In this document: one piece after another, positions 1 through 64,000 of the stretch
How the letters are laid out: the number at the start of each line of letters is the position of its first letter
Position numbering within the stretch: position 1 is the stretch's first letter
Source: Chloroflexia bacterium SDU3-3
Lineage (GTDB): Bacteria; Chloroflexota; Chloroflexia; Chloroflexales; Roseiflexaceae
Assembly: GCA_009268125.1 (NCBI GenBank)
Contig: WBOU01000009.1
Location: 1-64,000 of the forward strand
Reading direction: 5' to 3'
Length of the DNA: 64,000 nt
Notes under the pieces: generated by a model
Told to the model about the DNA's origin: nothing
What the model saw: the letters and a program-made list of their open reading frames with translations, nothing else
The model's database searches: none
Position numbers and translations under genes: made by a program

Positions 1-176
1 GCCCTGGAGGTCGGGTGACCGATGGAGGGAGCCAGTGCGCATGGACGAGGGCTTCCCTGGCCTGCCACGAGCGTGGGCGCGACGCGCCTGCGGTGGCGGT
101 GGCCGATGGGGGAAGGGACAAAGACCGAGACGAACTTGCAGCAGTTGGTTGGCGAGGGTGCTGCACCCCTGAGCCA
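1..176. other. spacer upstream of 5S rRNA, no gene recognised
   Basis: The stretch before the 5S gene is GC-rich and contains small hairpins, for example GGGTG-ctg-CACCC near 158-170. It does not show the conserved 3' end of 23S rRNA that would be expected directly upstream. It is probably 23S-5S spacer or an isolated 5S upstream region. Open reading frames here run straight through the 5S gene and are treated as spurious. Confidence 0.4.
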
Positions 177-294
177 GTGGCGTGCGTTGAGCGCGGTGGC
201 CCCACCCCGTCCCATCTCGAACCGGGTCGTGAAACACCGCAGCGCTGAAGGTACTGGCTCCCCTGGAGCTGGGAGACAAGGTCCGCGCGCCCAC
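177..294 (+). rRNA. rrf: 5S ribosomal RNA
   Basis: The core matches bacterial 5S rRNA: AGCGCGGTGGCCCCACC, then CCCATCTCGAAC, then GTGAAACACCGCAGCGC, GGTACTG and GGGAGA, in the same order and spacing as E. coli 5S. The ends pair as helix I: GTGGCGTGCG at 177-186 with CGCGCGCCCAC near 284-294, allowing one bulged C. The length of about 118 nt is normal. A strong terminator follows within about 12 nt, so this looks like the last gene of an rRNA unit. The exact ends are estimated from helix I and may be off by a few bases. Confidence 0.9.
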
Positions 295-305
295 CATATC
301 AAGAA

Positions 306-336
306 GCGGCTAGAGGAAACTCTGGCCGCTTTTTTG
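306..336 (+). terminator. intrinsic terminator after 5S rRNA
   Basis: GCGGCTAGAG pairs with CTCTGGCCGC (one G-U) around a GAAA tetraloop and is followed by a run of six T. It lies just downstream of the 5S gene and would end the rRNA transcript. Confidence 0.9.
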
Positions 337-529
337 TATATTTCAATAAGCCAGTTCACACCTTGTGGAAAAGATCTCTCTTATTCTCTTAAAAAGAGAT
401 TATTTCATGCCGGAACCCTTCCAATTTACCCACTTTTGTGGGACAATAGAAATATGGGAGCAGGTTGTTTGGCGGCGTAAGGCTCAACACCGCTAAAACA
501 GCATTACCACGTAGTAAAAAACTCCCTGT

Positions 530-566
530 ACGTCAATTAAGCTATAGAACATCTCCTAATTGACGT
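530..566. promoter_or_regulatory. 10-bp perfect inverted repeat before the AP2 gene
   Basis: ACGTCAATTA (530-539) and TAATTGACGT (557-566) are perfect inverted copies separated by 17 bp. The right arm ends 5 bp before the Shine-Dalgarno TTAGGAGGG of the next gene. It could be a dimer operator, perhaps for autoregulation, or an mRNA hairpin. The rest of 337-529 shows only short hairpins and no gene. Confidence 0.55.
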
Positions 567-589
567 CAGTGTTAGGAGGGGGTGGGGCA

Positions 590-991
590 ATGAAAGAACT
601 TCCGATCATTGGAGACATCGTTCTGGTAAAAGCCGCTGACGGCTTGCCAGAGCGAACTGGCATTGTCTTGCGTGTTCGCACACGCAAAGACGGCTACTGG
701 ACAGCAGCCGAGCTTCTGATCGACGGCAGCATCCAGTGGATCAACAAAGGGCATCTTGTACGTGTTGTCGGACGCCCTAAAGGGATTAGCCGCATCGATC
801 AGCCATCGAGGCGCACCCATGGGTGGTTTGTGCGTATCTATGAAGGCAAACGCACACGCGTAGCTCGCCTCTTCAGCGACCAGAAGCACAATGGTATCGG
901 GCCAGCACTAGAAGCTGCGCTCGCATTCCACAAGTCTGAGTCCGAGCTGGTGCAGCAAGCTCAGCAGATCCACGCGCCTGCCGTAGGATAA
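590..991 (+). CDS. AP2/ERF-like DNA-binding domain protein
   Basis: A 133-residue protein. The ATG is chosen because it follows a strong Shine-Dalgarno (TTAGGAGGG) by 9 nt; an in-frame upstream start has none. Residues about 84-130 (HGWFVRIYEGKRTRVARLFS ... GPALEAALAFHKS) fit the bacterial AP2 pattern: a three-strand sheet with aromatic and Arg residues, then a helix rich in Ala and ending in an aromatic-charged run. The N-terminal half (IGDIVLVKAADGLPERTGIV...) looks like a small beta-barrel and is not recognised. Such proteins are likely DNA binders, and a perfect inverted repeat sits just upstream. The gene stands alone between the rRNA terminator and its own terminator. Targets and function cannot be read from sequence. 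Confidence 0.7.
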   Translation: MKELPIIGDIVLVKAADGLPERTGIVLRVRTRKDGYWTAAELLIDGSIQWINKGHLVRVVGRPKGISRIDQPSRRTHGWFVRIYEGKRTRVARLFSDQKHNGIGPALEAALAFHKSESELVQQAQQIHAPAVG

Positions 992-1203
992 TGGGTCAGC
1001 CCCATCCCCGGGGACTTCCATCCGAGTACTATTCTCCAGCTTCTGAGAATACTATACTCCCCATCTTCAAATAGCATGGTAGATAATATGTGCTTTTGAC
1101 CATCGCTGAACCGAGCCAGCAGCTTGGCGGAGCCGTACCTAGTACTATTTTCTTCCCTCTATTTGCATAGATGGGATGAACCAGTATAGAGTCCCTTCAC
1201 CTA

Positions 1204-1237
1204 CAACGCCATGATTCACTCATGGCGTTGTTTTTTT
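1204..1237 (+). terminator. intrinsic terminator
   Basis: CAACGCCATGA (1204-1214) pairs perfectly with TCATGGCGTTG (1220-1230) around a 5-nt loop and is followed by seven T. It would end the AP2 gene transcript. The 992-1203 stretch before it contains no recognisable gene; AGTACTATT occurs there twice. Confidence 0.9.
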
Positions 1238-1288
1238 GATACAGGCATGCGACAATGGGCGATATCGCATTGCCCCTAGGAAAGAAGT

Positions 1289-3994
1289 ATGGTATCAGCT
1301 ATGACAGACGATACCGAATACCAGCCGACGCCCTATGCTATCGATGTCTTTACCGCGCCGCGTGCCATTGCGGTAATCGGCGCGACCGAGGAGCCACATA
1401 GCTTTGGGCGCACCGCGCTCTGGAATCTGATCAGCAGCCCATTTGGCGGCACCGTCTACCCCATCCACCCCACACGGTCGAGCGTGCTAGGGATCAAGGC
1501 ATACCCCCATGTCAATGCCGCGCCCGAGCAGATAGACCTAGCTATCATCGTCACCCCCACCAGCACTGTACCGGCGCTGGTGCGCGAGTGCGCCCAGGCG
1601 CGGGTGAAGGGGGCGATTATTGTGACATCGGGGTTTCGCGCACTGGGCGCATCCGGAGTGGCGCTTGAGCAGCAGGCGCTGGCCGAGGCCCGCAAGACGG
1701 GCATGCGCCTGATGGGGCCAAATAGCCTCGGGCTGATCCACTCGCAGGGGCACCTGAACGCCAGCTGTGCGCGCGCGATGCCCAAGCCAGGAAATCTGGC
1801 CTTTATCAGCCATAGCGCGGCGCTGGCGACAGCCGTGCTAGATTGGAGCCTGCAGGAAAATATCGGCTTTAGCCACTTTATCTCGCTTGGATCGATGCTC
1901 GATATTGGCTGGGGCGATATGATCGACTATCTGGGCAGCGACCCCTCCACCGATAGCATCGTGATCTATATGGAGTCGGTAGGCGATGCCCGCGCATTTC
2001 TATCGGCAGCACGCGAGGTGGCGCTGGCCAAGCCGATCGTGGTGCTCAAGGCGGGCCGTAGCGAGCAGGCCGCTCGCTCGCTGGCCGCCCATACCGGCAG
2101 CCAGATTGAGCGCGACGAGATCTTTGATGCCGCGCTTCGGCGCTGTGGGGTGCTGCGCGTCGCCTCAATCGCCGAGATGTTCGCCATGGCCGATGCGCTG
2201 GCACGCCAGCCGAGGCCGCGCGGCCCACGGCTCTCGATCATCACCAACGCCGGCGGGCCAGGCATATTGGCTGCCGACACCCTCATCGCCAGCCATGGCG
2301 CGCTGGCCACGCTCAGTTCCGCTACGATCGAGCAGCTCGACCAGATCCTGCCCACCGCGTGGGCCGAGTCGAACCCAGTAGATCTGCAGGGCGACGCCAA
2401 GGCCCCACGCTATGCTGCCGCCATCGATATCGTCGGGCGTGACCCCCAGGTGGATGGGCTGCTGGTGATCCTTAACCCCACCCTGATGTCGGAGCCAGAC
2501 GAGACGGCCCAGCAGCTGAGCCGCTACGCGCATACGATTGGCAAGCCGCTGCTGGCCAGCTGGATGGGCGGCGACATGATCGCCAACGGCGCGCGGCAGC
2601 TGAAGCAGGCGGGCATCCCAGTATATGCCTACCCCGATGTGGCGGCGCGCACATTTTCGTATATGTGGCAGTATAGCGAGAATCTGCGCAGCCTCTACGA
2701 GACGCCCGCGCTCCCAAGCAGCAGCCCGATCAACCGTGCCCGCATCTGCGAGATCTTCGAGCAGGCCGATCGCGAGCAGCGCACGCTCCTTTTGGAAATA
2801 GAGTCCAAACATGTGCTTGAGGCCTACGGCATACCGGTATGCCCTACATTCGCGGCCAGCTCGCCAGCGCAGGCAGTAGCGCTAGCCGAAACTCTGGGGT
2901 ACCCTGTGGTTATGAAGCTGCAGGGCGCCGAGATCGCTCATAAAAGTGACCTAGGCGGTGTTCGGCTGAATCTACAGACCAGCGAGCAGGTATCGGCCAC
3001 CTTTTACGAGCTGATCGCCACCGCGCAGCAGCATAGTCTCACATCATATACCGTCAGCATCCAGCCCATGGTGCAGGGCCGTGGCTACGAGCTGATCATT
3101 GGCAGCATAGCAGACCCACAATTTGGGCCAGCGCTGCTCTTTGGCGCTGGCGGCGACCTTGTTGAGATCCACCAAGATCGAGCGTTTGGTCTGCCGCCGC
3201 TCAACACCACGCTTGCCCGCCGCATGATGGAGCAGACGCGGATCTTCCATGCGCTACCAGGCGTGCGCGGGCGGCCTGCAGTCGATAGCGCCAAACTTGA
3301 GCATCTGATGGTGCAGTTTAGCCAGCTTGTGATCGAGCAGCCCCGCATCCGCGCGATCGATATCAACCCGCTCTATATCGACAGCACCACGATCGCGGCC
3401 CTCGACGCGCGGATTACCCTCTACCCGCCGACGAGCAGCCTGGAGCAGCTGCCGAAGGTGGCCATCCGCCCCTACCCCGCCGAATATATCTCGCGACACC
3501 AGCTGCGCGACGGCAGCACAGTGCTGATACGGCCCATCCGCCCCGAGGACGAGCCGCTGATGATCGGATTTCACCAGTCGCTCTCCGAGCAGAGCATCTA
3601 CTATCGCTTCTTTCGCTCGATGTCGTACGACCGCCGGATCGAGCACGAGCGGCTTTCGCGGGTATGCTTCCTTGACTACGACCGCGAGCTTGCCCTGGTA
3701 GCCATCAGGCAGCCGGCTGATAGTGGCAGCGAGGTGATCGGCGTGGGTCGCCTGACCCACCCGCGCAGGCTCGAAGATGCCGAGTTCGCGCTGCTGGTGA
3801 GCGATAGCGTGCAGGGAAAAGGGCTGGGCAAGATACTGCTTGGGCAGCTGGTGGACATTGCGCGCAAAGAGCAGTTTCAGCGCCTCGTTGGGTATATGCT
3901 GCCGGAGAACCGCGGGATGATCCACATCGCCGAGCAGCTCGGATTTCGGATCAAGCGATCGCTGGACATTACCGAGGCTACACTGGTGCTTTGA
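1289..3994 (+). CDS. acyl-CoA synthetase (NDP-forming)/GNAT acetyltransferase fusion, PatZ-like
   Basis: A 901-residue protein with the domain order of PatZ/YfiQ (about 886 residues). It has a CoA-binding Rossmann domain (about 15-150, IAVIGATEEPHSFG), succinyl-CoA-ligase-like domains (about 155-470, including MGPNSLGLIH and LGSMLDIGWGDMIDYL), an ATP-grasp domain (about 495-715, GYPVVMKLQGAEIAHKSD and GAGGDLVEIHQDRAFGLPPL), and a C-terminal GNAT fold (about 730-900, VQGKGLGKILLGQLV). Relatives acetylate lysines of metabolic enzymes such as acetyl-CoA synthetase. His near residue 268 (AAHTGS) aligns with the phospho-histidine of ADP-forming acyl-CoA synthetases, so ligase activity may be retained (inference). 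A weak Shine-Dalgarno (AGGAAAG) precedes this ATG; an alternative ATG lies four codons in. It is monocistronic and ends at a shared convergent terminator. Confidence 0.85.
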   Translation: MVSAMTDDTEYQPTPYAIDVFTAPRAIAVIGATEEPHSFGRTALWNLISSPFGGTVYPIHPTRSSVLGIKAYPHVNAAPEQIDLAIIVTPTSTVPALVRECAQARVKGAIIVTSGFRALGASGVALEQQALAEARKTGMRLMGPNSLGLIHSQGHLNASCARAMPKPGNLAFISHSAALATAVLDWSLQENIGFSHFISLGSMLDIGWGDMIDYLGSDPSTDSIVIYMESVGDARAFLSAAREVALAKPIVVLKAGRSEQAARSLAAHTGSQIERDEIFDAALRRCGVLRVASIAEMFAMADALARQPRPRGPRLSIITNAGGPGILAADTLIASHGALATLSSATIEQLDQILPTAWAESNPVDLQGDAKAPRYAAAIDIVGRDPQVDGLLVILNPTLMSEPDETAQQLSRYAHTIGKPLLASWMGGDMIANGARQLKQAGIPVYAYPDVAARTFSYMWQYSENLRSLYETPALPSSSPINRARICEIFEQADREQRTLLLEIESKHVLEAYGIPVCPTFAASSPAQAVALAETLGYPVVMKLQGAEIAHKSDLGGVRLNLQTSEQVSATFYELIATAQQHSLTSYTVSIQPMVQGRGYELIIGSIADPQFGPALLFGAGGDLVEIHQDRAFGLPPLNTTLARRMMEQTRIFHALPGVRGRPAVDSAKLEHLMVQFSQLVIEQPRIRAIDINPLYIDSTTIAALDARITLYPPTSSLEQLPKVAIRPYPAEYISRHQLRDGSTVLIRPIRPEDEPLMIGFHQSLSEQSIYYRFFRSMSYDRRIEHERLSRVCFLDYDRELALVAIRQPADSGSEVIGVGRLTHPRRLEDAEFALLVSDSVQGKGLGKILLGQLVDIARKEQFQRLVGYMLPENRGMIHIAEQLGFRIKRSLDITEATLVL

Positions 3995-4002
3995 TATGAG
4001 CG

Positions 4003-4044
4003 CACACAAAAACACGCTGGCTTACCCCAGCGTGTTTTTGTGTG
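4003..4044. terminator. bidirectional terminator between convergent genes
   Basis: Two 18-base arms (4003-4020 and 4027-4044) pair perfectly around a 6-nt loop. Each arm contains a run of five A or T, so it can serve both the acyl-CoA synthetase on the plus strand and the sigma factor on the minus strand. Confidence 0.85.
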
Positions 4045-4058
4045 TAGAACTGGTTGTG

Positions 4059-5186
4059 CTAGTCCAGGTAGCGCCGCAGCGCGCGCCCGTAGTGGGGGTG
4101 GCGCAGCTTGCGCAGGGCCTTGGCCTCGATCTGGCGGATACGCTCGCGGGTGATGCCGAACTCGCGCCCGACCTCCTCCAGCGTGCGATAGCGACCATCC
4201 TGCAGGCCGTAGCGCAGCTGGATGATGCGGCGCTCGCGCTCGGGCAGCTTCTGCAGGGCCTCATCGAGCTGCTCGCGCAGGATGTTCTGGGTGGCGTTCT
4301 CAAGCGGCGGGGCGTTATGCTCATCCTCGATAAAATCGCCCAGCACAGCGTCGCCCTCGGTGCCCACCGGCGACTCAAGCGAGACCGTCTGGCGGGCGGC
4401 ATCCATGGCGCGGCGCACCTTGGAGACCGGGATGGCCATCTCGGCGGCGATCTCCTCGGAGCTAGCCTCGCGGCCAAAGCGCTGCTGCAGCTCGTTGGAT
4501 GTGCGCTTGATGCGGTTGATGGTATCGCCGATATGGACAGGTAGCCGGATCGTGCGGCTCTGATCGGCGATGGAGCGGGTGATGGCCTGGCGGATCCACC
4601 AGGTGGCGTAGGTCGAAAACTTGTAGCCGCGGTGGTAGTCGAACTTCTGTGTCGCGCGCATCAGGCCAATATTGCCTTCCTGGATGAGATCCAGCAGCGA
4701 CATGCCGTGGCCAAGATATTTTTTTGCAATACTGACAACAAGACGAAGGTTGGCTTGGATCAGCCGCTCGCGGGCAAGCTCGCCATCGGAACACCATTGC
4801 TGTAACAGGGCGCGCTCGGCGCTGGAACAGGCCCCCCGCTCAAGACGCTCGCTCGACTGGTCGCCGCGCTCCACGCGCTGAGCCAGCTGCGTTTCCTCCT
4901 GCGGCGTGAGCAGACGCACACGTCCGATCTCGCGCAGATACACGCGCACAGGATCGTCGATGCCTAGGGCCTCTTCGTCGATGGCCAGCTCGGCTTCTTC
5001 TTCGATTTCGACATCCTCGGGGTGAAATTCTTGTTCAGGCGCCTCGTTAGGGGCGGCGGGGTGTGTTGTATGCGCAGAGGGTGGGGTAGCAATGGGCTTC
5101 GAGCGCTCGGGAGATGACGTGTAGCTTGGGGAGAGCACCGGCTGTTCACAGGCCGCGAAGTCAAACAGATCAACGGTTTCTTTCAA
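4059..5186 (-). CDS. sigA: RNA polymerase sigma factor, sigma-70 group 1/2 (RpoD/SigA-like)
   Basis: A 375-residue sigma factor with an acidic N-terminal tail but no long region 1.1. Region 1.2 is [17 protein letters not shown]; region 2 contains [33 protein letters not shown] and [17 protein letters not shown]; region 3 covers about residues 225-300; region 4.2 is [20 protein letters not shown] followed by ALRKLRHP. The near-perfect region 2.4 and 4.2 sequences suggest recognition of TATAAT/TTGACA promoters. A short insert ([20 protein letters not shown]) separates regions 1.2 and 2.1. A second RpoD-type factor lies near 48-49 kb; this one is the better candidate for the primary factor, but that is inference. 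A TGC-TATATT promoter lies about 55 bp upstream of its start codon. Confidence 0.93.
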
Positions 5187-5239
5187 TGTGTTACCGCTTT
5201 CTCTTTTTCATACACGAACGCGGCGCGTTATGCAAAGTG

Positions 5240-5268
5240 AATATAGCACAAAGAATCGGCTTATTCAA
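5240..5268 (-). promoter_or_regulatory. promoter of the sigma factor gene
   Basis: On the minus strand, TTGAAT (-35) is followed after 17 bp by TATATT (-10), which is itself preceded by TGC (extended -10). It is placed about 55 bp upstream of the start codon. Confidence 0.6.
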
Positions 5269-5546
5269 GGCCTTTTTCCTGAGGAGTTGCTGAGTTGTGC
5301 CCTGATGCGTACGGGCTTCCTTGATAAACCGCTGATGTGTATAGTATAAATTGCTACTTTCTACAGCTTTCTTACACATATAATTCTAGTATAGAGTATA
5401 GAGCATAGGTCTTCGGCAGCGCTGCACCTACCATACACGCCACAGGGCGTGTGTTGGCGTTCTGGCGGCAGGTACCGCCGACGCGCAGCACAAATCTATG
5501 GTGGGTGCTATGGGTGCGGCAGCAATACTTCGCATTAAGAGTAAAG

Positions 5547-5576
5547 ATGACACAAAGTCACAGGGAGTGCTATAAT
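5547..5576 (+). promoter_or_regulatory. promoter of the tal-tkt unit
   Basis: ATGACA, 18 bp, then TATAAT preceded by TGC. The leader to the transaldolase ATG is about 127 nt. Confidence 0.65.
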
Positions 5577-5710
5577 GCAGAGGGGCATTCCCCGTAAACG
5601 GCATACGTGATGGTCGAAGCGCACCCAAAGGCACCTGCTGGTACGCATGGTGCAGCGGTGTCTTTATCGAGCATACGAGGCAGCTGTTTCTTGCAAAGGA
5701 GGAAGGGATC

Positions 5711-6367
5711 ATGCAAATCTTTTTGGACAGCGCCAACCTCAACGAGATCCGCGAGGCGGCGAGCTGGGGCATCCTGAGCGGCGTGACGACGAACCCGACC
5801 CTGATCGCCAAGGAAAAGGGCGCTGACTTCCAGGCCACCATCCAGGAGATCGCGTCGCTGGTGGATGGGCCGATCAGCGCCGAGACGATCTCGCTGGATG
5901 CCGAGGGGATGATCCGCGAGGGCCATGAGTACGCCAAGTGGCACCCGAACGTGATCATCAAAGTGCCAAGCACCACCGAGGGCTTGAAGGCCGTGAGCGC
6001 GCTGCACGCCGAGGGCATCCGCACCAACGTGACGCTGTGCTTCAACACCACCCAGGCGCTGTTCGCGGCGCTGGCAGGCGCGTTTGTGGTCAGCCCCTTC
6101 GTGGGCCGCGTGGATGACACGGGCGTAGATGGCATGAACCTCATCCGCGAGATCGCCCAGGTCTACCGCAACAACCCCGCGATCGAGACCAAGATCCTCT
6201 CGGCATCGATCCGCCACCCGCGCCACATCATCGACTCGGCCCTGGCTGGCGCGCACATCGCCACCTGCCCGTTCAAGGTGCTGGAGCAGAGCATGAAGCA
6301 CCCGCTGACCGACAGCGGTATCGAGCGGTTCCTGGCCGACTGGAAGGCACGCACCCCCGCGCAGTAG
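5711..6367 (+). CDS. tal: transaldolase (short, fructose-6-phosphate-aldolase type)
   Basis: A 218-residue TIM-barrel transaldolase of the short (MipB/TalC) class. It transfers a dihydroxyacetone unit between sedoheptulose 7-phosphate and glyceraldehyde 3-phosphate in the non-oxidative pentose phosphate pathway. The N-terminus [20 protein letters not shown], the GVTTNPTLI motif, the Schiff-base lysine at about residue 84 in IIKVPST, and [11 protein letters not shown] are diagnostic. Length is typical. A strong Shine-Dalgarno (AAAGGAGGAAG) precedes the ATG. Transketolase follows 72 nt later on the same strand, forming a natural metabolic pair under the promoter at 5547. Confidence 0.95.
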
Positions 6368-6439
6368 CGATAGAAAGGTTGATATTCCGCACCGGGGCGG
6401 GCGCTTGTGGCGCTGGCCCCGGAGGCTGAATGGAGCTTT

Positions 6440-8506
6440 ATGGCTTACACAGAAACCGACCAGCTTGTGGTCAACACCATCCGCACGCTCTCGATCGACG
6501 GCGTACAGAAGGCCAACTCGGGCCACCCCGGCCTGCCACTTGGCGCTGCGCCCATGGCCTACGTGCTGTGGTCGCGCTTCCTGCGCTTCAACCCCAAAAA
6601 CCCTGGCTGGGCCAACCGCGACCGTTTCATCCTCTCGGCGGGGCACGGGTCGATGCTGCTCTACAGCATGCTTCACCTGTTCGGCTACGAGCTGCCGCTG
6701 GATGAGCTGAAGAAGTTCCGCCAGCTGGGATCGAAGACCCCCGGCCACCCCGAGGTCGGGTTCACGCCTGGCGTCGAGGCCACCACTGGCCCGCTGGGCC
6801 AGGGCTTCGGCAACGGCGTGGGCATGGCGATGGCCGAGGCCTACCTGGCGGCCACCTACAACCGCAACGGGCACGACCTGATCAGCCACTACACCTATGC
6901 GATCGTGAGCGACGGCGACCTGATGGAGGGCATCACCTCCGAGGCAGCATCGCTGGCTGGGCACCTCAAGCTGGGCAAGATCATCTACCTCTACGACGAC
7001 AACAGCATCTCGCTCGACGGCCCCACCAGCCTATCGTTCACCGAGGATGTGCTGAAGCGCTTCGACGCCTACGGCTGGCACACCCAGCGCGTGGAGGATG
7101 GCAACGACCTGGATGGCATCGAGGCAGCCATCCGCGCGGCCCAGGCCGACGAGCGCCCCTCGATCATCTCGGTGCGCACGATCATCGGCTTCGGCAGCCC
7201 GCTGCAGGGCACCAACAAGGTGCATGGCAACCCGCTGGGTGCCGAGAACCTGCGCAAGACTAAAGAGGCGCTTGGCTTCGACCCCAGCCAGGAGTTCGTG
7301 GTGAAGCCCGAGGTCTACGAGTACCTGAAGCAGTTCGCCGAGCGTGGCGCGCAGCTTGAGGACGAGTGGAACGAGGCCTTTGCCCGCTACAGCAACGCCT
7401 TCGCTAGCGAGGGACAGCAGCTGAAGCAGGCCCTGGGCGGCACACTGCCGATGAACTGGGATGTGCCGCTGCCGCGCTTCACCCCTGAGGATGGCGAGCT
7501 GGCGACGCGCCAGGCATCGGGCAAGGCGCTGGTGGCGCTGAAGTCGCAGGTGCCCTGGCTATTCGGCGGCTCGGCAGACTTGGCCAGCTCGAACGAGATG
7601 CCGACCAAGGACGATGTGTCGTTCCAGCCTGGCAGCTACAACAACAGCAACGTGTGGTTCGGCGTGCGCGAGCACGCGATGGGCGCAGCGCTGAACGGCA
7701 TGGCGCTGCACGGCGGCATCCGGCCCTATGGCGGCACCTTCCTGACCTTCTCGGACTATATGCGCGGCTCGATTCGACTGGCGGCGCTGAGCGAGCTGCC
7801 GGTGGTCTACGTGTTCACCCACGATAGCATCGGCGTGGGCGAGGACGGCCCGACCCACGAGCCGGTGGAGCACTTCGCCTCGCTGCGCGCGCTGCCGAAC
7901 CTGGTGGTGCTGCGCCCCGGCGATGCCAACGAGAGCATCGTGGCTTGGAAGATCGCCATGGAGCGGGTGCACGGCCCGACGGCGCTGCTGTTCTGCCGCC
8001 AGAAGCTACCGGTGTTCGACCAGAGCAAGCTCGGCTCTGCCGAGGGCACCCGCAAGGGCGGCTATGTGCTGATCGACGCCGAGGGCGGCCAGCCCGAGGT
8101 CATCCTGATCGCCACTGGCTCCGAGGTCGCGATCGCGGTCGAGGCGCACGCCAAGCTGGCCGAGCAGGGCGTGAAGGCCCGCGTGGTCAGCCTGCCCAGC
8201 TGGGAGCTGTTCGCGGCGCAGGATCAGAGCTACCGCGACGAGGTGCTGCCGCCTGCGGTGACCGCGCGCGTGGGCGTCGAGGCGGGCGTGTCGCTAGGCT
8301 GGCACCGCTGGATCGGCGACAAGGGCGTGTTCGTGGGCGTGGATCGGTTCGGCATCTCGGCCCCGTACAAGGAAGTGTACGAGGAGCTGGGCGTGACCAC
8401 CGAGAACGTGGCCGCGCAGGCGCTGGCCCTGCTGGGCCGCGGCGGCGATGTGGGCGGCGGCACGCAGGTGCCCGGCCACGCCAGCGGCAGCGAGGGCCAC
8501 TCCTAG
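6440..8506 (+). CDS. tkt: transketolase
   Basis: A 688-residue, full-length thiamine-diphosphate transketolase. It has the N-terminal TPP domain ([50 protein letters not shown]), the pyrimidine-binding domain ([37 protein letters not shown]), and the C-terminal domain ([26 protein letters not shown]). It moves two-carbon ketol units between sugar phosphates. The chosen ATG (MAYTETDQL) has GGAG 5 nt upstream and matches the family N-terminus; an in-frame GTG 33 nt earlier would add an atypical tail. It is co-transcribed with tal and ends at a perfect terminator. Confidence 0.95.
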
Positions 8507-8535
8507 GCGCTCTAGCGCCCAATCGCAGCATGCAG

Positions 8536-8568
8536 AAAGGCCGCCCCGGGCAATCCGGGGCGGCCTTT
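8536..8568. terminator. bidirectional terminator
   Basis: AAAGGCCGCCCCGG (8536-8549) pairs perfectly with CCGGGGCGGCCTTT (8555-8568). It lies between convergent tkt and the arginine decarboxylase gene. Confidence 0.85.
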
Positions 8569-8569
8569 C

Positions 8570-8603
8570 GCTGTGCTCGCAAAGCCGCTGTGCTCGCAAA
8601 GCC
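8570..8603. repeat. 17-bp tandem duplication
   Basis: GCTGTGCTCGCAAAGCC occurs twice head to tail (8570-8586 and 8587-8603), between the terminator and the stop codon of the decarboxylase. It appears to be a local slippage duplication. Confidence 0.8.
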
Positions 8604-8604
8604 G

Positions 8605-10167
8605 CTAGGCGCGCGAGCGGGCCAGGCTGGTGCGACGGACCACCGGCGGCACCTGACGACGAAGCGCAGAGCCAGCGCGGCGGCGGGGGGCCACCACCTG
8701 GGCGGCCTCGCGCACGCGGGCGGGCGTGGCCACCGGGGTTGGCTCCAGGGCCTCGCGGTTGTAGCCCAGCAGGCTCATGATCTGGGCCACGCTCTGCGGC
8801 AAGATCTCGCGCATCACCAGCTGGTCGCCATCCTGCTCGATGATGATCCGGCGCATCTCGGGGCTGAGGCAGTGGTGGGCCGCGCCCTTGCCCGAGATCA
8901 TCTGCTGGTATGCGCCCACGCCGAACACCGCGAAGATCAGGCCCTCGCCCTCGGCGGGCATCACCAGCGGCTCGTGGCCGGGGCGAGGGAAGAGGTCGTC
9001 GGAGTCGCAGGTGCGGCGTCCGCCCAGGCGCACCGACTGCGACTCCGTCTCCCAGCCATCGAGCGGCAGCACCATGAACTTCTGATCTTCCACGATCAGC
9101 ATGTCGGGCAGCGAGACCATCATCGAACCGTTAACCAGATACCACGGCTCCATGTCGGCCTGGGCCTCCTTCACCGCGCCCACCTGCATCAGGTAGACGC
9201 TGTGCGAGGCCACGGTGTAGCGGCCAAACTCGCCCATCACATCGGGCTGGGGCACGCCGTGCTCGGCGGTGATAGCGGCCAGCGTGCGCATCAGGCGGGC
9301 TAGGAACTGCGTGTAGTCGAACTGGAAACCCAGCTCGTAGGCGGATGTGGGCATGCCGCCGCCGAAGTTGAACATGTGCAGCGAGGGCACCTGCTGGCGC
9401 ACGCGGCTGTAGTTGATGGCCGAGCGGGCCAGCCGCGCCATCCAGCCGTCCATATCCTCGATCTGGCTGCCGACCATGGCGTGGTAGACCACGATCTGGT
9501 GGGGGGTACCCGCCACGCGCCGCGCGGCCAGGGCGATCTCCTCCTGGGTCAGGCCGAAGCGCTCGCCGCCGGGGTGGGCGGGGTTCACCGTCTCGGCGGC
9601 GTGGCGCTCGCGCACGCCCAGCAGCAGCGGCTTCGAGCAGTGGGCGAGGTAGGCATCCAGCTCCTCAAGGTCGTCGAGGATCGGGACGATGTTAGCGAAC
9701 CCGGCCTCGCGCAGCGTCACGATCGCGTCGATGTAGTTGCGCTCCTTCGAACCATTGCAGAAGATATAGCGGCTCTCGGGCAGGATGCCCTGCCGCCACA
9801 GGTGGTGGGCGATCACCACATCGGCAGCCGACGAGGTCTCGTACTGGGCACCGGCATTCATGGCCGTGCGCACGACCTCCTCGGCAAAGTTGGCCTTGGT
9901 GGCATAGGCGTACAAGAACGCACCGCGATAGCCAGTCTGGGCGCGGGCAGCATCGGCGTAGCCGTGCATGCGCTCGACCTGGGCGGTGATCAGCGGGCAG
10001 TAGGCGATCTCCAGCGGCGCGCCATAGCGCTCGGCCAGCGCGCTCAGATCGACCTCATCCGCGAGTAGCAAACGTCCATCCCGGCGACTGAGAAAATCAG
10101 TCAGGGCACCATCGGCTGTGATGCCATAGCGATTCTGAAGGTAATCGAGATAGGTCTGCTTGCTCAA
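8605..10167 (-). CDS. speA: PLP-dependent decarboxylase, arginine decarboxylase (SpeA)-like
   Basis: A 520-residue fold-III PLP decarboxylase. The N-terminal alanine-racemase-type barrel carries the PLP lysine near residue 91 (AYATKANFAEEV), ETSSAADV, IFCNGSKE, and the Gly-rich phosphate loop FNFGGGMPTS. The C-terminal beta domain has CDSDDLFPRPG, in which the Cys-Asp is the usual catalytic pair. The sequence best fits biosynthetic arginine decarboxylase (agmatine for polyamines), though SpeA is usually longer; other fold-III decarboxylases remain possible. The start is a TTG: it follows AAGGAGGG by about 9 nt and gives MSKQTYLDYLQNRYGI. The in-frame ATG 42 codons upstream adds a Ser/Ala-rich tail and lacks such a site. 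The Arg-rich C-terminal tail (about 45 residues) is unusual. Expression may be gated by the terminator at 10417. Confidence 0.75.
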   Translation of the reverse strand: MSKQTYLDYLQNRYGITADGALTDFLSRRDGRLLLADEVDLSALAERYGAPLEIAYCPLITAQVERMHGYADAARAQTGYRGAFLYAYATKANFAEEVVRTAMNAGAQYETSSAADVVIAHHLWRQGILPESRYIFCNGSKERNYIDAIVTLREAGFANIVPILDDLEELDAYLAHCSKPLLLGVRERHAAETVNPAHPGGERFGLTQEEIALAARRVAGTPHQIVVYHAMVGSQIEDMDGWMARLARSAINYSRVRQQVPSLHMFNFGGGMPTSAYELGFQFDYTQFLARLMRTLAAITAEHGVPQPDVMGEFGRYTVASHSVYLMQVGAVKEAQADMEPWYLVNGSMMVSLPDMLIVEDQKFMVLPLDGWETESQSVRLGGRRTCDSDDLFPRPGHEPLVMPAEGEGLIFAVFGVGAYQQMISGKGAAHHCLSPEMRRIIIEQDGDQLVMREILPQSVAQIMSLLGYNREALEPTPVATPARVREAAQVVAPRRRAGSALRRQVPPVVRRTSLARSRA

Positions 10168-10416
10168 CTCTTGCGGCCCTCCTTGGGGTGATGATGAATA
10201 CACCGACAGCGAGCAGCCCTGGGCGGATGCGTGGCCCAGGGCGGAAGGTGCGGCATGCGCGGCGGTGCCTGCGCTGGTGGCGCGGGCGGGCATGCACAGT
10301 GAAGATTCGTGGGTTGGGAAGCGATCGATTGCTTGTACCTCCTATCAGTGAACGCAGGCGCAGGCGCGCCAGCAGCGGGACCAGATCTGGTTCACCGCAC
10401 GCACTGACAGGGGCAC

Positions 10417-10442
10417 AAAAAACCCACACCTAGCGGCGTGGG
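10417..10442 (-). terminator. intrinsic terminator upstream of the decarboxylase gene
   Basis: On the minus strand CCCACGCC pairs with GGTGTGGG (one G-U) around a 4-nt loop, then six T. It lies about 250 nt before the decarboxylase start and downstream of a consensus promoter. It would therefore either end a separate RNA or act as an attenuator. Confidence 0.8.
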
Positions 10443-10726
10443 GGAAGGTACTTGCAGCAAGTTTGCGCGCCGACTAGCGGCGCATGGACATGGCAGCAGA
10501 CACCGAACCACCCGGCAGGTGAGTCAGTGGCGCGAGTCGAACCTGTTCGAAACGCACTAAATTGCCTTGCCCGTCCATATAGCCTCGGCAAAAGCCCCCG
10601 GAGCACCAACCCGAATGGCTACGCGAAGGTACCATTCACCCTGGCATTTCGCAATACCCGGTTGCCTAGAGAGGCGGTCAGGTATGCGCCGGAAGCACGG
10701 ATACGGTGGTGATTTCAATTCACCAA
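10417..10726 (-). ncRNA. putative structured RNA or attenuated leader of the decarboxylase gene
   Basis: A consensus promoter (10733-10760) and an intrinsic terminator (10417-10442) bracket about 300 nt on the minus strand. Visible hairpins, in transcript order, are TGGTGA/TCACCA at the 5' end, GAATGGTAC/GTA-g-CCATTC (one bulge), GCGCCG/CGGCGC, and the terminator. A 53-codon ATG frame (complement 10474-10635, ending ...SMSMRR) fits inside, with no clear ribosome site for its first ATG. I could not match the region to tmRNA, RNase P RNA, SRP RNA, 6S RNA, a T-box or a known riboswitch. No other gene is seen between 10168 and 10866; the leader from 10168 to 10416 shows nothing conserved apart from the TTG Shine-Dalgarno. 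Confidence 0.5.
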
Positions 10727-10732
10727 TGCGGT

Positions 10733-10760
10733 ATTATAGCGGTTTTCCGCCACTTGTCAA
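10733..10760 (-). promoter_or_regulatory. consensus sigma-70 promoter
   Basis: Minus strand: TTGACA, 16 bp, TATAAT, with both boxes perfect. It is the only perfect two-box match noticed in this window. It fires toward the putative RNA and the decarboxylase. Confidence 0.85.
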
Positions 10761-10866
10761 TAGATCGTTCACGACATGTTTTAGCCGATCCGGATGCCTT
10801 ATCTCAGCATTTCCCGCCCAGCGATGTCCGCTAGGGCCTAGGTGTTCTCAATCCACAGAAAATCTC

Positions 10867-10943
10867 TACCACTCAAGAATCCAAGACACCAAGGAACAAA
10901 AGGGGGCAAATGCCACGAAGGCGCAAAGCCACGAAGGCGCAAA
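10867..10943 (-). repeat. dispersed CCAAG/CTTGG intergenic repeat, copy 1, with a 16-bp tandem repeat
   Basis: The segment contains CCAAGACACCAAGGAACAAA and then AGGGGGCAAAT, closely matching the copy at 53541. It is followed by GCCACGAAGGCGCAAA twice in tandem (10912-10943). It lies in non-coding sequence upstream of the zinc-ribbon gene promoter. Confidence 0.7.
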
Positions 10944-11041
10944 ACCGCTGCGCCCAAGATGCATACGATGCAAAAAGACAGCAGACAGAACCCATAGACC
11001 CTGGGCCACGACAAGGGCGGCACCTACCGTGGCGCAGGGTA

Positions 11042-11050
11042 TGCTATACT
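11042..11050 (+). promoter_or_regulatory. extended -10 promoter
   Basis: TGC-TATACT lies about 40 bp before the start codon of the zinc-ribbon protein. No convincing -35 is visible. Confidence 0.55.
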
Positions 11051-11089
11051 GATGCGGCAAATAGCCCCACACACAACGAGGAGGATGGT

Positions 11090-11476
11090 ATGGTCGAGCG
11101 TATCTGCCCGTCCTGCCAGCAGGGCAACCCTGCGGAAGATCGCTTCTGTGGAAAGTGCGGCGCGGCGCTGGAGCGGCTGGAGCTGGCGCCTCGGCAGCAG
11201 CACGCGATCACGATCGCCGGGCGGAGCCTGCCGGTGACATGGCAGCAGGTGGGCAAGACAGCGGCGCTGGGCGCGGCCACCGTACTGGCCGAGGTGGGCA
11301 TGGCCTGGCTGCGGCGGCGGATGGCCCAGGGCGCAGCCGACCGCGTGGCGATTGAGCGACCGCAGCGCAGCGCAGCGCCAAGCCAGCAGCGCAACACGCC
11401 ACGCAACGCGGTGACGATCATCAGCAAGAGCGTGACCCAGATCTTCTACCCCGATGATGAGAAGATGGCTCGCTGA
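11090..11476 (+). CDS. zinc-ribbon protein with central hydrophobic segment
   Basis: A 128-residue protein. The N-terminus is a classic zinc ribbon of two CxxC knuckles (CPSCQQGNPAEDRFCGKCG). A moderately hydrophobic stretch follows at about 55-75 (VGKTAALGAATVLAEVGMAW), and the C-terminal tail is basic and Ser/Gln-rich. The ATG follows CGAGGAGGA by about 6 nt. It directly precedes the MoxR/VWA operon but has its own promoter and a 188-nt gap, so co-function is only a guess. Zinc-ribbon proteins of this kind are often membrane-associated or regulatory; no function can be assigned. Confidence 0.7.
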   Translation: MVERICPSCQQGNPAEDRFCGKCGAALERLELAPRQQHAITIAGRSLPVTWQQVGKTAALGAATVLAEVGMAWLRRRMAQGAADRVAIERPQRSAAPSQQRNTPRNAVTIISKSVTQIFYPDDEKMAR

Positions 11477-11567
11477 TCGGCGAAAAAGTGGTTTTCGAGC
11501 GGTTCAGATCATCAGATGATAACCAGCTAACTCTCATCCCGCTCCAATAGACGCCATCCGCCTAACG

Positions 11568-11576
11568 TGCTATGCT
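11568..11576 (+). promoter_or_regulatory. extended -10 promoter of the MoxR/VWA operon
   Basis: TGC-TATGCT lies 89 bp upstream of the first operon gene. No clear -35 is visible. It is the best candidate start for the operon. Confidence 0.45.
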
Positions 11577-11664
11577 GAACAAAAGAAACTTTTTCATGGC
11601 GTAAGACGTCTTTATCGGTGAAAGAATCGGCGGCACAACGGGCTTAGCGGAACGGAACAGGACT

Positions 11665-13338
11665 ATGGCGCAGGCGATTGTGACAAGAAATGATATCCAG
11701 CGGCGGCTCCAACCCATGGCGATGCGGCTAAGGCTGCGCGATACCATTCTTCTTGGAAGCAAAACCCTGTGGATGCCCCTCGCGCTCAGCGCGCTCATCC
11801 AGCTGATCGGCCATCTCGCTCCCATCCCCCAGCTTCTGCTCATCACATGTGCCCCGCCGCTGATCTGGCTTCTGGCCATGGTCGGCTTCCTGACGCTGCG
11901 GCCCATGCCTGTGGCCCAGGTGGCGCAGCGGGTCGACGGCCTGCTCGACCTGCGTGAGCGGCTGGCCACCGCGCTGGAGCTAGGCGGGCGCGCCGAGCAC
12001 GGGCCGGTGGATGATGAGCAGCAGGAAGATGCCCGCAGCGTCGCCCGCCAGATCCGCCCTCAGCAAGTGCCACTGATCTTCGACCGGCGCATGCTAGGGG
12101 CCGCGCTGGCCGCGCTGGCCTGCGTGCTGGCCCTGGTATTGCTTCCCAATCCGCAGGTGGCGGTGCTGGCGCAGCAGGCCGCCGTGCGCCAGAGCCTGCA
12201 GCAGGCCGCTCAGCAGATCGAGCAGGCCCGCCAGCAGATCGCCCAGGACACCTCGCTGTCGCCCGAGGAGCAGGCTGCGCTTGAGAAAGAGCTGGCCGCG
12301 CTGGAGCAGAAGCTGCGCGAGAATGGCGGCAACCGCGAGCAGGCGCTAGCCGATATTTCCACCGCCGAGGCCCGGCTCCAGCAGCGGATCAACCCGAACG
12401 CCGATGCCCAGAAGGCCGCTATGGATCAGATGGCCCAGAGCCTGCAGTCGCTGGCCGAGCAGCAGGGCCAGCCAAACACCAGCGCCAGCGCCGCCGAGCA
12501 GCTGCGGGCACTGGCCGACCGGCTGGAGCAGATGACGCCTGAGCAGCGCCAGCAGGCCGCACAAGCGCTGCAGCAGCAAGCCAACCAGCTGGCCCAGAGC
12601 AACCCGCAGATGAGCCAGGGGCTGGCCAGCGCGGCCCAGGCAATGCAGGGCAACGACGTGCAGGCCGCGCAGCAGGCGCTCCAGCAGGCCCAGCAGCAAG
12701 CCCAGCAGCAAGCCCAGCAGCAGCAGGCCCAACAAGCGACAGAGCGGTCGCTCTCGCAGGTGCAGCAAAGCCGCGAGCAGGTGGCACAGGCAGGCCAGCA
12801 GAGCCAGCAGGCCCAGCAGGGCCAGCAGCAGCAGGGCCAGCAGCAGGGCCAGCAGCAGCAAGGTCAACAGGGCCAACAGGGACAGCAGGGCCAACAGGGC
12901 CAACAAGGACAGCAGGGCCAAGGACAGCAGGGCCAGGGACAGGGCCAGCAAGGATCGCGGCCAGCGAATGGCCAGGGCGGAGGCGACGCCAACAGCCAAA
13001 ACCAGGGCGGGCAGACCGGCAGCGGCAAGAGCGGCAGCGGCCAAGACGGCGGCAGCGGCCAGGGCAACGAGGCCGGCGACATGATCTACCAGCCCTACAA
13101 CCCGAACGCCAAGCCGGGCGACCCCGACTATGTGCAGGGACAGCAGAACGGCCAGGGCCAGACCCAGGTGCAGCAGGGCCAAAGCCCGCTGCCGGGCGTG
13201 GCCAACGAGTCGCAGGTGCCCTACGAGCAGGTTTTCCCGCAGTACCAGCAGTCGGCCAGCGAGGCGCTCGATCAGAACGCCATCCCCTCCCACCTGAAGG
13301 GCTATATTCGCGACTATTTCTCGGAGCTTGAGCCATAG
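11665..13338 (+). CDS. Gln-rich membrane protein, first gene of the MoxR/VWA operon
   Basis: A 557-residue protein. Two N-terminal hydrophobic segments (about 32-52 and 55-75) are followed by a soluble loop and a third membrane segment (about 140-160, MLGAALAALACVLALVLLP). Residues about 165-370 are a long Gln/Ala-rich, probably coiled-coil region. Residues about 370-440 are almost pure Gln-Gly low complexity (repeated QQGQ), then Gly/Ser-rich linker. The last 50 residues regain normal composition (VPYEQVFPQYQQSASEALDQ ... HLKGYIRDYFSELEP) and look like a conserved tail. The architecture resembles DUF4175-like proteins found with MoxR/VWA operons, but I cannot confirm the family. Function is unknown; the coiled coil may scaffold the VWA proteins. 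Only a weak Shine-Dalgarno is seen. Confidence 0.7.
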   Translation: MAQAIVTRNDIQRRLQPMAMRLRLRDTILLGSKTLWMPLALSALIQLIGHLAPIPQLLLITCAPPLIWLLAMVGFLTLRPMPVAQVAQRVDGLLDLRERLATALELGGRAEHGPVDDEQQEDARSVARQIRPQQVPLIFDRRMLGAALAALACVLALVLLPNPQVAVLAQQAAVRQSLQQAAQQIEQARQQIAQDTSLSPEEQAALEKELAALEQKLRENGGNREQALADISTAEARLQQRINPNADAQKAAMDQMAQSLQSLAEQQGQPNTSASAAEQLRALADRLEQMTPEQRQQAAQALQQQANQLAQSNPQMSQGLASAAQAMQGNDVQAAQQALQQAQQQAQQQAQQQQAQQATERSLSQVQQSREQVAQAGQQSQQAQQGQQQQGQQQGQQQQGQQGQQGQQGQQGQQGQQGQGQQGQGQGQQGSRPANGQGGGDANSQNQGGQTGSGKSGSGQDGGSGQGNEAGDMIYQPYNPNAKPGDPDYVQGQQNGQGQTQVQQGQSPLPGVANESQVPYEQVFPQYQQSASEALDQNAIPSHLKGYIRDYFSELEP

Positions 13339-13421
13339 CGCAGATCGGACACACCAGACACCACGACCACCGCTCTGCCATAGCGCAGCCGCACCAAGCC
13401 GTGCGGCCTAGGAAAGATACT

Positions 13422-13622
13422 ATGTTTGTGTATGTATTAGAGGGACTCCTCGCAGCGCTGATCATCGTCGGGAGCGCAACCATTGTCTGGGGGGTGCGCG
13501 CATTCAACCTGCCGACCAAGATCACCACGATCGCTTTTGCTATCACCGCTGTCTCGTGGGTGGCCTTTCTGATCACTACTATCAGCTTTACCGTACGCAG
13601 CTTTGTTGTGCCCAGCGCCTAG
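13422..13622 (+). CDS. small two-helix membrane protein
   Basis: A 66-residue, almost wholly hydrophobic protein with two predicted membrane helices (about 5-25 and 36-58) and a short polar linker (NLPTK). The ATG follows AGGAAAG by 5 nt. It lies between the Gln-rich protein and MoxR on the same strand, so it is probably a small subunit of the same membrane system. No family is recognised. Confidence 0.65.
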   Translation: MFVYVLEGLLAALIIVGSATIVWGVRAFNLPTKITTIAFAITAVSWVAFLITTISFTVRSFVVPSA

Positions 13623-13665
13623 CCCCAGGGCAGCGCCACACGCACACCTATAAGTAGGAGCAGCT

Positions 13666-14664
<999 letters not shown>

Positions 14665-14846
14665 GTTTCTTGTCTGCGCGCGTTCTCTACCCTACGCTGC
14701 TTGCTGTGGCTCACGCCAGAGGACATATATGGTTGCTTCCTAATCAACCCAACGATATGTCAAGATCTACCATGACGTCCCTGAGCTAGCTGCTGGTATG
14801 CCCCCCACCCACCCAACGCGCGGGATGTAGCAGGGGAGGATACCCA

Positions 14847-15227
14847 ATGATTCGTGTTCCAGGGCTTATTGTCGGGCTGATCTGCGCACTCATTCTGAAC
14901 ATTGTTCTGTTTGTCATTGCTGGCCACACCAGCGCCACCTACATCTTCACCGTCGGCCTGCCGCTGAGCGCGCTGGTGGGGGGCTACCTCGCCGGGCGCT
15001 GGGCCATCCGCCCGCCTGTGGTGCCCGGCATGAGCGTAGGCATGCTGGTGGTGGCCACCCAGATGGGCATGGGCATGGGCACCCAGGCCAATCTATTCGC
15101 CTATGTCTCGCTGATGGTGGTGCTGCTTGAGCTAATCGGCGCGATCTGCGGCGGCATGATCGGCACGCTGGTGGCGCGGCGCACAGCGGACGAGCCGCTG
15201 CGCGAGCCGCTCTTCCGCCTGCCATAG
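14847..15227 (+). CDS. small polytopic membrane protein
   Basis: A 126-residue protein with about four hydrophobic helices (near 4-24, 31-51, 58-75 and 83-108), a Met-rich third helix (MGMGMG) and a short charged C-terminus. A strong Shine-Dalgarno (GGGGAGG) precedes the ATG. The 183-nt gap from moxR is the longest in the operon and may hold an internal start site, but no convincing promoter is seen. No family is assigned. Its position between MoxR and DUF58 suggests a membrane component of the system. Confidence 0.65.
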   Translation: MIRVPGLIVGLICALILNIVLFVIAGHTSATYIFTVGLPLSALVGGYLAGRWAIRPPVVPGMSVGMLVVATQMGMGMGTQANLFAYVSLMVVLLELIGAICGGMIGTLVARRTADEPLREPLFRLP

Positions 15228-15285
15228 CCCGACCGCCGCACCACGCTGGGCGCGGCACACCCCGCGCCCAGCCCCAAGGAGCGCT

Positions 15286-16176
15286 ATGACCACAACCACC
15301 GCACCGCCGCTCTTCGACGCCGCCTTCGTGCGCAAGCTCGACCGCTTGGCGCTGCTGACCCGTCACGCCATGCTGGGCGAGACCCAGGGCGAGCGGCGAA
15401 GCCCGCGCCGGGGCAGCTCGGTTGAGTTCGCGGACTTCCGCCCCTACACGGTGGGCGACGACATCCGCCAGATCGACTGGAACCTCTACGCCCGCATGGA
15501 GCGCTTTTTCCTCAAGCTGTTCGTGGCCGAGGAGGAGCTGAGCATCCACCTGCTGGTAGATAACAGCGCATCCATGGCCTGGGGCGACCCCGACAAGCTG
15601 CACTTCGCACGGCAGGCGGCTGGTGCGTTTGGCTACATCGCGCTCTCCAGCCTGGACCGGGTGACGGTGACGGCCTTCGCAAACGAGGGCGGGCGCGTGC
15701 TGCCGAGCGTGCGCGGCAAGCGCGGGGCCTTCCCGCTATTCGACTTTTTGCAGAAGCTGCCTGTGGGTCGCGGCGGCAGCTTCGCCGAGGCCTGCAGGCG
15801 CTACGCGCGCACCGCACGTAACCCCGGCCCGCTGCTGCTCTGCTCCGACCTGATGGACCCGCAGTGGGAGGAGGGCCTGCGCGCGCTCACCACCCGGCCC
15901 TTCGAGATCACGGTCATCCACACGCTCGCGCCGCAGGAGATCGAGCCGACGCTGGAGGGCGACTTCCGGCTGCTGGATGCCGAGGGCGGCGAGCCGATCG
16001 AGATCACCGCCGACCTTGAGACCCTGCGGCGCTACCAGGAGGGCCTGCGCCAGTGGCGCGGCGAGATCGAGTCATTCTGCAGCGGTCGCGGCATCGCCTA
16101 CATCTTCGCCGACACCGCAATCCCGATCGAAGAGTTCGTGCTGACCCACATGCGACGTCGCGGCGCGATCCGCTAA
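15286..16176 (+). CDS. DUF58 domain protein (VWA-like)
   Basis: A 296-residue DUF58 protein. The conserved DUF58 core is clear: GERRSPRRGSSVEFADFRPY (about 36-55), then GDDIRQIDWNLYAR. It is followed by a VWA-like fold with an intact MIDAS start D92-N-S-A-S (LLVDNSASM). DUF58 proteins are the usual second member of MoxR operons and are thought to bind the ATPase or a substrate through the MIDAS metal. There are no membrane helices, so it is probably cytoplasmic. The Shine-Dalgarno AAGGAG precedes the ATG. Confidence 0.9.
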   Translation: MTTTTAPPLFDAAFVRKLDRLALLTRHAMLGETQGERRSPRRGSSVEFADFRPYTVGDDIRQIDWNLYARMERFFLKLFVAEEELSIHLLVDNSASMAWGDPDKLHFARQAAGAFGYIALSSLDRVTVTAFANEGGRVLPSVRGKRGAFPLFDFLQKLPVGRGGSFAEACRRYARTARNPGPLLLCSDLMDPQWEEGLRALTTRPFEITVIHTLAPQEIEPTLEGDFRLLDAEGGEPIEITADLETLRRYQEGLRQWRGEIESFCSGRGIAYIFADTAIPIEEFVLTHMRRRGAIR

Positions 16177-16222
16177 GAGCTACCGCGCCAGGCCGTGTGG
16201 CCTGGCGCGGCCCCACACCACT

Positions 16223-18133
16223 ATGTCATTTCTTGCACCACTGGCCCTGCTGAGCGCGGCGGTGATCGGCCCGATCATCGTGGCGATGTACCTGCTGAAG
16301 CTGCGCCGCGAGGAGCGCACCGTCTCCTCCACCTTCCTGTGGAAGAAGATGGTGCGCGATGTGGAGGCCAACGCGCCCTGGCAGAAGCTGCGCCGCAACA
16401 TCCTGCTGCTGCTGCAGCTGCTGATCCTAGCCCTGCTGGCCTTCGCGCTGGCGCGGCCCTTCTTCCGCACCACCGGCATCGCGGGCAAAAACCTGATCGT
16501 CATCATCGACCGCTCGGAGAGCATGGGCGCGACCGACGCGAACGGCACCCGGCTCGATGCCGCCAAGCAGCAGGCGATCGCGCTGATCGACCAGCTGCCC
16601 GACGGCGGGCGGGCGACCGTGATCGCGGCGGGCGGCCAGATGGATGTGCCCGCCTCATCGAGCAGCGACAGGCGGCAGCTGCGCGATGCCATCCAGGGCA
16701 TCCAGCTGCGCTACAGTGGCAGCGACCTGGCGCAGGCGCTGACGCTGGCCTCGGCGCTGGCCTCGCACGAGGCCGAGAGCGAGGTGGCCGTGCTCTCCGA
16801 TGGCAACGCCAGCGTGCCCGCCGACCTGCAGGTGCCCGCCACGGTGCGGTTCTTCCCGGTGGGGTCGCGCGATGCAAATCTGGCCGTCAGCGCGCTGACG
16901 CTGGAGAGCAGCGCGGCGGGCCAGACCATGTTCGCGCAGGTGAGCAACTACGGCACCGCCGAGGCCAGCAGGCGGCTCGACATCTACCTGGATGGCGAGC
17001 TGTTCAACGCCTACAGCCTGCAGATCAAGCCGGGCCAGTCGGCCTCGCAGACGGTGGAGGTGCCCGCCGCCGTCCACACCGTAGAGGCCCGGCTCGACGC
17101 CAGCGACGAGGATGCCCAGCCGCTGGACGACCGCGCGTGGGCGGTGAGCAACGCGGGCGAGGGCAGCCGCATCCGGATCGTGGGGCCGGGCAACCGCTTC
17201 CTAGAGACCGCGCTGGCCCGCCTGCCGAACATCCAGGTGACGCGCATGCCCACCAGCACCACCACCTTCACCGAGACCGCCGCGCAGGTGCCGCTGACCA
17301 TCCTGGATGGCGTGGTGCCCGCCCAGCTGCCGCCGGGCAACCTGTTCTTTATCGCCCCGCCGCGCTCCACCGCCTTCTTCTCGGTCACCGGCCAGGTCGA
17401 ATTTCCCGCGCTGCACCCCAGCACTGGCGAAGATGCGCTGCTGCGCTATGTGACGCTGAGCGATGTGCACGTGCGCCGCGCCACCGCGCTGGTGCCGGGG
17501 GCGTGGGCGCGCACCGTGGTGGATGGCGACGGCGGGCCGATGCTCGTGGCGGGCGAGTACGAGGGCAGGCGGATCGTGGTGCTCAGCTTCAGCACCCACA
17601 ACTCCGATCTGCCGCTTCAGGTGGCCTTCCCGCTGCTGATCTCGAACGTGGTGAGCTACCTGGTGCCAGGCAGCGGTGCCGACGCCGCCCAGATCGCGCC
17701 CGGGCAGCCGCTGGCGCTGCCAGTGGATGACAGCATCACCGCCGTGCGCGTGACCAAGCCCGATGGCGGTGTGGTGGAGGCCGTGCGCGAGAGCGGGCAG
17801 GCGATCTTCGCCGACACCACCCAGCCAGGGCCATATGTGGTGGAGCAGTACCAGGGCCAGAAGCTCGTTGGGCGCATACGCTACGCGGCCAACCTGTTCT
17901 CGGCCAGCGAATCGACCATCGCGCCCAAATCCCAGCTGGCCATCGCCCAGGCCAGCGGCCTGCAGCAGGCCGAGACCCAGGAGCAGAACCGCGTCGGGCG
18001 GCAGGAGATCTGGCGCTGGCTGGCGGCGGTGGCGCTGGCCGTGCTCGTGATAGAATGGCTTGTGTACCAGCGTAGCGGCATCGCCTACCTGCGCGAGCGA
18101 CTACTGCGGCGTCGATCGCAGCCGATCAGATAG
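16223..18133 (+). CDS. BatA-like membrane VWA protein
   Basis: A 636-residue protein. The N-terminal BatA domain has two membrane helices (about 4-24 and 60-80) around LKLRREERTVSSTFLWKKM, a motif typical of aerotolerance-operon BatA proteins. A VWA domain follows with DxSxS at D96-R-S-E-S. Residues about 210-560 are beta-rich and probably extracytoplasmic. A C-terminal membrane helix (about 598-616, AAVALAVLVIEWLVY) is followed by a basic tail. It starts 47 nt after DUF58, and the next VWA gene begins 16 nt after its stop. A role in a membrane VWA complex driven by MoxR is inferred. Confidence 0.85.
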   Translation: MSFLAPLALLSAAVIGPIIVAMYLLKLRREERTVSSTFLWKKMVRDVEANAPWQKLRRNILLLLQLLILALLAFALARPFFRTTGIAGKNLIVIIDRSESMGATDANGTRLDAAKQQAIALIDQLPDGGRATVIAAGGQMDVPASSSSDRRQLRDAIQGIQLRYSGSDLAQALTLASALASHEAESEVAVLSDGNASVPADLQVPATVRFFPVGSRDANLAVSALTLESSAAGQTMFAQVSNYGTAEASRRLDIYLDGELFNAYSLQIKPGQSASQTVEVPAAVHTVEARLDASDEDAQPLDDRAWAVSNAGEGSRIRIVGPGNRFLETALARLPNIQVTRMPTSTTTFTETAAQVPLTILDGVVPAQLPPGNLFFIAPPRSTAFFSVTGQVEFPALHPSTGEDALLRYVTLSDVHVRRATALVPGAWARTVVDGDGGPMLVAGEYEGRRIVVLSFSTHNSDLPLQVAFPLLISNVVSYLVPGSGADAAQIAPGQPLALPVDDSITAVRVTKPDGGVVEAVRESGQAIFADTTQPGPYVVEQYQGQKLVGRIRYAANLFSASESTIAPKSQLAIAQASGLQQAETQEQNRVGRQEIWRWLAAVALAVLVIEWLVYQRSGIAYLRERLLRRRSQPIR

Positions 18134-18148
18134 CGAAGCAAAACGCCC

Positions 18149-20893
18149 ATGCGCCTGACCTTCATCCACCCCGAGCTGCTCTGGCTGCTGCTGCTGCTGC
18201 CGCCCATGTGGGCGCTGGCGCTGCTGGGGCCGCACAAGCTGGCCGGCGCGCGGCGCTGGGCCAGCCTGGCGCTGCGCACCGCCATCATGCTAGGGCTGAT
18301 CGGGGCGCTGGCAGGCACACAGGCGGTGCGCCGACAAGACACCACCACCACTATCTTCCTGCTGGATGGCTCGGACTCGGTGGCGCTGTCGCAGCGCGCC
18401 CAGGCCGAGGGCTTCATCCAGAGCGCGCTGGCCGCCATGCCCAACGAGGATGCGGCGGGCGTGGTGGTGTTCGGCAGCCAGGCCCTGGTCGAGCGCGCGC
18501 CGCAGCAGGAGACCACGCTGGGCCAGATCGCCGCGCACCCCGCAGGCAGCGCCAGCGACATCGCCTCGGCCATCCAGCTGGGCCTCTCCATGCTGCCGCA
18601 GGAGGGCCACCAGCGGCTGGTGCTGCTCTCCGACGGGGGCGAGAACCGTGGCGACGCGCAGGCCGCCGCGCGGATCGCCGCCGAGCGCGGCATCCCGATC
18701 GATATTGTGCCGCTGAACGGCCTGCCCGATGGGCTGGATGCCCAGGTGAGCCGCGTGCGGCTGCCCGCCAGCGCCCGCGTGGGCCAGCAGCTGCGGCTGC
18801 AGATGACGCTGGAGAGCACCCAGGCGACGGCGGGACAGCTTCGGATCGAAGGTCCAGACGGCCAAGTTCTGGTCAACCAGCGCGTCGACCTGCCGCAGGG
18901 CAGCGCGGATATGGACGTGGTGCTGCCGCCGCCCACCCAGCAGTTTAGCCGCTACACCGTGCGGCTGAGCGTGGAGGGCGACGTGCGGCCCGAGAACAAC
19001 GCCGCCGAGGCCTACACCTTCATCACCGGCAGGCCCCGCGTGCTGCTGGCCGAGGGCAGCCCCGATGCCGCCAAAAACCTGGCCGGGGCGCTCGCATCCA
19101 GCGGCATCGAGGTGAGCGTGATCAAGCCCCAGGCCCTGCCCGAGAGCATCGGCCAGCTGGCCGAATACGATGCGGTGGCGCTGATCGACACGCCCAAGCG
19201 CGCCGTATCGGCCCGCGCCCAGAGTGCCCTGGCCACCTTCGTGCACGACCTAGGGCGCGGCCTGATCATGGTGGGCGGCACCCAGGCGTTTGGCGCTGGC
19301 AGCTGGCGCGACACACCGATCGAGGCGGCGCTGCCGGTGGACATGGATATCCCCACGCAGTACGAGATCCCGCCGGTGAGCATCGTGGTGCTGATCGACA
19401 CCTCGGGCAGCATGTCGCAGGAGGAGGATGGCAAGACCAAGCTGCAGCTGGCCGCTGACGGCGCGGCCCAGATCGCCACGCTGATGCGCGACAGCGACGA
19501 GATCACCGTCATCCCCTTCGACGAAGCGCCCGGCCAAGTGGTGGGGCCGATCCCCGGCAGCCGCAGAAATGAGGCCGTGTCGCTGCTGAGCAAAATGGAG
19601 CCGGGCGGCGGCGGCATCAACATCTTCGATGGCCTGTCCGAGGTCGAGCGGCGGCTGTCCAGAACGCAGATGAGTGTCAAGCATATCATCACCATCACCG
19701 ACGGCGCCGACACCGAGCAGCAGGAAGGGGCCATCGACATCATCAAGCGGCTGCGCGGCCAGCAGGTGACGCTCACCTCGATCGCGATCGGCGATGGCAA
19801 GGATGTGCCGTTCCTCCAGGGCGCGGTGCACGAGGGCGGCGGGCGCTTCTTCCTGACCACCAAGGCCAGCGAGCTGCCGTCGATCCTAGCTGACGAGACG
19901 CAGGCCGTGGTGCGGCCCTATGTGGTGGAAGAAGACTTTACACCGGGCAGAATTAACGACCACCCCATCCTGCGCGCGATCGACGGCGTGCCCAAGCTGC
20001 AGGGGCGCGTGGTGACGACGCCCAAGCAGACCGCGCAGGTGCTGATGAACAGCGAGCGCGGCGACCCCGTGCTGGCGGTGTGGCAGTATGGCCTGGGCCG
20101 ATCCGCCGCATGGACCAGCGATCTGGGCGGGCGCTGGGCCAACGGCTGGACCACCTGGGAAGGCTACCAGCGATTCTGCGCCCAGCTGGTGGGCTGGCTG
20201 CTGCCCGCACGCGAGGACTCGGGCCTCGCCCTGCAGACCGAGACGGTAAACGGCCAGCTGCTGCTGGAGGCGCAGGCCAGCAACACCCAGCAGCAGGCGC
20301 GCTCGGGGCTGACGATCACCGCGCGGCTGCTGCGCGGCGACCAGCCCGCCGTGGAGGTGCCGCTGAGCGAGGTGGGGCCGGGCCGCTACCGCGCCGCCGT
20401 GAGCGACGCCGCGCCGGGGGCCTACCTAGTGCAGCTTGAGGCCAAGGACAGCGCGGGCGCGACCGTGGGGCTGGCCACCGCCGGTGCCGCCGTGCCGCAG
20501 AGCGCCGAGTACCAGACCCGCAACGCCAACCCCGCGCTGCTTAGTCAGCTGGCCCAGATCAGCGGCGGGCGGCAGGGCATCGCACCCGCCGAGGCCTTCG
20601 CGCCCAACCTGCGCAGCCAGGGCGCGGCCAGCGAGATCGCGCTGGCGCTGCTGGCCCTGGCCCTGGCGCTGCTACCCTTCGACATCGCCATCCGCAGGCT
20701 GTTCGGCAGACGCGGCCCGACCCTGGCCACCGCCCCGCGCAGCGCGTGGGCGCTGCCGCCGATACCCAAGACGCTCAAGATCCCCACACCCAGCGCGCCA
20801 GCCGCACCCAAAGCCGTAGGCAAAGAGGCCGAACTGGAGAAGCTGCGCGCCGCCCAGGAGCAGGCCCGCAAGCGCGCCAGAGGCGAGGAATAG
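18149..20893 (+). CDS. large membrane protein with two VWA domains and a GATase1-like domain
   Basis: A 914-residue protein. The N-terminal BatA-like segment has two membrane helices (about 8-27 and 43-58, ALRTAIMLGLIGALAG). The first VWA domain starts D73-G-S-D-S. Residues about 280-395 form a class-I glutamine-amidotransferase-like fold (RPRVLLAEGS ... GRGLIMVGGTQAFGAGSWRD) with no obvious catalytic Cys. The second VWA domain carries a MIDAS D417-T-S-G-S-M. A beta-rich region follows, then a C-terminal membrane helix (about 830-850) and a charged cytoplasmic tail rich in Ala/Lys/Arg. The protein is probably anchored at both ends. It is a tandem paralogue of the next gene, whose second MIDAS lies at nearly the same residue (416). 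The gap from the previous gene is 15 nt. Confidence 0.85.
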   Translation: MRLTFIHPELLWLLLLLPPMWALALLGPHKLAGARRWASLALRTAIMLGLIGALAGTQAVRRQDTTTTIFLLDGSDSVALSQRAQAEGFIQSALAAMPNEDAAGVVVFGSQALVERAPQQETTLGQIAAHPAGSASDIASAIQLGLSMLPQEGHQRLVLLSDGGENRGDAQAAARIAAERGIPIDIVPLNGLPDGLDAQVSRVRLPASARVGQQLRLQMTLESTQATAGQLRIEGPDGQVLVNQRVDLPQGSADMDVVLPPPTQQFSRYTVRLSVEGDVRPENNAAEAYTFITGRPRVLLAEGSPDAAKNLAGALASSGIEVSVIKPQALPESIGQLAEYDAVALIDTPKRAVSARAQSALATFVHDLGRGLIMVGGTQAFGAGSWRDTPIEAALPVDMDIPTQYEIPPVSIVVLIDTSGSMSQEEDGKTKLQLAADGAAQIATLMRDSDEITVIPFDEAPGQVVGPIPGSRRNEAVSLLSKMEPGGGGINIFDGLSEVERRLSRTQMSVKHIITITDGADTEQQEGAIDIIKRLRGQQVTLTSIAIGDGKDVPFLQGAVHEGGGRFFLTTKASELPSILADETQAVVRPYVVEEDFTPGRINDHPILRAIDGVPKLQGRVVTTPKQTAQVLMNSERGDPVLAVWQYGLGRSAAWTSDLGGRWANGWTTWEGYQRFCAQLVGWLLPAREDSGLALQTETVNGQLLLEAQASNTQQQARSGLTITARLLRGDQPAVEVPLSEVGPGRYRAAVSDAAPGAYLVQLEAKDSAGATVGLATAGAAVPQSAEYQTRNANPALLSQLAQISGGRQGIAPAEAFAPNLRSQGAASEIALALLALALALLPFDIAIRRLFGRRGPTLATAPRSAWALPPIPKTLKIPTPSAPAAPKAVGKEAELEKLRAAQEQARKRARGEE

Positions 20894-20902
20894 GCCAATA
20901 CG

Positions 20903-23767
20903 ATGCCACAGATCAGCTTTCTCTCACCGCTGGCGCTTCTCCTGCTAGCGCTCATACCACTGCTGTGGTTGCCCGCGCTGGTCGCGCCGCGCCGCACGGC
21001 CCGCTGGCGGCAGGTGGCCAGCCTCGCGCTGCGCACCGCCATCATGCTGGCGCTCATCCTGGGCATCGCTGGCGCGCAGCTGACCTTCCCGGCCAGCGCG
21101 ATCACCACTATTTTCCTGCTGGATCGTTCGGACTCGGTGGGCGACAGCCAGCGCGCCCAGCAAGAGCAGTATGTCGATCAGGCGCTCCAGCGGCAGCGCG
21201 CAGGCGACCGCACCGGCATTGTGGTGTTCGGCAAAAACGCACTGGTCGAGCACGCCCCCGGCGATCTGTCCGCGCTCGGGCGGCTGGCATCCGCACCCGT
21301 GGGCGCGCGCACCAGCCTGCCCGACGCCATCCAGCTAGGCATGGCGCTGTTTCCCAACGACACCCAGAAGCGGCTGGTGCTGCTCTCCGACGGCGGCAAC
21401 AACCTGGGCACCGTGGGCGAGGCCGCGCAGCTGGCCAGGCTGGGCAAGATCCCGATCGATGTGGTGAACCTGCCAGCCGACGTGGGCCAGGATGTGCTGG
21501 TGCGCCGGATCGACACGCCCGGCAGCGCGCGGCTCGGCCAAGAGATCAGCGTGACCGCCCAGATCGAGTCGAGCTACGCCACGCGCGGCAGCGTGCAGGT
21601 GTTTGTGGATGGCCAGCTGGCGCTCAGCCAGGAGCGCGAGATCCCCCAGGGGCAGTCGAGCATCAGCTTCCAGCTGCCCGCGGGCGCGGCGGGCTACCGC
21701 AAGATCGATGTGCAGGTGCAGGCCCAGGGCGACGCCACCAGCCAGAACAACCGCACCGCCACCTTCACCGAGATCAAAGGGCCACCCAGGCTGCTGATCG
21801 TCGCCGCCGAGCCAGACAAGGCCGAGAGCCTGCGGGCCGCGCTGGAGGCGGGCGGCGCGCAGCCTGTGGTGAGCGACCCCAGCCACGCGCCCACCGAGCT
21901 GGCCCAGCTGAGCGAGTACGCCGCCGTCATCCTGTTTGACACGCGGGCGCGCGACCTGCCGCACGCCCTGATGGAGAACATCCCGACCTATGTGCGCGAG
22001 CTAGGCGGCGGCTTCGCCATGATCGGCGGGCAGCACAGCTTCGGGGCGGGCGGCTACCGGCGCACCGCCATCGCGCCCATCCTGCCGGTGGAGCTTGACC
22101 CGGTCGACACCATGATGCGTCCTGACGTGGCCCTCACCATGGTGATCGACCACAGCGGCAGCATGGCCGAGGCCAGCGGCAGCGGCACGCGCACCAAGCT
22201 CGACCTAGCCAAGGAGGCGGTGTACCAGGCCAGCCTGGGCCTCACCCCGCAGGATCAGATCGGCCTAGTGGTGTTCGACGACATGGCCCGCTGGGTGCTG
22301 CCGCTGCAGCAGATGCCCGACACCACCGCGATCGAGCAAGCCCTCAGCACCTTCGACCCCGACGGCGGCACCGACATCCTGCCCGGCATGCAGCTGGCCG
22401 CTGGAGCTATGCAGCAGAGCCAGGCCAAGATCAGACATGTCATCCTGCTGACCGACGGGCTGGCCGACGACAACTACGCCCAGCTGGTGCAGCAGATGAA
22501 CGCGCAGGGCGTCACCATCTCCACCGTGGCGCTGGGCGACGACGCCAACCCTAACCTAGAGGGTATCGCCAAGCAGGGCGGCGGGCGCTACTATCAGGTG
22601 CGCTCGGCCCAGCAGATCCCCAACATCTTCCTTCAGGAGACCGTGATCATCGCCGGGCGCGACCTGATCGACCGCGACTTCACGCCCATGCTGGCGCTCA
22701 GCAGCGCGGCGCTGCGCGGCATCACCAGCTTCCCCACGCTGCGCGGCTACAACGGCACCGAGCTGAAAAGCAGCGCCCGCACCATCCTCGTGACCGACGA
22801 CAGCAAGCCGCTGCTGGCCCAGGAGCAGGTGGGGCTGGGCCGCACCGTCGCATGGGCCAGCGACCTCGACGGACGGTGGAGCGCCCAGCTGCTGCGCTGG
22901 GATGCGTTCCCGCGCTTTATGGCGGGCTTTATCGACATGCTGGTGCCGCCCCAGGGCGACACCGGCCTGACACTGGAGGCCAGCGCCCAGGGCGATCAGG
23001 TGGTGCTCACGGCGCGCGCGCAGGATGCCAGCGGCCAGCCGGTGCCCAACCTGGCGGTGTCGGGCAATCTACTGGCCCCGCAAGACCAGCAGAGCCAGAG
23101 CCAGCCGGGCCAGAAGCTCACCTTCACCCAGGTGGGCGCGGGCGAGTACCGCGCCACCGCTCCCGCGCACGACATCGGCGTGTATCTGGCGCAGGTGGCG
23201 GCGGTGGACGCCCAGGGCGCGCCCGCAGGCACCGCCAAGGGCGGCGTGGTGATGAGCTACTCGCCCGAGTATGGCCAGCAGCGCGCCAACCCCAGCCTGC
23301 TGGCCGATATCGCCCGCGCCACCGCCGGTCGCGTGGACCCGCCCGCCGACACGGCGTACGAGCGGCTGGCCCAGCCCTTCAGCGCGGTCTACGAGCTGGG
23401 CATCACGCTGCTGCTGCTGGCCTTCGCCCTGCTGCCGCTCGACATCGCGGTGCGGCGCGTGTTCATCCCGCTGCGCTCGCTGGTGCCCGCGCGCCAGCGG
23501 GCCGCCGCGCCCCAGCCGATCCCGGCCATGGCGCGGCTGGGCCAGGCCAAACAGCGCGCCCAGGCCCGCGTGGCCACGCCCGAGCCACCCCAGGCCGCTG
23601 CGCCCCAAGCAGCCGCGCCCCAGCCGCGCCCAGCGCCCCAGGCTGCACCCAGGCCCGCGCCGACCAAGCCCGCCCCCAAGCCCCAGGGCGGCGCGGCAAT
23701 GAGCGACGAGCAGTTCGCGCGACTGCTGGCGGCGAAGAAGCGGGCCAGAGACAGCGAGAAGAAATAG
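20903..23767 (+). CDS. large membrane protein with two VWA domains and a GATase1-like domain (paralogue)
   Basis: A 954-residue paralogue of the preceding gene, with the same order. It has N-terminal helices (ALRTAIMLALILGIAG), a first VWA D74-R-S-D-S, a GATase1-like region (PPRLLIVAAE ... GGGFAMIGGQHSFGAGGYRR), a second VWA with MIDAS D416-H-S-G-S, a beta-rich region, and a C-terminal membrane helix (LGITLLLLAFALLPLDIAV). The cytoplasmic tail is longer, Pro/Ala/Gln-rich, and ends in DEQFARLLAAKKRARDSEKK. It is separated from its paralogue by 9 nt and closes the operon at a hairpin. The duplication followed by divergence suggests a hetero-oligomeric VWA assembly (inference). Confidence 0.85.
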   Translation: MPQISFLSPLALLLLALIPLLWLPALVAPRRTARWRQVASLALRTAIMLALILGIAGAQLTFPASAITTIFLLDRSDSVGDSQRAQQEQYVDQALQRQRAGDRTGIVVFGKNALVEHAPGDLSALGRLASAPVGARTSLPDAIQLGMALFPNDTQKRLVLLSDGGNNLGTVGEAAQLARLGKIPIDVVNLPADVGQDVLVRRIDTPGSARLGQEISVTAQIESSYATRGSVQVFVDGQLALSQEREIPQGQSSISFQLPAGAAGYRKIDVQVQAQGDATSQNNRTATFTEIKGPPRLLIVAAEPDKAESLRAALEAGGAQPVVSDPSHAPTELAQLSEYAAVILFDTRARDLPHALMENIPTYVRELGGGFAMIGGQHSFGAGGYRRTAIAPILPVELDPVDTMMRPDVALTMVIDHSGSMAEASGSGTRTKLDLAKEAVYQASLGLTPQDQIGLVVFDDMARWVLPLQQMPDTTAIEQALSTFDPDGGTDILPGMQLAAGAMQQSQAKIRHVILLTDGLADDNYAQLVQQMNAQGVTISTVALGDDANPNLEGIAKQGGGRYYQVRSAQQIPNIFLQETVIIAGRDLIDRDFTPMLALSSAALRGITSFPTLRGYNGTELKSSARTILVTDDSKPLLAQEQVGLGRTVAWASDLDGRWSAQLLRWDAFPRFMAGFIDMLVPPQGDTGLTLEASAQGDQVVLTARAQDASGQPVPNLAVSGNLLAPQDQQSQSQPGQKLTFTQVGAGEYRATAPAHDIGVYLAQVAAVDAQGAPAGTAKGGVVMSYSPEYGQQRANPSLLADIARATAGRVDPPADTAYERLAQPFSAVYELGITLLLLAFALLPLDIAVRRVFIPLRSLVPARQRAAAPQPIPAMARLGQAKQRAQARVATPEPPQAAAPQAAAPQPRPAPQAAPRPAPTKPAPKPQGGAAMSDEQFARLLAAKKRARDSEKK

Positions 23768-23771
23768 CGAA

Positions 23772-23799
23772 GGCCATGGGGAAGTGATCCCCCATGGCC
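23772..23799. terminator. hairpin ending the VWA operon
   Basis: GGCCATGGGG (23772-23781) pairs perfectly with CCCCATGGCC (23790-23799). It lies between convergent genes. There is no clear T run on either side, so termination efficiency is uncertain. Confidence 0.5.
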
Positions 23800-23822
23800 C
23801 TTAGCCTCGCCCGAGCGCATCG

Positions 23823-24800
23823 CTAGGCCTCAAACGGCAGCTCCACCACCTCGGCGGTCAGCGAGCTGCCCGCGATGCCCACCTGCGCCCCCTGCTCGGC
23901 GTGGGCGGTGCGCACATAGGCCAGCGCCACCGGCCCCAGACGCGGCGACACCACCACGCTGGTCAGATCGCCGGCCTCCTTCCCGCCCACATCCAGCTTG
24001 GCCGGGGTGGCCAGCCCGCCCACATCCGCCGAGGAGAGCCGCAGGCCGCACAGCCGCTTGGCCATGCGCCCACGGCTCTCCATCCGCGCGATGATCTCCT
24101 GGCCCACATAGCAGCCCTTACGGAAGCTCACCGCGTCGGTCAGGCCGGTCTCCAGCGGGATGTACTCCTGCCCCAGCTCGTGCCCGACGGCGGCGTAGCC
24201 GTGCTCTACCCGCAGCAGGTCGAAGGTCGCCTCATCCAGCGCGGCGGCCCCACCGGCGGCCAGCGCATCGCGCAGCGCGGCGGCGTGCTCGGCGGGCACC
24301 ACTAGGCGGAAGCCAGCGCCGCCCAGCGGCAGCGCGCGCGCCACCAGCGTGGGCGCGCCCGCCAGCACCAGCTCGGCGCTGGCGTGCAGCGCCAGATCGG
24401 GCAGCGGCGCGCCCGCCAGCTGCTCTAGCAGCGGGGCCGCGCCTGGGCCATACAGCGCCAGCTGGGCGTGCGACTGGCCCATCGGCTCCAGCGTCACCTT
24501 GTCGTTGAAGAAGATATTCTTGCGCAGATGCGAGTAGACCGGCCCGCCCTGGCCCGGCCCGGTGATCAGCACCAGCGCATCCTCCAGCCGGTAGACTGTG
24601 AGCAGATCGATGATCCTGCCGATCGGCGTGGTCAGAACGGTGCGTAGCCCCTGGCCCATGCCCAGGTGCACGATATCGTTGGTCGAAAGCCGGTGCAGCA
24701 GATCCGCCGCGCTCGCGCCGCGCATGCGGATGCGGCCATACCCGCCCTCGTCATAGAGCGCCGCGCCCTCGTAGGCGGCGCGGTAGGCTGTGTCGGTCAT
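23823..24800 (-). CDS. ygfZ: folate-binding YgfZ/GcvT-family protein
   Basis: A 325-residue YgfZ (COG0354) protein. It has the GcvT-like folate-binding fold with LHRLSTNDI near the N-terminus and the family signature KGCYVGQE at about residue 235, containing the conserved Cys. YgfZ supports assembly or repair of Fe-S enzymes, acting with tetrahydrofolate in the cytoplasm. The ATG (MTDTAYRAAYEGA) is chosen over an in-frame upstream start because GGAGGAGGAG ends 6-7 nt before it. It follows phoU on the same strand, with a terminator between them. Confidence 0.9.
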   Translation of the reverse strand: MTDTAYRAAYEGAALYDEGGYGRIRMRGASAADLLHRLSTNDIVHLGMGQGLRTVLTTPIGRIIDLLTVYRLEDALVLITGPGQGGPVYSHLRKNIFFNDKVTLEPMGQSHAQLALYGPGAAPLLEQLAGAPLPDLALHASAELVLAGAPTLVARALPLGGAGFRLVVPAEHAAALRDALAAGGAAALDEATFDLLRVEHGYAAVGHELGQEYIPLETGLTDAVSFRKGCYVGQEIIARMESRGRMAKRLCGLRLSSADVGGLATPAKLDVGGKEAGDLTSVVVSPRLGPVALAYVRTAHAEQGAQVGIAGSSLTAEVVELPFEA

Positions 24801-24815
24801 AGTCTCTCCTCCTCC

Positions 24816-24856
24816 AAAAAAGGCCAGCACCCAGACACCGCTATGGTGCCTGGGTG
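24816..24856 (-). terminator. terminator between phoU and ygfZ
   Basis: Minus strand: CACCCAGGCACC pairs with GGTGTCTGGGTG (one mismatch), then a short spacer and TTTTTT. The T run abuts the ygfZ Shine-Dalgarno, so read-through and ygfZ translation could influence each other. Confidence 0.6.
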
Positions 24857-24887
24857 CCGAGGAAATGGGTAGGAAGCCGTGCGGACG

Positions 24888-25547
24888 CTAGACGTTCAGC
24901 GCCTCGGTCTGGCTGGTGGCGATATAGATCACGCGCTCGGCGATGTTGGTCGAGCGGTCGGCCACGCGCTCCAGCGTATGCGAGACATCCAGCAGGTTGA
25001 TCACGCAGTCGAGCGTGCCGGGGTTGGCGCGCGCCGCGTTCATCAGCTCGGCGGAGACCTGATCCTCCAGGTCGTCCACCTTCTCGTCCTCGTAGGCCAG
25101 CGTGCGGGCCAGGTTCACATCCAGCCGCACGAAGCAGTCGAGCGAGGCGTTGAGCATCTGCTGGGCGTACTCGCCCAGGCGGTGCAGGCCGCCGGGGGTC
25201 TCGATCAGCTCGGGGGCGCGCAGGCAGCGGCCCACCCGCTTGGCGATGCCCTTGGCGTAGTCGCCAGCGCGCTCAAGCTCGCCCGCGATCGCCACGGTGG
25301 CGTTCAGGGTGCGCAGGTCGGTGGCCAGCACTGGCTGCTGGGTGGCCAGCAGCTGCTGCACGGCCTCCTCGATCTGGTTGCGGGCCACGTCGATCTCTTT
25401 ATCGCCAGCGATCACGAGGTCGGCCAGGGCCGTGTCCCAGGTCTCTAGGGCGCGCATCGCATCGGCTAGCGAATGTTCCACCCGGCTGCCCATCCGCAGC
25501 AGGTCATCATGTACCGTCTTCAGCTGCTTCACATAGCGGTCGCGCAT
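24888..25547 (-). CDS. phoU: phosphate signalling protein PhoU
   Basis: A 219-residue all-helical PhoU protein with two three-helix repeats. The characteristic metal-binding/dimer motifs are visible as ELERAGDYAKGIAKRV (about 98-113) and TLERVADRSTNIAERVIYI (about 190-208), each with an E-R-x-(A/G)-D core. PhoU links the Pst phosphate transporter to the PhoR/PhoB kinase system. No pst or pho genes are adjacent in this window, which is slightly unusual. The start MRDRYVKQL follows GAGAGGTAGGA. A TTGACG-17-TAGCAT promoter lies about 60 bp upstream. Confidence 0.93.
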   Translation of the reverse strand: MRDRYVKQLKTVHDDLLRMGSRVEHSLADAMRALETWDTALADLVIAGDKEIDVARNQIEEAVQQLLATQQPVLATDLRTLNATVAIAGELERAGDYAKGIAKRVGRCLRAPELIETPGGLHRLGEYAQQMLNASLDCFVRLDVNLARTLAYEDEKVDDLEDQVSAELMNAARANPGTLDCVINLLDVSHTLERVADRSTNIAERVIYIATSQTEALNV

Positions 25548-25603
25548 GGTTCCTACCTCTCCAGTCGGCGGTCGTTTTCGTAGCCAGCCAGCGATAATCC
25601 GGT

Positions 25604-25632
25604 ATGCTATCACGGTTTCTCAGGCACGTCAA
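25604..25632 (-). promoter_or_regulatory. promoter of phoU
   Basis: Minus strand: TTGACG, 17 bp, TAGCAT. No pho-box repeat was recognised by eye around it. Confidence 0.5.
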
Positions 25633-25885
25633 CGGACTGCGCATATAGCTCCGTGATGCGGAATAATGAGCATCTGATGAATGTCTTTTCACAGATCAGT
25701 GAGAGGCTGAGCCAGCAAGAAAGGTAAGATCTGATCAAGGATCGCCACGCTCTTCCGCACTTGGCGTGCTATAGTACCCACCCGATGCTAAGACTATGTT
25801 AAGTGCATGTAAGAGTTTCGGTATAAAGGCGGGCAGAAAGCCGCTTCCTGCCAGCTACATGCCCTTTGCGCAAGGGGCGCGATGC

Positions 25886-25894
25886 TGCTATACT
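25886..25894 (+). promoter_or_regulatory. extended -10 promoter of lepA
   Basis: TGC-TATACT lies 52 bp upstream of the lepA ATG. A second plus-strand TGC-TATAGT occurs near 25765-25773. The divergent phoU-lepA gap (25548-25945) otherwise contains no gene. Confidence 0.55.
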
Positions 25895-25945
25895 GCGCCG
25901 CATATGTATCCAAACCAGCCACACCTCATGAAGTAGATAAATGGT

Positions 25946-27760
25946 ATGCAGGATCAGAGCAGAATTCGCAATTTCTCGATTGTTGCCCACATTGATCATG
26001 GAAAAACCACTCTTTCCGATCGATTTCTCGAACTAACTGGAACCATCAGCGCGCGCGAGCGCCGCGAGCAGCTGCTCGACGCCATGGACCTTGAGCGTGA
26101 GAAAGGCATCACGATCAAGGCCAAGGCCGTGCGCATGAACTACACCGCCGATAATGGCGAGACCTACGAGCTGAACCTGATCGACTGCCCGGGGCACGTC
26201 GACTTCACCTACGAGGTCTCGCGCGCGCTGGCCGCCTGCGAGGGCGCTATTCTGGTGGTGGATGCCGCCCAGGGCATCGAGGCCCAGACCCTGGCCAATG
26301 TCTACCTGGCGCTAGAGCACAACCTGACGATCATCCCCGTGATCAACAAGATCGACCTGCCCGGCGCAGAGCCGCAGCACGTGGCGCAGGAGGTGGAGGA
26401 TGTGATCGGCCTGCCCAAGGAAGAATGCGTGTTCGCCTCGGCCAAGCAGGGCATCGGCGTGCGCGAGATCCTGGAGGCCGTGATCGAGCGCGTGCCCCCG
26501 CCTGTCGGCGACGCCGACAAGCCTGTGCGCGCCCTGATCTTCGACTCGCACTACGACGCCTACAAGGGCGTGATCGCCTACGTGCGCGTGATGGAGGGCA
26601 CGATCAAGAGCGGCGCGCGCGTGCGCATGATCGGCACCGAGGCCGAGGCCGAGACGCTGGAGATCGGCTCGTTCCGCCCGGCCATGTTCCCCCAGGATGA
26701 GCTCGGCCCCGGCGAGACGGGCTACATCGCCACCGGCCTGAAGGACGTGGGCGAGTGCCAGGTGGGCGACACCATCACCCTGGCAGGCCGCCCCGCCACC
26801 GAGGCGCTCTCCGGCTACCGCCCGGCCAAGCCCATGGTCTTCGCCGGCCTCTACCCCGTCGACTCCATCCAGTATGTCGAGCTGCGCGAGGCCCTGGAGA
26901 AGCTGAAGATGAACGACGCCGCGCTGGCCTTCGAGCCAGAGACCTCGGCGGCGCTGGGCTTCGGCTTCCGCTGCGGCTTCCTGGGCCTGCTGCACATGGA
27001 GATCGTGCGCGAGCGCCTGGAGCGCGAGTACAACCTTGAGCTGCTGATCACCGCGCCCAGCGTGGAGTACCAGGTGCTCCAGACCAACGGCGACATCATC
27101 ACCGTCGACAACCCATCCGAGATGCCCGAGGTCGGCCTGATCTCCAGCATCGAGGAGCCGGTGATGCAGATCAGCATCTTCACGCCCACCCGCTACATCG
27201 GCACGATCATGGAGCTGGTGACGGGCAAGCGCGGCACCTTCGAGACCATGGACTACATCGACCCGACCCGCGTGCACCTGAAGTACCGCATCCCGCTGGG
27301 CGAGATCGTGATCGATTTCTACGACCAGCTGAAGAGCCGCACCCAGGGCTACGCCTCGCTCGACTACGCGCTGGCGGGCTACCAGGAGGCCGATCTGGTC
27401 AAGCTGGACATCCTGGTCGGCGGCCAGCAGGTCGACGCGCTCTCGCTGATCGTCCACCGCGACTTCGCCTACAACCAGGGGCGCGCGCTGGCCGAGAAGC
27501 TGCGCAGCCTCATCCCCCGCCAGCAGTTCGAGGTGCCCATCCAGGCAGCCGTGGGCGCGAAGATCATCGCCCGCGAGACGATCAAGGCCATGCGCAAAGA
27601 TGTGCTGGCAAAATGTTACGGCGGCGACATCACCCGCAAGCGCAAGCTGCTGGAAAAGCAAAAAGAAGGCAAGAAGCGCATGAAGATGGTGGGTAATGTC
27701 GAGATCCCCCAAGAGGCGTTCATGGCTGTGCTCAGCCTGAACGACTCCAAAGGGAAATAG
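25946..27760 (+). CDS. lepA: elongation factor 4 (LepA)
   Basis: A 604-residue translational GTPase. G1 is [10 protein letters not shown] (about 14-23), the switch region [12 protein letters not shown]3 DCPGHVDF, and G4 NKIDLP. The LepA-specific C-terminal domain ends with [28 protein letters not shown], which separates it from BipA and EF-G. LepA back-translocates or remodels stalled ribosomes and aids 30S assembly under ionic stress. Length is typical (about 600). The Shine-Dalgarno is weak. A foldase lipoprotein gene follows 86 nt downstream; many bacteria keep lepA next to signal peptidase instead. Confidence 0.97.
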
Positions 27761-27846
27761 ATTGCCTAGGCGCGACCTGTCGCGCACCGCACCCGCGCAG
27801 ATCCGCCCGGCGCACAGCCGCGCCCCTGCGCACTGAAGGAGCCACA

Positions 27847-29046
27847 GTGAAGATCAAACATGTGACGATCGTCGGTATTGCCGCCCTCGCGATCAGCGCG
27901 TGCGGTGGCCCCGCCGCCAGCAACACCACGGCCACCGCTGGCGCAGCCGCCAACACCACGGCAGCCCCGGCCGCATCCGCCGCACCCGCCACCGCTGGCG
28001 CTGGTGCCACCGCCGAGGCCGCCACCACCAGCGGCGACCCTGCGCTGGTGGTCGCCAGCGTGGGCAACGCCACGCTCACCCGCGGCGAGCTGGACGCGCG
28101 GATCAAGCGCATCCAGGATGCCGTCGAGAAGCAGTCGCAGGGCGCGCAGAAGCCCACCGCCACCCAGATCGAGCCAAGCCTGGTCGAGCTGTTCTTCGAC
28201 GAGCACCTGACGCTGGCCGTGGCCAAAGACAAGAGCGTGGGCGTGGAAGATGCCGATGTCGAGAACCAGATAAAGAAGATCGACGAGAGCATGAAGGCGC
28301 AGGGCTCGACCCTAGAAGATGCCATCCAGGGCCAGCTGGGATTCGAGAGCTCGACCGACCCCAATTTCCGCCAGCTCGTCACCGCCATCGTGGCCCGCGA
28401 GAAGATCAGCAGCACCCTGGTGACCACCGACACGGTGGAGAAGGAAGTGCGCGCCACGGTGGAGCAGCAGGGCAAAGAGGAGATCGAGAAGGCCAACGTG
28501 CGCCACATCCTGGTGGCCACCGAGGAGGAGGCCAAGAAGGTGATCGAGCGGCTCGACAAGGGCGAGAAGTTCGAGGACCTGGCCAAGGAGCTCTCGACCG
28601 ACCCCGGCTCGAAGGACAACGGCGGGCTCTACGAGAACGTGGAGAAGGGCCAGATGGTCGCCGAGTTCGACAAGGCCACCTTCGAGGATCTGCAGCCCGG
28701 CGAGACCACCAAAGAGCCGGTGAAGACCCAGTACGGCTACCACGTGATGCACCTGGACAGCCGCACCAAGGGGCCGCGCTACACCCCCGAGCAGATCGAG
28801 GAGAACATCAAGCAGCAGCTTGAGTACGCCGTCTACCAGAAGCAGCAGGAGGCCCTGCAGAAGCTGCTGGACGAGAAGCGCGCCGCGCTGAAGACCGCCA
28901 ACCAGCTGGTCGAGCCGGTCTACCCGACGCCCACCGTCGCGGTGCCTGGCGAGCTGCCCAGCGATCTGCAGCCTGCCGAGGGCACCGCCGAGGCCGCCCC
29001 TGAGGCCACCGCCGAGGCCACCGCCGAGGCCACCGTAACGCCGTAG
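27847..29046 (+). CDS. prsA: parvulin-type peptidyl-prolyl isomerase lipoprotein (PrsA/SurA-like)
   Basis: A 399-residue exported foldase. The N-terminus is a lipoprotein signal (IAALAISAC, lipid Cys at 19), followed by an Ala/Thr-rich linker to about 60. A SurA_N-like helical region covers about 65-210. The parvulin (PpiC) domain is at about 215-310 (VRHILVATEEEAKKV, LAKELSTDPGSKDNGGLY, TQYGYHVMHL). The C-terminus is a helical segment and an Ala/Glu/Thr-rich tail of short PEATAEA-like repeats. It would act on proteins outside the membrane. The start is GTG, preceded by AAGGAG at 6 nt. Confidence 0.92.
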   Translation: MKIKHVTIVGIAALAISACGGPAASNTTATAGAAANTTAAPAASAAPATAGAGATAEAATTSGDPALVVASVGNATLTRGELDARIKRIQDAVEKQSQGAQKPTATQIEPSLVELFFDEHLTLAVAKDKSVGVEDADVENQIKKIDESMKAQGSTLEDAIQGQLGFESSTDPNFRQLVTAIVAREKISSTLVTTDTVEKEVRATVEQQGKEEIEKANVRHILVATEEEAKKVIERLDKGEKFEDLAKELSTDPGSKDNGGLYENVEKGQMVAEFDKATFEDLQPGETTKEPVKTQYGYHVMHLDSRTKGPRYTPEQIEENIKQQLEYAVYQKQQEALQKLLDEKRAALKTANQLVEPVYPTPTVAVPGELPSDLQPAEGTAEAAPEATAEATAEATVTP

Positions 29047-29099
29047 CCAACTCTATCGGGGCGGGCCGTGCCCAGCACGCGCCCACCCCCAGCCACACT

Positions 29100-29402
29100 A
29101 TGCGCAGCCTGTATACCCTTCTTGTGAAAGCCATGCTGGCGCTCGCGCTCTGCAGCGCGGCCAGCGAAGCCGCCCTGCCCACCCACACGGCGCAGGCCGC
29201 CGCGCTGGCCGCACCCGCAGCCCAGGAGCCAGGCCCGACCAGCCCCGCCGCCACGCCCCAGCAGGGCAGCCAGCGCAAACGGCTGGAGGCCCCGCCGCTG
29301 CAGCCCCAGGCTGCCGGCCTGCTGATCGGCATCAACCTGCTGGTGGCCGCTGGTATCGTGGGCTTTGCATTCGCCCTGCGCCGCCGACGACAGCGCCAGT
29401 AG
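29100..29402 (+). CDS. small exported single-pass membrane protein, unknown function
   Basis: A 100-residue protein. It has an N-terminal signal-like helix (about 5-25) with a possible cleavage at SEA, an Ala/Pro/Gln-rich middle (about 30-68), a membrane helix (about 71-92, AAGLLIGINLLVAAGIVGFA) and a basic stop-transfer tail (RRRRQRQ). It lies 53 nt after the foldase gene and has no clear Shine-Dalgarno, so it may be coupled or the start may differ. No homologue is recognised. Confidence 0.5.
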   Translation: MRSLYTLLVKAMLALALCSAASEAALPTHTAQAAALAAPAAQEPGPTSPAATPQQGSQRKRLEAPPLQPQAAGLLIGINLLVAAGIVGFAFALRRRRQRQ

Positions 29403-29540
29403 CACACCACGGTCGGCCAGCCATCGCATTCTAGCCCTCCATCCTAGCTCTGATGCCCAAAGGCATAGGGTGTACAACGCCGCAAGCGTCGTATGCTTTG
29501 TGCCTTTGCTATTGCATCTGTATGCGGAGAATCGCTCACC

Positions 29541-30746
29541 ATGTCATCACTTACTAGCATCGAAAATATCTGCAGGGCTATCGGCATCGACCCGCTCGCA
29601 CACGGGCTGCAGATCCTCCGCGCTGCCGACCTCATCCCCAGCCGCGCCCACTGGCCCGAGGCCAGCGCGCCCGCCGATCAAGCCTGGTCCGAGATCCAGG
29701 GCCGAGGCCCCTACCTGCCGCTGCTGCAGCCCTACCCGCTGCTCGCCACCCGCCCCGCCATCCTGGCCGATATGGACGCCAGCTCGCCCTCGGCGCTGGC
29801 CCTGTCGCTCGGGCGGCGCTACCCGCCCAGCCACCCGCTGACCCTGGCCAGCGCCGAGGGCCAGCCGCTGTGGCGCGGCACCCTGGCCGATCTGCCCGCC
29901 CAGCATCCCCAGCCCGGCAGCGCGCTCTACATCGCCCCGCTCGCCCTGCTCGACGACCGCTGGAGCGCCGATGGCCCCACCACGATCATCGCTCGGCTGC
30001 TGGGGCCGAAGGGCTGCCCCTGGGACCGCGAGCAGACCCACCGCTCGCTGCGCAAAGATCTGCTGGGCGAGACCCACGAGGTGCTTGAGGCCATCGACCA
30101 GGGCCAGACCGATGAGCTGGCCGAGGAGCTGGGCGACCTGCTGCTGCAGATCCTGCTCCACGCCGAGATCGGGCGTCAGGCTGGCGAGTTCTCGCTCGAC
30201 GATGTCTACCACCACCTCGCCACCAAGCTCATCCGCCGCCACCCGCATGTGTTCGGCGACGAGACCGCCGAGACCAGCACCGAGGTGTTGAAGGCCTGGG
30301 ACGCGATCAAGCAGGCCGAGCGCCAAGAGCAGGGCAAGGCCGCCCGTGGCACCCTGGATGGCGTGCCCGAGACGCTGCCCGCGCTGGCGCTGGCGCAGGA
30401 CACGGTGAAGAAGGCCGCCAAGGCCGGCTTCGAGGCCGATAGCATCATCTGGGAGATCGACAAGATCTACGAGGAGCTGTCCGAGGTCAACGAGGCGATC
30501 AACCAGCAGCCCGACATCCGATCGCCATCCGACATGCACGAAGAGCTGGGCGACCTGCTGCTGATCATCACCAAGCTGGCCCATCGCCTGAAGATCGATG
30601 CCGAGTCGGCACTGCGCGAGGCCACCGCCAAGTTCCGCAGGCGGTTCCTGGCCATGGAAGCACTGGCCGAGCGCAGAGGGCTGCGCCTCAAGGCGCTGTC
30701 AGATGAGGAGAAGCTCCAGCTCTGGTCCGAGGTGAAGCACAGCTAA
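29541..30746 (+). CDS. mazG: MazG nucleotide pyrophosphohydrolase with truncated YabN-like N-terminus
   Basis: A 401-residue protein. The C-terminal two thirds (about 138-395) contain two MazG repeats: GCPWDREQTHRSLRKDLLGE with EELGDLLLQILLHA, then a second EELGDLLLIITKLAHR. The EExxD-type metal ligands are present. MazG hydrolyses non-canonical or alarmone NTPs. The first 130 residues (GLQILRAADLIPS ... ADMDASSPSALALSLGRRYP) resemble the C-terminal half of the tetrapyrrole-methylase domain fused to MazG in YabN proteins. The N-terminal SAM-binding half is absent, so the methylase must be inactive or repurposed. The ATG has GGAGA about 10 nt upstream. A DUF951 gene follows 23 nt later. Confidence 0.88.
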   Translation: MSSLTSIENICRAIGIDPLAHGLQILRAADLIPSRAHWPEASAPADQAWSEIQGRGPYLPLLQPYPLLATRPAILADMDASSPSALALSLGRRYPPSHPLTLASAEGQPLWRGTLADLPAQHPQPGSALYIAPLALLDDRWSADGPTTIIARLLGPKGCPWDREQTHRSLRKDLLGETHEVLEAIDQGQTDELAEELGDLLLQILLHAEIGRQAGEFSLDDVYHHLATKLIRRHPHVFGDETAETSTEVLKAWDAIKQAERQEQGKAARGTLDGVPETLPALALAQDTVKKAAKAGFEADSIIWEIDKIYEELSEVNEAINQQPDIRSPSDMHEELGDLLLIITKLAHRLKIDAESALREATAKFRRRFLAMEALAERRGLRLKALSDEEKLQLWSEVKHS

Positions 30747-30769
30747 GGCGACCGGAGGGACGCAGCGCT

Positions 30770-31009
30770 ATGGCAGGAACACCAGTACCCATCCACGTAG
30801 GCGATATCATCCAGACCCGCAAGGCCCACCCCTGCGGCGGCGACACCTGGGCCGTGGTGCGGATCGGTGCCGAGATCGGCATACGCTGCACCACCTGCGA
30901 CCGCAAGGTCTTCCTGCCGCGCTCGGTGCTTGAGCGGCGCATCCGCAGGTTTGTCTCGCACGCCCCAGCGCCGCCCGAACACCCCCCAGAAGAGGCCACT
31001 CCCGAATAG
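30770..31009 (+). CDS. DUF951 small zinc-knuckle-like protein
   Basis: A 79-residue protein matching the DUF951 (YyzM-type) pattern: VGDIIQTRKAHPCGGDTWAV, GAEIGIRCTTCDRKVFLPRS, then the basic ERRIRRF helix. The CxxC with the upstream His-Pro-Cys-Gly may bind zinc. The Pro/Glu-rich C-terminal tail is an extension. The Shine-Dalgarno CGGAGGG is strong. It is probably co-transcribed with mazG. The family has no established function. Confidence 0.85.
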   Translation: MAGTPVPIHVGDIIQTRKAHPCGGDTWAVVRIGAEIGIRCTTCDRKVFLPRSVLERRIRRFVSHAPAPPEHPPEEATPE

Positions 31010-31022
31010 CCCGATGAACCGC

Positions 31023-31057
31023 ATTGCGGTCGTCGCCCCCACCCCGATGACCGCAAT
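31023..31057 (+). terminator. hairpin after mazG-DUF951
   Basis: ATTGCGGTCGTCG pairs with CGATGACCGCAAT (one G-U) around a C-rich loop, 14 nt after the DUF951 stop. There is no T run, so it is a possible weak terminator or 3' mRNA stabiliser. Beyond it, 31060-31215 shows no gene. Confidence 0.5.
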
Positions 31058-31218
31058 CGCCCGCATCAGGTGGAGGGGCGGATCGTGTGCGCCCTATCGC
31101 GCTGCGCCGCCCATATCGAAGCCCCACCCGACATGGTGTCACGTGGTCAGGCAGCCGCATGTGGGGGCAGCGACCGTGCATGGCGCTCCCCAAACCTTCT
31201 TTCCTGCCCCCTGAACCC

Positions 31219-31300
31219 TCTTGTCGCCTTCGTGCCCTCGCGTCTTCGTGGTATTCGTTCCCTTTTCTTCCTGCGTGTCTTGGCGTCTTGGTGGTAAATA
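31219..31300 (+). repeat. dispersed CTTGG intergenic repeat, copy 2
   Basis: The segment shows TCGCCTTCGTGCCCTCGCGT, CTTCGTGGTATTCGTT, and then GTGTCTTGGCGTCTTGGTGG followed by TAAAT. It carries the same tracts as the copies at 33966 and 62701 and is single here. Confidence 0.7.
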
Positions 31301-31400
31301 TGGTCTGAACGCACAGGCCCTGGCGTACGCCCTGCCAAGTGGCGCGCTCGTCCATTTCGCGGTATCATTGGGCGAACCCTTTCGAGTGGGCGCAAACGCC

Positions 31401-32750
31401 GTGAAATATCCTACGAGCTACGTTGATAGGTGCCTCCGCCTGCTGCGCGCCGCCATCCTTGCGCTGGCGCTGCTGGCCTGCGCCCTCGCGCCGAGCGCAT
31501 CCCAGGCCGCACCGGCTGGCCCCATCCTCTCCATCCAGGTCGATGGGGTGCTCACCGCCCCATCATTTGACTATATCCGCCGCGCCATCCAGCAGGCCGA
31601 GTCGGCGCGGGCCACCGTGCTGATCATCAACCTGCGCAGCGAGGGCGGGGTGCTGCGCGACGCTCGGGTGCTGGCCCAGGAGATCGCCCAGGCCAAGGTG
31701 CCCGTGGCTGTGTTCGTGGCCCCCGCAGGCACCGACGCCGGGCCAACCGGCGCGATCCTGCTGAGCGCCGCGCATATCAGCGCCATGGCACCCGGCACCA
31801 CCTTCGGCAGCCCCTACCCGCTAGCCCAGATCGACGCCAGCCTAACCCAGCAGACCGCCGACCTGCTGATGGACAGCCTGACCCAGCAGATCCGCCAGTG
31901 GAACGAGGCCCAGGGCCGCAGCACCGCGTGGGTCGATCAGGCGGTGCGCAGCGGGGCCATCTTCACCAACCAGCAGGCGGTAGCCGCAAGCCCGCCCGCC
32001 ATCACCATGGTGGCCGCCGACCAGGCCCAGCTGGTGGCGCAGCTGCACGGGCGCACAGTGGCCCTGGCGGGCGGCGCGCAGGCCACGCTGGCCACACTGG
32101 GCCAGCCCATCCAGCCCATAGCGCCCACCACCTGGGAGGGCCTGCGCATGCTGCTGGCCCAGCCCACCCTGGCCTTTGCCCTGCTGATCATCGGCGCTAT
32201 CCTGGTGTCGCTCGAATTTGCCACGCCGGGCATCACCGTCTTCGCTGGCTCGGGTGCGGTGCTCATCCTGGTGGGGCTGGCCGGGCTGCTCATGCTGCCC
32301 CTGCAGCTGTGGGCGCTGGCCGTGCTGGTGCTGGCCCTGGTGGCGCTGGTGGCCGAATTTGTCACACCCTTCCACGGCGCGCTGGCGGTGGTCGGCATCG
32401 TGCTGATGGTGGTGGCCGGGCTGAACCTGATCGACCCCGCGCAGGCCCCCGGCAGCGGCGTGTCGCTGTGGGCCGTGCTGGGGCTGGCCGTGGCGCTGGG
32501 CGCTGCGGTGGCAGCCGCCGTGGTGCTGGCCCTGCGCGTGCGGGCCAAGCCAGCCGTCACCGGCCAGGAGGCGCTGGTGGGCATGGTGGCCGAGGTGCGC
32601 AGGCCGCTCGACCCGCAGGGCATGGTCTATGTCGACGGCGCACTGTGGAGCGCGATCTGCCAGGATGGCAGCGCCGCCGTGGGCGACCACGTCAAGGTCG
32701 TGGGATTTCACCATATGCAGCTGATTGTCCAACATCTGGACAATGGTTAG
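31401..32750 (+). CDS. NfeD-family membrane protein with ClpP-like protease domain
   Basis: About 449 residues from the suggested GTG. After a signal-like helix (about 12-32) comes a ClpP-class serine-protease domain (about 40-240, ILSIQVDGVLTAPSFDYIRR, NLRSEGGVLRDARVLAQEI, SAMAPGTTFGSPYP). Four to five membrane helices follow (about 258-385), then an OB-fold NfeD domain (GQEALVGMVAEVRRPLDPQG ... AVGDHVKVV). Family members pair with slipins and cleave hydrophobic stomatin tails, as fits the gene 13 nt downstream. The residue expected to be the nucleophilic Ser (usually in an ASAG-like motif) reads GPTG here, so protease activity may be lost or use Thr. The start is uncertain: no ATG or clear Shine-Dalgarno is present and other GTGs lie upstream. 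Confidence 0.82.
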   Translation: MKYPTSYVDRCLRLLRAAILALALLACALAPSASQAAPAGPILSIQVDGVLTAPSFDYIRRAIQQAESARATVLIINLRSEGGVLRDARVLAQEIAQAKVPVAVFVAPAGTDAGPTGAILLSAAHISAMAPGTTFGSPYPLAQIDASLTQQTADLLMDSLTQQIRQWNEAQGRSTAWVDQAVRSGAIFTNQQAVAASPPAITMVAADQAQLVAQLHGRTVALAGGAQATLATLGQPIQPIAPTTWEGLRMLLAQPTLAFALLIIGAILVSLEFATPGITVFAGSGAVLILVGLAGLLMLPLQLWALAVLVLALVALVAEFVTPFHGALAVVGIVLMVVAGLNLIDPAQAPGSGVSLWAVLGLAVALGAAVAAAVVLALRVRAKPAVTGQEALVGMVAEVRRPLDPQGMVYVDGALWSAICQDGSAAVGDHVKVVGFHHMQLIVQHLDNG

Positions 32751-32762
32751 AAGGAGCGATAT

Positions 32763-33623
32763 ATGCCCCTGGCAGCAACAATCCTCTGCGCCGCCGTCTT
32801 CATCTTCATGGTGCTCATGTTGGTGCTCGCCGCAATCAAGATCGTGCCCGAGTACGAGCGCGGCGTGATCTTCCGCCTGGGTCGCCTGGTGGGCGCGCGC
32901 GGGCCGGGTATCTTCTTCCTCATCCCGGTGCTAGAGCGCATGGTGCGCGTGGACACCCGCGTGATCACCATGGACGTGCCCGCGCAGGAGGTGATCACGC
33001 TCGACAACGTGACGATCAAGGTCAACGCGGTGCTGTACTTCATGGTCATCAACCCAGACTGGGCCGTGACCAAAGTGGTGGACTACATCCGCGCCACCAT
33101 GCAGATCGCCCAGACCACGCTGCGCAGCGTGGTGGGCCAGGTCGAGCTGGATGACCTGCTGGCCCAGCGCGAGAAGATCAACCAGAAGCTGCAGCAGATC
33201 ATCGACGAGCAGACCGAGCCGTGGGGCGTGAAGGTGACGATCGTCGAGGTAAAAGATGTGGAGCTGCCCTCCACCATGCAGCGCGCCATGGCCAAGCAGG
33301 CCGAGGCCGAGCGCGAGAAGCGCGCCAAGATCATCCACGCCGAGGGCGAGTTCCAGGCCTCGCAGATGCTCTCCGAGGCTGCCAAGGTCATCTCTGCCGA
33401 GCCGACCTCGCTGCAGCTGCGCTACCTGCAGACGCTGACCGAGATCGCGGTCGAGAAGAACAGCACGATCATCTTCCCGCTGCCGATCGACACGATCACA
33501 CCGTTCATCGAGGGCGCGGTGGGCGCGATGGTCGGCTCGCGCAACCCTGCGCCACGGCCCGCGCCGCAGCCCGCCGCCCCCAGCGAGCCGCCCGCCGCCA
33601 GCCCAGAAACCGAGCGCCTCTAG
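32763..33623 (+). CDS. slipin (SPFH/stomatin-family membrane protein)
   Basis: A 286-residue slipin. It has an N-terminal membrane helix (about 5-25) and then the SPFH/Band 7 domain ([60 protein letters not shown]). A coiled coil follows ([20 protein letters not shown]), then a hydrophobic C-terminal segment and a Pro/Ala tail. Slipins form membrane microdomain scaffolds. The partner NfeD gene directly precedes it; the pair is a conserved membrane quality-control module. The Shine-Dalgarno GAAGGAG is strong. Confidence 0.93.
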
Positions 33624-33649
33624 CAGCCGCGCTCAGCACCGCGCCCGCA

Positions 33650-33694
33650 GGCCCGCGCATGCAGCTCGCACCCTACGAGCTGCATGCGCGGGCC
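33650..33694 (+). terminator. 19-bp perfect hairpin after the NfeD-slipin pair
   Basis: A 19-base arm (33650-33668) pairs perfectly with 33676-33694 around a 7-nt loop, 26 nt after the slipin stop. Only TT follows, so U-tract support is weak. Confidence 0.6.
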
Positions 33695-33744
33695 TTGGCA
33701 TACCAGGGCATGCTCAACACCCGGGCAAGCCATCGCCGCCAAAG

Positions 33745-33800
33745 CTGCAAGACACCAAGGGTGCTCTTTTCACCACAGAGGCCCAAAGGCACAAAGCAAA
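33745..33800 (-). repeat. dispersed CCAAG/CTTGG intergenic repeat, copy 3
   Basis: The segment contains CAAGACACCAAGGGTGCTCTTT and then CACCACAGAGGCCCAAAGGC. It is oriented opposite to copy 4 at 33966, and the two flank about 165 bp of non-coding sequence. Confidence 0.65.
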
Positions 33801-33965
33801 GAAAGGCCGGAAAATCGGCCCGCCAGCGCTGGGCATGGCCTTCCCGCTGCGGTGAGGATTATGGCCAGCATGCCCATTGGTGCACCTTCGCCGGATGGGC
33901 GAGGCCGCTGGCGTGCACTCGCGGGCCATCACCACGCAATCCACCTTCCCAAACAATCTTTTCTA

Positions 33966-34043
33966 TCCTTGGTGCCTTGGAGTCTTGGTGGTAAACCGAT
34001 CATCCGCTTCCCTCGTGTCTTTGCGTCTTCGTGGTATTCGTCG
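33966..34043 (+). repeat. dispersed CTTGG intergenic repeat, copy 4
   Basis: CCTTGGTGCCTTGGAGTCTT, then GGTGGTAAA, followed by CTCGTGTCTTTGCGTCTTCG and TGGTATTCG. It ends about 24 bp before the extended -10 of pepA. Confidence 0.75.
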
Positions 34044-34066
34044 TGGTTTCCGGCGGCGCGATGCGG

Positions 34067-34075
34067 TGCTATAAT
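34067..34075 (+). promoter_or_regulatory. extended -10 promoter of pepA
   Basis: TGC-TATAAT with no convincing -35. The leader to the pepA ATG is about 135 nt. The 33624-34216 intergenic region holds a terminator, two inverted repeat copies and this promoter. Confidence 0.65.
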
Positions 34076-34216
34076 GCCCATATGTGGCCTGCCAGCGCCC
34101 CCACCGGGGCCACAGACCGCAGCGAAACCCTTTGGCTCAGCCTGGCATCGCGGAGCGCCCCCAACCGCCGCTCCCACAACCACGGAGTTACGAGCCTGTA
34201 GCGAAACGGCACGGCA

Positions 34217-35686
34217 ATGAACATCTCTATCAACGCGGCGGAGCCATTCGGCTACCAGACGCCGCTGCTGGCCCTTGCGACATGGGAGGGCGAAACACTC
34301 CCCGAGGCGATTGCCCCGCTGATCGAAGCAGGCGACTGGACAGGCAAGGCCAAGCAGAGCCTTGTGATCTACCCGCGCGGCGCGGTGGCCGCCAGCCGCG
34401 TGCTGCTGGTGGGCCTTGGCCCCAAGGCCGCCGTCACCAGCGAGAAACTGCGCGTGGCCGCCGCCACCGCCGCCACCCGCGCCCGCGAGATCGGCGTCGA
34501 CAGCTTCGCCCTGGCCCTGGCCGAGGGCGGCCCCATAGGCCCGAGGGCTGCAGGCCAGGCCCTGGCCGAGGGCGCGACGCTCGCGCTCTACCGCTTCGAC
34601 ACCTACCGCACCGGCCTCAGCCCCGAGCAGACCCGCAGCATCGAGAGCCTGACCATCCTCGCCCCCAGCGACACCGACGAGGTGTCCGCAGGCGCGGCGG
34701 TTGGCCAGGCAATCGCCGCCGGCACCAGCTTCGCCCGCGACCTGATCAACCACCCCGGCAACGTGGTGGTGCCCGCCAAGCTGGGCGAGACCGCGCTAGA
34801 TCTGGGCAAGGAATTCGGCTTCAAGGTGACAGTGCTCGACAAGGCCCAGCTGGAGGCCCAGGGCTTCGGCGGCATCATCGGCGTGGGCAAAGGCTCGGCC
34901 AACGAGCCGCGCTTCATCACCATCGAGTACGGCAGCAAGCAGCCGGGCGTGCCCACCATCTGCCTCGTGGGCAAGGGCATCACCTTCGACACCGGCGGCA
35001 TCTCGATCAAGCCCGGCGAGCGCATGCAGGAGATGATCAGCGACATGAGCGGGGCCGCCGCCGTGCTGGGCACACTGCGCGTGATTGGTGCGCTAAAACT
35101 ACCCCTGCACATCGTTGGTTTAATAAGCACTGCGGAAAACATGCCGAGCAGCACCGCCTACAAGCCAGGCGACATCCTGACCACGCTCAGCGGTAAGACG
35201 ATTGAGGTGCTCAACACCGATGCCGAGGGCCGGATCGTGCTGGCCGACGCGCTCTACTACGCGCAGCGCTACGAGCCAGATGCGATCATCGACCTGGCCA
35301 CGCTCACCGGCGCGATCGTGGTGGCCCTGGGCACCTACGTGAGCGGGATGATGACCAACAGCGACTCGCTGGCCGACCGCCTCAGCCGCGCTGGCCAAGA
35401 GACCCACGAGCGCGTCTGGCGGATGCCGCTCTGGGAGGAGTACCTCGACCAGACCCGCAGCGAGGTCGCCGACCTGAAGAACACCGGCGGGCGGCCCGGC
35501 GGCGCGCTCACCGCGGCGGCCTTCCTCTCGCAGTTTGTTGGCGAGTACCCATGGGCGCACCTCGACATCGCAGGGACAGCCTACTCCGAGCGGGCCATGG
35601 GGCCCTACACGCCGCGCGGCGGCGCGGGCGTCGGGGTGCGGCTGCTCACGCAGATGCTCGTCGACTGGGCCGGGGGCGACGCATAG
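34217..35686 (+). CDS. pepA: leucyl aminopeptidase (M17 family)
   Basis: A 489-residue M17 dinuclear-metal aminopeptidase. The N-terminal macro-like domain (about 1-165) precedes the catalytic domain. Metal and active-site motifs are intact: GKGITFDTGGISIKPG, DMSGAAAVLGTL, and the signature NTDAEGRIVLADAL, with the Lys, Asp and Glu ligands. It removes N-terminal residues from peptides in the cytoplasm, and some homologues also bind DNA. Length and domain order are normal. Only a weak Shine-Dalgarno precedes the ATG. A strong hairpin follows the stop. Confidence 0.95.
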   Translation: MNISINAAEPFGYQTPLLALATWEGETLPEAIAPLIEAGDWTGKAKQSLVIYPRGAVAASRVLLVGLGPKAAVTSEKLRVAAATAATRAREIGVDSFALALAEGGPIGPRAAGQALAEGATLALYRFDTYRTGLSPEQTRSIESLTILAPSDTDEVSAGAAVGQAIAAGTSFARDLINHPGNVVVPAKLGETALDLGKEFGFKVTVLDKAQLEAQGFGGIIGVGKGSANEPRFITIEYGSKQPGVPTICLVGKGITFDTGGISIKPGERMQEMISDMSGAAAVLGTLRVIGALKLPLHIVGLISTAENMPSSTAYKPGDILTTLSGKTIEVLNTDAEGRIVLADALYYAQRYEPDAIIDLATLTGAIVVALGTYVSGMMTNSDSLADRLSRAGQETHERVWRMPLWEEYLDQTRSEVADLKNTGGRPGGALTAAAFLSQFVGEYPWAHLDIAGTAYSERAMGPYTPRGGAGVGVRLLTQMLVDWAGGDA

Positions 35687-35702
35687 CCCTTGACCGCACC
35701 AT

Positions 35703-35748
35703 CTCTGCCCGCTCGGTCGCGCCTTGCCGCACGACCGAGCGGGCAGAG
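35703..35748 (+). terminator. 17-bp perfect hairpin after pepA
   Basis: CTCTGCCCGCTCGGTCG (35703-35719) pairs perfectly with CGACCGAGCGGGCAGAG (35732-35748). No T run follows. It is probably the pepA transcript end. Confidence 0.6.
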
Positions 35749-35866
35749 GCGGTTGGACGACCCGACCACATGGGCTATGCTCTGCGCACGGTGGGAACAC
35801 TATAGCAGTACATTATGGTGCGAAGCCCGCTTGCCGCGCGGCGCGCTCATGAGGAAAGGGCATCCA

Positions 35867-36784
35867 ATGTCTGACGATCTCGTGATCCGTTTTTGGGGGG
35901 TGCGAGGCAGCTACCCAGTGCCGGGGCCAACAACGGTTCGCTACGGTGGGAACACTTCCTGCGTTGAGATCCAGGCGGGCATCCACACCATCATCCTCGA
36001 CGCAGGCTCGGGGATCATCCCGCTGGGCAACGAGCTGATCCGACGCTCGCAGGCCCAGGGCAACCGCCCGGTGGTGGCCACGATCTTCTTCAGCCACATG
36101 CACCACGACCACACCCAGGGCTTCCCCTTCTTCGAGCCGGCCTACATCGGCGCAAGCACCCTGCACATCCTCGGCCCCAAGGTCTTCGAGGCCGACCTGC
36201 AGGAGACGCTCACCCACGCCATGCTGCCGCCCACCTTCCCGATCAGCCTCGACGAGCTGGCATCGCTCAAGATCCTGCGCAACCTCAACGAGACCGACGT
36301 GGTGCTGATGGGCCAGAACCAGCACGATGTACGCGTGCTCAACCAGTATCATGAGCAGGTCGACCCCTCGCCCGAGCTGGTGCGGGTGCAGGTCTACCAC
36401 AGCTACGCCCACCCCAAGAACGGCGTGCACGTCTACCGCATCAGCTGGCGCGGCAAATCGGTGGTCTACGCCACCGACACCGAGGGCTACATCGCCACCG
36501 ACCAGCGGCTGGTGAAATTTGCCCAGGGTGCCGACGTGCTCATCCACGACGCCCAGTACCGCATGGAGGACTACGCCAACCAGCAGCGCCCACGCCAGGG
36601 CTGGGGCCACAGCACCCCCGAGATGGCCTGCGATGTGGCCCACGCCAGCCATGTGCGCCAGCTGGTGCTCTTCCACCACGACCCCAGCTACGACGACGAG
36701 ACGATCGCCGAAAATGAAGAGCGCGCCCAGGCCCGCTTCCCCAACACCTGCGCGGCCCGCGAAGGGTTAGAGATCCGGATCTAG
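35867..36784 (+). CDS. MBL-fold metallo-hydrolase
   Basis: A 305-residue metallo-beta-lactamase-fold protein. The N-terminus IRFWGVRGSYPVPGPTTVRY and GGNTSCVEI are typical of a subgroup of RNase Z/phosphodiesterase-like hydrolases. The metal motif is SHMHHDHTQGFPFF (HxHxDH), with further ligands in YATDTEG and LFHHDPSYDDE. The substrate is unknown; relatives include cyclic-nucleotide phosphodiesterases. The ATG is chosen because GAGGAAAGGG lies about 8 nt upstream; an in-frame ATG six codons earlier overlaps that site. Confidence 0.88.
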   Translation: MSDDLVIRFWGVRGSYPVPGPTTVRYGGNTSCVEIQAGIHTIILDAGSGIIPLGNELIRRSQAQGNRPVVATIFFSHMHHDHTQGFPFFEPAYIGASTLHILGPKVFEADLQETLTHAMLPPTFPISLDELASLKILRNLNETDVVLMGQNQHDVRVLNQYHEQVDPSPELVRVQVYHSYAHPKNGVHVYRISWRGKSVVYATDTEGYIATDQRLVKFAQGADVLIHDAQYRMEDYANQQRPRQGWGHSTPEMACDVAHASHVRQLVLFHHDPSYDDETIAENEERAQARFPNTCAAREGLEIRI

Positions 36785-36806
36785 ACGCGCGATTTCGCTA
36801 TGCATG

Positions 36807-39800
36807 TTAGGCGACTGGCACAGTGAAGAAAAAGCTGCTGCCGTGGCCAAGCTCGCTCTCAAGCCAGATCGTCCCGCCGTGCGCCTCGACCACCAGCTTG
36901 CAGAACGGCAGGCCCAGCCCCGTGCCCCCACGCGAGTCGCCCACCTGGCTGAACTTGGCGAAGACCCGGCCCTGGTCTTTTGGCGCGATGCCGATGCCGC
37001 AGTCGCGCACCGACACGCAGAGCATGGGGTGTGCCGTACCGCCGCCGTAGCTGCTCACGCAGATCAGCACCGTGCTGCCCCGGCTGCTGAACTTGATCGC
37101 ATTGCCCAGCAGATTCTGCACCACGCGCACGATCAGCTCGCCATCGGCGCTGGCGCAGGGCAGATCGGCGGGGATGTCGGTCTGGATGATGATCGAGCGC
37201 TCCTGCGCTAGCATCGACACCCGCTGGACAGCACGCTTGACCAGGCTAGCGATCGGCGTTGCGCTGAGCGTGATCGGCATGCGGCCATCCTCAAGCCTGC
37301 TTATGTCCAGCAGCGTATTGATCATCTCCAGCATCTGCACCGAGCTCGTGCTGGCGATATTCAGCACATTGCGCTGGCTGTCGGTCAGATCGCCGGGGAT
37401 GCCACGCAGCATCATCTCAAGCGCCGCCATCACGCTTGAGAGCGGGGTGCGCAGGTCGTGCACGATCATGTTGGTCAGATCCTGCCGCAGCCGCTCGGCC
37501 TCGCGCGCCTCGGTGATGTCGCGCAGCACCAGCAGCACGCCGCCCTCCTCGCTGTGCACCGGCAGCACCGCCCACTCCAGCGAGCATGTCTGGGTGTCCT
37601 GCGCGTTCAGGTGACCAAAGGCCAGCCGGTCCTCGCCGTGCAGGATGCGATCCAGCCCGCCACGCAGCGACAGCCACTCATCAAGCCCATACGAAACCGT
37701 CCGCTGCCAATTGGTCAGCCATGCGTCAAACGAGGCGCTCTGGAAGGCCTGGCTGTCTAGCTGGGTCAGCCGGTAGATCGCCGCGTTGGCGTGGGCGATC
37801 TTGCGGTCGCTAGTGATCATGATGATCCCCTCGCGGGTGGAGGAGAGGATTGATCCCATCAGATCGTTCGCGCCGCGCAGCTCGGCAAACAGCTCGATGC
37901 TCTCGATCGCGGCGGCGGCCTGGGTGGCAAACAGCACCACGGTTTCTTGATCGGAGGCATCGGGCGAGATCGCCAGGAAGAACACGCAGAGCATGCCCAC
38001 CAGCCGACGCGGGGCACGCATGGGCACGGCGAACAGCAGCGGCGCATCTGGCTCCAGCGGGCGCACCAGCTCGGGGCGGCCCGTGCGCATAGCCGTGCGG
38101 CATACCGCCTCGACCATGGGCGACATGGCGGCCTCACCAAGCTGCACCACCGGGGCTAGCCGCGTGTCATCAGGCAGCAGCACTAGCGCGCCCTGCGCCC
38201 CCGAGACCTCCATCACGCCGCGCGCGGTCATCGTAAAGATCTCGTGCTGGCTGCGCATCGATGTGGTGATGGCCATGCTCAGCGCGTTGAGCGCGGTGAG
38301 GCTCTGCAGGTTGTGCTGCAGCTGCGCGTTGGTCTCGGAAAGCTCCTGGGCGCGGCGGGCCAGCGCCCGATCCACCTGGGTGAAGCGCCGCGCGTTCTCC
38401 AGCGCGATCACCGCCTGGTCGGCCACCGCCTCCAGCAGCCGCCGGTCGTCGGAGGTAAACGGTGAGCCGTTTAGGCGGTTCATCACCTCGATCACACCGC
38501 GTATGCCCGCCACGCCGCGCAGCGGCACCGCCAGCAGCGCCTTGGTAGTAAAGCCGGTGCTCTTGTCGGTATAGTCGTAGAAGCGCGTGTCATTCTGGGC
38601 ATTGTTGACAATCACGGCCTCGCCGGTGCGCACCACGTAGCCCGCCAGCCCGCGCCCGCGCGGGATGCGCTGCCCTAGCAGCTGGTTGCCTACCGGCCCG
38701 CTGGTGTAGGCGAACACCAGATCGCCGCTCTCCTCATCGGCCAGCAGCAGCGAGCCTTCCTCCACATTCAGCAGCGTGCAGACCTGCTCCATGATCAGCG
38801 AGGGCACCTGCTCAGTGTCCAGCGACGAGGTGATGGTGCGCCCGATGCGGTTCAGCGCCTCCAGCTCCTGCGACTGCCGCGTGCTCTGGCGGAACAGCCG
38901 CGCGTTCGAGAGCGCCGCCGCCGCCTGGCTGCCGATCGCCGCCAGCAGATCCACCTGATCGTGGGTGTAGAAGCTGCCCGCGCGCAGGCTGCTGACCTTC
39001 ATCATGCCAATCACCGTGTCGTTGGCGATCAGCGGGATGCCCAGCCATGCCAGCCCGATAGGCAGATCGCTCACGCGGCGCGGCGCAACCCCGCGGCGGG
39101 CGCACTCGGCCATATAGTCGTTGGTGTAGAGCGGCGCACGCTGGCGGATGACGATCCCGGCCAGCCCTTCGGATGCGGGCCAGCGGTAGGAGCGCTCTAG
39201 GCGCTCGCCCTCACACATCACATAGGCCAGCTCGAAGTCATCATAGGTGGGGTTGTAGAAGGCGATGTAAAAGTTGGGGGCCTCGACCGCCTGGCATACA
39301 GCGGTGTAAATGGTCGCCAGCAGGGTCTCGACATCCAGCACGCCGCTGAGGATGCGCCCGGTCTCGGTGAGGGTGCGAAAGTGGTGGACACGCTCGTCTT
39401 CCTGGTGGGCCGATTCGTGCAGGGCCAGGGTCGGGCCAAGCTGGCTGGCCAGCATCCGCAGCGCCAGCGAGCGCTCGGTATCGCACTCAGGGATGTCGAG
39501 ATAGATCCAGCCGAGCAGCTGGCCGCGCCCAAGCAGCGGCAGGAACACATCCGAGCTATCGGCCAGCACGCACTCGCCGCGCGCCAGGGCCAGCTGCGCC
39601 GCCTCGTCAGGCATGATCAGGGCTTGGGTGTGGTGGGGGCCGAGCAGGTGGTAGCCGTGGCGGAGCCAGACAATTTGCAGGGTGCGCGGCGCACAGATCG
39701 CATCCAGCAGCGCCATCGCCTGTGAGACCGCCGCATCAAATGTCTGGGCCTGGGCGAGGTCAAACATCTGCGGCTGGTAGAAATATGACGCCTCTATGTC

Positions 39801-39821
39801 GAAGAGCTGTTTTCGCGTCAT
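36807..39821 (-). CDS. cytoplasmic sensor histidine kinase with multiple GAF domains and a PAS domain
   Basis: A 1004-residue kinase with no membrane helices. The N-terminal GAF-like region (about 1-140) is followed by GAF domains at about 150-315, 325-480 and 515-660, and a PAS domain at about 665-775. HisKA carries the phospho-acceptor His788 (IVHDLRTPLSSVMAA). HATPase_c (about 880-1004) has the N box NLLGNAIKFS, G1 VRDCGIGIAPKD and G2 GGTGLGLPFCKLVVE. The GAF domains probably bind small ligands, nucleotides or chromophores; no bilin-binding Cys motif was seen. There is no response regulator in the window, so this is an orphan kinase. The start MTRKQLFDIEASYF has GGAG upstream, and a TTGTCA-17-TACTAT promoter lies close by. 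Confidence 0.92.
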   Translation of the reverse strand: MTRKQLFDIEASYFYQPQMFDLAQAQTFDAAVSQAMALLDAICAPRTLQIVWLRHGYHLLGPHHTQALIMPDEAAQLALARGECVLADSSDVFLPLLGRGQLLGWIYLDIPECDTERSLALRMLASQLGPTLALHESAHQEDERVHHFRTLTETGRILSGVLDVETLLATIYTAVCQAVEAPNFYIAFYNPTYDDFELAYVMCEGERLERSYRWPASEGLAGIVIRQRAPLYTNDYMAECARRGVAPRRVSDLPIGLAWLGIPLIANDTVIGMMKVSSLRAGSFYTHDQVDLLAAIGSQAAAALSNARLFRQSTRQSQELEALNRIGRTITSSLDTEQVPSLIMEQVCTLLNVEEGSLLLADEESGDLVFAYTSGPVGNQLLGQRIPRGRGLAGYVVRTGEAVIVNNAQNDTRFYDYTDKSTGFTTKALLAVPLRGVAGIRGVIEVMNRLNGSPFTSDDRRLLEAVADQAVIALENARRFTQVDRALARRAQELSETNAQLQHNLQSLTALNALSMAITTSMRSQHEIFTMTARGVMEVSGAQGALVLLPDDTRLAPVVQLGEAAMSPMVEAVCRTAMRTGRPELVRPLEPDAPLLFAVPMRAPRRLVGMLCVFFLAISPDASDQETVVLFATQAAAAIESIELFAELRGANDLMGSILSSTREGIIMITSDRKIAHANAAIYRLTQLDSQAFQSASFDAWLTNWQRTVSYGLDEWLSLRGGLDRILHGEDRLAFGHLNAQDTQTCSLEWAVLPVHSEEGGVLLVLRDITEAREAERLRQDLTNMIVHDLRTPLSSVMAALEMMLRGIPGDLTDSQRNVLNIASTSSVQMLEMINTLLDISRLEDGRMPITLSATPIASLVKRAVQRVSMLAQERSIIIQTDIPADLPCASADGELIVRVVQNLLGNAIKFSSRGSTVLICVSSYGGGTAHPMLCVSVRDCGIGIAPKDQGRVFAKFSQVGDSRGGTGLGLPFCKLVVEAHGGTIWLESELGHGSSFFFTVPVA

Positions 39822-39852
39822 GGCTGGCTCCTGGCAGGCTTGATATTGGCTT

Positions 39853-39881
39853 ATAGTACCAGATTTACGGTTCTTTGACAA
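39853..39881 (-). promoter_or_regulatory. promoter of the histidine kinase
   Basis: Minus strand: TTGTCA, 17 bp, TACTAT, 32 bp before the start codon. A small inverted repeat (ACGGTT ... AACCGT) overlaps the -35 region. Confidence 0.6.
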
Positions 39882-39940
39882 TTTAAAAATAACCGTTTTT
39901 ATACCAACTTCGCAGCATCATAATAACGACAAATCAGCGC

Positions 39941-39969
39941 TTTACAAATACGAACATAAGTGCTATTAT
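39941..39969 (+). promoter_or_regulatory. promoter of the RecA-fold ATPase gene
   Basis: TTTACA, 17 bp, TATTAT, with TGC preceding the -10. It is divergent from the kinase promoter across an AT-rich gap. Confidence 0.65.
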
Positions 39970-40064
39970 ACATAAGCGAAGCGTCATTCTAGCTTCTTGA
40001 GCAACCATACGCGACAAATACGAGTATATACAGGCCAGCGTTATCTGGCCAGCAAGGGGACGCT

Positions 40065-41111
40065 ATGTTTCAGCGTATCGACGAGCTGCAGACCGGCAGC
40101 ATGTTTATCCTCACCGGCCAGGCTGGCGCGGGCAAATCGCACCTGGCCACTAGCGCCCGCCGCAGCGGCACGCTCTGGATCCTCGACACCGAGGGCGCGG
40201 CGCAGAACCTCTCGAACAAGCCCGGCATCCACCGCCGCATCCAGGTGCTCCAGTCGCTCTCGCTGCGCATGCTGGTGGACGCTATGAACGAGATCAAGCG
40301 TCAGGGCAAGCCCGGCGACACTGTGGTGCTCGACTCGATCTCCAAGGTCTTCCAGGCCATGCGCGCCCACGCCCAGCGCCGCGCCGGTGCCGAGACCGAC
40401 CGCAAGACTGGCATCACCTTCGACGAGCACGCATCGGTCAACCGCAACATGCAGACGCTCTACACCGGCCTCACCGAGCTAAAGCAGGCTGGCTTCCACG
40501 TCATCCTGATCGGCCACCTGGCCCGCAAATATCGCTCCGACACCGAGGGCAGCCTGATGGACGAGGGCCTGCGCGTGATGGCCGACGAGAACATCGCCTA
40601 CGAGGCCGACGCCATCCTGCTGGTCGAGCGCGAGGGCGACGAGCGCTCGATCACGCCGATCATCAAGCCGCCGCGCCCGGCCCACCTGAAGCTCAACAAG
40701 CGCTACCCAGCCACCCTGGCCGCGCTCTACCCCGACCTCGCCGCCGAGGAGCCAAAGGCCGCAGGCCGCAAGGGCGACAAGGCCGCCCGCAAGGCCGAGC
40801 CAGCCGCCCAGCCGCTGGCCGCCCACGAGGCCGAGGCCGACGATGGCCCCAGCGTGGATGACGCGCCCGCCCAGCCCGCCCGCGAGGAGGCGCAGCCAGC
40901 CCACACCACCGAGCCGCCGCGCGACGCCGCCGAGGCCGAGCGCCGCTTCTTCGCCCGCTACGCCGAGGTGATCGGCGGCGACACGTGGGGCCAGGTGCAA
41001 CACTTCTTGGGCAGCCGCAGCGCCAAGCCCACCACCGTGGATGGCTGGATCCGCGTGGCCGAGGCCGTGCGCGACCAGGCCCGCAACCGCCCGAGCGCGC
41101 TGGCCGCATAA
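40065..41111 (+). CDS. RecA-fold ATPase resembling phage Sak4-type proteins
   Basis: A 348-residue protein. Residues 1-215 form a RecA-like core with Walker A TGQAGAGKSHLA (about 17-28), the DTEG motif (LWILDTEGAAQNL), Walker B TVVLDSISK, and a sensor-like HVILIGHLARKY. This is the arrangement of AAA_24/Sak4 single-strand-annealing ATPases common in phages and plasmids. Residues about 220-290 are a low-complexity Ala/Glu/Pro linker. The C-terminal 60 residues form a small helical domain (AERRFFARYAEVIGGDTWGQ) that is not recognised. It is monocistronic, with its own promoter and a perfect hairpin terminator. No other phage genes are nearby, so it is either a domesticated recombination protein or a host RecA paralogue. 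The Shine-Dalgarno is weak. Confidence 0.75.
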   Translation: MFQRIDELQTGSMFILTGQAGAGKSHLATSARRSGTLWILDTEGAAQNLSNKPGIHRRIQVLQSLSLRMLVDAMNEIKRQGKPGDTVVLDSISKVFQAMRAHAQRRAGAETDRKTGITFDEHASVNRNMQTLYTGLTELKQAGFHVILIGHLARKYRSDTEGSLMDEGLRVMADENIAYEADAILLVEREGDERSITPIIKPPRPAHLKLNKRYPATLAALYPDLAAEEPKAAGRKGDKAARKAEPAAQPLAAHEAEADDGPSVDDAPAQPAREEAQPAHTTEPPRDAAEAERRFFARYAEVIGGDTWGQVQHFLGSRSAKPTTVDGWIRVAEAVRDQARNRPSALAA

Positions 41112-41115
41112 GAAC

Positions 41116-41154
41116 GCGCAGCGCTGCATCGTAACGTTCGATGCAGCGCTGCGC
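41116..41154 (+). terminator. 16-bp perfect hairpin terminator
   Basis: GCGCAGCGCTGCATCG (41116-41131) pairs perfectly with CGATGCAGCGCTGCGC (41139-41154) and is followed by TCTTGT. It lies 4 nt after the ATPase stop. Confidence 0.65.
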
Positions 41155-41191
41155 TCTTGTGCGCACCCAGTCAGCCAGCATGCCCATGGGG

Positions 41192-41200
41192 TGCTATAAT
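41192..41200 (+). promoter_or_regulatory. extended -10 promoter
   Basis: TGC-TATAAT lies 67 bp upstream of the NAGPA-domain lipoprotein start, with no obvious -35. Confidence 0.6.
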
Positions 41201-41267
41201 ACCGGCGCTTTTCCGACCGAGGCCCGCCCATCCAAGGCAGCGCCGCCACCATCAAGCGCCAACCGCC

Positions 41268-42110
41268 ATGATCTTTTCCCGAACGCTCCGCTGGCTCGTG
41301 CTTGTCCCTATGCTCTGCGCGTGCAGCGCCGCCAGCAGCCCAGCGCCCCAGCCCATCCCTACGCTCCGCCCCACCGTCACCGCCCAGCCCCAGCCCACCG
41401 ACACCACCACCACCGCCGCCGACACCGGCTGGGTCGCGGGCAGCCACGGCATCGAGCTGCGCACGCTGCGCGCCGAGCAGGGCAGCCAGCAGGCCCAGAT
41501 CACCGTGGCGCGGCTCAACCTCGCCCAGGTGCGGCTGCGCGTGGGCTACTCGCCCGGCAGCCCCCGCCCGCTACTCGACTGGGCCAAGCAGACCGACGCG
41601 CTGCTTGTGGTGAACGGCAGCTTCTTCGACGAGGCCTTCCGGGCCACTGCCCTGCTAGTGAGCGATAGCGCGGCCACCGGCCAGAGCTACCAGGGATTCG
41701 GCGGCATGCTCGCCGTGGCCCCCGACGGGCAGGTCGGCATCCAGCCCCTGCGCGACCAGGGCTACGACCCGCAGCAGCCGCTGGAGCAGGCGCTCCAGTC
41801 CTTCCCGATGCTAATCTTCCCAGGGGGTGTGGATGCTGGGGTCGAATGGGACGCCCAGCGCGACCGCCGCACGGCGCTGGCGCTCGACCGCCAGGGCAGG
41901 ATGCTGATAATCATCTGCGCCCAGCCCGCCTTCTCGCTGAACGAATTTGCCGCATGGCTGCGCCAGAGCGATCTAGAGATCGACCGCGCGCTCAACCTCG
42001 ACGGCGGCTCCTCGACCGGGCTGTATGTAAACGCCGATGCCGCCCAGGCCGAGATCCTGCCCTTCAGCAGGCTGCCGATCGTGCTCTACGCCGAGCCTCG
42101 GGCCAGCTAG
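41268..42110 (+). CDS. phosphodiester glycosidase (NAGPA/DUF2233) domain lipoprotein
   Basis: A 280-residue exported protein. The signal peptide ends in a lipobox (LVPMLCAC, lipid Cys near 19). A Pro/Thr-rich linker (about 20-50) leads to a NAGPA domain: DALLVVNGSFFDEAF, YQGFGGMLAVAPDG, FPMLIFPGGVD, RRTALALDRQGRMLIII, and the hallmark LNLDGGSSTGLYV. NAGPA-fold enzymes remove sugar-phosphodiester caps or act on envelope glycans; the substrate here is unknown. The ATG gives a proper signal peptide; the upstream in-frame TTG does not. Its stop overlaps the stop of the convergent ABC permease by 4 nt. Confidence 0.85.
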   Translation: MIFSRTLRWLVLVPMLCACSAASSPAPQPIPTLRPTVTAQPQPTDTTTTAADTGWVAGSHGIELRTLRAEQGSQQAQITVARLNLAQVRLRVGYSPGSPRPLLDWAKQTDALLVVNGSFFDEAFRATALLVSDSAATGQSYQGFGGMLAVAPDGQVGIQPLRDQGYDPQQPLEQALQSFPMLIFPGGVDAGVEWDAQRDRRTALALDRQGRMLIIICAQPAFSLNEFAAWLRQSDLEIDRALNLDGGSSTGLYVNADAAQAEILPFSRLPIVLYAEPRAS

Positions 42111-42976
42111 CTAGCCCCCGACACATCGCGCCTGCGCAGCCAAAAAAAGGCTGCGCCCGCAAACGCGGCGCTGTACAGCGCGATTAGCACCAGCGCCTGG
42201 GGCAGCGAGGGCAGCAGCGCGGGGTCGACATTCTTATTGAGGGTGGTGGGATCAATCCCAAAGCTCATGCTATTGAGATAGGTGAGCCGGTTGATATTCG
42301 CCTGGAGCATCAGGTTGTAGAACATCTGCCACAGCCCGCCCATATGCGCAAGCATCGTGATCGCGCCAAACGCGATATCGATCAGCTGAAAGACCAAGCC
42401 CGAGGCCATACCAAACATCAGCGAGCGCCCGTAGACCGTGGCCGCCACCGTGAGCAGCACATAGGGCAGCAGCACCAGCAGCGCGCGCAGCAAGGCCGTA
42501 GGCAGGCTGGCCAGCGCCGCCGCATCGGGCATAGCCACCGGCCCCAGCAGCGCGCCAAAGCCCAGCGCCGCCAGCCAGCCCACCGCCAGTGTGATCAGCA
42601 TGCCCGCCACCAGTGCCAGCAGCACCACCAGCAGCTTGGCCAGCAGGTAGCGGCTGCGGTCGGGGTAGTGCGCCAGATGCGTACGCAGCGTGCCCCAGCC
42701 ATAGTCGCTGCCGACGAATCCTGCCGCCAAGATCACCGCGAAGATGCCGCCCAGCCCATTGATATGGCTGAACATCAGAGCAAACGCGCCAGGGAAGGCC
42801 AGATACTGGGTAAAAACATCGCGCTGCACCTCGCCAGGGGCCAGCGGGCTGATCACCGTGATGAACCAGAACATCATGAACTGGAGCACCATCAGCGCCT
42901 GAAAGAGCCCCAGTAAGATCCAGGTGAGCGGGCGTTTGCCCAGCTTGAGCCATTCGGCGCGCAGAAGATGAAGCAT
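42107..42976 (-). CDS. ABC transporter permease (ABC-2 type)
   Basis: A 289-residue membrane protein with about six helices: a first helix after LRAEWLKLGKRPLTWILLGL, a large loop, and helices near 70, 115-135, 160-180, 195-215 and 260-280. The N-terminal amphipathic segment followed by a long soluble loop is typical of ABC-2/NatB-like permeases. The ATPase subunit gene lies 31 nt upstream on the same strand. It is likely an exporter; the substrate is unknown. The start is MLHLLRAEW; an in-frame GTG lies 9 nt upstream. Confidence 0.85.
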   Translation of the reverse strand: MLHLLRAEWLKLGKRPLTWILLGLFQALMVLQFMMFWFITVISPLAPGEVQRDVFTQYLAFPGAFALMFSHINGLGGIFAVILAAGFVGSDYGWGTLRTHLAHYPDRSRYLLAKLLVVLLALVAGMLITLAVGWLAALGFGALLGPVAMPDAAALASLPTALLRALLVLLPYVLLTVAATVYGRSLMFGMASGLVFQLIDIAFGAITMLAHMGGLWQMFYNLMLQANINRLTYLNSMSFGIDPTTLNKNVDPALLPSLPQALVLIALYSAAFAGAAFFWLRRRDVSGAS

Positions 42977-43007
42977 AAAGCACACCCGTGGCGGCGCGGC
43001 AAAAGCG

Positions 43008-43907
43008 CTACTGCCGCGTAATCTCTAGGAACACATCCTCAAGCCGGTCGTGATCTGGCCGGATCTCGGACACGCCGATAGCGTGGCTGGCCAGCAGCAG
43101 CGTCACCTCGGCGGCGCGCTCCACCGGCGCGCTCACGTGCATGGCGTCACCTTCGATATTGACCGCCTCAACCCATGGCAGCGCGCGCAGGTGCTCGGCG
43201 GCCTGCCCCAGATCACCCGCCACCCGCACCAGCAGCCCATGGCCGCGCCGCAGCAGGTCGGCCACGCGGCCCATGGCCCGCAGCCGCCCATCCTTCAGGA
43301 TGGCCACGCGATCGCAGACCTGCTCGACATCGTGCAGCACATGGCTGCACAGCAGGATGGTGCGGCCATCGGCGGCCAGGCTCTTGATCAGGGTGCGGAT
43401 CTCCTGCTGGCCCGCCGGGTCCAGGCCATTGGTCGGCTCGTCCAGCATGATCAGGTCGGGGCTGTTCAGCAGGGCGGCGGCGATGCCCAGGCGCTGGCGC
43501 ATACCCAGCGAGTAGGAGCGGAAGCGGTCCCTGCCGCGCTCGGCCAGCCCCGCGATGGCCAGCACCTCATCCGCCCGCGTGGCGGGCAGGCCGCCAGCCA
43601 TGGCCAGCGCGCGCAGGTTGTCGCGGCCCGAGAGGTAGGGGTAGAACGCCGGGGTCTCGATCATCGCGCCCACGCGGTGCAGCGCCTCGCCGGGGCTGTG
43701 CGCGATGTTGTGGCCTAGCACCTCGGCCCGCCCGCTGGTGGGCGCGATCAGCCCCAGCAGCATGCCGATGGTGGTGGTCTTGCCCGCGCCGTTTGGGCCA
43801 AGAAAACCAAAAATCTCGCCGCGGTAGACCTCCAGATCAAGGCTATCGACGGCGAGATGGCGCTGGTAGCGCTTGGTCAGTTTTTCGGTTCGGATGGCTT
43901 GTTCCAT
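43008..43907 (-). CDS. ABC transporter ATP-binding protein
   Basis: A 299-residue ATPase. Walker A is GPNGAGKTT (37-45), the Q-loop is near MIETPAFYPYLSG, the signature YSLGMRQRLGIAAAL, Walker B LIMLDEPTNGLDPAG, and the H-loop LLCSHVLHDVEQV. The C-terminal 80 residues are an extension seen in CcmA/NatA-type drug or lantibiotic exporters. It pairs with the permease directly downstream. It starts 52 nt after gatB, with a strong hairpin between, so linkage to gatB expression is uncertain. Confidence 0.92.
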   Translation of the reverse strand: MEQAIRTEKLTKRYQRHLAVDSLDLEVYRGEIFGFLGPNGAGKTTTIGMLLGLIAPTSGRAEVLGHNIAHSPGEALHRVGAMIETPAFYPYLSGRDNLRALAMAGGLPATRADEVLAIAGLAERGRDRFRSYSLGMRQRLGIAAALLNSPDLIMLDEPTNGLDPAGQQEIRTLIKSLAADGRTILLCSHVLHDVEQVCDRVAILKDGRLRAMGRVADLLRRGHGLLVRVAGDLGQAAEHLRALPWVEAVNIEGDAMHVSAPVERAAEVTLLLASHAIGVSEIRPDHDRLEDVFLEITRQ

Positions 43908-43920
43908 GCTGCCAGCCAGT

Positions 43921-43951
43921 CGGCGGGGCTGGGTGCTGCCCAGCCCCGCCG
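43921..43951 (-). terminator. 13-bp hairpin between gatB and the ABC genes
   Basis: CGGCGGGGCTGGG pairs perfectly with CCCAGCCCCGCCG around a 5-nt loop, 13 nt upstream of the ABC ATPase ATG. There is no U run. It could attenuate read-through or shield the translation start. Confidence 0.5.
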
Positions 43952-43959
43952 CACAAACG

Positions 43960-45402
43960 CTACTCCGCCAGCTCGGCCTCAAGCGCCGCACGCACCGCCT
44001 GCGGGTTGGCCTGGCCCTTCGAAAGCTTCATCACCTGCCCCACCAAGAACTGGATGGCGCTGGCCTTGCCGCTGCGGTACTCGCCCACCGCCTTGGGGTT
44101 GTTGGCGATCGCCTCGCGGGCCATGGTGGTCAGCGCGTCGCCCGCGCTGATCTGGGCCAGGCCGCGCTCGGCCACCACCTCGCCGGGGGCCTTGCCGCTG
44201 CGGAAGCTCAGCTCGAAGACCTCTTTGGCGCTGGTGCGGGTGATGCTGCCCTTGTCGAGCAGATCCTGCACCTGGCCCACGTACTCAGGCTTCATGCGCC
44301 CAAGGATATCGCCTAGCGACTCGCCGGTCTCATTCAGCAGCCGGAACAGCTCGCCCGTGATCCAGTTGGCCACATCGCGCGCAGCCGAGTTCGGCGCGGC
44401 GGCGACCGCCGTCTCGTAGTACTCGGAGACGGCCCGCTCGATAGTGAGCGTCTCGGCGTCGGCGGCGGAGATGCCGTACTGCGACACAAAGCGCTCGCGC
44501 CGCGCGTCGGGCAGCTCGGGCAGCTCGGCGCGGCGAGCCTCGATCCACTCATCGCTCAGCACCAGCGGCGGGATGTCTGGCTCGGGGAAGTAGCGGTAGT
44601 CCTCCGAGCTCTCCTTCACGCGCTGCAGCACTGTGCGCCCATCGGCATCGTTCCAGCCGCGCGTGGACTGCGGGATGGCGTTGCCCGCCTCTAGCTCTTT
44701 GATCTGGCGGTCTACCTCGTAGATCAGCGCCCGCTCGACCGAGCGGAACGAGTTCATGTTCTTGATCTCGACCTTCGAGCCATATTTCACCTGGCCCTTG
44801 GGCCGCACCGAGATGTTAGCATCGCAGCGAAGCGCGCCCTCTTCCATATTGCCCGTGTTCACGCCGATCCACATCAGCATCTCGCGCAGCTTCTGGAAGA
44901 AGATCTTGGCCTCGGCGGGCGAGGAGATGTCCGGCTCGGAGACGATCTCCATCAGCGGGACACCAGCGCGGTTGAAGTTGACCAGCGTCGAGCGATCCGG
45001 CTGGTGGATGCTCTTGGCCGTGTCCTCCTCGATATGCACGCGGGTCAGGCCGATGCGCTTCGGGCCGTGGTCGCCCTCGATCTCGATCCACCCCGCCACG
45101 CAGATCGGGTCGTCGTACTGCGTCCGCTGGTAGGAGGACGGCAGATCCGGGTAGAAGTAGTTCTTCCGGCTGATAATATTTTCGTGCTGGATCCGGCAGT
45201 TGAGCGCCTGCCCCGTCAGCACCGCCAGCTCGATGGCGTGGCGGTTGATCACCGGCAGCGCCCCAGGCAGGCCCAGGCACACAGGGCAGACATGAGTATT
45301 CGGCGCGGCGCTCGCGTATTCGGCGCTACACCCGCAGAACATCTTCGAGCTCGTCAGGATCTGAGCGTGAACCTCAAGGCCGATTGTGACCTCGTACTCC
45401 AT
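43960..45402 (-). CDS. gatB: aspartyl/glutamyl-tRNA(Asn/Gln) amidotransferase subunit B
   Basis: A 480-residue GatB. It opens with EYEVTIGLEVHAQILTSSKM and the zinc-type cysteines CGC ... CPVCLGLPGALPVIN. The core has KNYFYPDLPSSYQRTQYDDP, RVHIEEDTAK, FNRAGVPLMEIVSEPDISSP, and MEEGALRCDANIS. The C-terminal YqeY-like tail (GKASAIQFLVGQVMKLSKGQ) is present. With GatA and GatC it amidates mischarged Glu-tRNA(Gln) or Asp-tRNA(Asn); neither partner is in this window. GGAG lies 7 nt before the ATG. A TGC-TATAAT promoter sits 32 bp upstream. Confidence 0.96.
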   Translation of the reverse strand: MEYEVTIGLEVHAQILTSSKMFCGCSAEYASAAPNTHVCPVCLGLPGALPVINRHAIELAVLTGQALNCRIQHENIISRKNYFYPDLPSSYQRTQYDDPICVAGWIEIEGDHGPKRIGLTRVHIEEDTAKSIHQPDRSTLVNFNRAGVPLMEIVSEPDISSPAEAKIFFQKLREMLMWIGVNTGNMEEGALRCDANISVRPKGQVKYGSKVEIKNMNSFRSVERALIYEVDRQIKELEAGNAIPQSTRGWNDADGRTVLQRVKESSEDYRYFPEPDIPPLVLSDEWIEARRAELPELPDARRERFVSQYGISAADAETLTIERAVSEYYETAVAAAPNSAARDVANWITGELFRLLNETGESLGDILGRMKPEYVGQVQDLLDKGSITRTSAKEVFELSFRSGKAPGEVVAERGLAQISAGDALTTMAREAIANNPKAVGEYRSGKASAIQFLVGQVMKLSKGQANPQAVRAALEAELAE

Positions 45403-45433
45403 AACGTGTCTCCATACACAGCAACTTGAGGCA

Positions 45434-45442
45434 ATTATAGCA
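45434..45442 (-). promoter_or_regulatory. extended -10 promoter of gatB
   Basis: Minus strand TGC-TATAAT, 32 bp before the gatB ATG. Confidence 0.6.
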
Positions 45443-45459
45443 CGCCTTTTCAAGGCCAC

Positions 45460-45497
45460 CGCCAGCGCACAGGGCTGTAGCGCCCTGCGCGCTGGCG
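45460..45497 (-). terminator. hairpin after yjdF
   Basis: CGCCAGCGC-a-CAGGGC pairs with GCCCTG-c-GCGCTGGCG (one mismatch) around a 6-nt loop, just downstream of the yjdF stop on the minus strand. No long T run follows. Confidence 0.5.
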
Positions 45498-45505
45498 CGA
45501 CTCAC

Positions 45506-45922
45506 CTAACGACCTCGATGCTTCGCCAGCGCCTTCTCCTTGGCTCGCTGGCGCTTGTAGTCGGCCAGGGCCTCGCGCTGGGCGCGGCTCTGGGTCTTGC
45601 GCTCGCACTTGTGCTGCTCCAGCTGCTGGCGCAGCACATCCTGGGCCTTGGTGGAGATGCCGCGCTCGGCCAGGGCGCGGGCGGCCTCGCGGGCCTGGCG
45701 CTTGGGGCTGGGCCTGCGCTCCTGGGCGGGGGCCGCATCCGCCGCCGCAGGCGGGGCCGCCGCCAGCAACGCGGTATATGGCCCCAGCACAAAGGCCAGT
45801 ACCTCCGGCCCGCTCGGCTCGGCCCCAAACACGTGCCGCGCTACCCGCAGCGTGTCGCCGCATGCCTCCTCGATCACGCCCACCCACCAGGGGTCGGCAA
45901 AGTACACCGTCAGCGTGCTCAT
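45506..45922 (-). CDS. yjdF: YjdF family protein (DUF2992)
   Basis: A 138-residue protein matching DUF2992. The N-terminus is LTVYFADPWWVGVIEEACGD, followed by RVARHVFGAEPSGPEVLAFV, a variable Ala/Pro linker, and a highly charged C-terminal helix (CERKTQSRAQREALADYKRQ ... EKALAKHRGR). In Firmicutes, yjdF is controlled by a dedicated riboswitch that senses aza-aromatic compounds; the biochemical role is unknown. Here a 130-nt GC-rich leader precedes it, with a TATACT box near its 5' end. A clear Shine-Dalgarno (GGGAGG) lies 6 nt before the ATG. Confidence 0.88.
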   Translation of the reverse strand: MSTLTVYFADPWWVGVIEEACGDTLRVARHVFGAEPSGPEVLAFVLGPYTALLAAAPPAAADAAPAQERRPSPKRQAREAARALAERGISTKAQDVLRQQLEQHKCERKTQSRAQREALADYKRQRAKEKALAKHRGR

Positions 45923-46085
45923 GTGATTCCTCCCTTTGACGCACATGCGCGCCGGACAACCCAGGGAGGGCAGGTTACTGACAGCCCCAGCGGCTGCGCC
46001 CGGACTACCAACCGGACCGTGTTTTTACGCGCAAGGAAAGTATAGGCAGGCGCAGGGCGGGCCGCAACCACCCCAGGGCCGACCA

Positions 46086-46094
46086 TGCTACAAT
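46086..46094 (+). promoter_or_regulatory. extended -10 promoter adjacent to the start codon
   Basis: TGC-TACAAT ends 6 bp before the MaoC-protein ATG, so transcription should begin at or next to the start codon. Confidence 0.6.
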
Positions 46095-46100
46095 AGCGCC

Positions 46101-46547
46101 ATGAAACGCACATTTTACGAAGACTACGCCATCGGCGACACCTTCACCACGCCCGCACGCACCATCACCGAGGCCGACGTGGTGGCCTTCGCCGGGCTGA
46201 CCGGCGACTACAACCGGCTGCACACCGACGCCGAGTATATGCGCGATTCTGCATTCGGCGAGCGGATTGCCCACGGGCTGTTAGGCCTATCCATTGTCAA
46301 CGGGCTGAAGTACCGCACCGACATCGACTCCGACGGCATCATCGCCTTCCTCGGCCTCAGCTGGAAGTTCAGCGCGCCGATCAAGTTCGGCGACACCATC
46401 CACGCCACGCTCCAGATCAGCGCCATGCGCGAGACCAGCAAGCTCGACCGTGGCATCATCATCAAGCAGGTGCGCGTGCTCAACCAGCGCGGCGAGCTGG
46501 TGCAAGAGGGCGAGTTCACCATGATGGTCAAGCGGCGCGAGGGCTAG
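46101..46547 (+). CDS. MaoC-like hot-dog dehydratase
   Basis: A 148-residue MaoC-type (R)-enoyl-CoA hydratase-like protein. Conserved features are FYEDYAIGDTFTTPARTITE, FAGLTGDYNRLHTDAEYM (with the catalytic Asp/His of the hydratase-2 motif), and GERIAHGLLGLSIVNGL. It hydrates enoyl-CoA or enoyl-ACP thioesters, or acts as a thioesterase-like fold. The ATG has no Shine-Dalgarno and lies at the expected transcription start, so the mRNA is probably leaderless. It is monocistronic. Confidence 0.9.
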   Translation: MKRTFYEDYAIGDTFTTPARTITEADVVAFAGLTGDYNRLHTDAEYMRDSAFGERIAHGLLGLSIVNGLKYRTDIDSDGIIAFLGLSWKFSAPIKFGDTIHATLQISAMRETSKLDRGIIIKQVRVLNQRGELVQEGEFTMMVKRREG

Positions 46548-46569
46548 GCAGATCGCACGCGGCACAAAA

Positions 46570-46605
46570 AGACGCCCTGGCAGCAGCAAAGCCGCCAGGG
46601 CGTCT
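46570..46605. terminator. bidirectional terminator
   Basis: AGACGCCCTGGC pairs perfectly with GCCAGGGCGTCT around a 12-nt loop. Five T follow on the minus strand, so it mainly serves the CNNM/CorC gene but also the MaoC gene. Confidence 0.8.
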
Positions 46606-46620
46606 ATCATGATGCCCGCG

Positions 46621-48003
46621 CTAGTCGCCCGTACCCTTGCGCGGCGATTCGGATGGATTGATCCGGCCTGTGGCCAGCACCGCCTCCGACTGCGCCAGAT
46701 TGGGCGTCGGCGGCTTGACCAGGATCTTGTCGATGCGCCGACCGTCCATGTCGATCACCTCGAAGGTGAAGCCCTGCCACACATGCTTGGCCCCCACGTT
46801 GGGGATATGCCCCAGCAGCGAGAGCAAGAAGCCCGCGAAGGTCTCGAAATCGCTCTCGCGCCCGCGCTCGCCATCCGGCAGGTTCAGGCGCTCGACCGCC
46901 TCGGGGAAGGGCAGCAGACCGTCGACGAGGAACGTGCCGTCGTCGCGGGCCACCACAGCCTCCTCGGCCTCGTCGTACTCATCCTGAAGCTCGCCCACCA
47001 GCTCCTCAAGCATATCTTCCATGGAAAGCACGCCAGCCACCTGGCCGTACTCATCCAGCACCATCGCTAGGCCGATCCGGCTCTGCTTCAGCTGCTGGAA
47101 CGCCACCATCGCGCGCTGGCCCTCCAGCACATACAGTGGCTGGCGCAGCTTCTGGTGCAGATCCAGCGCCTCGCCCTGGCCCCAGTCGCGCAGCAGATCC
47201 TTGGCGTGCAGGATGCCCAGCACGTGGTCGAGCGTCTCCTCGTACACCGGGATGCGCGAGTAGCCAGAGGAGGTAATCGTCTCCACCACCTCGCTGATCG
47301 GCGTGCCCAGCTCGATCGCCACCACCTGGGTGCGCGGGGTCATCAGCGAGCGCACGGTGCGGTCGGTGAAGGTGAACACGCTGTTGATGAACTCCTGCTC
47401 GGATGCCTCCAGCGTGCCCTCTTCCGCGCCCTCGCGCACCAGGGCGATCACATCATCCTCGGTGATCGGCGTCTCCGCCACGTTATGTCGCCCAAGCAGC
47501 CGCAGCACCACATCCGCCGAGAGTGTGAGAAACCACACCACCGGCGCGGCCAGGCGCGAGAGCATCTGCATCACCGGCGCGACCGCCTGGGCCATGCCCT
47601 CGGCGCCCTGGAGCGCCAGGCGCTTGGGCACCAGCTCGCCGATGATCAGCGACAGGTAGCTGATCAGGATGACCACCACTGTGAACGCCAGCGCATCGGC
47701 GTAGGGGGCAAGTATCGGAATTGCATGCAGCTGGGGGGCGAGCGCAGAGGAAAGGCTCTGGCCACCAAACGCTGCGGCAAAGGTGCCAATGACGGTAATG
47801 CCCACCTGCACGGTGGAAAGAAAGCGGTTTGGGTTTTCCGCAAGCTCAAGTGCTGCTGCTGCCCCGCGATTCCCCTCGTTCGCGCGCTGCTCAAGGCGGT
47901 TCTTACGCGCCGAGACGACCGCGATCTCTGAGGCGGCGAAGAAGCCATTCGCCAACATCAGCACCACCACGATTATCGCTTCTACCCACACGCCTTCAGA
48001 CAT
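46621..48003 (-). CDS. CNNM/CorC (HlyC) family transport protein
   Basis: A 460-residue protein. The N-terminal DUF21/CNNM domain has about four membrane helices (LMLANGFFAASEIAVVSARK, VQVGITVIGTFAAAFGG, LIIGELVPKRLAL). A CBS pair follows at about 220-340 (LMTPRTQVVAIELG, SRIPVYEETLDHVLGILHAK, GLAMVLDEYGQVAGVLSMED). The C-terminal CorC_HlyC domain (DGLLPFPEAVERLNLPDG ... GFTFEVIDMDGRRIDKILV) completes it. The family is linked to magnesium/cobalt export; the hemolysin name is historical. The Shine-Dalgarno GGGAGG precedes the ATG closely. Confidence 0.93.
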   Translation of the reverse strand: MSEGVWVEAIIVVVLMLANGFFAASEIAVVSARKNRLEQRANEGNRGAAAALELAENPNRFLSTVQVGITVIGTFAAAFGGQSLSSALAPQLHAIPILAPYADALAFTVVVILISYLSLIIGELVPKRLALQGAEGMAQAVAPVMQMLSRLAAPVVWFLTLSADVVLRLLGRHNVAETPITEDDVIALVREGAEEGTLEASEQEFINSVFTFTDRTVRSLMTPRTQVVAIELGTPISEVVETITSSGYSRIPVYEETLDHVLGILHAKDLLRDWGQGEALDLHQKLRQPLYVLEGQRAMVAFQQLKQSRIGLAMVLDEYGQVAGVLSMEDMLEELVGELQDEYDEAEEAVVARDDGTFLVDGLLPFPEAVERLNLPDGERGRESDFETFAGFLLSLLGHIPNVGAKHVWQGFTFEVIDMDGRRIDKILVKPPTPNLAQSEAVLATGRINPSESPRKGTGD

Positions 48004-48091
48004 AGTTCCTCCCTAACGTAAAGTACATACTCGTCAACACAGCACTAAGAGTACCACAAAATAATGGCATTCTTCTCACAAAAACGGTCAT

Positions 48092-48130
48092 AGAAAAAGC
48101 GCGCGCCGCATCGGGATGCGGCGCGCGCTT
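48092..48130 (-). terminator. intrinsic terminator of the second sigma factor
   Basis: AAGCGCGCGCCGCAT pairs perfectly with ATGCGGCGCGCGCTT around CGGG, followed on the minus strand by a T run. Confidence 0.85.
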
Positions 48131-48151
48131 GCGAAAAAGAGCAAGCGGGGG

Positions 48152-49183
<1,032 letters not shown>

Positions 49184-49496
49184 CGCTTGATCTCCACTAG
49201 TGGCAGTGCGCCAAGGTAGTGCATTAAACCGTCGCCGACATACGATCACGGGATGGATGTCATAAGCATCGAGGCTTATTTATCTACGTGCCCAACGAAG
49301 AAGTGGCAGTATTGCAACGGTCTTGCATAGATACCGCTGGATAGGCAGGGAAGTTGCGGCCTGTTCCTCTGTGCTCCTAACAGCGGCCCAACCCCCGAGC
49401 AGATTCGCTTCGACACGATTTTTGGCTTGGTAGATTGGAAAAAGGTGACTTTTACCGTGGTGCTACTGTACACCAGAATGGTCGAGGTGAGAGGAT

Positions 49497-49539
49497 AAAA
49501 AAAAGCAAGATTCCAACCACCTTGATCAAGAAATCTTGC
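49497..49539 (-). terminator. intrinsic terminator upstream of the second sigma factor
   Basis: Minus strand: GCAAGATT pairs with AATCTTGC across a 19-nt loop containing a CTTGATCAAG palindrome, then about eight T. It is the second terminator in tandem after the polyprenyl synthase gene. Confidence 0.6.
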
Positions 49540-49604
49540 GCTGGGAAAAATGGCGATTGAAAAGCAGGAGCGGCTTACAGGTATTAAAATACCATGAATA
49601 TGCA

Positions 49605-49646
49605 GAAAAAACAAAAACGGGTAGAAGATCGCCCTTCACCCGTTTC
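49605..49646 (-). terminator. intrinsic terminator of the polyprenyl synthase gene
   Basis: Minus strand: AAACGGGTGAAG pairs with CTTC-t-ACCCGTTT (one bulged T), followed by a long T-rich run. The rest of 49184-49696 holds small hairpins (GGTATT/AATACC at 49581) and no supported gene. Confidence 0.8.
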
Positions 49647-49696
49647 ATCGTTTTAATCTTTTTTAAGAAATAAACGGCCTGGTGACACGTGACAGC

Positions 49697-50737
49697 CTAG
49701 GCTTGACGGTCAAGCACGAACTGTAAGATCTCGGTGCATGCCGTTCGCGCGGGCGATGGCCCGAACCGATCGAGTGCCTGCAACGCACGTTCAGCGGAGG
49801 CGTGGGCCTCGGCCATGGCGCGCTGGATGCCGCCAGCGCGGATCACCGCATCGACCAGGGCTGGCACATCGTCGGGGTGGGGGATGGGGCTATGCACCAG
49901 CGGCTGCAGCCCGGGCTGCTTGCCATAGGCCACCGCATAGATCAGCGGCAGGGTCAGCGTGCCCTCGCGCAGATCGTTGCCCGCTGGCTTGCCCAGCTTG
50001 GCCTCGTCGCCGATGAAGTCGAGCACATCATCCACGATCTGGAAGGCCATGCCCAGCTCGTAGCCGAACACGCCCATGGCCTCGATCTCGGCATCGCTGC
50101 CACCTGCCACGGCGATGCCAGCCTTACAGGCCGCCACAAACAGCGCCCCGGTCTTGGCGGCGATCTTGCGTCGGTACTGCTCCAGCGCCACATCCAGCGG
50201 CACCAGCTGGGTCACCGGGTGAAGCTCGCCCTCAACCACGGTAAGCGCGGCCTCGGCGTAGAAGCGGATGATCCGTGGATCTGGCTCGAAGGCCAGCTCG
50301 CTGGCCGAAACGGCGAAGAGGTAATCGCCTAACATCAGAGCAACCTGATTATCCCACTGCGCATGCACGGTCTTGCGGCCACGCCGCTGGTCGGTGTGAT
50401 CGACCAGATCGTCGTGCACCAGCGATGCGCCGTGCAGCATCTCGACAGCGACAGCCGGGTGCAGCGCGCGCACCAGATCGTACTGGCCCAGCCGCGCCGA
50501 CAGCAGCACAAGCGCGGCGCGCAGGCGCTTGCCGCCTGCGGCCACGGTATAGCGGCCCGCCGCAGTGAGCAGCGCCGACCGCGAGCCAGCGCGATCCATG
50601 AGGCGCTGCTCGACCGCCCGAAGGTCGTTCGTGAGGTTCGCCCGCTGGAAAATGTCCGACAGCGTCGGCGAATGCTTTGGCATAACTGCGAATGCCACCT
50701 TGGCCTCGCGCGCCGTCTCCAGTCGTGGAAACACCAT
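49697..50737 (-). CDS. trans-polyprenyl diphosphate synthase
   Basis: A 346-residue all-helical prenyl synthase. The first Asp-rich motif is LVHDDLVDHTDQRRG (DDxxD) and the second is FQIVDDVLDF (DDxxD). GGKRLRAALVLLSARL and the Lys-Thr pair KTGALFVAACKAG are also present. Residues before the first motif favour a long-chain enzyme (menaquinone or plastoquinone tail type), but chain length cannot be read with certainty. The start is MVFPRLETAREAK, which has AAAGGG upstream; in-frame ATGs lie 15 codons before and 18 codons after. A TATAAT box (minus strand, 50792-50797) is a possible promoter. Confidence 0.9.
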   Translation of the reverse strand: MVFPRLETAREAKVAFAVMPKHSPTLSDIFQRANLTNDLRAVEQRLMDRAGSRSALLTAAGRYTVAAGGKRLRAALVLLSARLGQYDLVRALHPAVAVEMLHGASLVHDDLVDHTDQRRGRKTVHAQWDNQVALMLGDYLFAVSASELAFEPDPRIIRFYAEAALTVVEGELHPVTQLVPLDVALEQYRRKIAAKTGALFVAACKAGIAVAGGSDAEIEAMGVFGYELGMAFQIVDDVLDFIGDEAKLGKPAGNDLREGTLTLPLIYAVAYGKQPGLQPLVHSPIPHPDDVPALVDAVIRAGGIQRAMAEAHASAERALQALDRFGPSPARTACTEILQFVLDRQA

Positions 50738-51064
50738 CGCGGGCACCCTTTCTCGTGTTAACGCACGCCCGTCATGCGCCATACAATGTTAATTATATCA
50801 CAATCGGCCACATGTAGACGGTGCTCCTACATGTTCCGAGCGTACCATTACCGCATCGAGACCTGCTCGATCCGAGGCACCACCAGCGCATGCGCTTCCT
50901 AGCAAGGCAGACCGTGTGGCTGATATCGCACCGTTGGATTATACACTATGCCAGCACCAAAACCGTAGATGTTGACGCTAAGAAACCAGCCAAGGCCAAA
51001 TCATGGCACGACCCTTGCCTATGCCAGCGCAGAACCCGCCGTGTGAAATGATCGAGCATACCCT
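50738..51064. other. divergent intergenic region
   Basis: This gap separates the polyprenyl synthase (minus) from the AI-2E permeases (plus). A minus-strand TATAAT at 50792-50797 is visible. On the plus strand, only weak TATA-like tracts near 50938 are seen. No gene or repeat is recognised. Confidence 0.5.
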
Positions 51065-52342
51065 ATGTCTGCCTCTCAGAACGGCACCCCAAGCGCCCAG
51101 CCAGAGCCTGCCACACCGGCCTGGCAGCGGGTGCCGCTACGCCAGATCGCACTGGGCACTGCACTGGTCGCGCTGATCGTGTGCGGCTGCGTGCTGGTGC
51201 TGGCGCTGCGCTCTGTCTTCCTGCTGCTCTTCCTAGGGATTGTGCTGGCCACCGCGCTCAGCCCGCTGTTCGAGCGGCTGCGGGCGGCGGGCCTCTCGCG
51301 CAATCTAGCGGCCATCACCACCTTCCTGCTGCTGCTGACTTTCCTGGGCGGGGTGCTGGCCCTGATCATCCCCTTCTTTGTCGCCCAGCTGGGGGCCGCC
51401 GCCACCAGCCTGCCACAGCGCTACGCCTCCTTCCTCGATATGCTGGCCCACGCACCGTTTCGGCTGGTGCGCGATCTGCGCCCGCTGCTGCCAAACGACC
51501 CGTTCGTGCCCATGCAGGGCGACGGGGCGCTCTCGCCCGATATGGGCGAGGCGCTGCCGCCGCTGCTGCGCGGGCTGGCATCGGGCGCGCTGGTGCTGCT
51601 GCTCAGCTTCTACTGGCTGAGCTACCGTGCGCTGGCCATCCAGTCGGTCGCGCTGCTCATCCCGCTGAACCTGCGCACCCAGGCCACCGAGATCTGGAAC
51701 GAGATCGAGGCGAAGATCGGCGCGTTTGTGCGCGGGCTGGCCATCCTCAGCATCAGCATCGCGGTGCTCTCGTTTGCGGGCTACAGTCTGATCGGCCTGC
51801 CCGGCGCACTCACCATTGCGCTGATCGCCGGGCTGCTTGAGGCCGTGCCCTATGTGGGCGCACTGGTGACCATGGTGATCGCAGCGATGGTAGGGCTGGC
51901 GATCTCGCCCGAGAAGGCGCTGCTGGCCGTGGTGGTGGCAAATATCGTGCAGGCAATCGAGGGGTCGATCGTGGTGCCGCGCGCGATGGACCGCACGGTG
52001 GGCGTGAACCCGGTGGTCACGCTGCTGGCGCTGGCGCTCTTCGGCGAGCTGTTTGGGCTGGTGGGGGCGCTGCTGGCGGTGCCGCTGGCCGCCGCGCTGC
52101 AGGTGCTGCTCGACCGCTTTGTGCTGCGCGGGCCAGCGCCCGAGAGCATGGAGATCGGCGGGCGCGACCAGCTGGCGCTGCTGCGCTATCGGGCCCAAGA
52201 TCTGGCCAGCGACCTGCGGCAGCAGGTGCGCAGCAAGGGCGCGGAGATCACGCCCGAGGCCGATGCGGGCGAGGAGGAGCTTGAGTCCATCCTCACCGAC
52301 CTTGACAGCGTGCTTTCGGCGGCCCAGGAGCAGACCCCATGA
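51065..52342 (+). CDS. AI-2E family transporter (PerM-like), first of a pair
   Basis: A 425-residue membrane protein of the TqsA/PerM (UPF0118) family. It has about seven to eight helices: two near 30-75, one near 80-105, a long soluble loop (about 108-175), then helices from 178 onward. These include the characteristic GLPGALTIALIAGLLEAVPY and IEGSIVVPRAMDRTVGVNPV. The C-terminal 70 residues are a charged cytoplasmic tail. Family members move small signalling molecules or ions; the substrate is unknown. Its stop overlaps the next start (ATGA), so the two are translationally coupled. No good Shine-Dalgarno is seen. Confidence 0.85.
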   Translation: MSASQNGTPSAQPEPATPAWQRVPLRQIALGTALVALIVCGCVLVLALRSVFLLLFLGIVLATALSPLFERLRAAGLSRNLAAITTFLLLLTFLGGVLALIIPFFVAQLGAAATSLPQRYASFLDMLAHAPFRLVRDLRPLLPNDPFVPMQGDGALSPDMGEALPPLLRGLASGALVLLLSFYWLSYRALAIQSVALLIPLNLRTQATEIWNEIEAKIGAFVRGLAILSISIAVLSFAGYSLIGLPGALTIALIAGLLEAVPYVGALVTMVIAAMVGLAISPEKALLAVVVANIVQAIEGSIVVPRAMDRTVGVNPVVTLLALALFGELFGLVGALLAVPLAAALQVLLDRFVLRGPAPESMEIGGRDQLALLRYRAQDLASDLRQQVRSKGAEITPEADAGEEELESILTDLDSVLSAAQEQTP

Positions 52343-53505
52343 GACGAATTGCACAGATCACGCTTACTATTTTCTGCACGCTGCTGGCCTTTGTGCTGCT
52401 GTGGGCGTTTCGGCCAGCGCTTGAGCTGTTTGTCGGCTCGGTGGCGATCGCGGCGGCGCTGCGCCCGCTGGTGCGGCAGACCGAGGACCGCGGCATACCG
52501 CGTGGCTACGCCATCCTGCTGTGGTATGTGCTGGCGCTGGCGCTGCTGGGTCTGGTGGGCGGGCTGTTCCTGCTCAATATCTCGGGCGAGGCGGCCAGCG
52601 CGCTTGAGGGCTTCCCCACATGGTACCGCACGCTGGTGGTGCAGCTGCAGCAGGGCGACATGGTAGGCCAGGCGCTGGCCCAGGCCCTGCCCCCGCCCGA
52701 GGTTGTGGCGCTGCCGCAGGCCCCGGCCTTCACCGGAACGCTGACCGGGCTGGTGGGCGGGGCGGTAGCGCAGATTGTGCTGGTGATGGCGATGCTCAGC
52801 CTGTCGTTCTACTGGCTGAGCGAGGTCACCCACTTCGAGCGCCTGTGGCTCTCGCTGCTGCCGGTGGGGGCGCGCATCCGCGCACGGGCGGTCTGGCGCA
52901 ACGCCGAAAATGCGGTCGGGGCCTACATCCGCGCCACGCTGGCGGCGACCATGTGCGCAGGCCTACTGCTGCTGGGTGCCTACCGCCTGCTGGGCCAGAT
53001 CCCGATGGTAGGCATGATCCCCTTCGCGGCCACGCTGGCGCTGCTGGGCGGTATATCGCACCTAGTGCCACGGGTGGGGCCAGGGCTGGTGGTGCTGCTC
53101 AGCGCGGCTGTGGCCGCCAGCAGCGGCATGGCATCGGCGGCGGCGGTGGGGCTGGTGGGCATCGCCATTCACATCGCCGCGCACCACCTGGGCGAGTGGG
53201 TGCTGCACACGGGCAGCGAGCGCGTGAACCCGCTGCTGCAGGTGCTGCTGCTGCTGGCGCTGGGCGAGGTCGGCGGGTTTGGGGCCATGATCTTCGCACC
53301 GCCGCTGGCCGCGCTGGTGCAGGTGCTCAACAACAGCCTGCGGGCCGCCACGGTCAACACCCCAAGCCAGCAGGCCGCATTCGCCATGCTCCACCAGCGG
53401 CTCGACCAGGTCGAGCAGGAGACCGACGCCGAGCAGCACGAGCTGCTGAACGTGCTGCGCCGCAGCCGCGATCTGGTTGGGCAGGCCCAGCAGCTGCTTG
53501 AGTAG
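52339..53505 (+). CDS. AI-2E family transporter (PerM-like), second of a pair
   Basis: A 388-residue paralogue of the preceding gene, with the same helix layout: two helices near 6-40, one near 53-75, a soluble loop about 78-125, then helices with SFYWLSEVTHFERLWLSLLP and IPFAATLALLGGISHLVPRV. The C-terminal tail is helical and Gln/Glu-rich (QQAAFAMLHQRLDQVEQETD). The ATG overlaps the upstream stop by 4 nt. The paired arrangement suggests a hetero-oligomer (inference). Confidence 0.83.
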   Translation: MRRIAQITLTIFCTLLAFVLLWAFRPALELFVGSVAIAAALRPLVRQTEDRGIPRGYAILLWYVLALALLGLVGGLFLLNISGEAASALEGFPTWYRTLVVQLQQGDMVGQALAQALPPPEVVALPQAPAFTGTLTGLVGGAVAQIVLVMAMLSLSFYWLSEVTHFERLWLSLLPVGARIRARAVWRNAENAVGAYIRATLAATMCAGLLLLGAYRLLGQIPMVGMIPFAATLALLGGISHLVPRVGPGLVVLLSAAVAASSGMASAAAVGLVGIAIHIAAHHLGEWVLHTGSERVNPLLQVLLLLALGEVGGFGAMIFAPPLAALVQVLNNSLRAATVNTPSQQAAFAMLHQRLDQVEQETDAEQHELLNVLRRSRDLVGQAQQLLE

Positions 53506-53540
53506 GCCGGGTCTATGCGTTCTCGTTTGGCAGACCAGGG

Positions 53541-53577
53541 TTACCACCAAGACTCCAAGCAACAAAAGGGAGCAAAT
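53541..53577 (-). repeat. dispersed CCAAG/CTTGG intergenic repeat, copy 5
   Basis: TTACCACCAAGACTCCAAGC then AACAAAAGGGAGCAAAT, nearly the same as copy 1 at 10867. Nearby, TGCTTGAGTAG-CCGGG occurs at the permease 3' end (53494) and again near 53635, a small duplication. Confidence 0.7.
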
Positions 53578-53655
53578 CCTAAGGGTTCAGCATTGCTCGC
53601 TTGATTTCGATGGTTTTGCAGAACACATTGGCCCTGCTTGAGTAGTCCGGGCAGC

Positions 53656-53684
53656 TTGTCGAAGCCATGGGGCTGGCCTATAAT
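53656..53684 (+). promoter_or_regulatory. promoter of acyP
   Basis: TTGTCG, 17 bp, TATAAT; 42 bp upstream of the acylphosphatase ATG. Confidence 0.65.
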
Positions 53685-53726
53685 CAGCCGCAGGAGGCCA
53701 AGTTTCACATGGGGAGGCGGTGCGCC

Positions 53727-54002
53727 ATGGAAGATGTGCGGGCGCAGGTTGTGGTCAGCGGGCGGGTGCAGGGGGTGTACTTCCGGGTCTCGACGCAGGA
53801 TCAGGCACGGGCGGCGGGGGTACGCGGCTGGGTGCGCAACCTGCCCGATGGCCGCGTCCAGGCGGTGTTCGAGGGCAGCGCGGCGGCGGTGCGGCAGATG
53901 ATCGACTGGTGCCACGAGGGGCCAGACATGGCCCACGTGGACCATGTCGCAGTCGAGTGGCAGACGCCCCAGGGCGAGGGACAGGGCTTCCGCATCCGCT
54001 AG
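53727..54002 (+). CDS. acyP: acylphosphatase
   Basis: A 91-residue acylphosphatase. The active-site loop SGRVQGVYFRVSTQDQA carries the catalytic Arg20, and GVRGWVRNLPDGRVQAVFEG carries Asn38. It hydrolyses carboxyl-phosphate mixed anhydrides such as acetyl phosphate and 1,3-bisphosphoglycerate. The ATG follows GGGAGG by about 9 nt; an in-frame ATG six codons earlier would include the Shine-Dalgarno in the coding sequence. It is monocistronic. Confidence 0.95.
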   Translation: MEDVRAQVVVSGRVQGVYFRVSTQDQARAAGVRGWVRNLPDGRVQAVFEGSAAAVRQMIDWCHEGPDMAHVDHVAVEWQTPQGEGQGFRIR

Positions 54003-54018
54003 ATAGCACGCGCATAAA

Positions 54019-54065
54019 AAAACAGCGCAGCGGGCAGACACGGTGTCTGCCCGCTGCGCTGTTTT
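54019..54065. terminator. bidirectional terminator, 23-base perfect arms
   Basis: Arms 54019-54041 and 54043-54065 are perfectly complementary, with A-rich and T-rich outer ends. It serves the convergent acyP and LPxTG genes. Confidence 0.9.
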
Positions 54066-54076
54066 GGTAAGACAGC

Positions 54077-54979
54077 CTAGCGGCCCTTGCCCGCGTAGCG
54101 CCAGACCAGCGAGCCTGCGCCGATCAGGGCCAGCGAGAGGCCCAGCAGCAGCAGCGGCGAACTATCGCCCGCGCCGGTGCGGGGCAGCGCCCTGGGCGGG
54201 GTGCGCGTGGCCACGGGGGTGGCAACCGCAGGCGTGGCCTCCAGCATGGGGGTGGGGGTGCCCTCCAGCGTGGCCGTGGTGGTGATGACCGGCGTGGCGG
54301 TGCCCGCCACAGGCGACGCCGCAACGATGACGATCGTCACCTCCGAGGTGTTGTTGCCCGGGTCGTCGGTGGTGCTGCTGGTGCTGATGATCGCCACATT
54401 CTTCGCAGCGCCAAACGGGGCATCGAGCCGCACGCGCACCGTAATCTGGATCGTCACAACCTCATCGGGAGCAAGCGAGCCAATATCCACCGTGATCGCG
54501 CTGCCGCTCGTGCTGGCCGTACCTTTGCTGGTGGTCACACCTACCAGCTCGAACTCGCTGGCAAGATTATCGCTCACCACCACATCATTGGCGGTGCGCT
54601 CGTCCTCATTCGTAGCGGTGAGCGTGTAGAGGAAGGTCTCGCCTTGCTGCGCGGTCGAGACGCTGGCCGACTTATGGATGGTCGGGTCGGCCTCTCTCCC
54701 GCCCGAGGGGCGCGGTGTGCTGGTGGGCGGCACCGGCGTGGCGGTAGGCGGCTCGGCGGTGGGCGGCTCGGGCGTGTTGGTGGGCGGCACCGGCGTGCTG
54801 GTGGGCGGCACCGGCGTGCTGGTGGGCGGCACCGGCGTAGGCGTCGGTGGTTCGGCGGTGGGCGTGTCCACCGCATGCAGAGGCGCTGCATATGTCGCAG
54901 GGGCTGGGGCATAGAGCGATACACCGATAAGCACTGCACCAACAAAAAGCGTCATCCACGACATGACTCGCGCTTGCAT
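54077..54979 (-). CDS. DUF11-domain surface protein with LPxTG sorting signal
   Basis: A 300-residue exported protein. The signal peptide is at 1-35. A Pro/Thr-rich repeat linker (about 38-95) has TPVPPTS in tandem. One DUF11/Ig-like domain follows (about 100-225, [33 protein letters not shown]), then a second Thr/Pro linker. The C-terminus is a sortase signal: LPRTG, a hydrophobic helix ([20 protein letters not shown]) and a short basic tail. It would be covalently attached to the cell wall or otherwise anchored. No sortase gene is in this window. AAGGAG precedes the ATG at 5 nt, and a TGC-TACAAT promoter lies 35 bp upstream. Confidence 0.88.
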
Positions 54980-55013
54980 AGCATCTCCTTGAGGGACAAA
55001 GGCGCTGCCCCAC

Positions 55014-55022
55014 ATTGTAGCA
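55014..55022 (-). promoter_or_regulatory. extended -10 promoter of the LPxTG protein
   Basis: Minus strand TGC-TACAAT, 35 bp before the ATG. The following 55080-55150 is AT-rich with no gene. Confidence 0.55.
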
Positions 55023-55152
55023 ATTAACGTTGTATCGACACCAAATTCAGGCACATGGCGCGCAGTTTTAGGCCACAATCATAAGTATACAAGAAAAAGC
55101 GTTGTTTTCCCTAACACATTCTTTTCTCAAATATGCAGCAATGCAGGAACAT

Positions 55153-55184
55153 AAAAAAGGGCGAGGTGCGTCCACACCCCGCCC
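55153..55184 (-). terminator. intrinsic terminator of the trans-sulfuration enzyme
   Basis: Minus strand: GGGCGGGGTG pairs with CACCTCGCCC (one G-U) around a 6-nt loop, then six T. Confidence 0.85.
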
Positions 55185-55196
55185 CAATGCGGCAGA

Positions 55197-56345
55197 CTAG
55201 GCCAGCGCCTGCGCCAGATCGTCGATCAGATCCTGGGCTTCCTCAATACCAACGGAGAGCCGCACCAGGCCTGGCGGAACCTCAAGCGCCGAACCGGCCA
55301 CGCTCAGGTGGGTCATAGCGGCGGGCACCTCGATCAGGCTCTCCACGCCGCCCAGGCTCTCGGCCAGGGTGAATAGGTGAGTGCGGGCAACCAGATCGCG
55401 CGCCGCATTGGCCCCGCCGCGCATCACCACCGAGATCATGCCGCCGAAGCCGTGCATCTGGCGCTTGGCCAGGGCGTGCTGGGGGTGCGAGGGCAGGCCG
55501 GGGTAGATCACGCGCTCGATCGCGGGGTGCTGCTCAAGGTAGCTGGCCACGGCCAGGGCGTTCTCGGCGTGGGCGCGCATGCGCAGCGCCAGGGTCTTCA
55601 GGCCGCGCAGCACCAGCCAGCTGTCGAAGGGGCCGGGCACGCCGCCCGCCGCGTTCTGCACGAACTGCACGCGGGCCGCCAGCTCGGCATCCTTGAACAC
55701 CAGCGCGCCGCCCACCACATCGCTGTGGCCGCCCATGTACTTGGTGGTGCTGTAGAGCACGATGTCGGCGCCCAGCTCCAGCGGGCGCTGGAAGTAGGGC
55801 GAGGCGAAGGTGTTGTCGACCACGGTGAGGATGCCGCGCTGCCGGGTGTGCTCGGTGATCGCGGCGATGTCGGCCAGCTTCAGCAGGGGATTGGTGGGCG
55901 TCTCGATCCAGATCAGCTTGGTCTCGGGGCGGATGGCGTCGAGCGCCTGCTCAAGGTCGCTGGTATCGACAAAGTCGGCCTTGATGCCTTGGCGGCTGAA
56001 CACCTTGTCGAAAAGCCGGAAGGTGCCGCCATACACATCATCGCCGCACACCACGTGGTCGCCGCTGGAGAGCGCGAGCAGCAGCGCCGACTCGGCGGCC
56101 AGGCCCGAGGCGAAAGCTAGGGCGGCTGCGCCGCCATCCAGCGCGGCCAGAGCTGTCTCTAGCGCGGCGCGGGTGGGGTTGCCGCTGCGCGAGTACTCGT
56201 AGCCCTTGTGCACGCCGATGGACTCCTGGGCGAAGGTCGAGGTCTGGTAGATCGGCACGATCACCGCGCCGGTGGCCGGGTCTGGCTCCTGGCCAGCGTG
56301 GATGGCGCGGGTGGCGAAGCCCTTATCGTGATAGGTTGTGCTCAT
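55197..56345 (-). CDS. Cys/Met metabolism PLP enzyme (cystathionine gamma-synthase/lyase type)
   Basis: A 382-residue fold-I PLP enzyme. Typical motifs are FATRAIHAGQEPDPATGAVI, YEYSRSGNPTRAALE, GDHVVCGDDVYGGTFRLF, ETPTNPLLKLADIAAI and VVDNTFASPYFQRPLELGAD. The Schiff-base Lys202 is in YSTTKYMGGHSDVVGG. The C-terminal SLGGVESLIEVPAAMTH and RLSVGIEEAQDLI are intact. It acts in trans-sulfuration; synthase and lyase cannot be separated confidently by eye. The start MSTTYHDKGFATRA is chosen from the family N-terminus, with AAAGG upstream. The upstream gap contains the operators of the divergent MFS gene. Confidence 0.93.
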   Translation of the reverse strand: MSTTYHDKGFATRAIHAGQEPDPATGAVIVPIYQTSTFAQESIGVHKGYEYSRSGNPTRAALETALAALDGGAAALAFASGLAAESALLLALSSGDHVVCGDDVYGGTFRLFDKVFSRQGIKADFVDTSDLEQALDAIRPETKLIWIETPTNPLLKLADIAAITEHTRQRGILTVVDNTFASPYFQRPLELGADIVLYSTTKYMGGHSDVVGGALVFKDAELAARVQFVQNAAGGVPGPFDSWLVLRGLKTLALRMRAHAENALAVASYLEQHPAIERVIYPGLPSHPQHALAKRQMHGFGGMISVVMRGGANAARDLVARTHLFTLAESLGGVESLIEVPAAMTHLSVAGSALEVPPGLVRLSVGIEEAQDLIDDLAQALA

Positions 56346-56483
56346 ATTGTTGCCTTTGTGTATACAGAAATACATGTTTATTGTAACCGACGTGCGACAT
56401 GTTGTGGCGGGTGTGGCAGCGCGCTGGCCACGCCTATTGTAGCGCACGTGGCTAGGAGAGGCATGGGCAAAAACAAGCTGCTG

Positions 56484-56507
56484 TATCGTAGTCAAAAAGC
56501 TACGATA
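56484..56507. promoter_or_regulatory. palindromic operator 1
   Basis: TATCGTAG - 8 bp - CTACGATA, perfect 8-bp arms. It has the same core and spacer length as operator 2, whose centre lies 72 bp downstream. Confidence 0.65.
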
Positions 56508-56552
56508 TACATCGCAAGACGGATATCTTTTCAGCACTAGGCTGATTAGACT

Positions 56553-56582
56553 CTATATCGTAGCTTTATAACTACGATATAG
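56553..56582. promoter_or_regulatory. palindromic operator 2, next to the MFS start
   Basis: CTATATCGTAG - 8 bp - CTACGATATAG, perfect 11-bp arms. It ends at the MFS Shine-Dalgarno (GAGGAG) and likely overlaps the promoter. The cognate ArsR-type regulator is encoded two genes downstream of it. Confidence 0.75.
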
Positions 56583-56594
56583 AGGAGAACGGGC

Positions 56595-57833
56595 ATGTAC
56601 AGCATCTTGCGAAATCGCGCGCTGGTCACTATCGGCATCGCCGAGGGCGTCAGCAACATCGGCAACTGGATCAACACCATGGCTATCTTTGCGCTGCTGC
56701 TGTTTCGCGGCGGCGGCGGCGTAGCCGAGAGCAGCGGCATCTTCCTGGCGGGCCTGGTGCCCACGCTGCTGGTCAGCCCGCTGGCAGGCTGGCTCTGCGA
56801 CCGCTTCGACCGCAAGCGGCTGATGATCGCCAGCGAGCTGCTCTCGGGGCTGATGGTGGTAGGGCTGATCTTCGCGCAGCACACCACGCTAATCTACGCC
56901 CTGCTGGTATGCCAGGCGATCTGCGGGGCGGTGATGGGGCCAGCGCGGCGCTCCTCCATCCCACAGATCGTCGCGCCCGAGCAGCTGCCCAAGGCCAACG
57001 CGCTGCTAGAGCAGATCGCCAGCCTGATCAAGATCGCCGCGCCGCTGCTGGCCGGCGGTCTGCTTGCGGTGCTCAGCCCGCACCAGGCGCTCATCCTCGA
57101 CGTGATCTCGTTCGCGATCTCGGCGATCATTCTGGCATGGCTACCCAAGCTGCCGCCCGCCGCCGCGCCCAGCCAGCACGCTGCCGCGCCCAAAAGCTCG
57201 CTGGGCGGGACGCTGCGGGGCAACGCCCGGCTGGCCCTGCTGATGGCGCTAGGCTTCAGCCTGCCCGCCGTGGTGATGGGCTTCGATGTGCTGGCATCGC
57301 TGCTGGTGCGCGACTCGCTGGGCGGCGACGAGCGGCTGTACGGCCTGCTGATCGGGGCAATCGGCGCGGGCAGCCTGGCCAGCACCGCGATCGTCATGCT
57401 GCGCCGCAGGGCCGCCGACCCCTGGCGCGATGCCACGGTGGGCATAGTGATACTGGCCGCGCTGCCTGCAGCCATGGCGGCGGCAGCAATCACGCCGCGC
57501 GTGGGCGCGCTGCCGCTGCTGATCTGTAGCATCGGCGCGGGCGTGGGCATCGGTCTGATCACCATGCAGGTGAGCACCCTCATCCAGCAGATGGCCCCGC
57601 CCGCGCTGCTCGGCCAGGTCAGCGGCATGTTCCAGAGCTTCCACACCGCAGGCCAGCTGGTGCCGCTGCTAGTGCTGCCGATGGTCATCCCGGCGCTGAT
57701 CTCGATCGGGCTATACTTTGGTATGATGTGCGCGGCGCTGCTGCTGCTGGCAGCGGCAACCCAGATCGTGCTCGGCATGCGCCGATTCAGCCCGCCCGAG
57801 CAGGCCGAGCCAGGCCGGGCGACCACAGGATAA
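56595..57833 (+). CDS. MFS transporter (multidrug efflux type)
   Basis: A 412-residue major facilitator with about 12 helices. The loop 2-3 motif appears as GWLCDRFDRKRLMIASELLS. Other recognisable parts are GAVMGPARRSSIPQIVAPEQ, in the fashion of the MFS_3/enterobactin-exporter-like group, and GAIGAGSLASTAIVMLRRRA. It probably exports drugs or toxic metabolites. GAGGAG lies 8 nt before the ATG. The stop is 2 nt before the regulator start, so the two are coupled, and two palindromes upstream suggest autorepression. Confidence 0.9.
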   Translation: MYSILRNRALVTIGIAEGVSNIGNWINTMAIFALLLFRGGGGVAESSGIFLAGLVPTLLVSPLAGWLCDRFDRKRLMIASELLSGLMVVGLIFAQHTTLIYALLVCQAICGAVMGPARRSSIPQIVAPEQLPKANALLEQIASLIKIAAPLLAGGLLAVLSPHQALILDVISFAISAIILAWLPKLPPAAAPSQHAAAPKSSLGGTLRGNARLALLMALGFSLPAVVMGFDVLASLLVRDSLGGDERLYGLLIGAIGAGSLASTAIVMLRRRAADPWRDATVGIVILAALPAAMAAAAITPRVGALPLLICSIGAGVGIGLITMQVSTLIQQMAPPALLGQVSGMFQSFHTAGQLVPLLVLPMVIPALISIGLYFGMMCAALLLLAAATQIVLGMRRFSPPEQAEPGRATTG

Positions 57834-57835
57834 CC

Positions 57836-58969
57836 ATGGAAGATGCACGCGCGGCCCGCGACGCAGGCGGGTGGGAGATCGTCGAATCGGTAGCGCTAGA
57901 GCTGGATTTTGGCATAAGCATCGCGTGCGATCGGCTGCCCGCGCCGTTCCGCCAGGAGCGCTCGCGCCAGATCGCCCAGCAGGCCGCCGCCTGGCGCGAG
58001 GACTGGGCCGCGCTGATCGGCAGGCCGACCGGCTGGATCACGATCTGCGAGTACCTGGCCGACTTGGCGGGCGTGCTGACCGAGCGCGACTATGGGCGGG
58101 CCAGCATGGCCATGCGCGAGCTAGGCCAGCAGGATGCGCTGGAGCGCCTGATCGACAAGGCCGCGCGCTACGGCCTTGCGCCCCACCCCGATCTGCCCCC
58201 CGCCGAGCGGCTGCCCGAACTCTACAACCGGCTGATCCAGGCCCGCCGCCAGCACGTGGGCTTCAGCGAGGTGCCGCGCTCGGCGGTGCTGCGCCACGGC
58301 CAGCACGAGATCGCGCGGGCGGCGCGCTTCTTGGCGGGCGGCGATCTGCACACGCGCGGCTGGCACCTGATCGACCGCTTCTACTACGAGATCTATGCGC
58401 CCTGGCGGGCCGAGCAGCAGCCCGTGATCGACCAGGCCTACGCCGAGGCCGAGGCCGCCATGGGTGGGCGGGCGGGCGCGGGCAGGCCCGACACCAGCTG
58501 GCTGCCCGCCCAGAACCCGCTGCGCCACCAGCTGCCGCTGAGCAACGCGCTGGACGCGGGGATGCTGCGCGCGCTGCTGTGGGTCGAGCCATTTGGCTCC
58601 TTCGACTCGTGGGCGCTGGGCGATGGGGCGGTGTTCGCCTCGTGCAGCACATCCACCACGGCGCTGACCGGGGCCATGGACAAGCTCGAAGACCTGAGCC
58701 GCCGCATCCAGGCGCTGGCCGACCCCACCCGCCTGCTCATCCTGCGGCTCATCCGCAACCGCGATGCCAGCAACACCGGGCTGGCATCCTACCTCGATCT
58801 GGCCCGGCCCACCGTGAGCATCCACGCCAAGATCCTGCGCGAGGCGGGCCTGATCACCACCACCAGCGCCGGGCGGGCCGTGCGCCACCACATCCAGGCC
58901 GATGCCATCCGCAGCCTGTTCCGCGAGCTTGAGCAACTGCTCGACCTGCCCGAGATCAGCGAGGACTAG
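57836..58969 (+). CDS. ArsR-family transcriptional regulator with large N-terminal domain
   Basis: A 377-residue protein. The C-terminal 95 residues (about 280-375) form an ArsR-type winged helix: MDKLEDLSRRIQALADPTRL, then LILRLIRNRDASNTGLASYL, recognition helix RPTVSIHAKILREAGLITTT, and wing SAGRAVRHHIQA. No Cys metal-site motif is present. The N-terminal 275 residues are helical and resemble the DUF5937-like sensor region of some actinobacterial/chloroflexi ArsR proteins, but I cannot confirm that. It probably senses a ligand exported by the adjacent MFS protein. The ATG lies 2 nt after the MFS stop, with ACAGGA as a weak Shine-Dalgarno. Confidence 0.82.
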   Translation: MEDARAARDAGGWEIVESVALELDFGISIACDRLPAPFRQERSRQIAQQAAAWREDWAALIGRPTGWITICEYLADLAGVLTERDYGRASMAMRELGQQDALERLIDKAARYGLAPHPDLPPAERLPELYNRLIQARRQHVGFSEVPRSAVLRHGQHEIARAARFLAGGDLHTRGWHLIDRFYYEIYAPWRAEQQPVIDQAYAEAEAAMGGRAGAGRPDTSWLPAQNPLRHQLPLSNALDAGMLRALLWVEPFGSFDSWALGDGAVFASCSTSTTALTGAMDKLEDLSRRIQALADPTRLLILRLIRNRDASNTGLASYLDLARPTVSIHAKILREAGLITTTSAGRAVRHHIQADAIRSLFRELEQLLDLPEISED

Positions 58970-59024
58970 CCCTTCCAGATGCGGCGCGGCGCACAAAAGA
59001 ACATTTGTTTCACCAGCATGAGCG

Positions 59025-59033
59025 TGCTATAAT
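59025..59033 (+). promoter_or_regulatory. extended -10 promoter of mutS
   Basis: TGC-TATAAT, 44 bp before the mutS ATG. A TTTGTT about 17 bp upstream is a weak -35 candidate. Confidence 0.6.
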
Positions 59034-59077
59034 GCGGCCAAGGTACGAGTATCTACCACGAAACGGAGCCGCAGCAT

Positions 59078-62000
59078 ATGGCCACAGCCCCCGACCGTCG
59101 CGCTCTCCAGCGCCGCCTCGACGACGAGTTCCCCGACCTCCAGCTGCTCAACTGGTACATCCAGTACCGCCAGCTCAAAGCGGGCTGCCCGGATGCGGTG
59201 CTGCTCTACCGCATGGGCGACTTCTACGAGACCTTCGACGACGACGCCAAGCTGGTCGCCGAGAAGCTGGAGATCACGCTCACCTATAAAAAGTTCGCCA
59301 ACAACAAGGCCACCGGGGCCGAGCAGCGCTGCCCCATGGCGGGCCTGCCCTACCACGCCGCCGAGCGCTACACCAGCCAGCTGGTGAGCGCGGGCTACCG
59401 CGTGGCGATCGCCGAGCAGATCAGCGAGACGCCATCCAGCCGAAAAGACACCCGCCCCAAGTCGGTGTTCGCGGGCGGGATCGAGGCCGGCGAGGCCCGC
59501 AAGGGCATGGTCGACCGCGAGGTGGTGCGCATCCTCACCCCCGGCACGATCACCGAGACCACCATGCTGCCAGCGGTGCAGAACAACTACCTGGTGGCCG
59601 TGATCGCCGAGGGCGGCAAGGTGGGGCTGGCCTACGCCGACCTGAGCACCGGCGAGTTCGCCTGCACCGAGTTCGCGGGCGACCGCGCCCACGCCCAGGC
59701 CCAGGGCGAGCTGGCCCGCCTGAGCGCCGCCGAGCTGCTGGTGCCCGAGGATGAGAAGCTGCGCATCCCCGGCCTCGACCCGGCCAGCGCCCGGCTGGAG
59801 CACGACCTGGAGTTCATGACCAAGGGCGAGCGCGAGATGCTGCTGCCCGGCGAGCGCCTGGCCCGCCGCACCGAGCGCGAGAACAACGCCCGCTGGGCGC
59901 ACGGCCACGTCACCGGCGTGCCCGCGTGGAAGTGGGATCTGCGCACCACCTACGATGCGCTGACCCAGCAGTTCGGCGTGCGCTCGCTCGACGGCTTCGG
60001 CCTGAGCGCCGAGAAGAAGCTGGCCATCCGCGCCGCCGGGGCCATCCTGCAGTACACCCGCGAGACCCAGAACGGCGCGCTGGTGCACATGACCTCGCTG
60101 CGGGCCTACACCACCAGCGACGTGATGTTCCTCGACCCGCAGACGCGCCGCAACCTGGAGCTGCTGGAGGGCAGCGGCGGGCGCTCGAAAGGCTCGCTGG
60201 TGCAGGTGCTGGACCAGACCCGCACGCCCATGGGGGCGCGGCTGCTGCGCCGCTGGATCGGCCAGCCGCTGCTGGATGTGGCCCAGCTCACATCGCGGCA
60301 GGAAAACGTGGGCTTCTTCGTGGAGAACGCGCTGCTGCGGGCCGACATGCGCGAGCGCCTGAAGGCGCTGGGCGACATGGAGCGGGCGGTCAACCGCGTG
60401 GCCCAGGGCGGCGGCGTGGCCGTGCCGCGCGACCTGGTGCGCCTGCGCGAGGCGCTGCGCGCGCTGCCCGCCACCATCGAGGCGCTGGGCGGCTGGCGGC
60501 CAGCGGGCATGGCCGCGCCGGTGGCCGCGCCCGAGCAGGATGCCCAGGGCGAGCCAGAGCTGGGCGGCGAGTGGGACATGCTGTTCGATGAGGAGCCGCC
60601 CACGCCCGAGCCACCAGCGCCCGAGCCGCCCACGCCCGAGCCAAGTCTGCGCGAGCAGCGCGAGGCCAGGCGCAAGGTGGCGGCCCGCTACGCCGAGCAG
60701 GAAGACCTGTTCGCCGACTTCGACTGGGGCGCGGATGAGGATGAGGAGCCGCTGCCCGAGCCGCCCGCCCCCGAGCCGGAGCCGCCCGCCCCCGAGCGCC
60801 GCGCGCTGCCCCGCCCGCGCCGCAGCGCGGCCCCCAGCCCCAGCGGCATCGACGCCTGCGCCGACGTGCTGGCCTTCCTTGAGGGCGCGCTGGATGACGA
60901 CCCGCCAGCGCTGCTGGGCGCTTCCAACTACCTGCGCGCCGTGGCGGGCGGCGAGACGCCCCGCCGCGTTATCCGCCCGGGCTTCGACAAGGGCATGGAT
61001 GAGGTCGTGAAGGCAGCTCGCACGGCCCAGCAGTACATCAGCAACCTTGAAGCCCGCGAGCAGCAGAAGACCGGCATCAAGTCGCTGCGGGTGGGCTACA
61101 ACCAGGTGTTCGGCTACTACATCGAGGTGGCCAAGAGCTACGCGGGCGACGTGCCCGCCGACTACATCCGCAAGCAGACGCTGAGCACCGGCGAGCGCTA
61201 CTACACCAGCGAGCTGAAAGAGTTTGAGAACATCGTCATCACCGCGCAGGAGCGGCTGAACGACCTGGAGCGCCAGGCCTTCGCCCGCGTGTGCGCGATC
61301 GCCGCCGAGGCGGGCGAGCGCCTGCTGGCCACCGCCCGCGCCCTGGCCGAGATCGACGTGTACCTGGCGCTGGCCGAGGTGGCGGCGCGCGGCGGCTACA
61401 CCCGCCCGCTGCTGGCCGAGGACAGCCGCCTGATCATCCAGGCGGGCCGCCACCCCATGGTCGAGCAGGCCCTGGATGACCCGTTCATCCCCAACGACGC
61501 GCTGCTGGACACCGACGCCAACCAGATCCTGGTGATCACCGGCCCCAACATGGCGGGCAAAAGCACGGTGCTGCGCCAGATCGCGCTGATCGTGCTGATG
61601 GCCCAGATCGGCTCGTTCGTGCCCGCCGAGCGCGCCGAGATCGGCCTGGTCGATCGGATCTTCACCCGCATCGGCGCGCAGGACGACATCGCCACCGGCC
61701 AGTCGACCTTCATGGTGGAGATGACCGAGACAGCGGCGCTGCTCATCCAGAGCACACGGCGCAGCCTGATCATTCTGGATGAGGTGGGGCGCGGCACCAG
61801 CACCTACGACGGCATGGCCATCGCCCAGGCGGTGATCGAGTACATCCACAACGAGCCGCGCCTGGGCTGCCGCACGCTGTTCGCCACCCACTACCACGAG
61901 CTAACCCGCCTGGAGCACGTGCTGCCCAGGGTGAAGAACTACCACATGGCGGCGGTAGAGCAGGATGGCCACGTGGCGTTCCTGCACAAGCTGCGCAGCG

Positions 62001-62272
62001 GCGGGGCCGACCGATCCTACGGCATTCATGTGGCCGAGCTGGCGGGCATCCCCCGCGCGGTCACCAAGCGCGCCAAGGAGCTGCTGGCCGACCTTGAGCA
62101 GTCGACGGCGCAGCCCGCCCCCGCGCCCCAGGCTGAGGGTGCCGCGCCCGAGGCCGCGCCCGAGGGGCTGCACCCGGCGGTGGAGTTCATTCGGCGGCTC
62201 CAGGTGAACGAGCTGACGCCGATCGAGGCGCTCACCAAGCTCTACGAGCTGCAGCAGCTGGCGAGGCAGTAG
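59078..62272 (+). CDS. mutS: DNA mismatch repair protein MutS, with long acidic/proline-rich insert
   Basis: A 1064-residue MutS, about 200 longer than E. coli MutS. The mismatch-reading Phe-x-Glu is F49-Y50-E51 (LYRMGDFYETF). The connector and core domains follow. The ATPase has Walker A GPNMAGKST (about 822-830), DDIATGQSTFMVEM, Walker B LIILDEVGRGTSTYDG, and CRTLFATHYHELT. The excess length is mainly in the lever region at about 465-620: a low-complexity stretch of EPPAPEPPTPEP-like repeats and acidic runs, then GIDACADVLAFLEGALDDDP. The canonical RPGFDKGMDEV resumes near 630. The C-terminal tail (QPAPAPQAEGAAPEAAPEGL) is also Ala/Pro-rich. GGAG precedes the ATG. No mutL is in this window. 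Confidence 0.95.
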   Translation: MATAPDRRALQRRLDDEFPDLQLLNWYIQYRQLKAGCPDAVLLYRMGDFYETFDDDAKLVAEKLEITLTYKKFANNKATGAEQRCPMAGLPYHAAERYTSQLVSAGYRVAIAEQISETPSSRKDTRPKSVFAGGIEAGEARKGMVDREVVRILTPGTITETTMLPAVQNNYLVAVIAEGGKVGLAYADLSTGEFACTEFAGDRAHAQAQGELARLSAAELLVPEDEKLRIPGLDPASARLEHDLEFMTKGEREMLLPGERLARRTERENNARWAHGHVTGVPAWKWDLRTTYDALTQQFGVRSLDGFGLSAEKKLAIRAAGAILQYTRETQNGALVHMTSLRAYTTSDVMFLDPQTRRNLELLEGSGGRSKGSLVQVLDQTRTPMGARLLRRWIGQPLLDVAQLTSRQENVGFFVENALLRADMRERLKALGDMERAVNRVAQGGGVAVPRDLVRLREALRALPATIEALGGWRPAGMAAPVAAPEQDAQGEPELGGEWDMLFDEEPPTPEPPAPEPPTPEPSLREQREARRKVAARYAEQEDLFADFDWGADEDEEPLPEPPAPEPEPPAPERRALPRPRRSAAPSPSGIDACADVLAFLEGALDDDPPALLGASNYLRAVAGGETPRRVIRPGFDKGMDEVVKAARTAQQYISNLEAREQQKTGIKSLRVGYNQVFGYYIEVAKSYAGDVPADYIRKQTLSTGERYYTSELKEFENIVITAQERLNDLERQAFARVCAIAAEAGERLLATARALAEIDVYLALAEVAARGGYTRPLLAEDSRLIIQAGRHPMVEQALDDPFIPNDALLDTDANQILVITGPNMAGKSTVLRQIALIVLMAQIGSFVPAERAEIGLVDRIFTRIGAQDDIATGQSTFMVEMTETAALLIQSTRRSLIILDEVGRGTSTYDGMAIAQAVIEYIHNEPRLGCRTLFATHYHELTRLEHVLPRVKNYHMAAVEQDGHVAFLHKLRSGGADRSYGIHVAELAGIPRAVTKRAKELLADLEQSTAQPAPAPQAEGAAPEAAPEGLHPAVEFIRRLQVNELTPIEALTKLYELQQLARQ

Positions 62273-62280
62273 TTTTTCTT

Positions 62281-62340
62281 CACCACGAAGACGCGAAGGC
62301 GCGAAGGTTTTTTACCACCAAGGCTCCAAGGCTCCAAGTT
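62281..62340 (-). repeat. dispersed CCAAG/CTTGG intergenic repeat, copy 6
   Basis: CACCACGAAGACGCGAAGGC, then TTTACCACCAAGGCTCCAAG and GCTCCAAG. It starts 8 bp after the mutS stop and is inverted relative to copy 7; the pair flanks about 360 bp. Confidence 0.75.
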
Positions 62341-62367
62341 TGCAGACTTGGGGCCTTGCGCCTTCTT

Positions 62368-62493
62368 CGAGCATTCACCTGCCTTCGTCGAGCGTTCACC
62401 CGCCTTCATCGAGCATTCACCTGCCTCATTCGAGCGCTCACCTGCCTCATTCGAGCGCTCACCTGCCTCATTCGAGCGTTTCCCAGCCTCATT
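62368..62493. repeat. 21-bp tandem repeat, six copies plus a partial
   Basis: CGAGC recurs at 62368, 62389, 62410, 62431, 62452 and 62473 (and CAAGC at 62494), always 21 bp apart. The consensus is CGAGCGNTCACCTGCCTCAT followed by T. The period is seven codons, but no convincing gene contains it. Between here and 62700 there are also short TGCATCG repeats and a GGGCGGACACGAGATCCGCC hairpin (62579-62598), and no gene. Confidence 0.9.
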
Positions 62494-62700
62494 CAAGCCG
62501 CCGCAATGAATCGCGCCGTATGCATCGCGTGCATCGTGTGCATCGTGCGATGGTTCGATGTGGCGATGCACGCGGCGCGGGCGGACACGAGATCCGCCCC
62601 TACATCGATGTGTGACACTGTGCGCATCGGGCGGGGCGGCAATAAGGGCAAGGCGGGCATTCTCGCACTCCTCAAGCATCTTTTCCCAGCACATCCAAAA

Positions 62701-62798
62701 TCTTGGCGCCTTGGTGGCAAAAAATCCACGCCGAGCACATCCAAAATCTCCGAATCTTGGAGTCTTAGAGTCTTGGTGGTAAAAAATCCTCGTGGTGA
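62701..62798 (+). repeat. dispersed CTTGG intergenic repeat, copy 7
   Basis: TCTTGGCGCCTTGGTGGCAA, then CTTGGAGTCTTAGAGTCTTG and GTGGTAAAAAATCCTCGTGG. It ends about 30 bp before the next extended -10 promoter. Confidence 0.75.
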
Positions 62799-62828
62799 AT
62801 CTGGGTGTTGCCTTGGGGCGAGGCGGCG

Positions 62829-62837
62829 TGCTATACT
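62829..62837 (+). promoter_or_regulatory. extended -10 promoter
   Basis: TGC-TATACT. The predicted transcript starts near 62844 and would end at the terminator at 62993-63016. Confidence 0.6.
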
Positions 62838-62859
62838 GCGGGCAAGAAGAGGAACCCCT

Positions 62860-62961
62860 ATGGATATGACAGCGGCACAGCCCAGCGTCAACGCTATCGC
62901 CCTTCACGACTACGGAGGCCTGGGCTGCTGCGTGCCATGGCTGTGGGGGCGCAGGGCCTAG
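62860..62961 (+). CDS. 33-residue small ORF (leader peptide or small protein), possibly inside a structured RNA
   Basis: The ATG lies 16 nt after the predicted transcription start and 7 nt after AAGAGG. The product, MDMTAAQPSVNAIALHDYGG then LGCCVPWLWGRRA, has a Gly/Cys/Trp-rich C-terminus. An intrinsic terminator follows 31 nt after the stop. It could be an attenuating leader peptide, a small protein, or chance coding within a structured RNA: GAAGAGG at 62846-62852 pairs with CCTCTTC at 62981-62987, enclosing GGCAC/GTGCC, AGCCCAG/CTGGGCT and GCCTAG/CTAGGC. No family is recognised. Confidence 0.4.
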   Translation: MDMTAAQPSVNAIALHDYGGLGCCVPWLWGRRA

Positions 62962-62992
62962 TGTACCTTGCTAGGCAGAACCTCTTCCACAG

Positions 62993-63016
62993 CCTTCCCG
63001 AGCGGGAAGGTCTTTT
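62993..63016 (+). terminator. intrinsic terminator
   Basis: CCTTCCC-GAGC-GGGAAGG, then TCTTTTTATTTT. It ends a transcript of about 170 nt from the promoter at 62829 unless anti-terminated. Confidence 0.8.
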
Positions 63017-63147
63017 TATTTTCCTGCTCTGATCGCGCGATGTCCGTGGCGGCGAGGCGTACCCGCGCCCGCTCGACGGCGAGCCAGCGGCCCCCATGCG
63101 GCTGCGCGCCCCACAGATGCGACAGAGCCAAGCAGAGAGGACTCTGT

Positions 63148-63303
63148 ATGAGTACCATCAAACCGTTCGCGATCAAGACCCACGCCCCGCGCATGCCGTC
63201 GATCCTCAAGCTGTTCCAGCGGATCGCCAAGGCCCACCCGATGATCATCGCCGTCTCGCCCCCCGACCAGCACACGCGCCCCGAGCGCACCACCCGCTAC
63301 TAG
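63148..63303 (+). CDS. 51-residue basic small protein, unknown
   Basis: Begins MSTIKPFAIKTHAPRMPSIL and continues with a basic amphipathic stretch (KLFQRIAKAHPMIIAV) and a Pro/Arg/His-rich tail ending RTTRY. AGAGAGGA lies about 6-7 nt before the ATG. Codon choice (GCC, CTC, ATC, CGC) matches neighbouring genes, which supports coding. It sits between two intrinsic terminators, and read-through of the first would express it. No homologue is recognised. Confidence 0.5.
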   Translation: MSTIKPFAIKTHAPRMPSILKLFQRIAKAHPMIIAVSPPDQHTRPERTTRY

Positions 63304-63428
63304 CCCTACCGCGCCGTAGGCGCTGCCACCACCCCTCCGCCCCGCTATGGCCAGGGCAGGGGGCGAACACAGCCATACGCCGCGTAGGTGTGAGGAACAC
63401 CGAAACGAATGACCGCACGACCAAGCAA

Positions 63429-63467
63429 ACAGGGCATCAGGCGCAACCTGATGCCCTGTCTTTTTTT
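63429..63467. terminator. bidirectional terminator
   Basis: ACAGGGCATCAGG pairs perfectly with CCTGATGCCCTGT around a 5-nt loop, then C and seven T on the plus strand. It also lies just past the stop of the minus-strand phosphatase gene. Confidence 0.85.
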
Positions 63468-63488
63468 GTGCCAAGCCCCGCTACGGCG

Positions 63489-64000
63489 CTAGATCGCCTT
63501 CTGGTTCTCGCGCGCGGTCTCTAGGCGGCCCAGGTGGCTGGCCTCGCTCAGCGAGACCAGGTAGGGCATGCCCTCGCCGTACTCGATCACGCTGATGCTG
63601 GCGTTGGTGACCCAGATGCGGTTGATGCGGTCCATGTCCATGCCCAGCGCATCGGCCACCAGGATCTTGACCACCACATCGTGGGTGGAGAGCAGCACGT
63701 TGCGGTCGGCGAACTCGCTGTACAGCCGCTCTTTAAAATCGAGCACGCGCTTGAGGATGTTGCTGAAGCTCTCGCCGCCGGGCATCTGCGAGCGGGTGGG
63801 GTGCATGCGCCACTCGACCAGGCCCGCGCCGTAGCGCGCGACCACCTCATCCAGCATCAGGCCCTGCCAGTCGCCGTGGTCGATCTCCAGCAGGGAAGGC
63901 TCGACGGTGAAGGGCACCGCCGGGTGGTGGGCGGCGATGGCCTCCGCCGTGCGGCGGGCGCGCTGTAGCGGGCTGGCGAAGATCGCATCGATCGGCTCGC
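63489..64000 (-). CDS. histidine phosphatase family protein (partial, 5' end beyond window)
   Basis: About 170 residues of a histidine phosphatase (phosphoglycerate-mutase-like) protein are visible, and the frame is open to the window edge. The typical FASPLQRARRTAEAIAAHHP is encoded at about 63930-63987. It is followed by LLEIDHGDWQGLMLDEVVAR, PGGESFSNILKRVLDF, and the second catalytic His in LLSTHDVVVKILVADALGMD. The N-terminal RHG motif lies outside. Candidates include phosphoglycerate mutase-like, alpha-ribazole phosphatase or other small-molecule phosphatases; the substrate is not determined. Confidence 0.88.
   Translation of the reverse strand, partial: EPIDAIFASPLQRARRTAEAIAAHHPAVPFTVEPSLLEIDHGDWQGLMLDEVVARYGAGLVEWRMHPTRSQMPGGESFSNILKRVLDFKERLYSEFADRNVLLSTHDVVVKILVADALGMDMDRINRIWVTNASISVIEYGEGMPYLVSLSEASHLGRLETARENQKAI

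Follow-up and report, generated by a model that had tools for sequence, protein, structure and literature searches.

The gene for a short-form arginine decarboxylase, speA, is preceded on the minus strand of the window (the whole stretch of 64,000 nucleotides analysed here, from Chloroflexia bacterium SDU3-3) by a structured RNA of about 310 nt that has its own promoter, a short open reading frame (ORF) and an intrinsic terminator. The comparison with relatives described below makes it very probable that this element is some form of cis-acting leader of speA and, with moderate confidence, we favour that it acts as a translation-dependent transcription attenuator of the gene. It would be an order-wide regulatory RNA placed before the gene through which arginine is committed to polyamine synthesis.

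The promoter, of the sigma-70 type, is an exact TTGACA-N16-TATAAT at 10760-10733 of the minus strand, the sole exact match in the 64 kb (0 expected from 100 shuffles), with transcription predicted to start around 10725. The fold of the window sequence begins with a 5' hairpin, GGTGA..TCACC (10724-10708), which RNAalifold predicts independently in several families with compensatory pairs. There follow the domain called here P1 (10696-10594), a Shine-Dalgarno-like GAGG recognised by comparison with homologues (10586-10583), a leader ORF of 34 codons (10578-10474) and a predicted hairpin, P3 (10484-10466), with the leader stop codon inside its loop, which was also spotted by eye in several relatives, not in all. 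The terminator (10442-10417) consists of an 8-bp stem at 10442-10423 followed by T6 at 10422-10417, and is the only terminator-like site found in 8000-13000. The 312 nt between 10728 and 10417 have a stable predicted fold (-130.5 kcal/mol, z = -2.7). A first-pass annotation, made from the letters alone, had reported this promoter as perfect and the strongest noticed in the window, a terminator before speA and stable hairpins across some 300 nt, and all three observations held; the leader ORF and the conservation of the element across the order were both absent from it.

An initial BLAST covering 60 relatives gave one clear homologue of the element, in another genus and with 73% identity, likewise located before speA. 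Among loci fetched with the speA protein as query, the architecture of promoter, 5' hairpin, P1, leader ORF and terminator was found before short-form speA in all 52 readable loci, which represent 20 genera and four families of the order Chloroflexales. The order of the parts in the homologues is promoter, leader ATG, terminator and speA; in nearly all of them a near-consensus promoter (TTGACn-N16/17-TAnnnT) precedes the leader ATG by 137-226 nt. The leader ORF starts with ATGGACG or ATGAACG (ATGGACA once), and most leaders have a Shine-Dalgarno-like sequence upstream, which is weaker or displaced in Roseiflexus-type, g5 and some f2 leaders. A terminator-like hairpin occupies the equivalent place in nearly all genera, with no good U tract in f1g2; the terminator positions of f1g2 and L104 were placed by hand. 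Two Herpetosiphonaceae loci (L069, L078) show a second hairpin and T-run between the first terminator and speA, that is, tandem terminators. Right behind the U tract of the window there is a conserved GCCC (10416-10410), complementary to the 3' arm of the terminator, and a CCC, mostly GCCC, was seen no more than 14 nt from the U tract in 39 of 48 leaders scanned; it would be transcribed only on read-through.

Named records place these leaders in Roseiflexaceae (Roseiflexus, Kouleothrix), Herpetosiphonaceae and Chloroflexaceae (Chloroflexus, Chloroploca, Oscillochloris, Viridilinea). Around 61 of the 69 named loci have the element, the rest being three cut by contig ends, two second paralogues and three Firmicutes without it. 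The element was absent upstream of these three speA homologues from Firmicutes MAGs (31-34% identity), as well as upstream of homologues of about 40% identity from elsewhere in the phylum (G304, G068, G130). Sequence comparison shows conservation of the leader and of its linkage to speA, as well as of P1, the ORF and the terminator.

The downstream gene (10167-8605, minus strand) probably starts with the TTG at 10167, preceded by AAGGAGG, and not with the ATG at 10293; from this TTG it encodes a protein of 520 amino acids of the alanine-racemase-fold type; the GGAGG followed by a TTG start is retained in the homologues. The protein scores above the cut-off of Pfam Orn_Arg_deC_N and below the equivalog cut-offs of speA and lysA; it is a divergent pyridoxal-phosphate decarboxylase, with predicted arginine specificity. 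The Pfam match and the short form agree with the homologue of Chloroflexus aurantiacus, listed as an "ancestral short-form ADC" (PMC7857480). In two f2 loci (L095, L096) the gene just upstream of the leader resembles by eye an arginase/agmatinase, a neighbour consistent with arginine metabolism. Second speA paralogues (49-51% identity) in L214 and L216 have no recognisable leader. A second Shine-Dalgarno-like sequence, AGGAGG, was read by eye between the terminator and speA (10343-10332); the frame that follows is open and in phase with speA and begins with ATC/ATA instead of a usual start codon, an arrangement seen in the window, in G003 and in Herpetosiphonaceae (L066, L069, L078).

The RNA is a previously uncatalogued family, missing from Rfam. 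None of the 4227 families of Rfam 15 reaches its gathering score in the promoter-terminator region, and a relaxed search with E values up to 5 gave nothing credible at the element, the only sub-threshold match being ybhL on the opposite strand (E = 1.9). The claim of the first-pass annotation that the region matches no RNA class stands against this database, including tmRNA and RNase P, which it had named as examples of known families. Identity with tmRNA, RNase P, SRP RNA or a riboswitch family was rejected on the lack of any Rfam match, and identity with 6S RNA because the 6S locus of the genome lies on another contig (G000:C7). In the same window a 5S rRNA occupies 178-293 (plus strand), and the covariance-model search with Rfam located an azaaromatic (yjdF) riboswitch at 46038-45936 (minus strand, 85.7 bits), directly followed by an ORF (45946-45506, minus strand) whose product, MSTLTVYFADPWWVGVIEEACGD..., resembles YjdF. 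Searches of open-licence papers for structured RNAs, leader peptides and leaders of arginine decarboxylase in Chloroflexus gave no description of the element, an absence that is no proof of novelty; PMC2965389 mentions neither the phylum nor the gene, and PMC2864571 has for Chloroflexi only the Chloroflexi-1 and pan RNAs. Chloroflexi-1 (RF01698), which PMC2864571 lists for Chloroflexus aggregans, belongs to the same phylum but has no match in the window or in the loci of nine relatives. The alphaproteobacterial speF RNA (RF00518) is also structured and likewise takes its name from a polyamine decarboxylase gene, whereas the element does not match its model even at E = 5.

P1 is the firmest structural part of the leader. 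Its helix, formed in the window by GCTTCCGG (10696-10689) and CCGGGGGC (10601-10594), is present with 8-10 bp in 34 of 34 lineages, in every case with the end of its 3' strand 12-14 nt upstream of the ATG. Covariation among homologues, which the first-pass annotation had proposed to look for, was found in all of these lineages, with compensatory changes along the helix (Fisher combined p = 1e-16), as in the strand pairs GCUCAUCUGG/CCAGAUGAGC, GCUUAUCUGG/CCAGAUAAGC, ACCCACUCGA/UCGAGUGGGU, GCUUUCCUGG/CCAGGGAAGC and GCCUUCUCGG/CCGAGCAGGC. The domain fold in the window has a z of -2.5. The helix encloses a branched interior that varies in sequence and size between families and is conserved only within them, strongly so in Chloroflexaceae (mean column identity of 80%). 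In Chloroflexaceae (A6, L100-L114) the interior looks like two heptamer repeats in inverted orientation (GTTnCGn / CGnAACA), and several repeat hairpins like it occur in genome G211.

These properties bear on the possibility that the leader is a riboswitch, in which P1 would bind a metabolite (arginine, agmatine, a polyamine or other) and directly control the terminator or the start of the leader ORF, the ORF being secondary. The best-conserved structure directly adjoins the leader Shine-Dalgarno, and in Chloroflexaceae it is the interior of the domain that is strongly conserved and not the C-terminus of the ORF. However, a ligand pocket common to all families would not usually differ among them in sequence and size as this interior does, the Chloroflexaceae interior in part resembles heptamer repeats and there is no match in Rfam, so we regard a riboswitch of this kind as rather unlikely.

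The attenuator that we favour would depend on the translation of the leader ORF, whose product in the window is MDGQGNLVRFEQVRLAPLTHLPGGSVSAAMSMRR (MDGQGNLVRF...MRR, then the stop codon). The frame opened by the conserved ATG is kept in the homologues, with 23-42 codons in 52 of 52 leaders; lengths in the range 22-42 occur in 20 of 20 genera for this frame, compared with only 2 and 3 of the 20 genera for the other two frames; the chance of a stop-free frame in all genera is around 4e-6 if the genera are taken as independent. Selection on the peptide is much less evident, with a BLOSUM-based z of 0.8 in Roseiflexaceae and of 2.3 for the first eight codons of all the leaders. This weak selection suggests that being translated, or stop-free, seems weightier for the leader ORF than the sequence of the peptide.

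A classical or arrest leader-peptide attenuator, in which arginine or ornithine would be sensed through particular codons or the nascent peptide, as has been suggested for orf34/SpeFL, could account for an ORF of 34 codons in most Roseiflexaceae leaders, for the Arg-Arg-stop that ends the window peptide and for the partly conserved MDGxxNL of the N-terminus. Nevertheless, Arg codons are not enriched in the leader ORFs (11.9% vs 11.7 +/- 1.1% in shuffles), the C-terminus is not conserved and no consecutive-Arg motif is shared among the 52 leader peptides. Attenuation through Arg codons was rejected on the first of these grounds and a conserved arrest peptide was rejected as unlikely, as overall selection at the amino-acid level is lacking, which leaves sensing by codons or peptide as an improbable explanation.

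For the translation-dependent attenuator, two further pairings are relevant. In P2, leader codons 1-5 (10578-10564) pair with a 3' strand at 10503-10484, near the end of the ORF, a partner that in Herpetosiphon falls beyond it. In the proposed antiterminator, AT, the segment from around ATG+61 to +76 (10514-10499), which overlaps the 3' strand of P2, pairs with a strand at 10451-10435 that overlaps the 5' arm of the terminator. In the 12 Roseiflexaceae leaders compared, 92% of the P2 cells are paired, versus 31-59% when the strands are slid, and two of the pairs are compensated. For the upper AT helix the corresponding values are 88% and 35-71%; the pairs of P2 and AT were picked partly by eye before counting. 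Comparison with shuffles in the 20 genera gave combined p values of 4e-5 for P2 and 3e-6 for AT, both optimistic as the genera are related. Each pairing is weak in many single genera: P2 is unconvincing in f1g2, f1g8, f2g14 and f4g16, and AT is weak in the window's own sequence (p = 0.24). Blocking codons 1-6 in the fold made the AT strand the predicted partner of the terminator arm in the majority of Roseiflexaceae genera. Overlaps connect P2, AT and the terminator in the manner of an attenuator, and AT pairing would exclude both of the others. The P2 and AT pairings are supported, not proven, by these comparisons.

From this arrangement we infer a switch, along with its direction and its signal. 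The strong promoter would make a leader of about 310 nt in which P1 folds first, leaving the Shine-Dalgarno and the AUG of the 34-codon ORF just 3' of it. With no ribosome on the first codons, P2 would pair, the terminator would form and transcription would end before speA. A ribosome located on these codons during the passage of the polymerase, through slow or stalled early elongation, would block P2, allowing AT to capture the 5' arm of the terminator and disarm it, so that speA would be transcribed. The signal may be sensed by P1, by the early translation of the leader ORF or by both, and the terminated leader could also act in trans. A bolder and doubtful version is that P1 is a new sensor of a ligand or protein that gates initiation of the leader ORF, the leader ribosome then setting the P2/AT/terminator switch; if true, a two-stage attenuator made of an aptamer plus a leader ORF would govern the flux from arginine to agmatine.

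The linkage to speA was also investigated with genome-wide searches. A covariance model from two leaders (R1) gave nine matches in the genomes of 40 relatives, one in each of nine genomes, and all of them were speA leaders. A model from Chloroflexaceae leaders only (R2), searched in 301 genomes of the phylum, matched Chloroflexaceae speA leaders and, end to end, those of Herpetosiphon; the leftover matches were fragments, namely contig-end pieces, a match of 37 nt in a single Chloroflexaceae genome and, in G211, five hairpins of heptamer repeats, and outside the order nothing was found among these genomes beyond the repeats of G211. Short 15-mer matches to viral contigs were rejected as chance-level.

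The first-pass annotation had left the choice between a new stand-alone RNA and a leader acting on speA through premature termination, with arginine or polyamines as suggested signals. The invariant synteny with speA (52/52), the single copy per genome and the position of the terminator between RNA and gene support the leader and disfavour the stand-alone RNA. The latter would be a small RNA, possibly of dual function (regulatory RNA or mRNA of a micro-protein), with the terminator as its natural end and speA expressed by read-through or from another promoter. Such an RNA would fit the strong promoter, the terminator in nearly all genera and the conserved ORF, but it was never found apart from speA in the R1 and R2 searches, a second consensus promoter was sought in 8000-13000 and not found, and the peptide shows little selection, all of which make it very unlikely. 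A functionless coincidence of a promoter, a GC-rich region and a terminator can practically be dismissed, being contradicted by conservation, covariation and synteny, even if fewer terminators are counted in the region than in the shuffles on average.

We compared the speA attenuator with known systems. Like the trp, his and leu attenuators, it has a leader ORF and an intrinsic terminator, and the hairpins proposed for it would be mutually exclusive as in those attenuators, whereas it lacks a run of codons for an amino acid of the pathway, has the extra P1 domain upstream and precedes a gene that consumes arginine. The closest functional precedent appears to be the speF leader of Salmonella and E. 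coli, in which premature termination and alternative RNA structures are under the control of orf34 (SpeFL) translation (PMC6386406). Both are long structured leaders of a decarboxylase gene of the polyamine pathway with a short ORF, of 34 codons in the window, as in the name of the enterobacterial orf34. By contrast, the enterobacterial gene encodes ornithine decarboxylase and ours arginine decarboxylase in a different phylum, termination is Rho-dependent there and an intrinsic terminator is present here, and the consecutive Arg codons that matter there have no counterpart in Arg enrichment here, where a covarying P1 is added. Given these differences, the speA leader is best seen as an analogue, not a member, of the orf34/SpeFL leader. 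Control through a leader ORF would parallel that of the enterobacterial ornithine decarboxylase with different parts, suggesting that leader translation has been convergently recruited to control polyamine synthesis.
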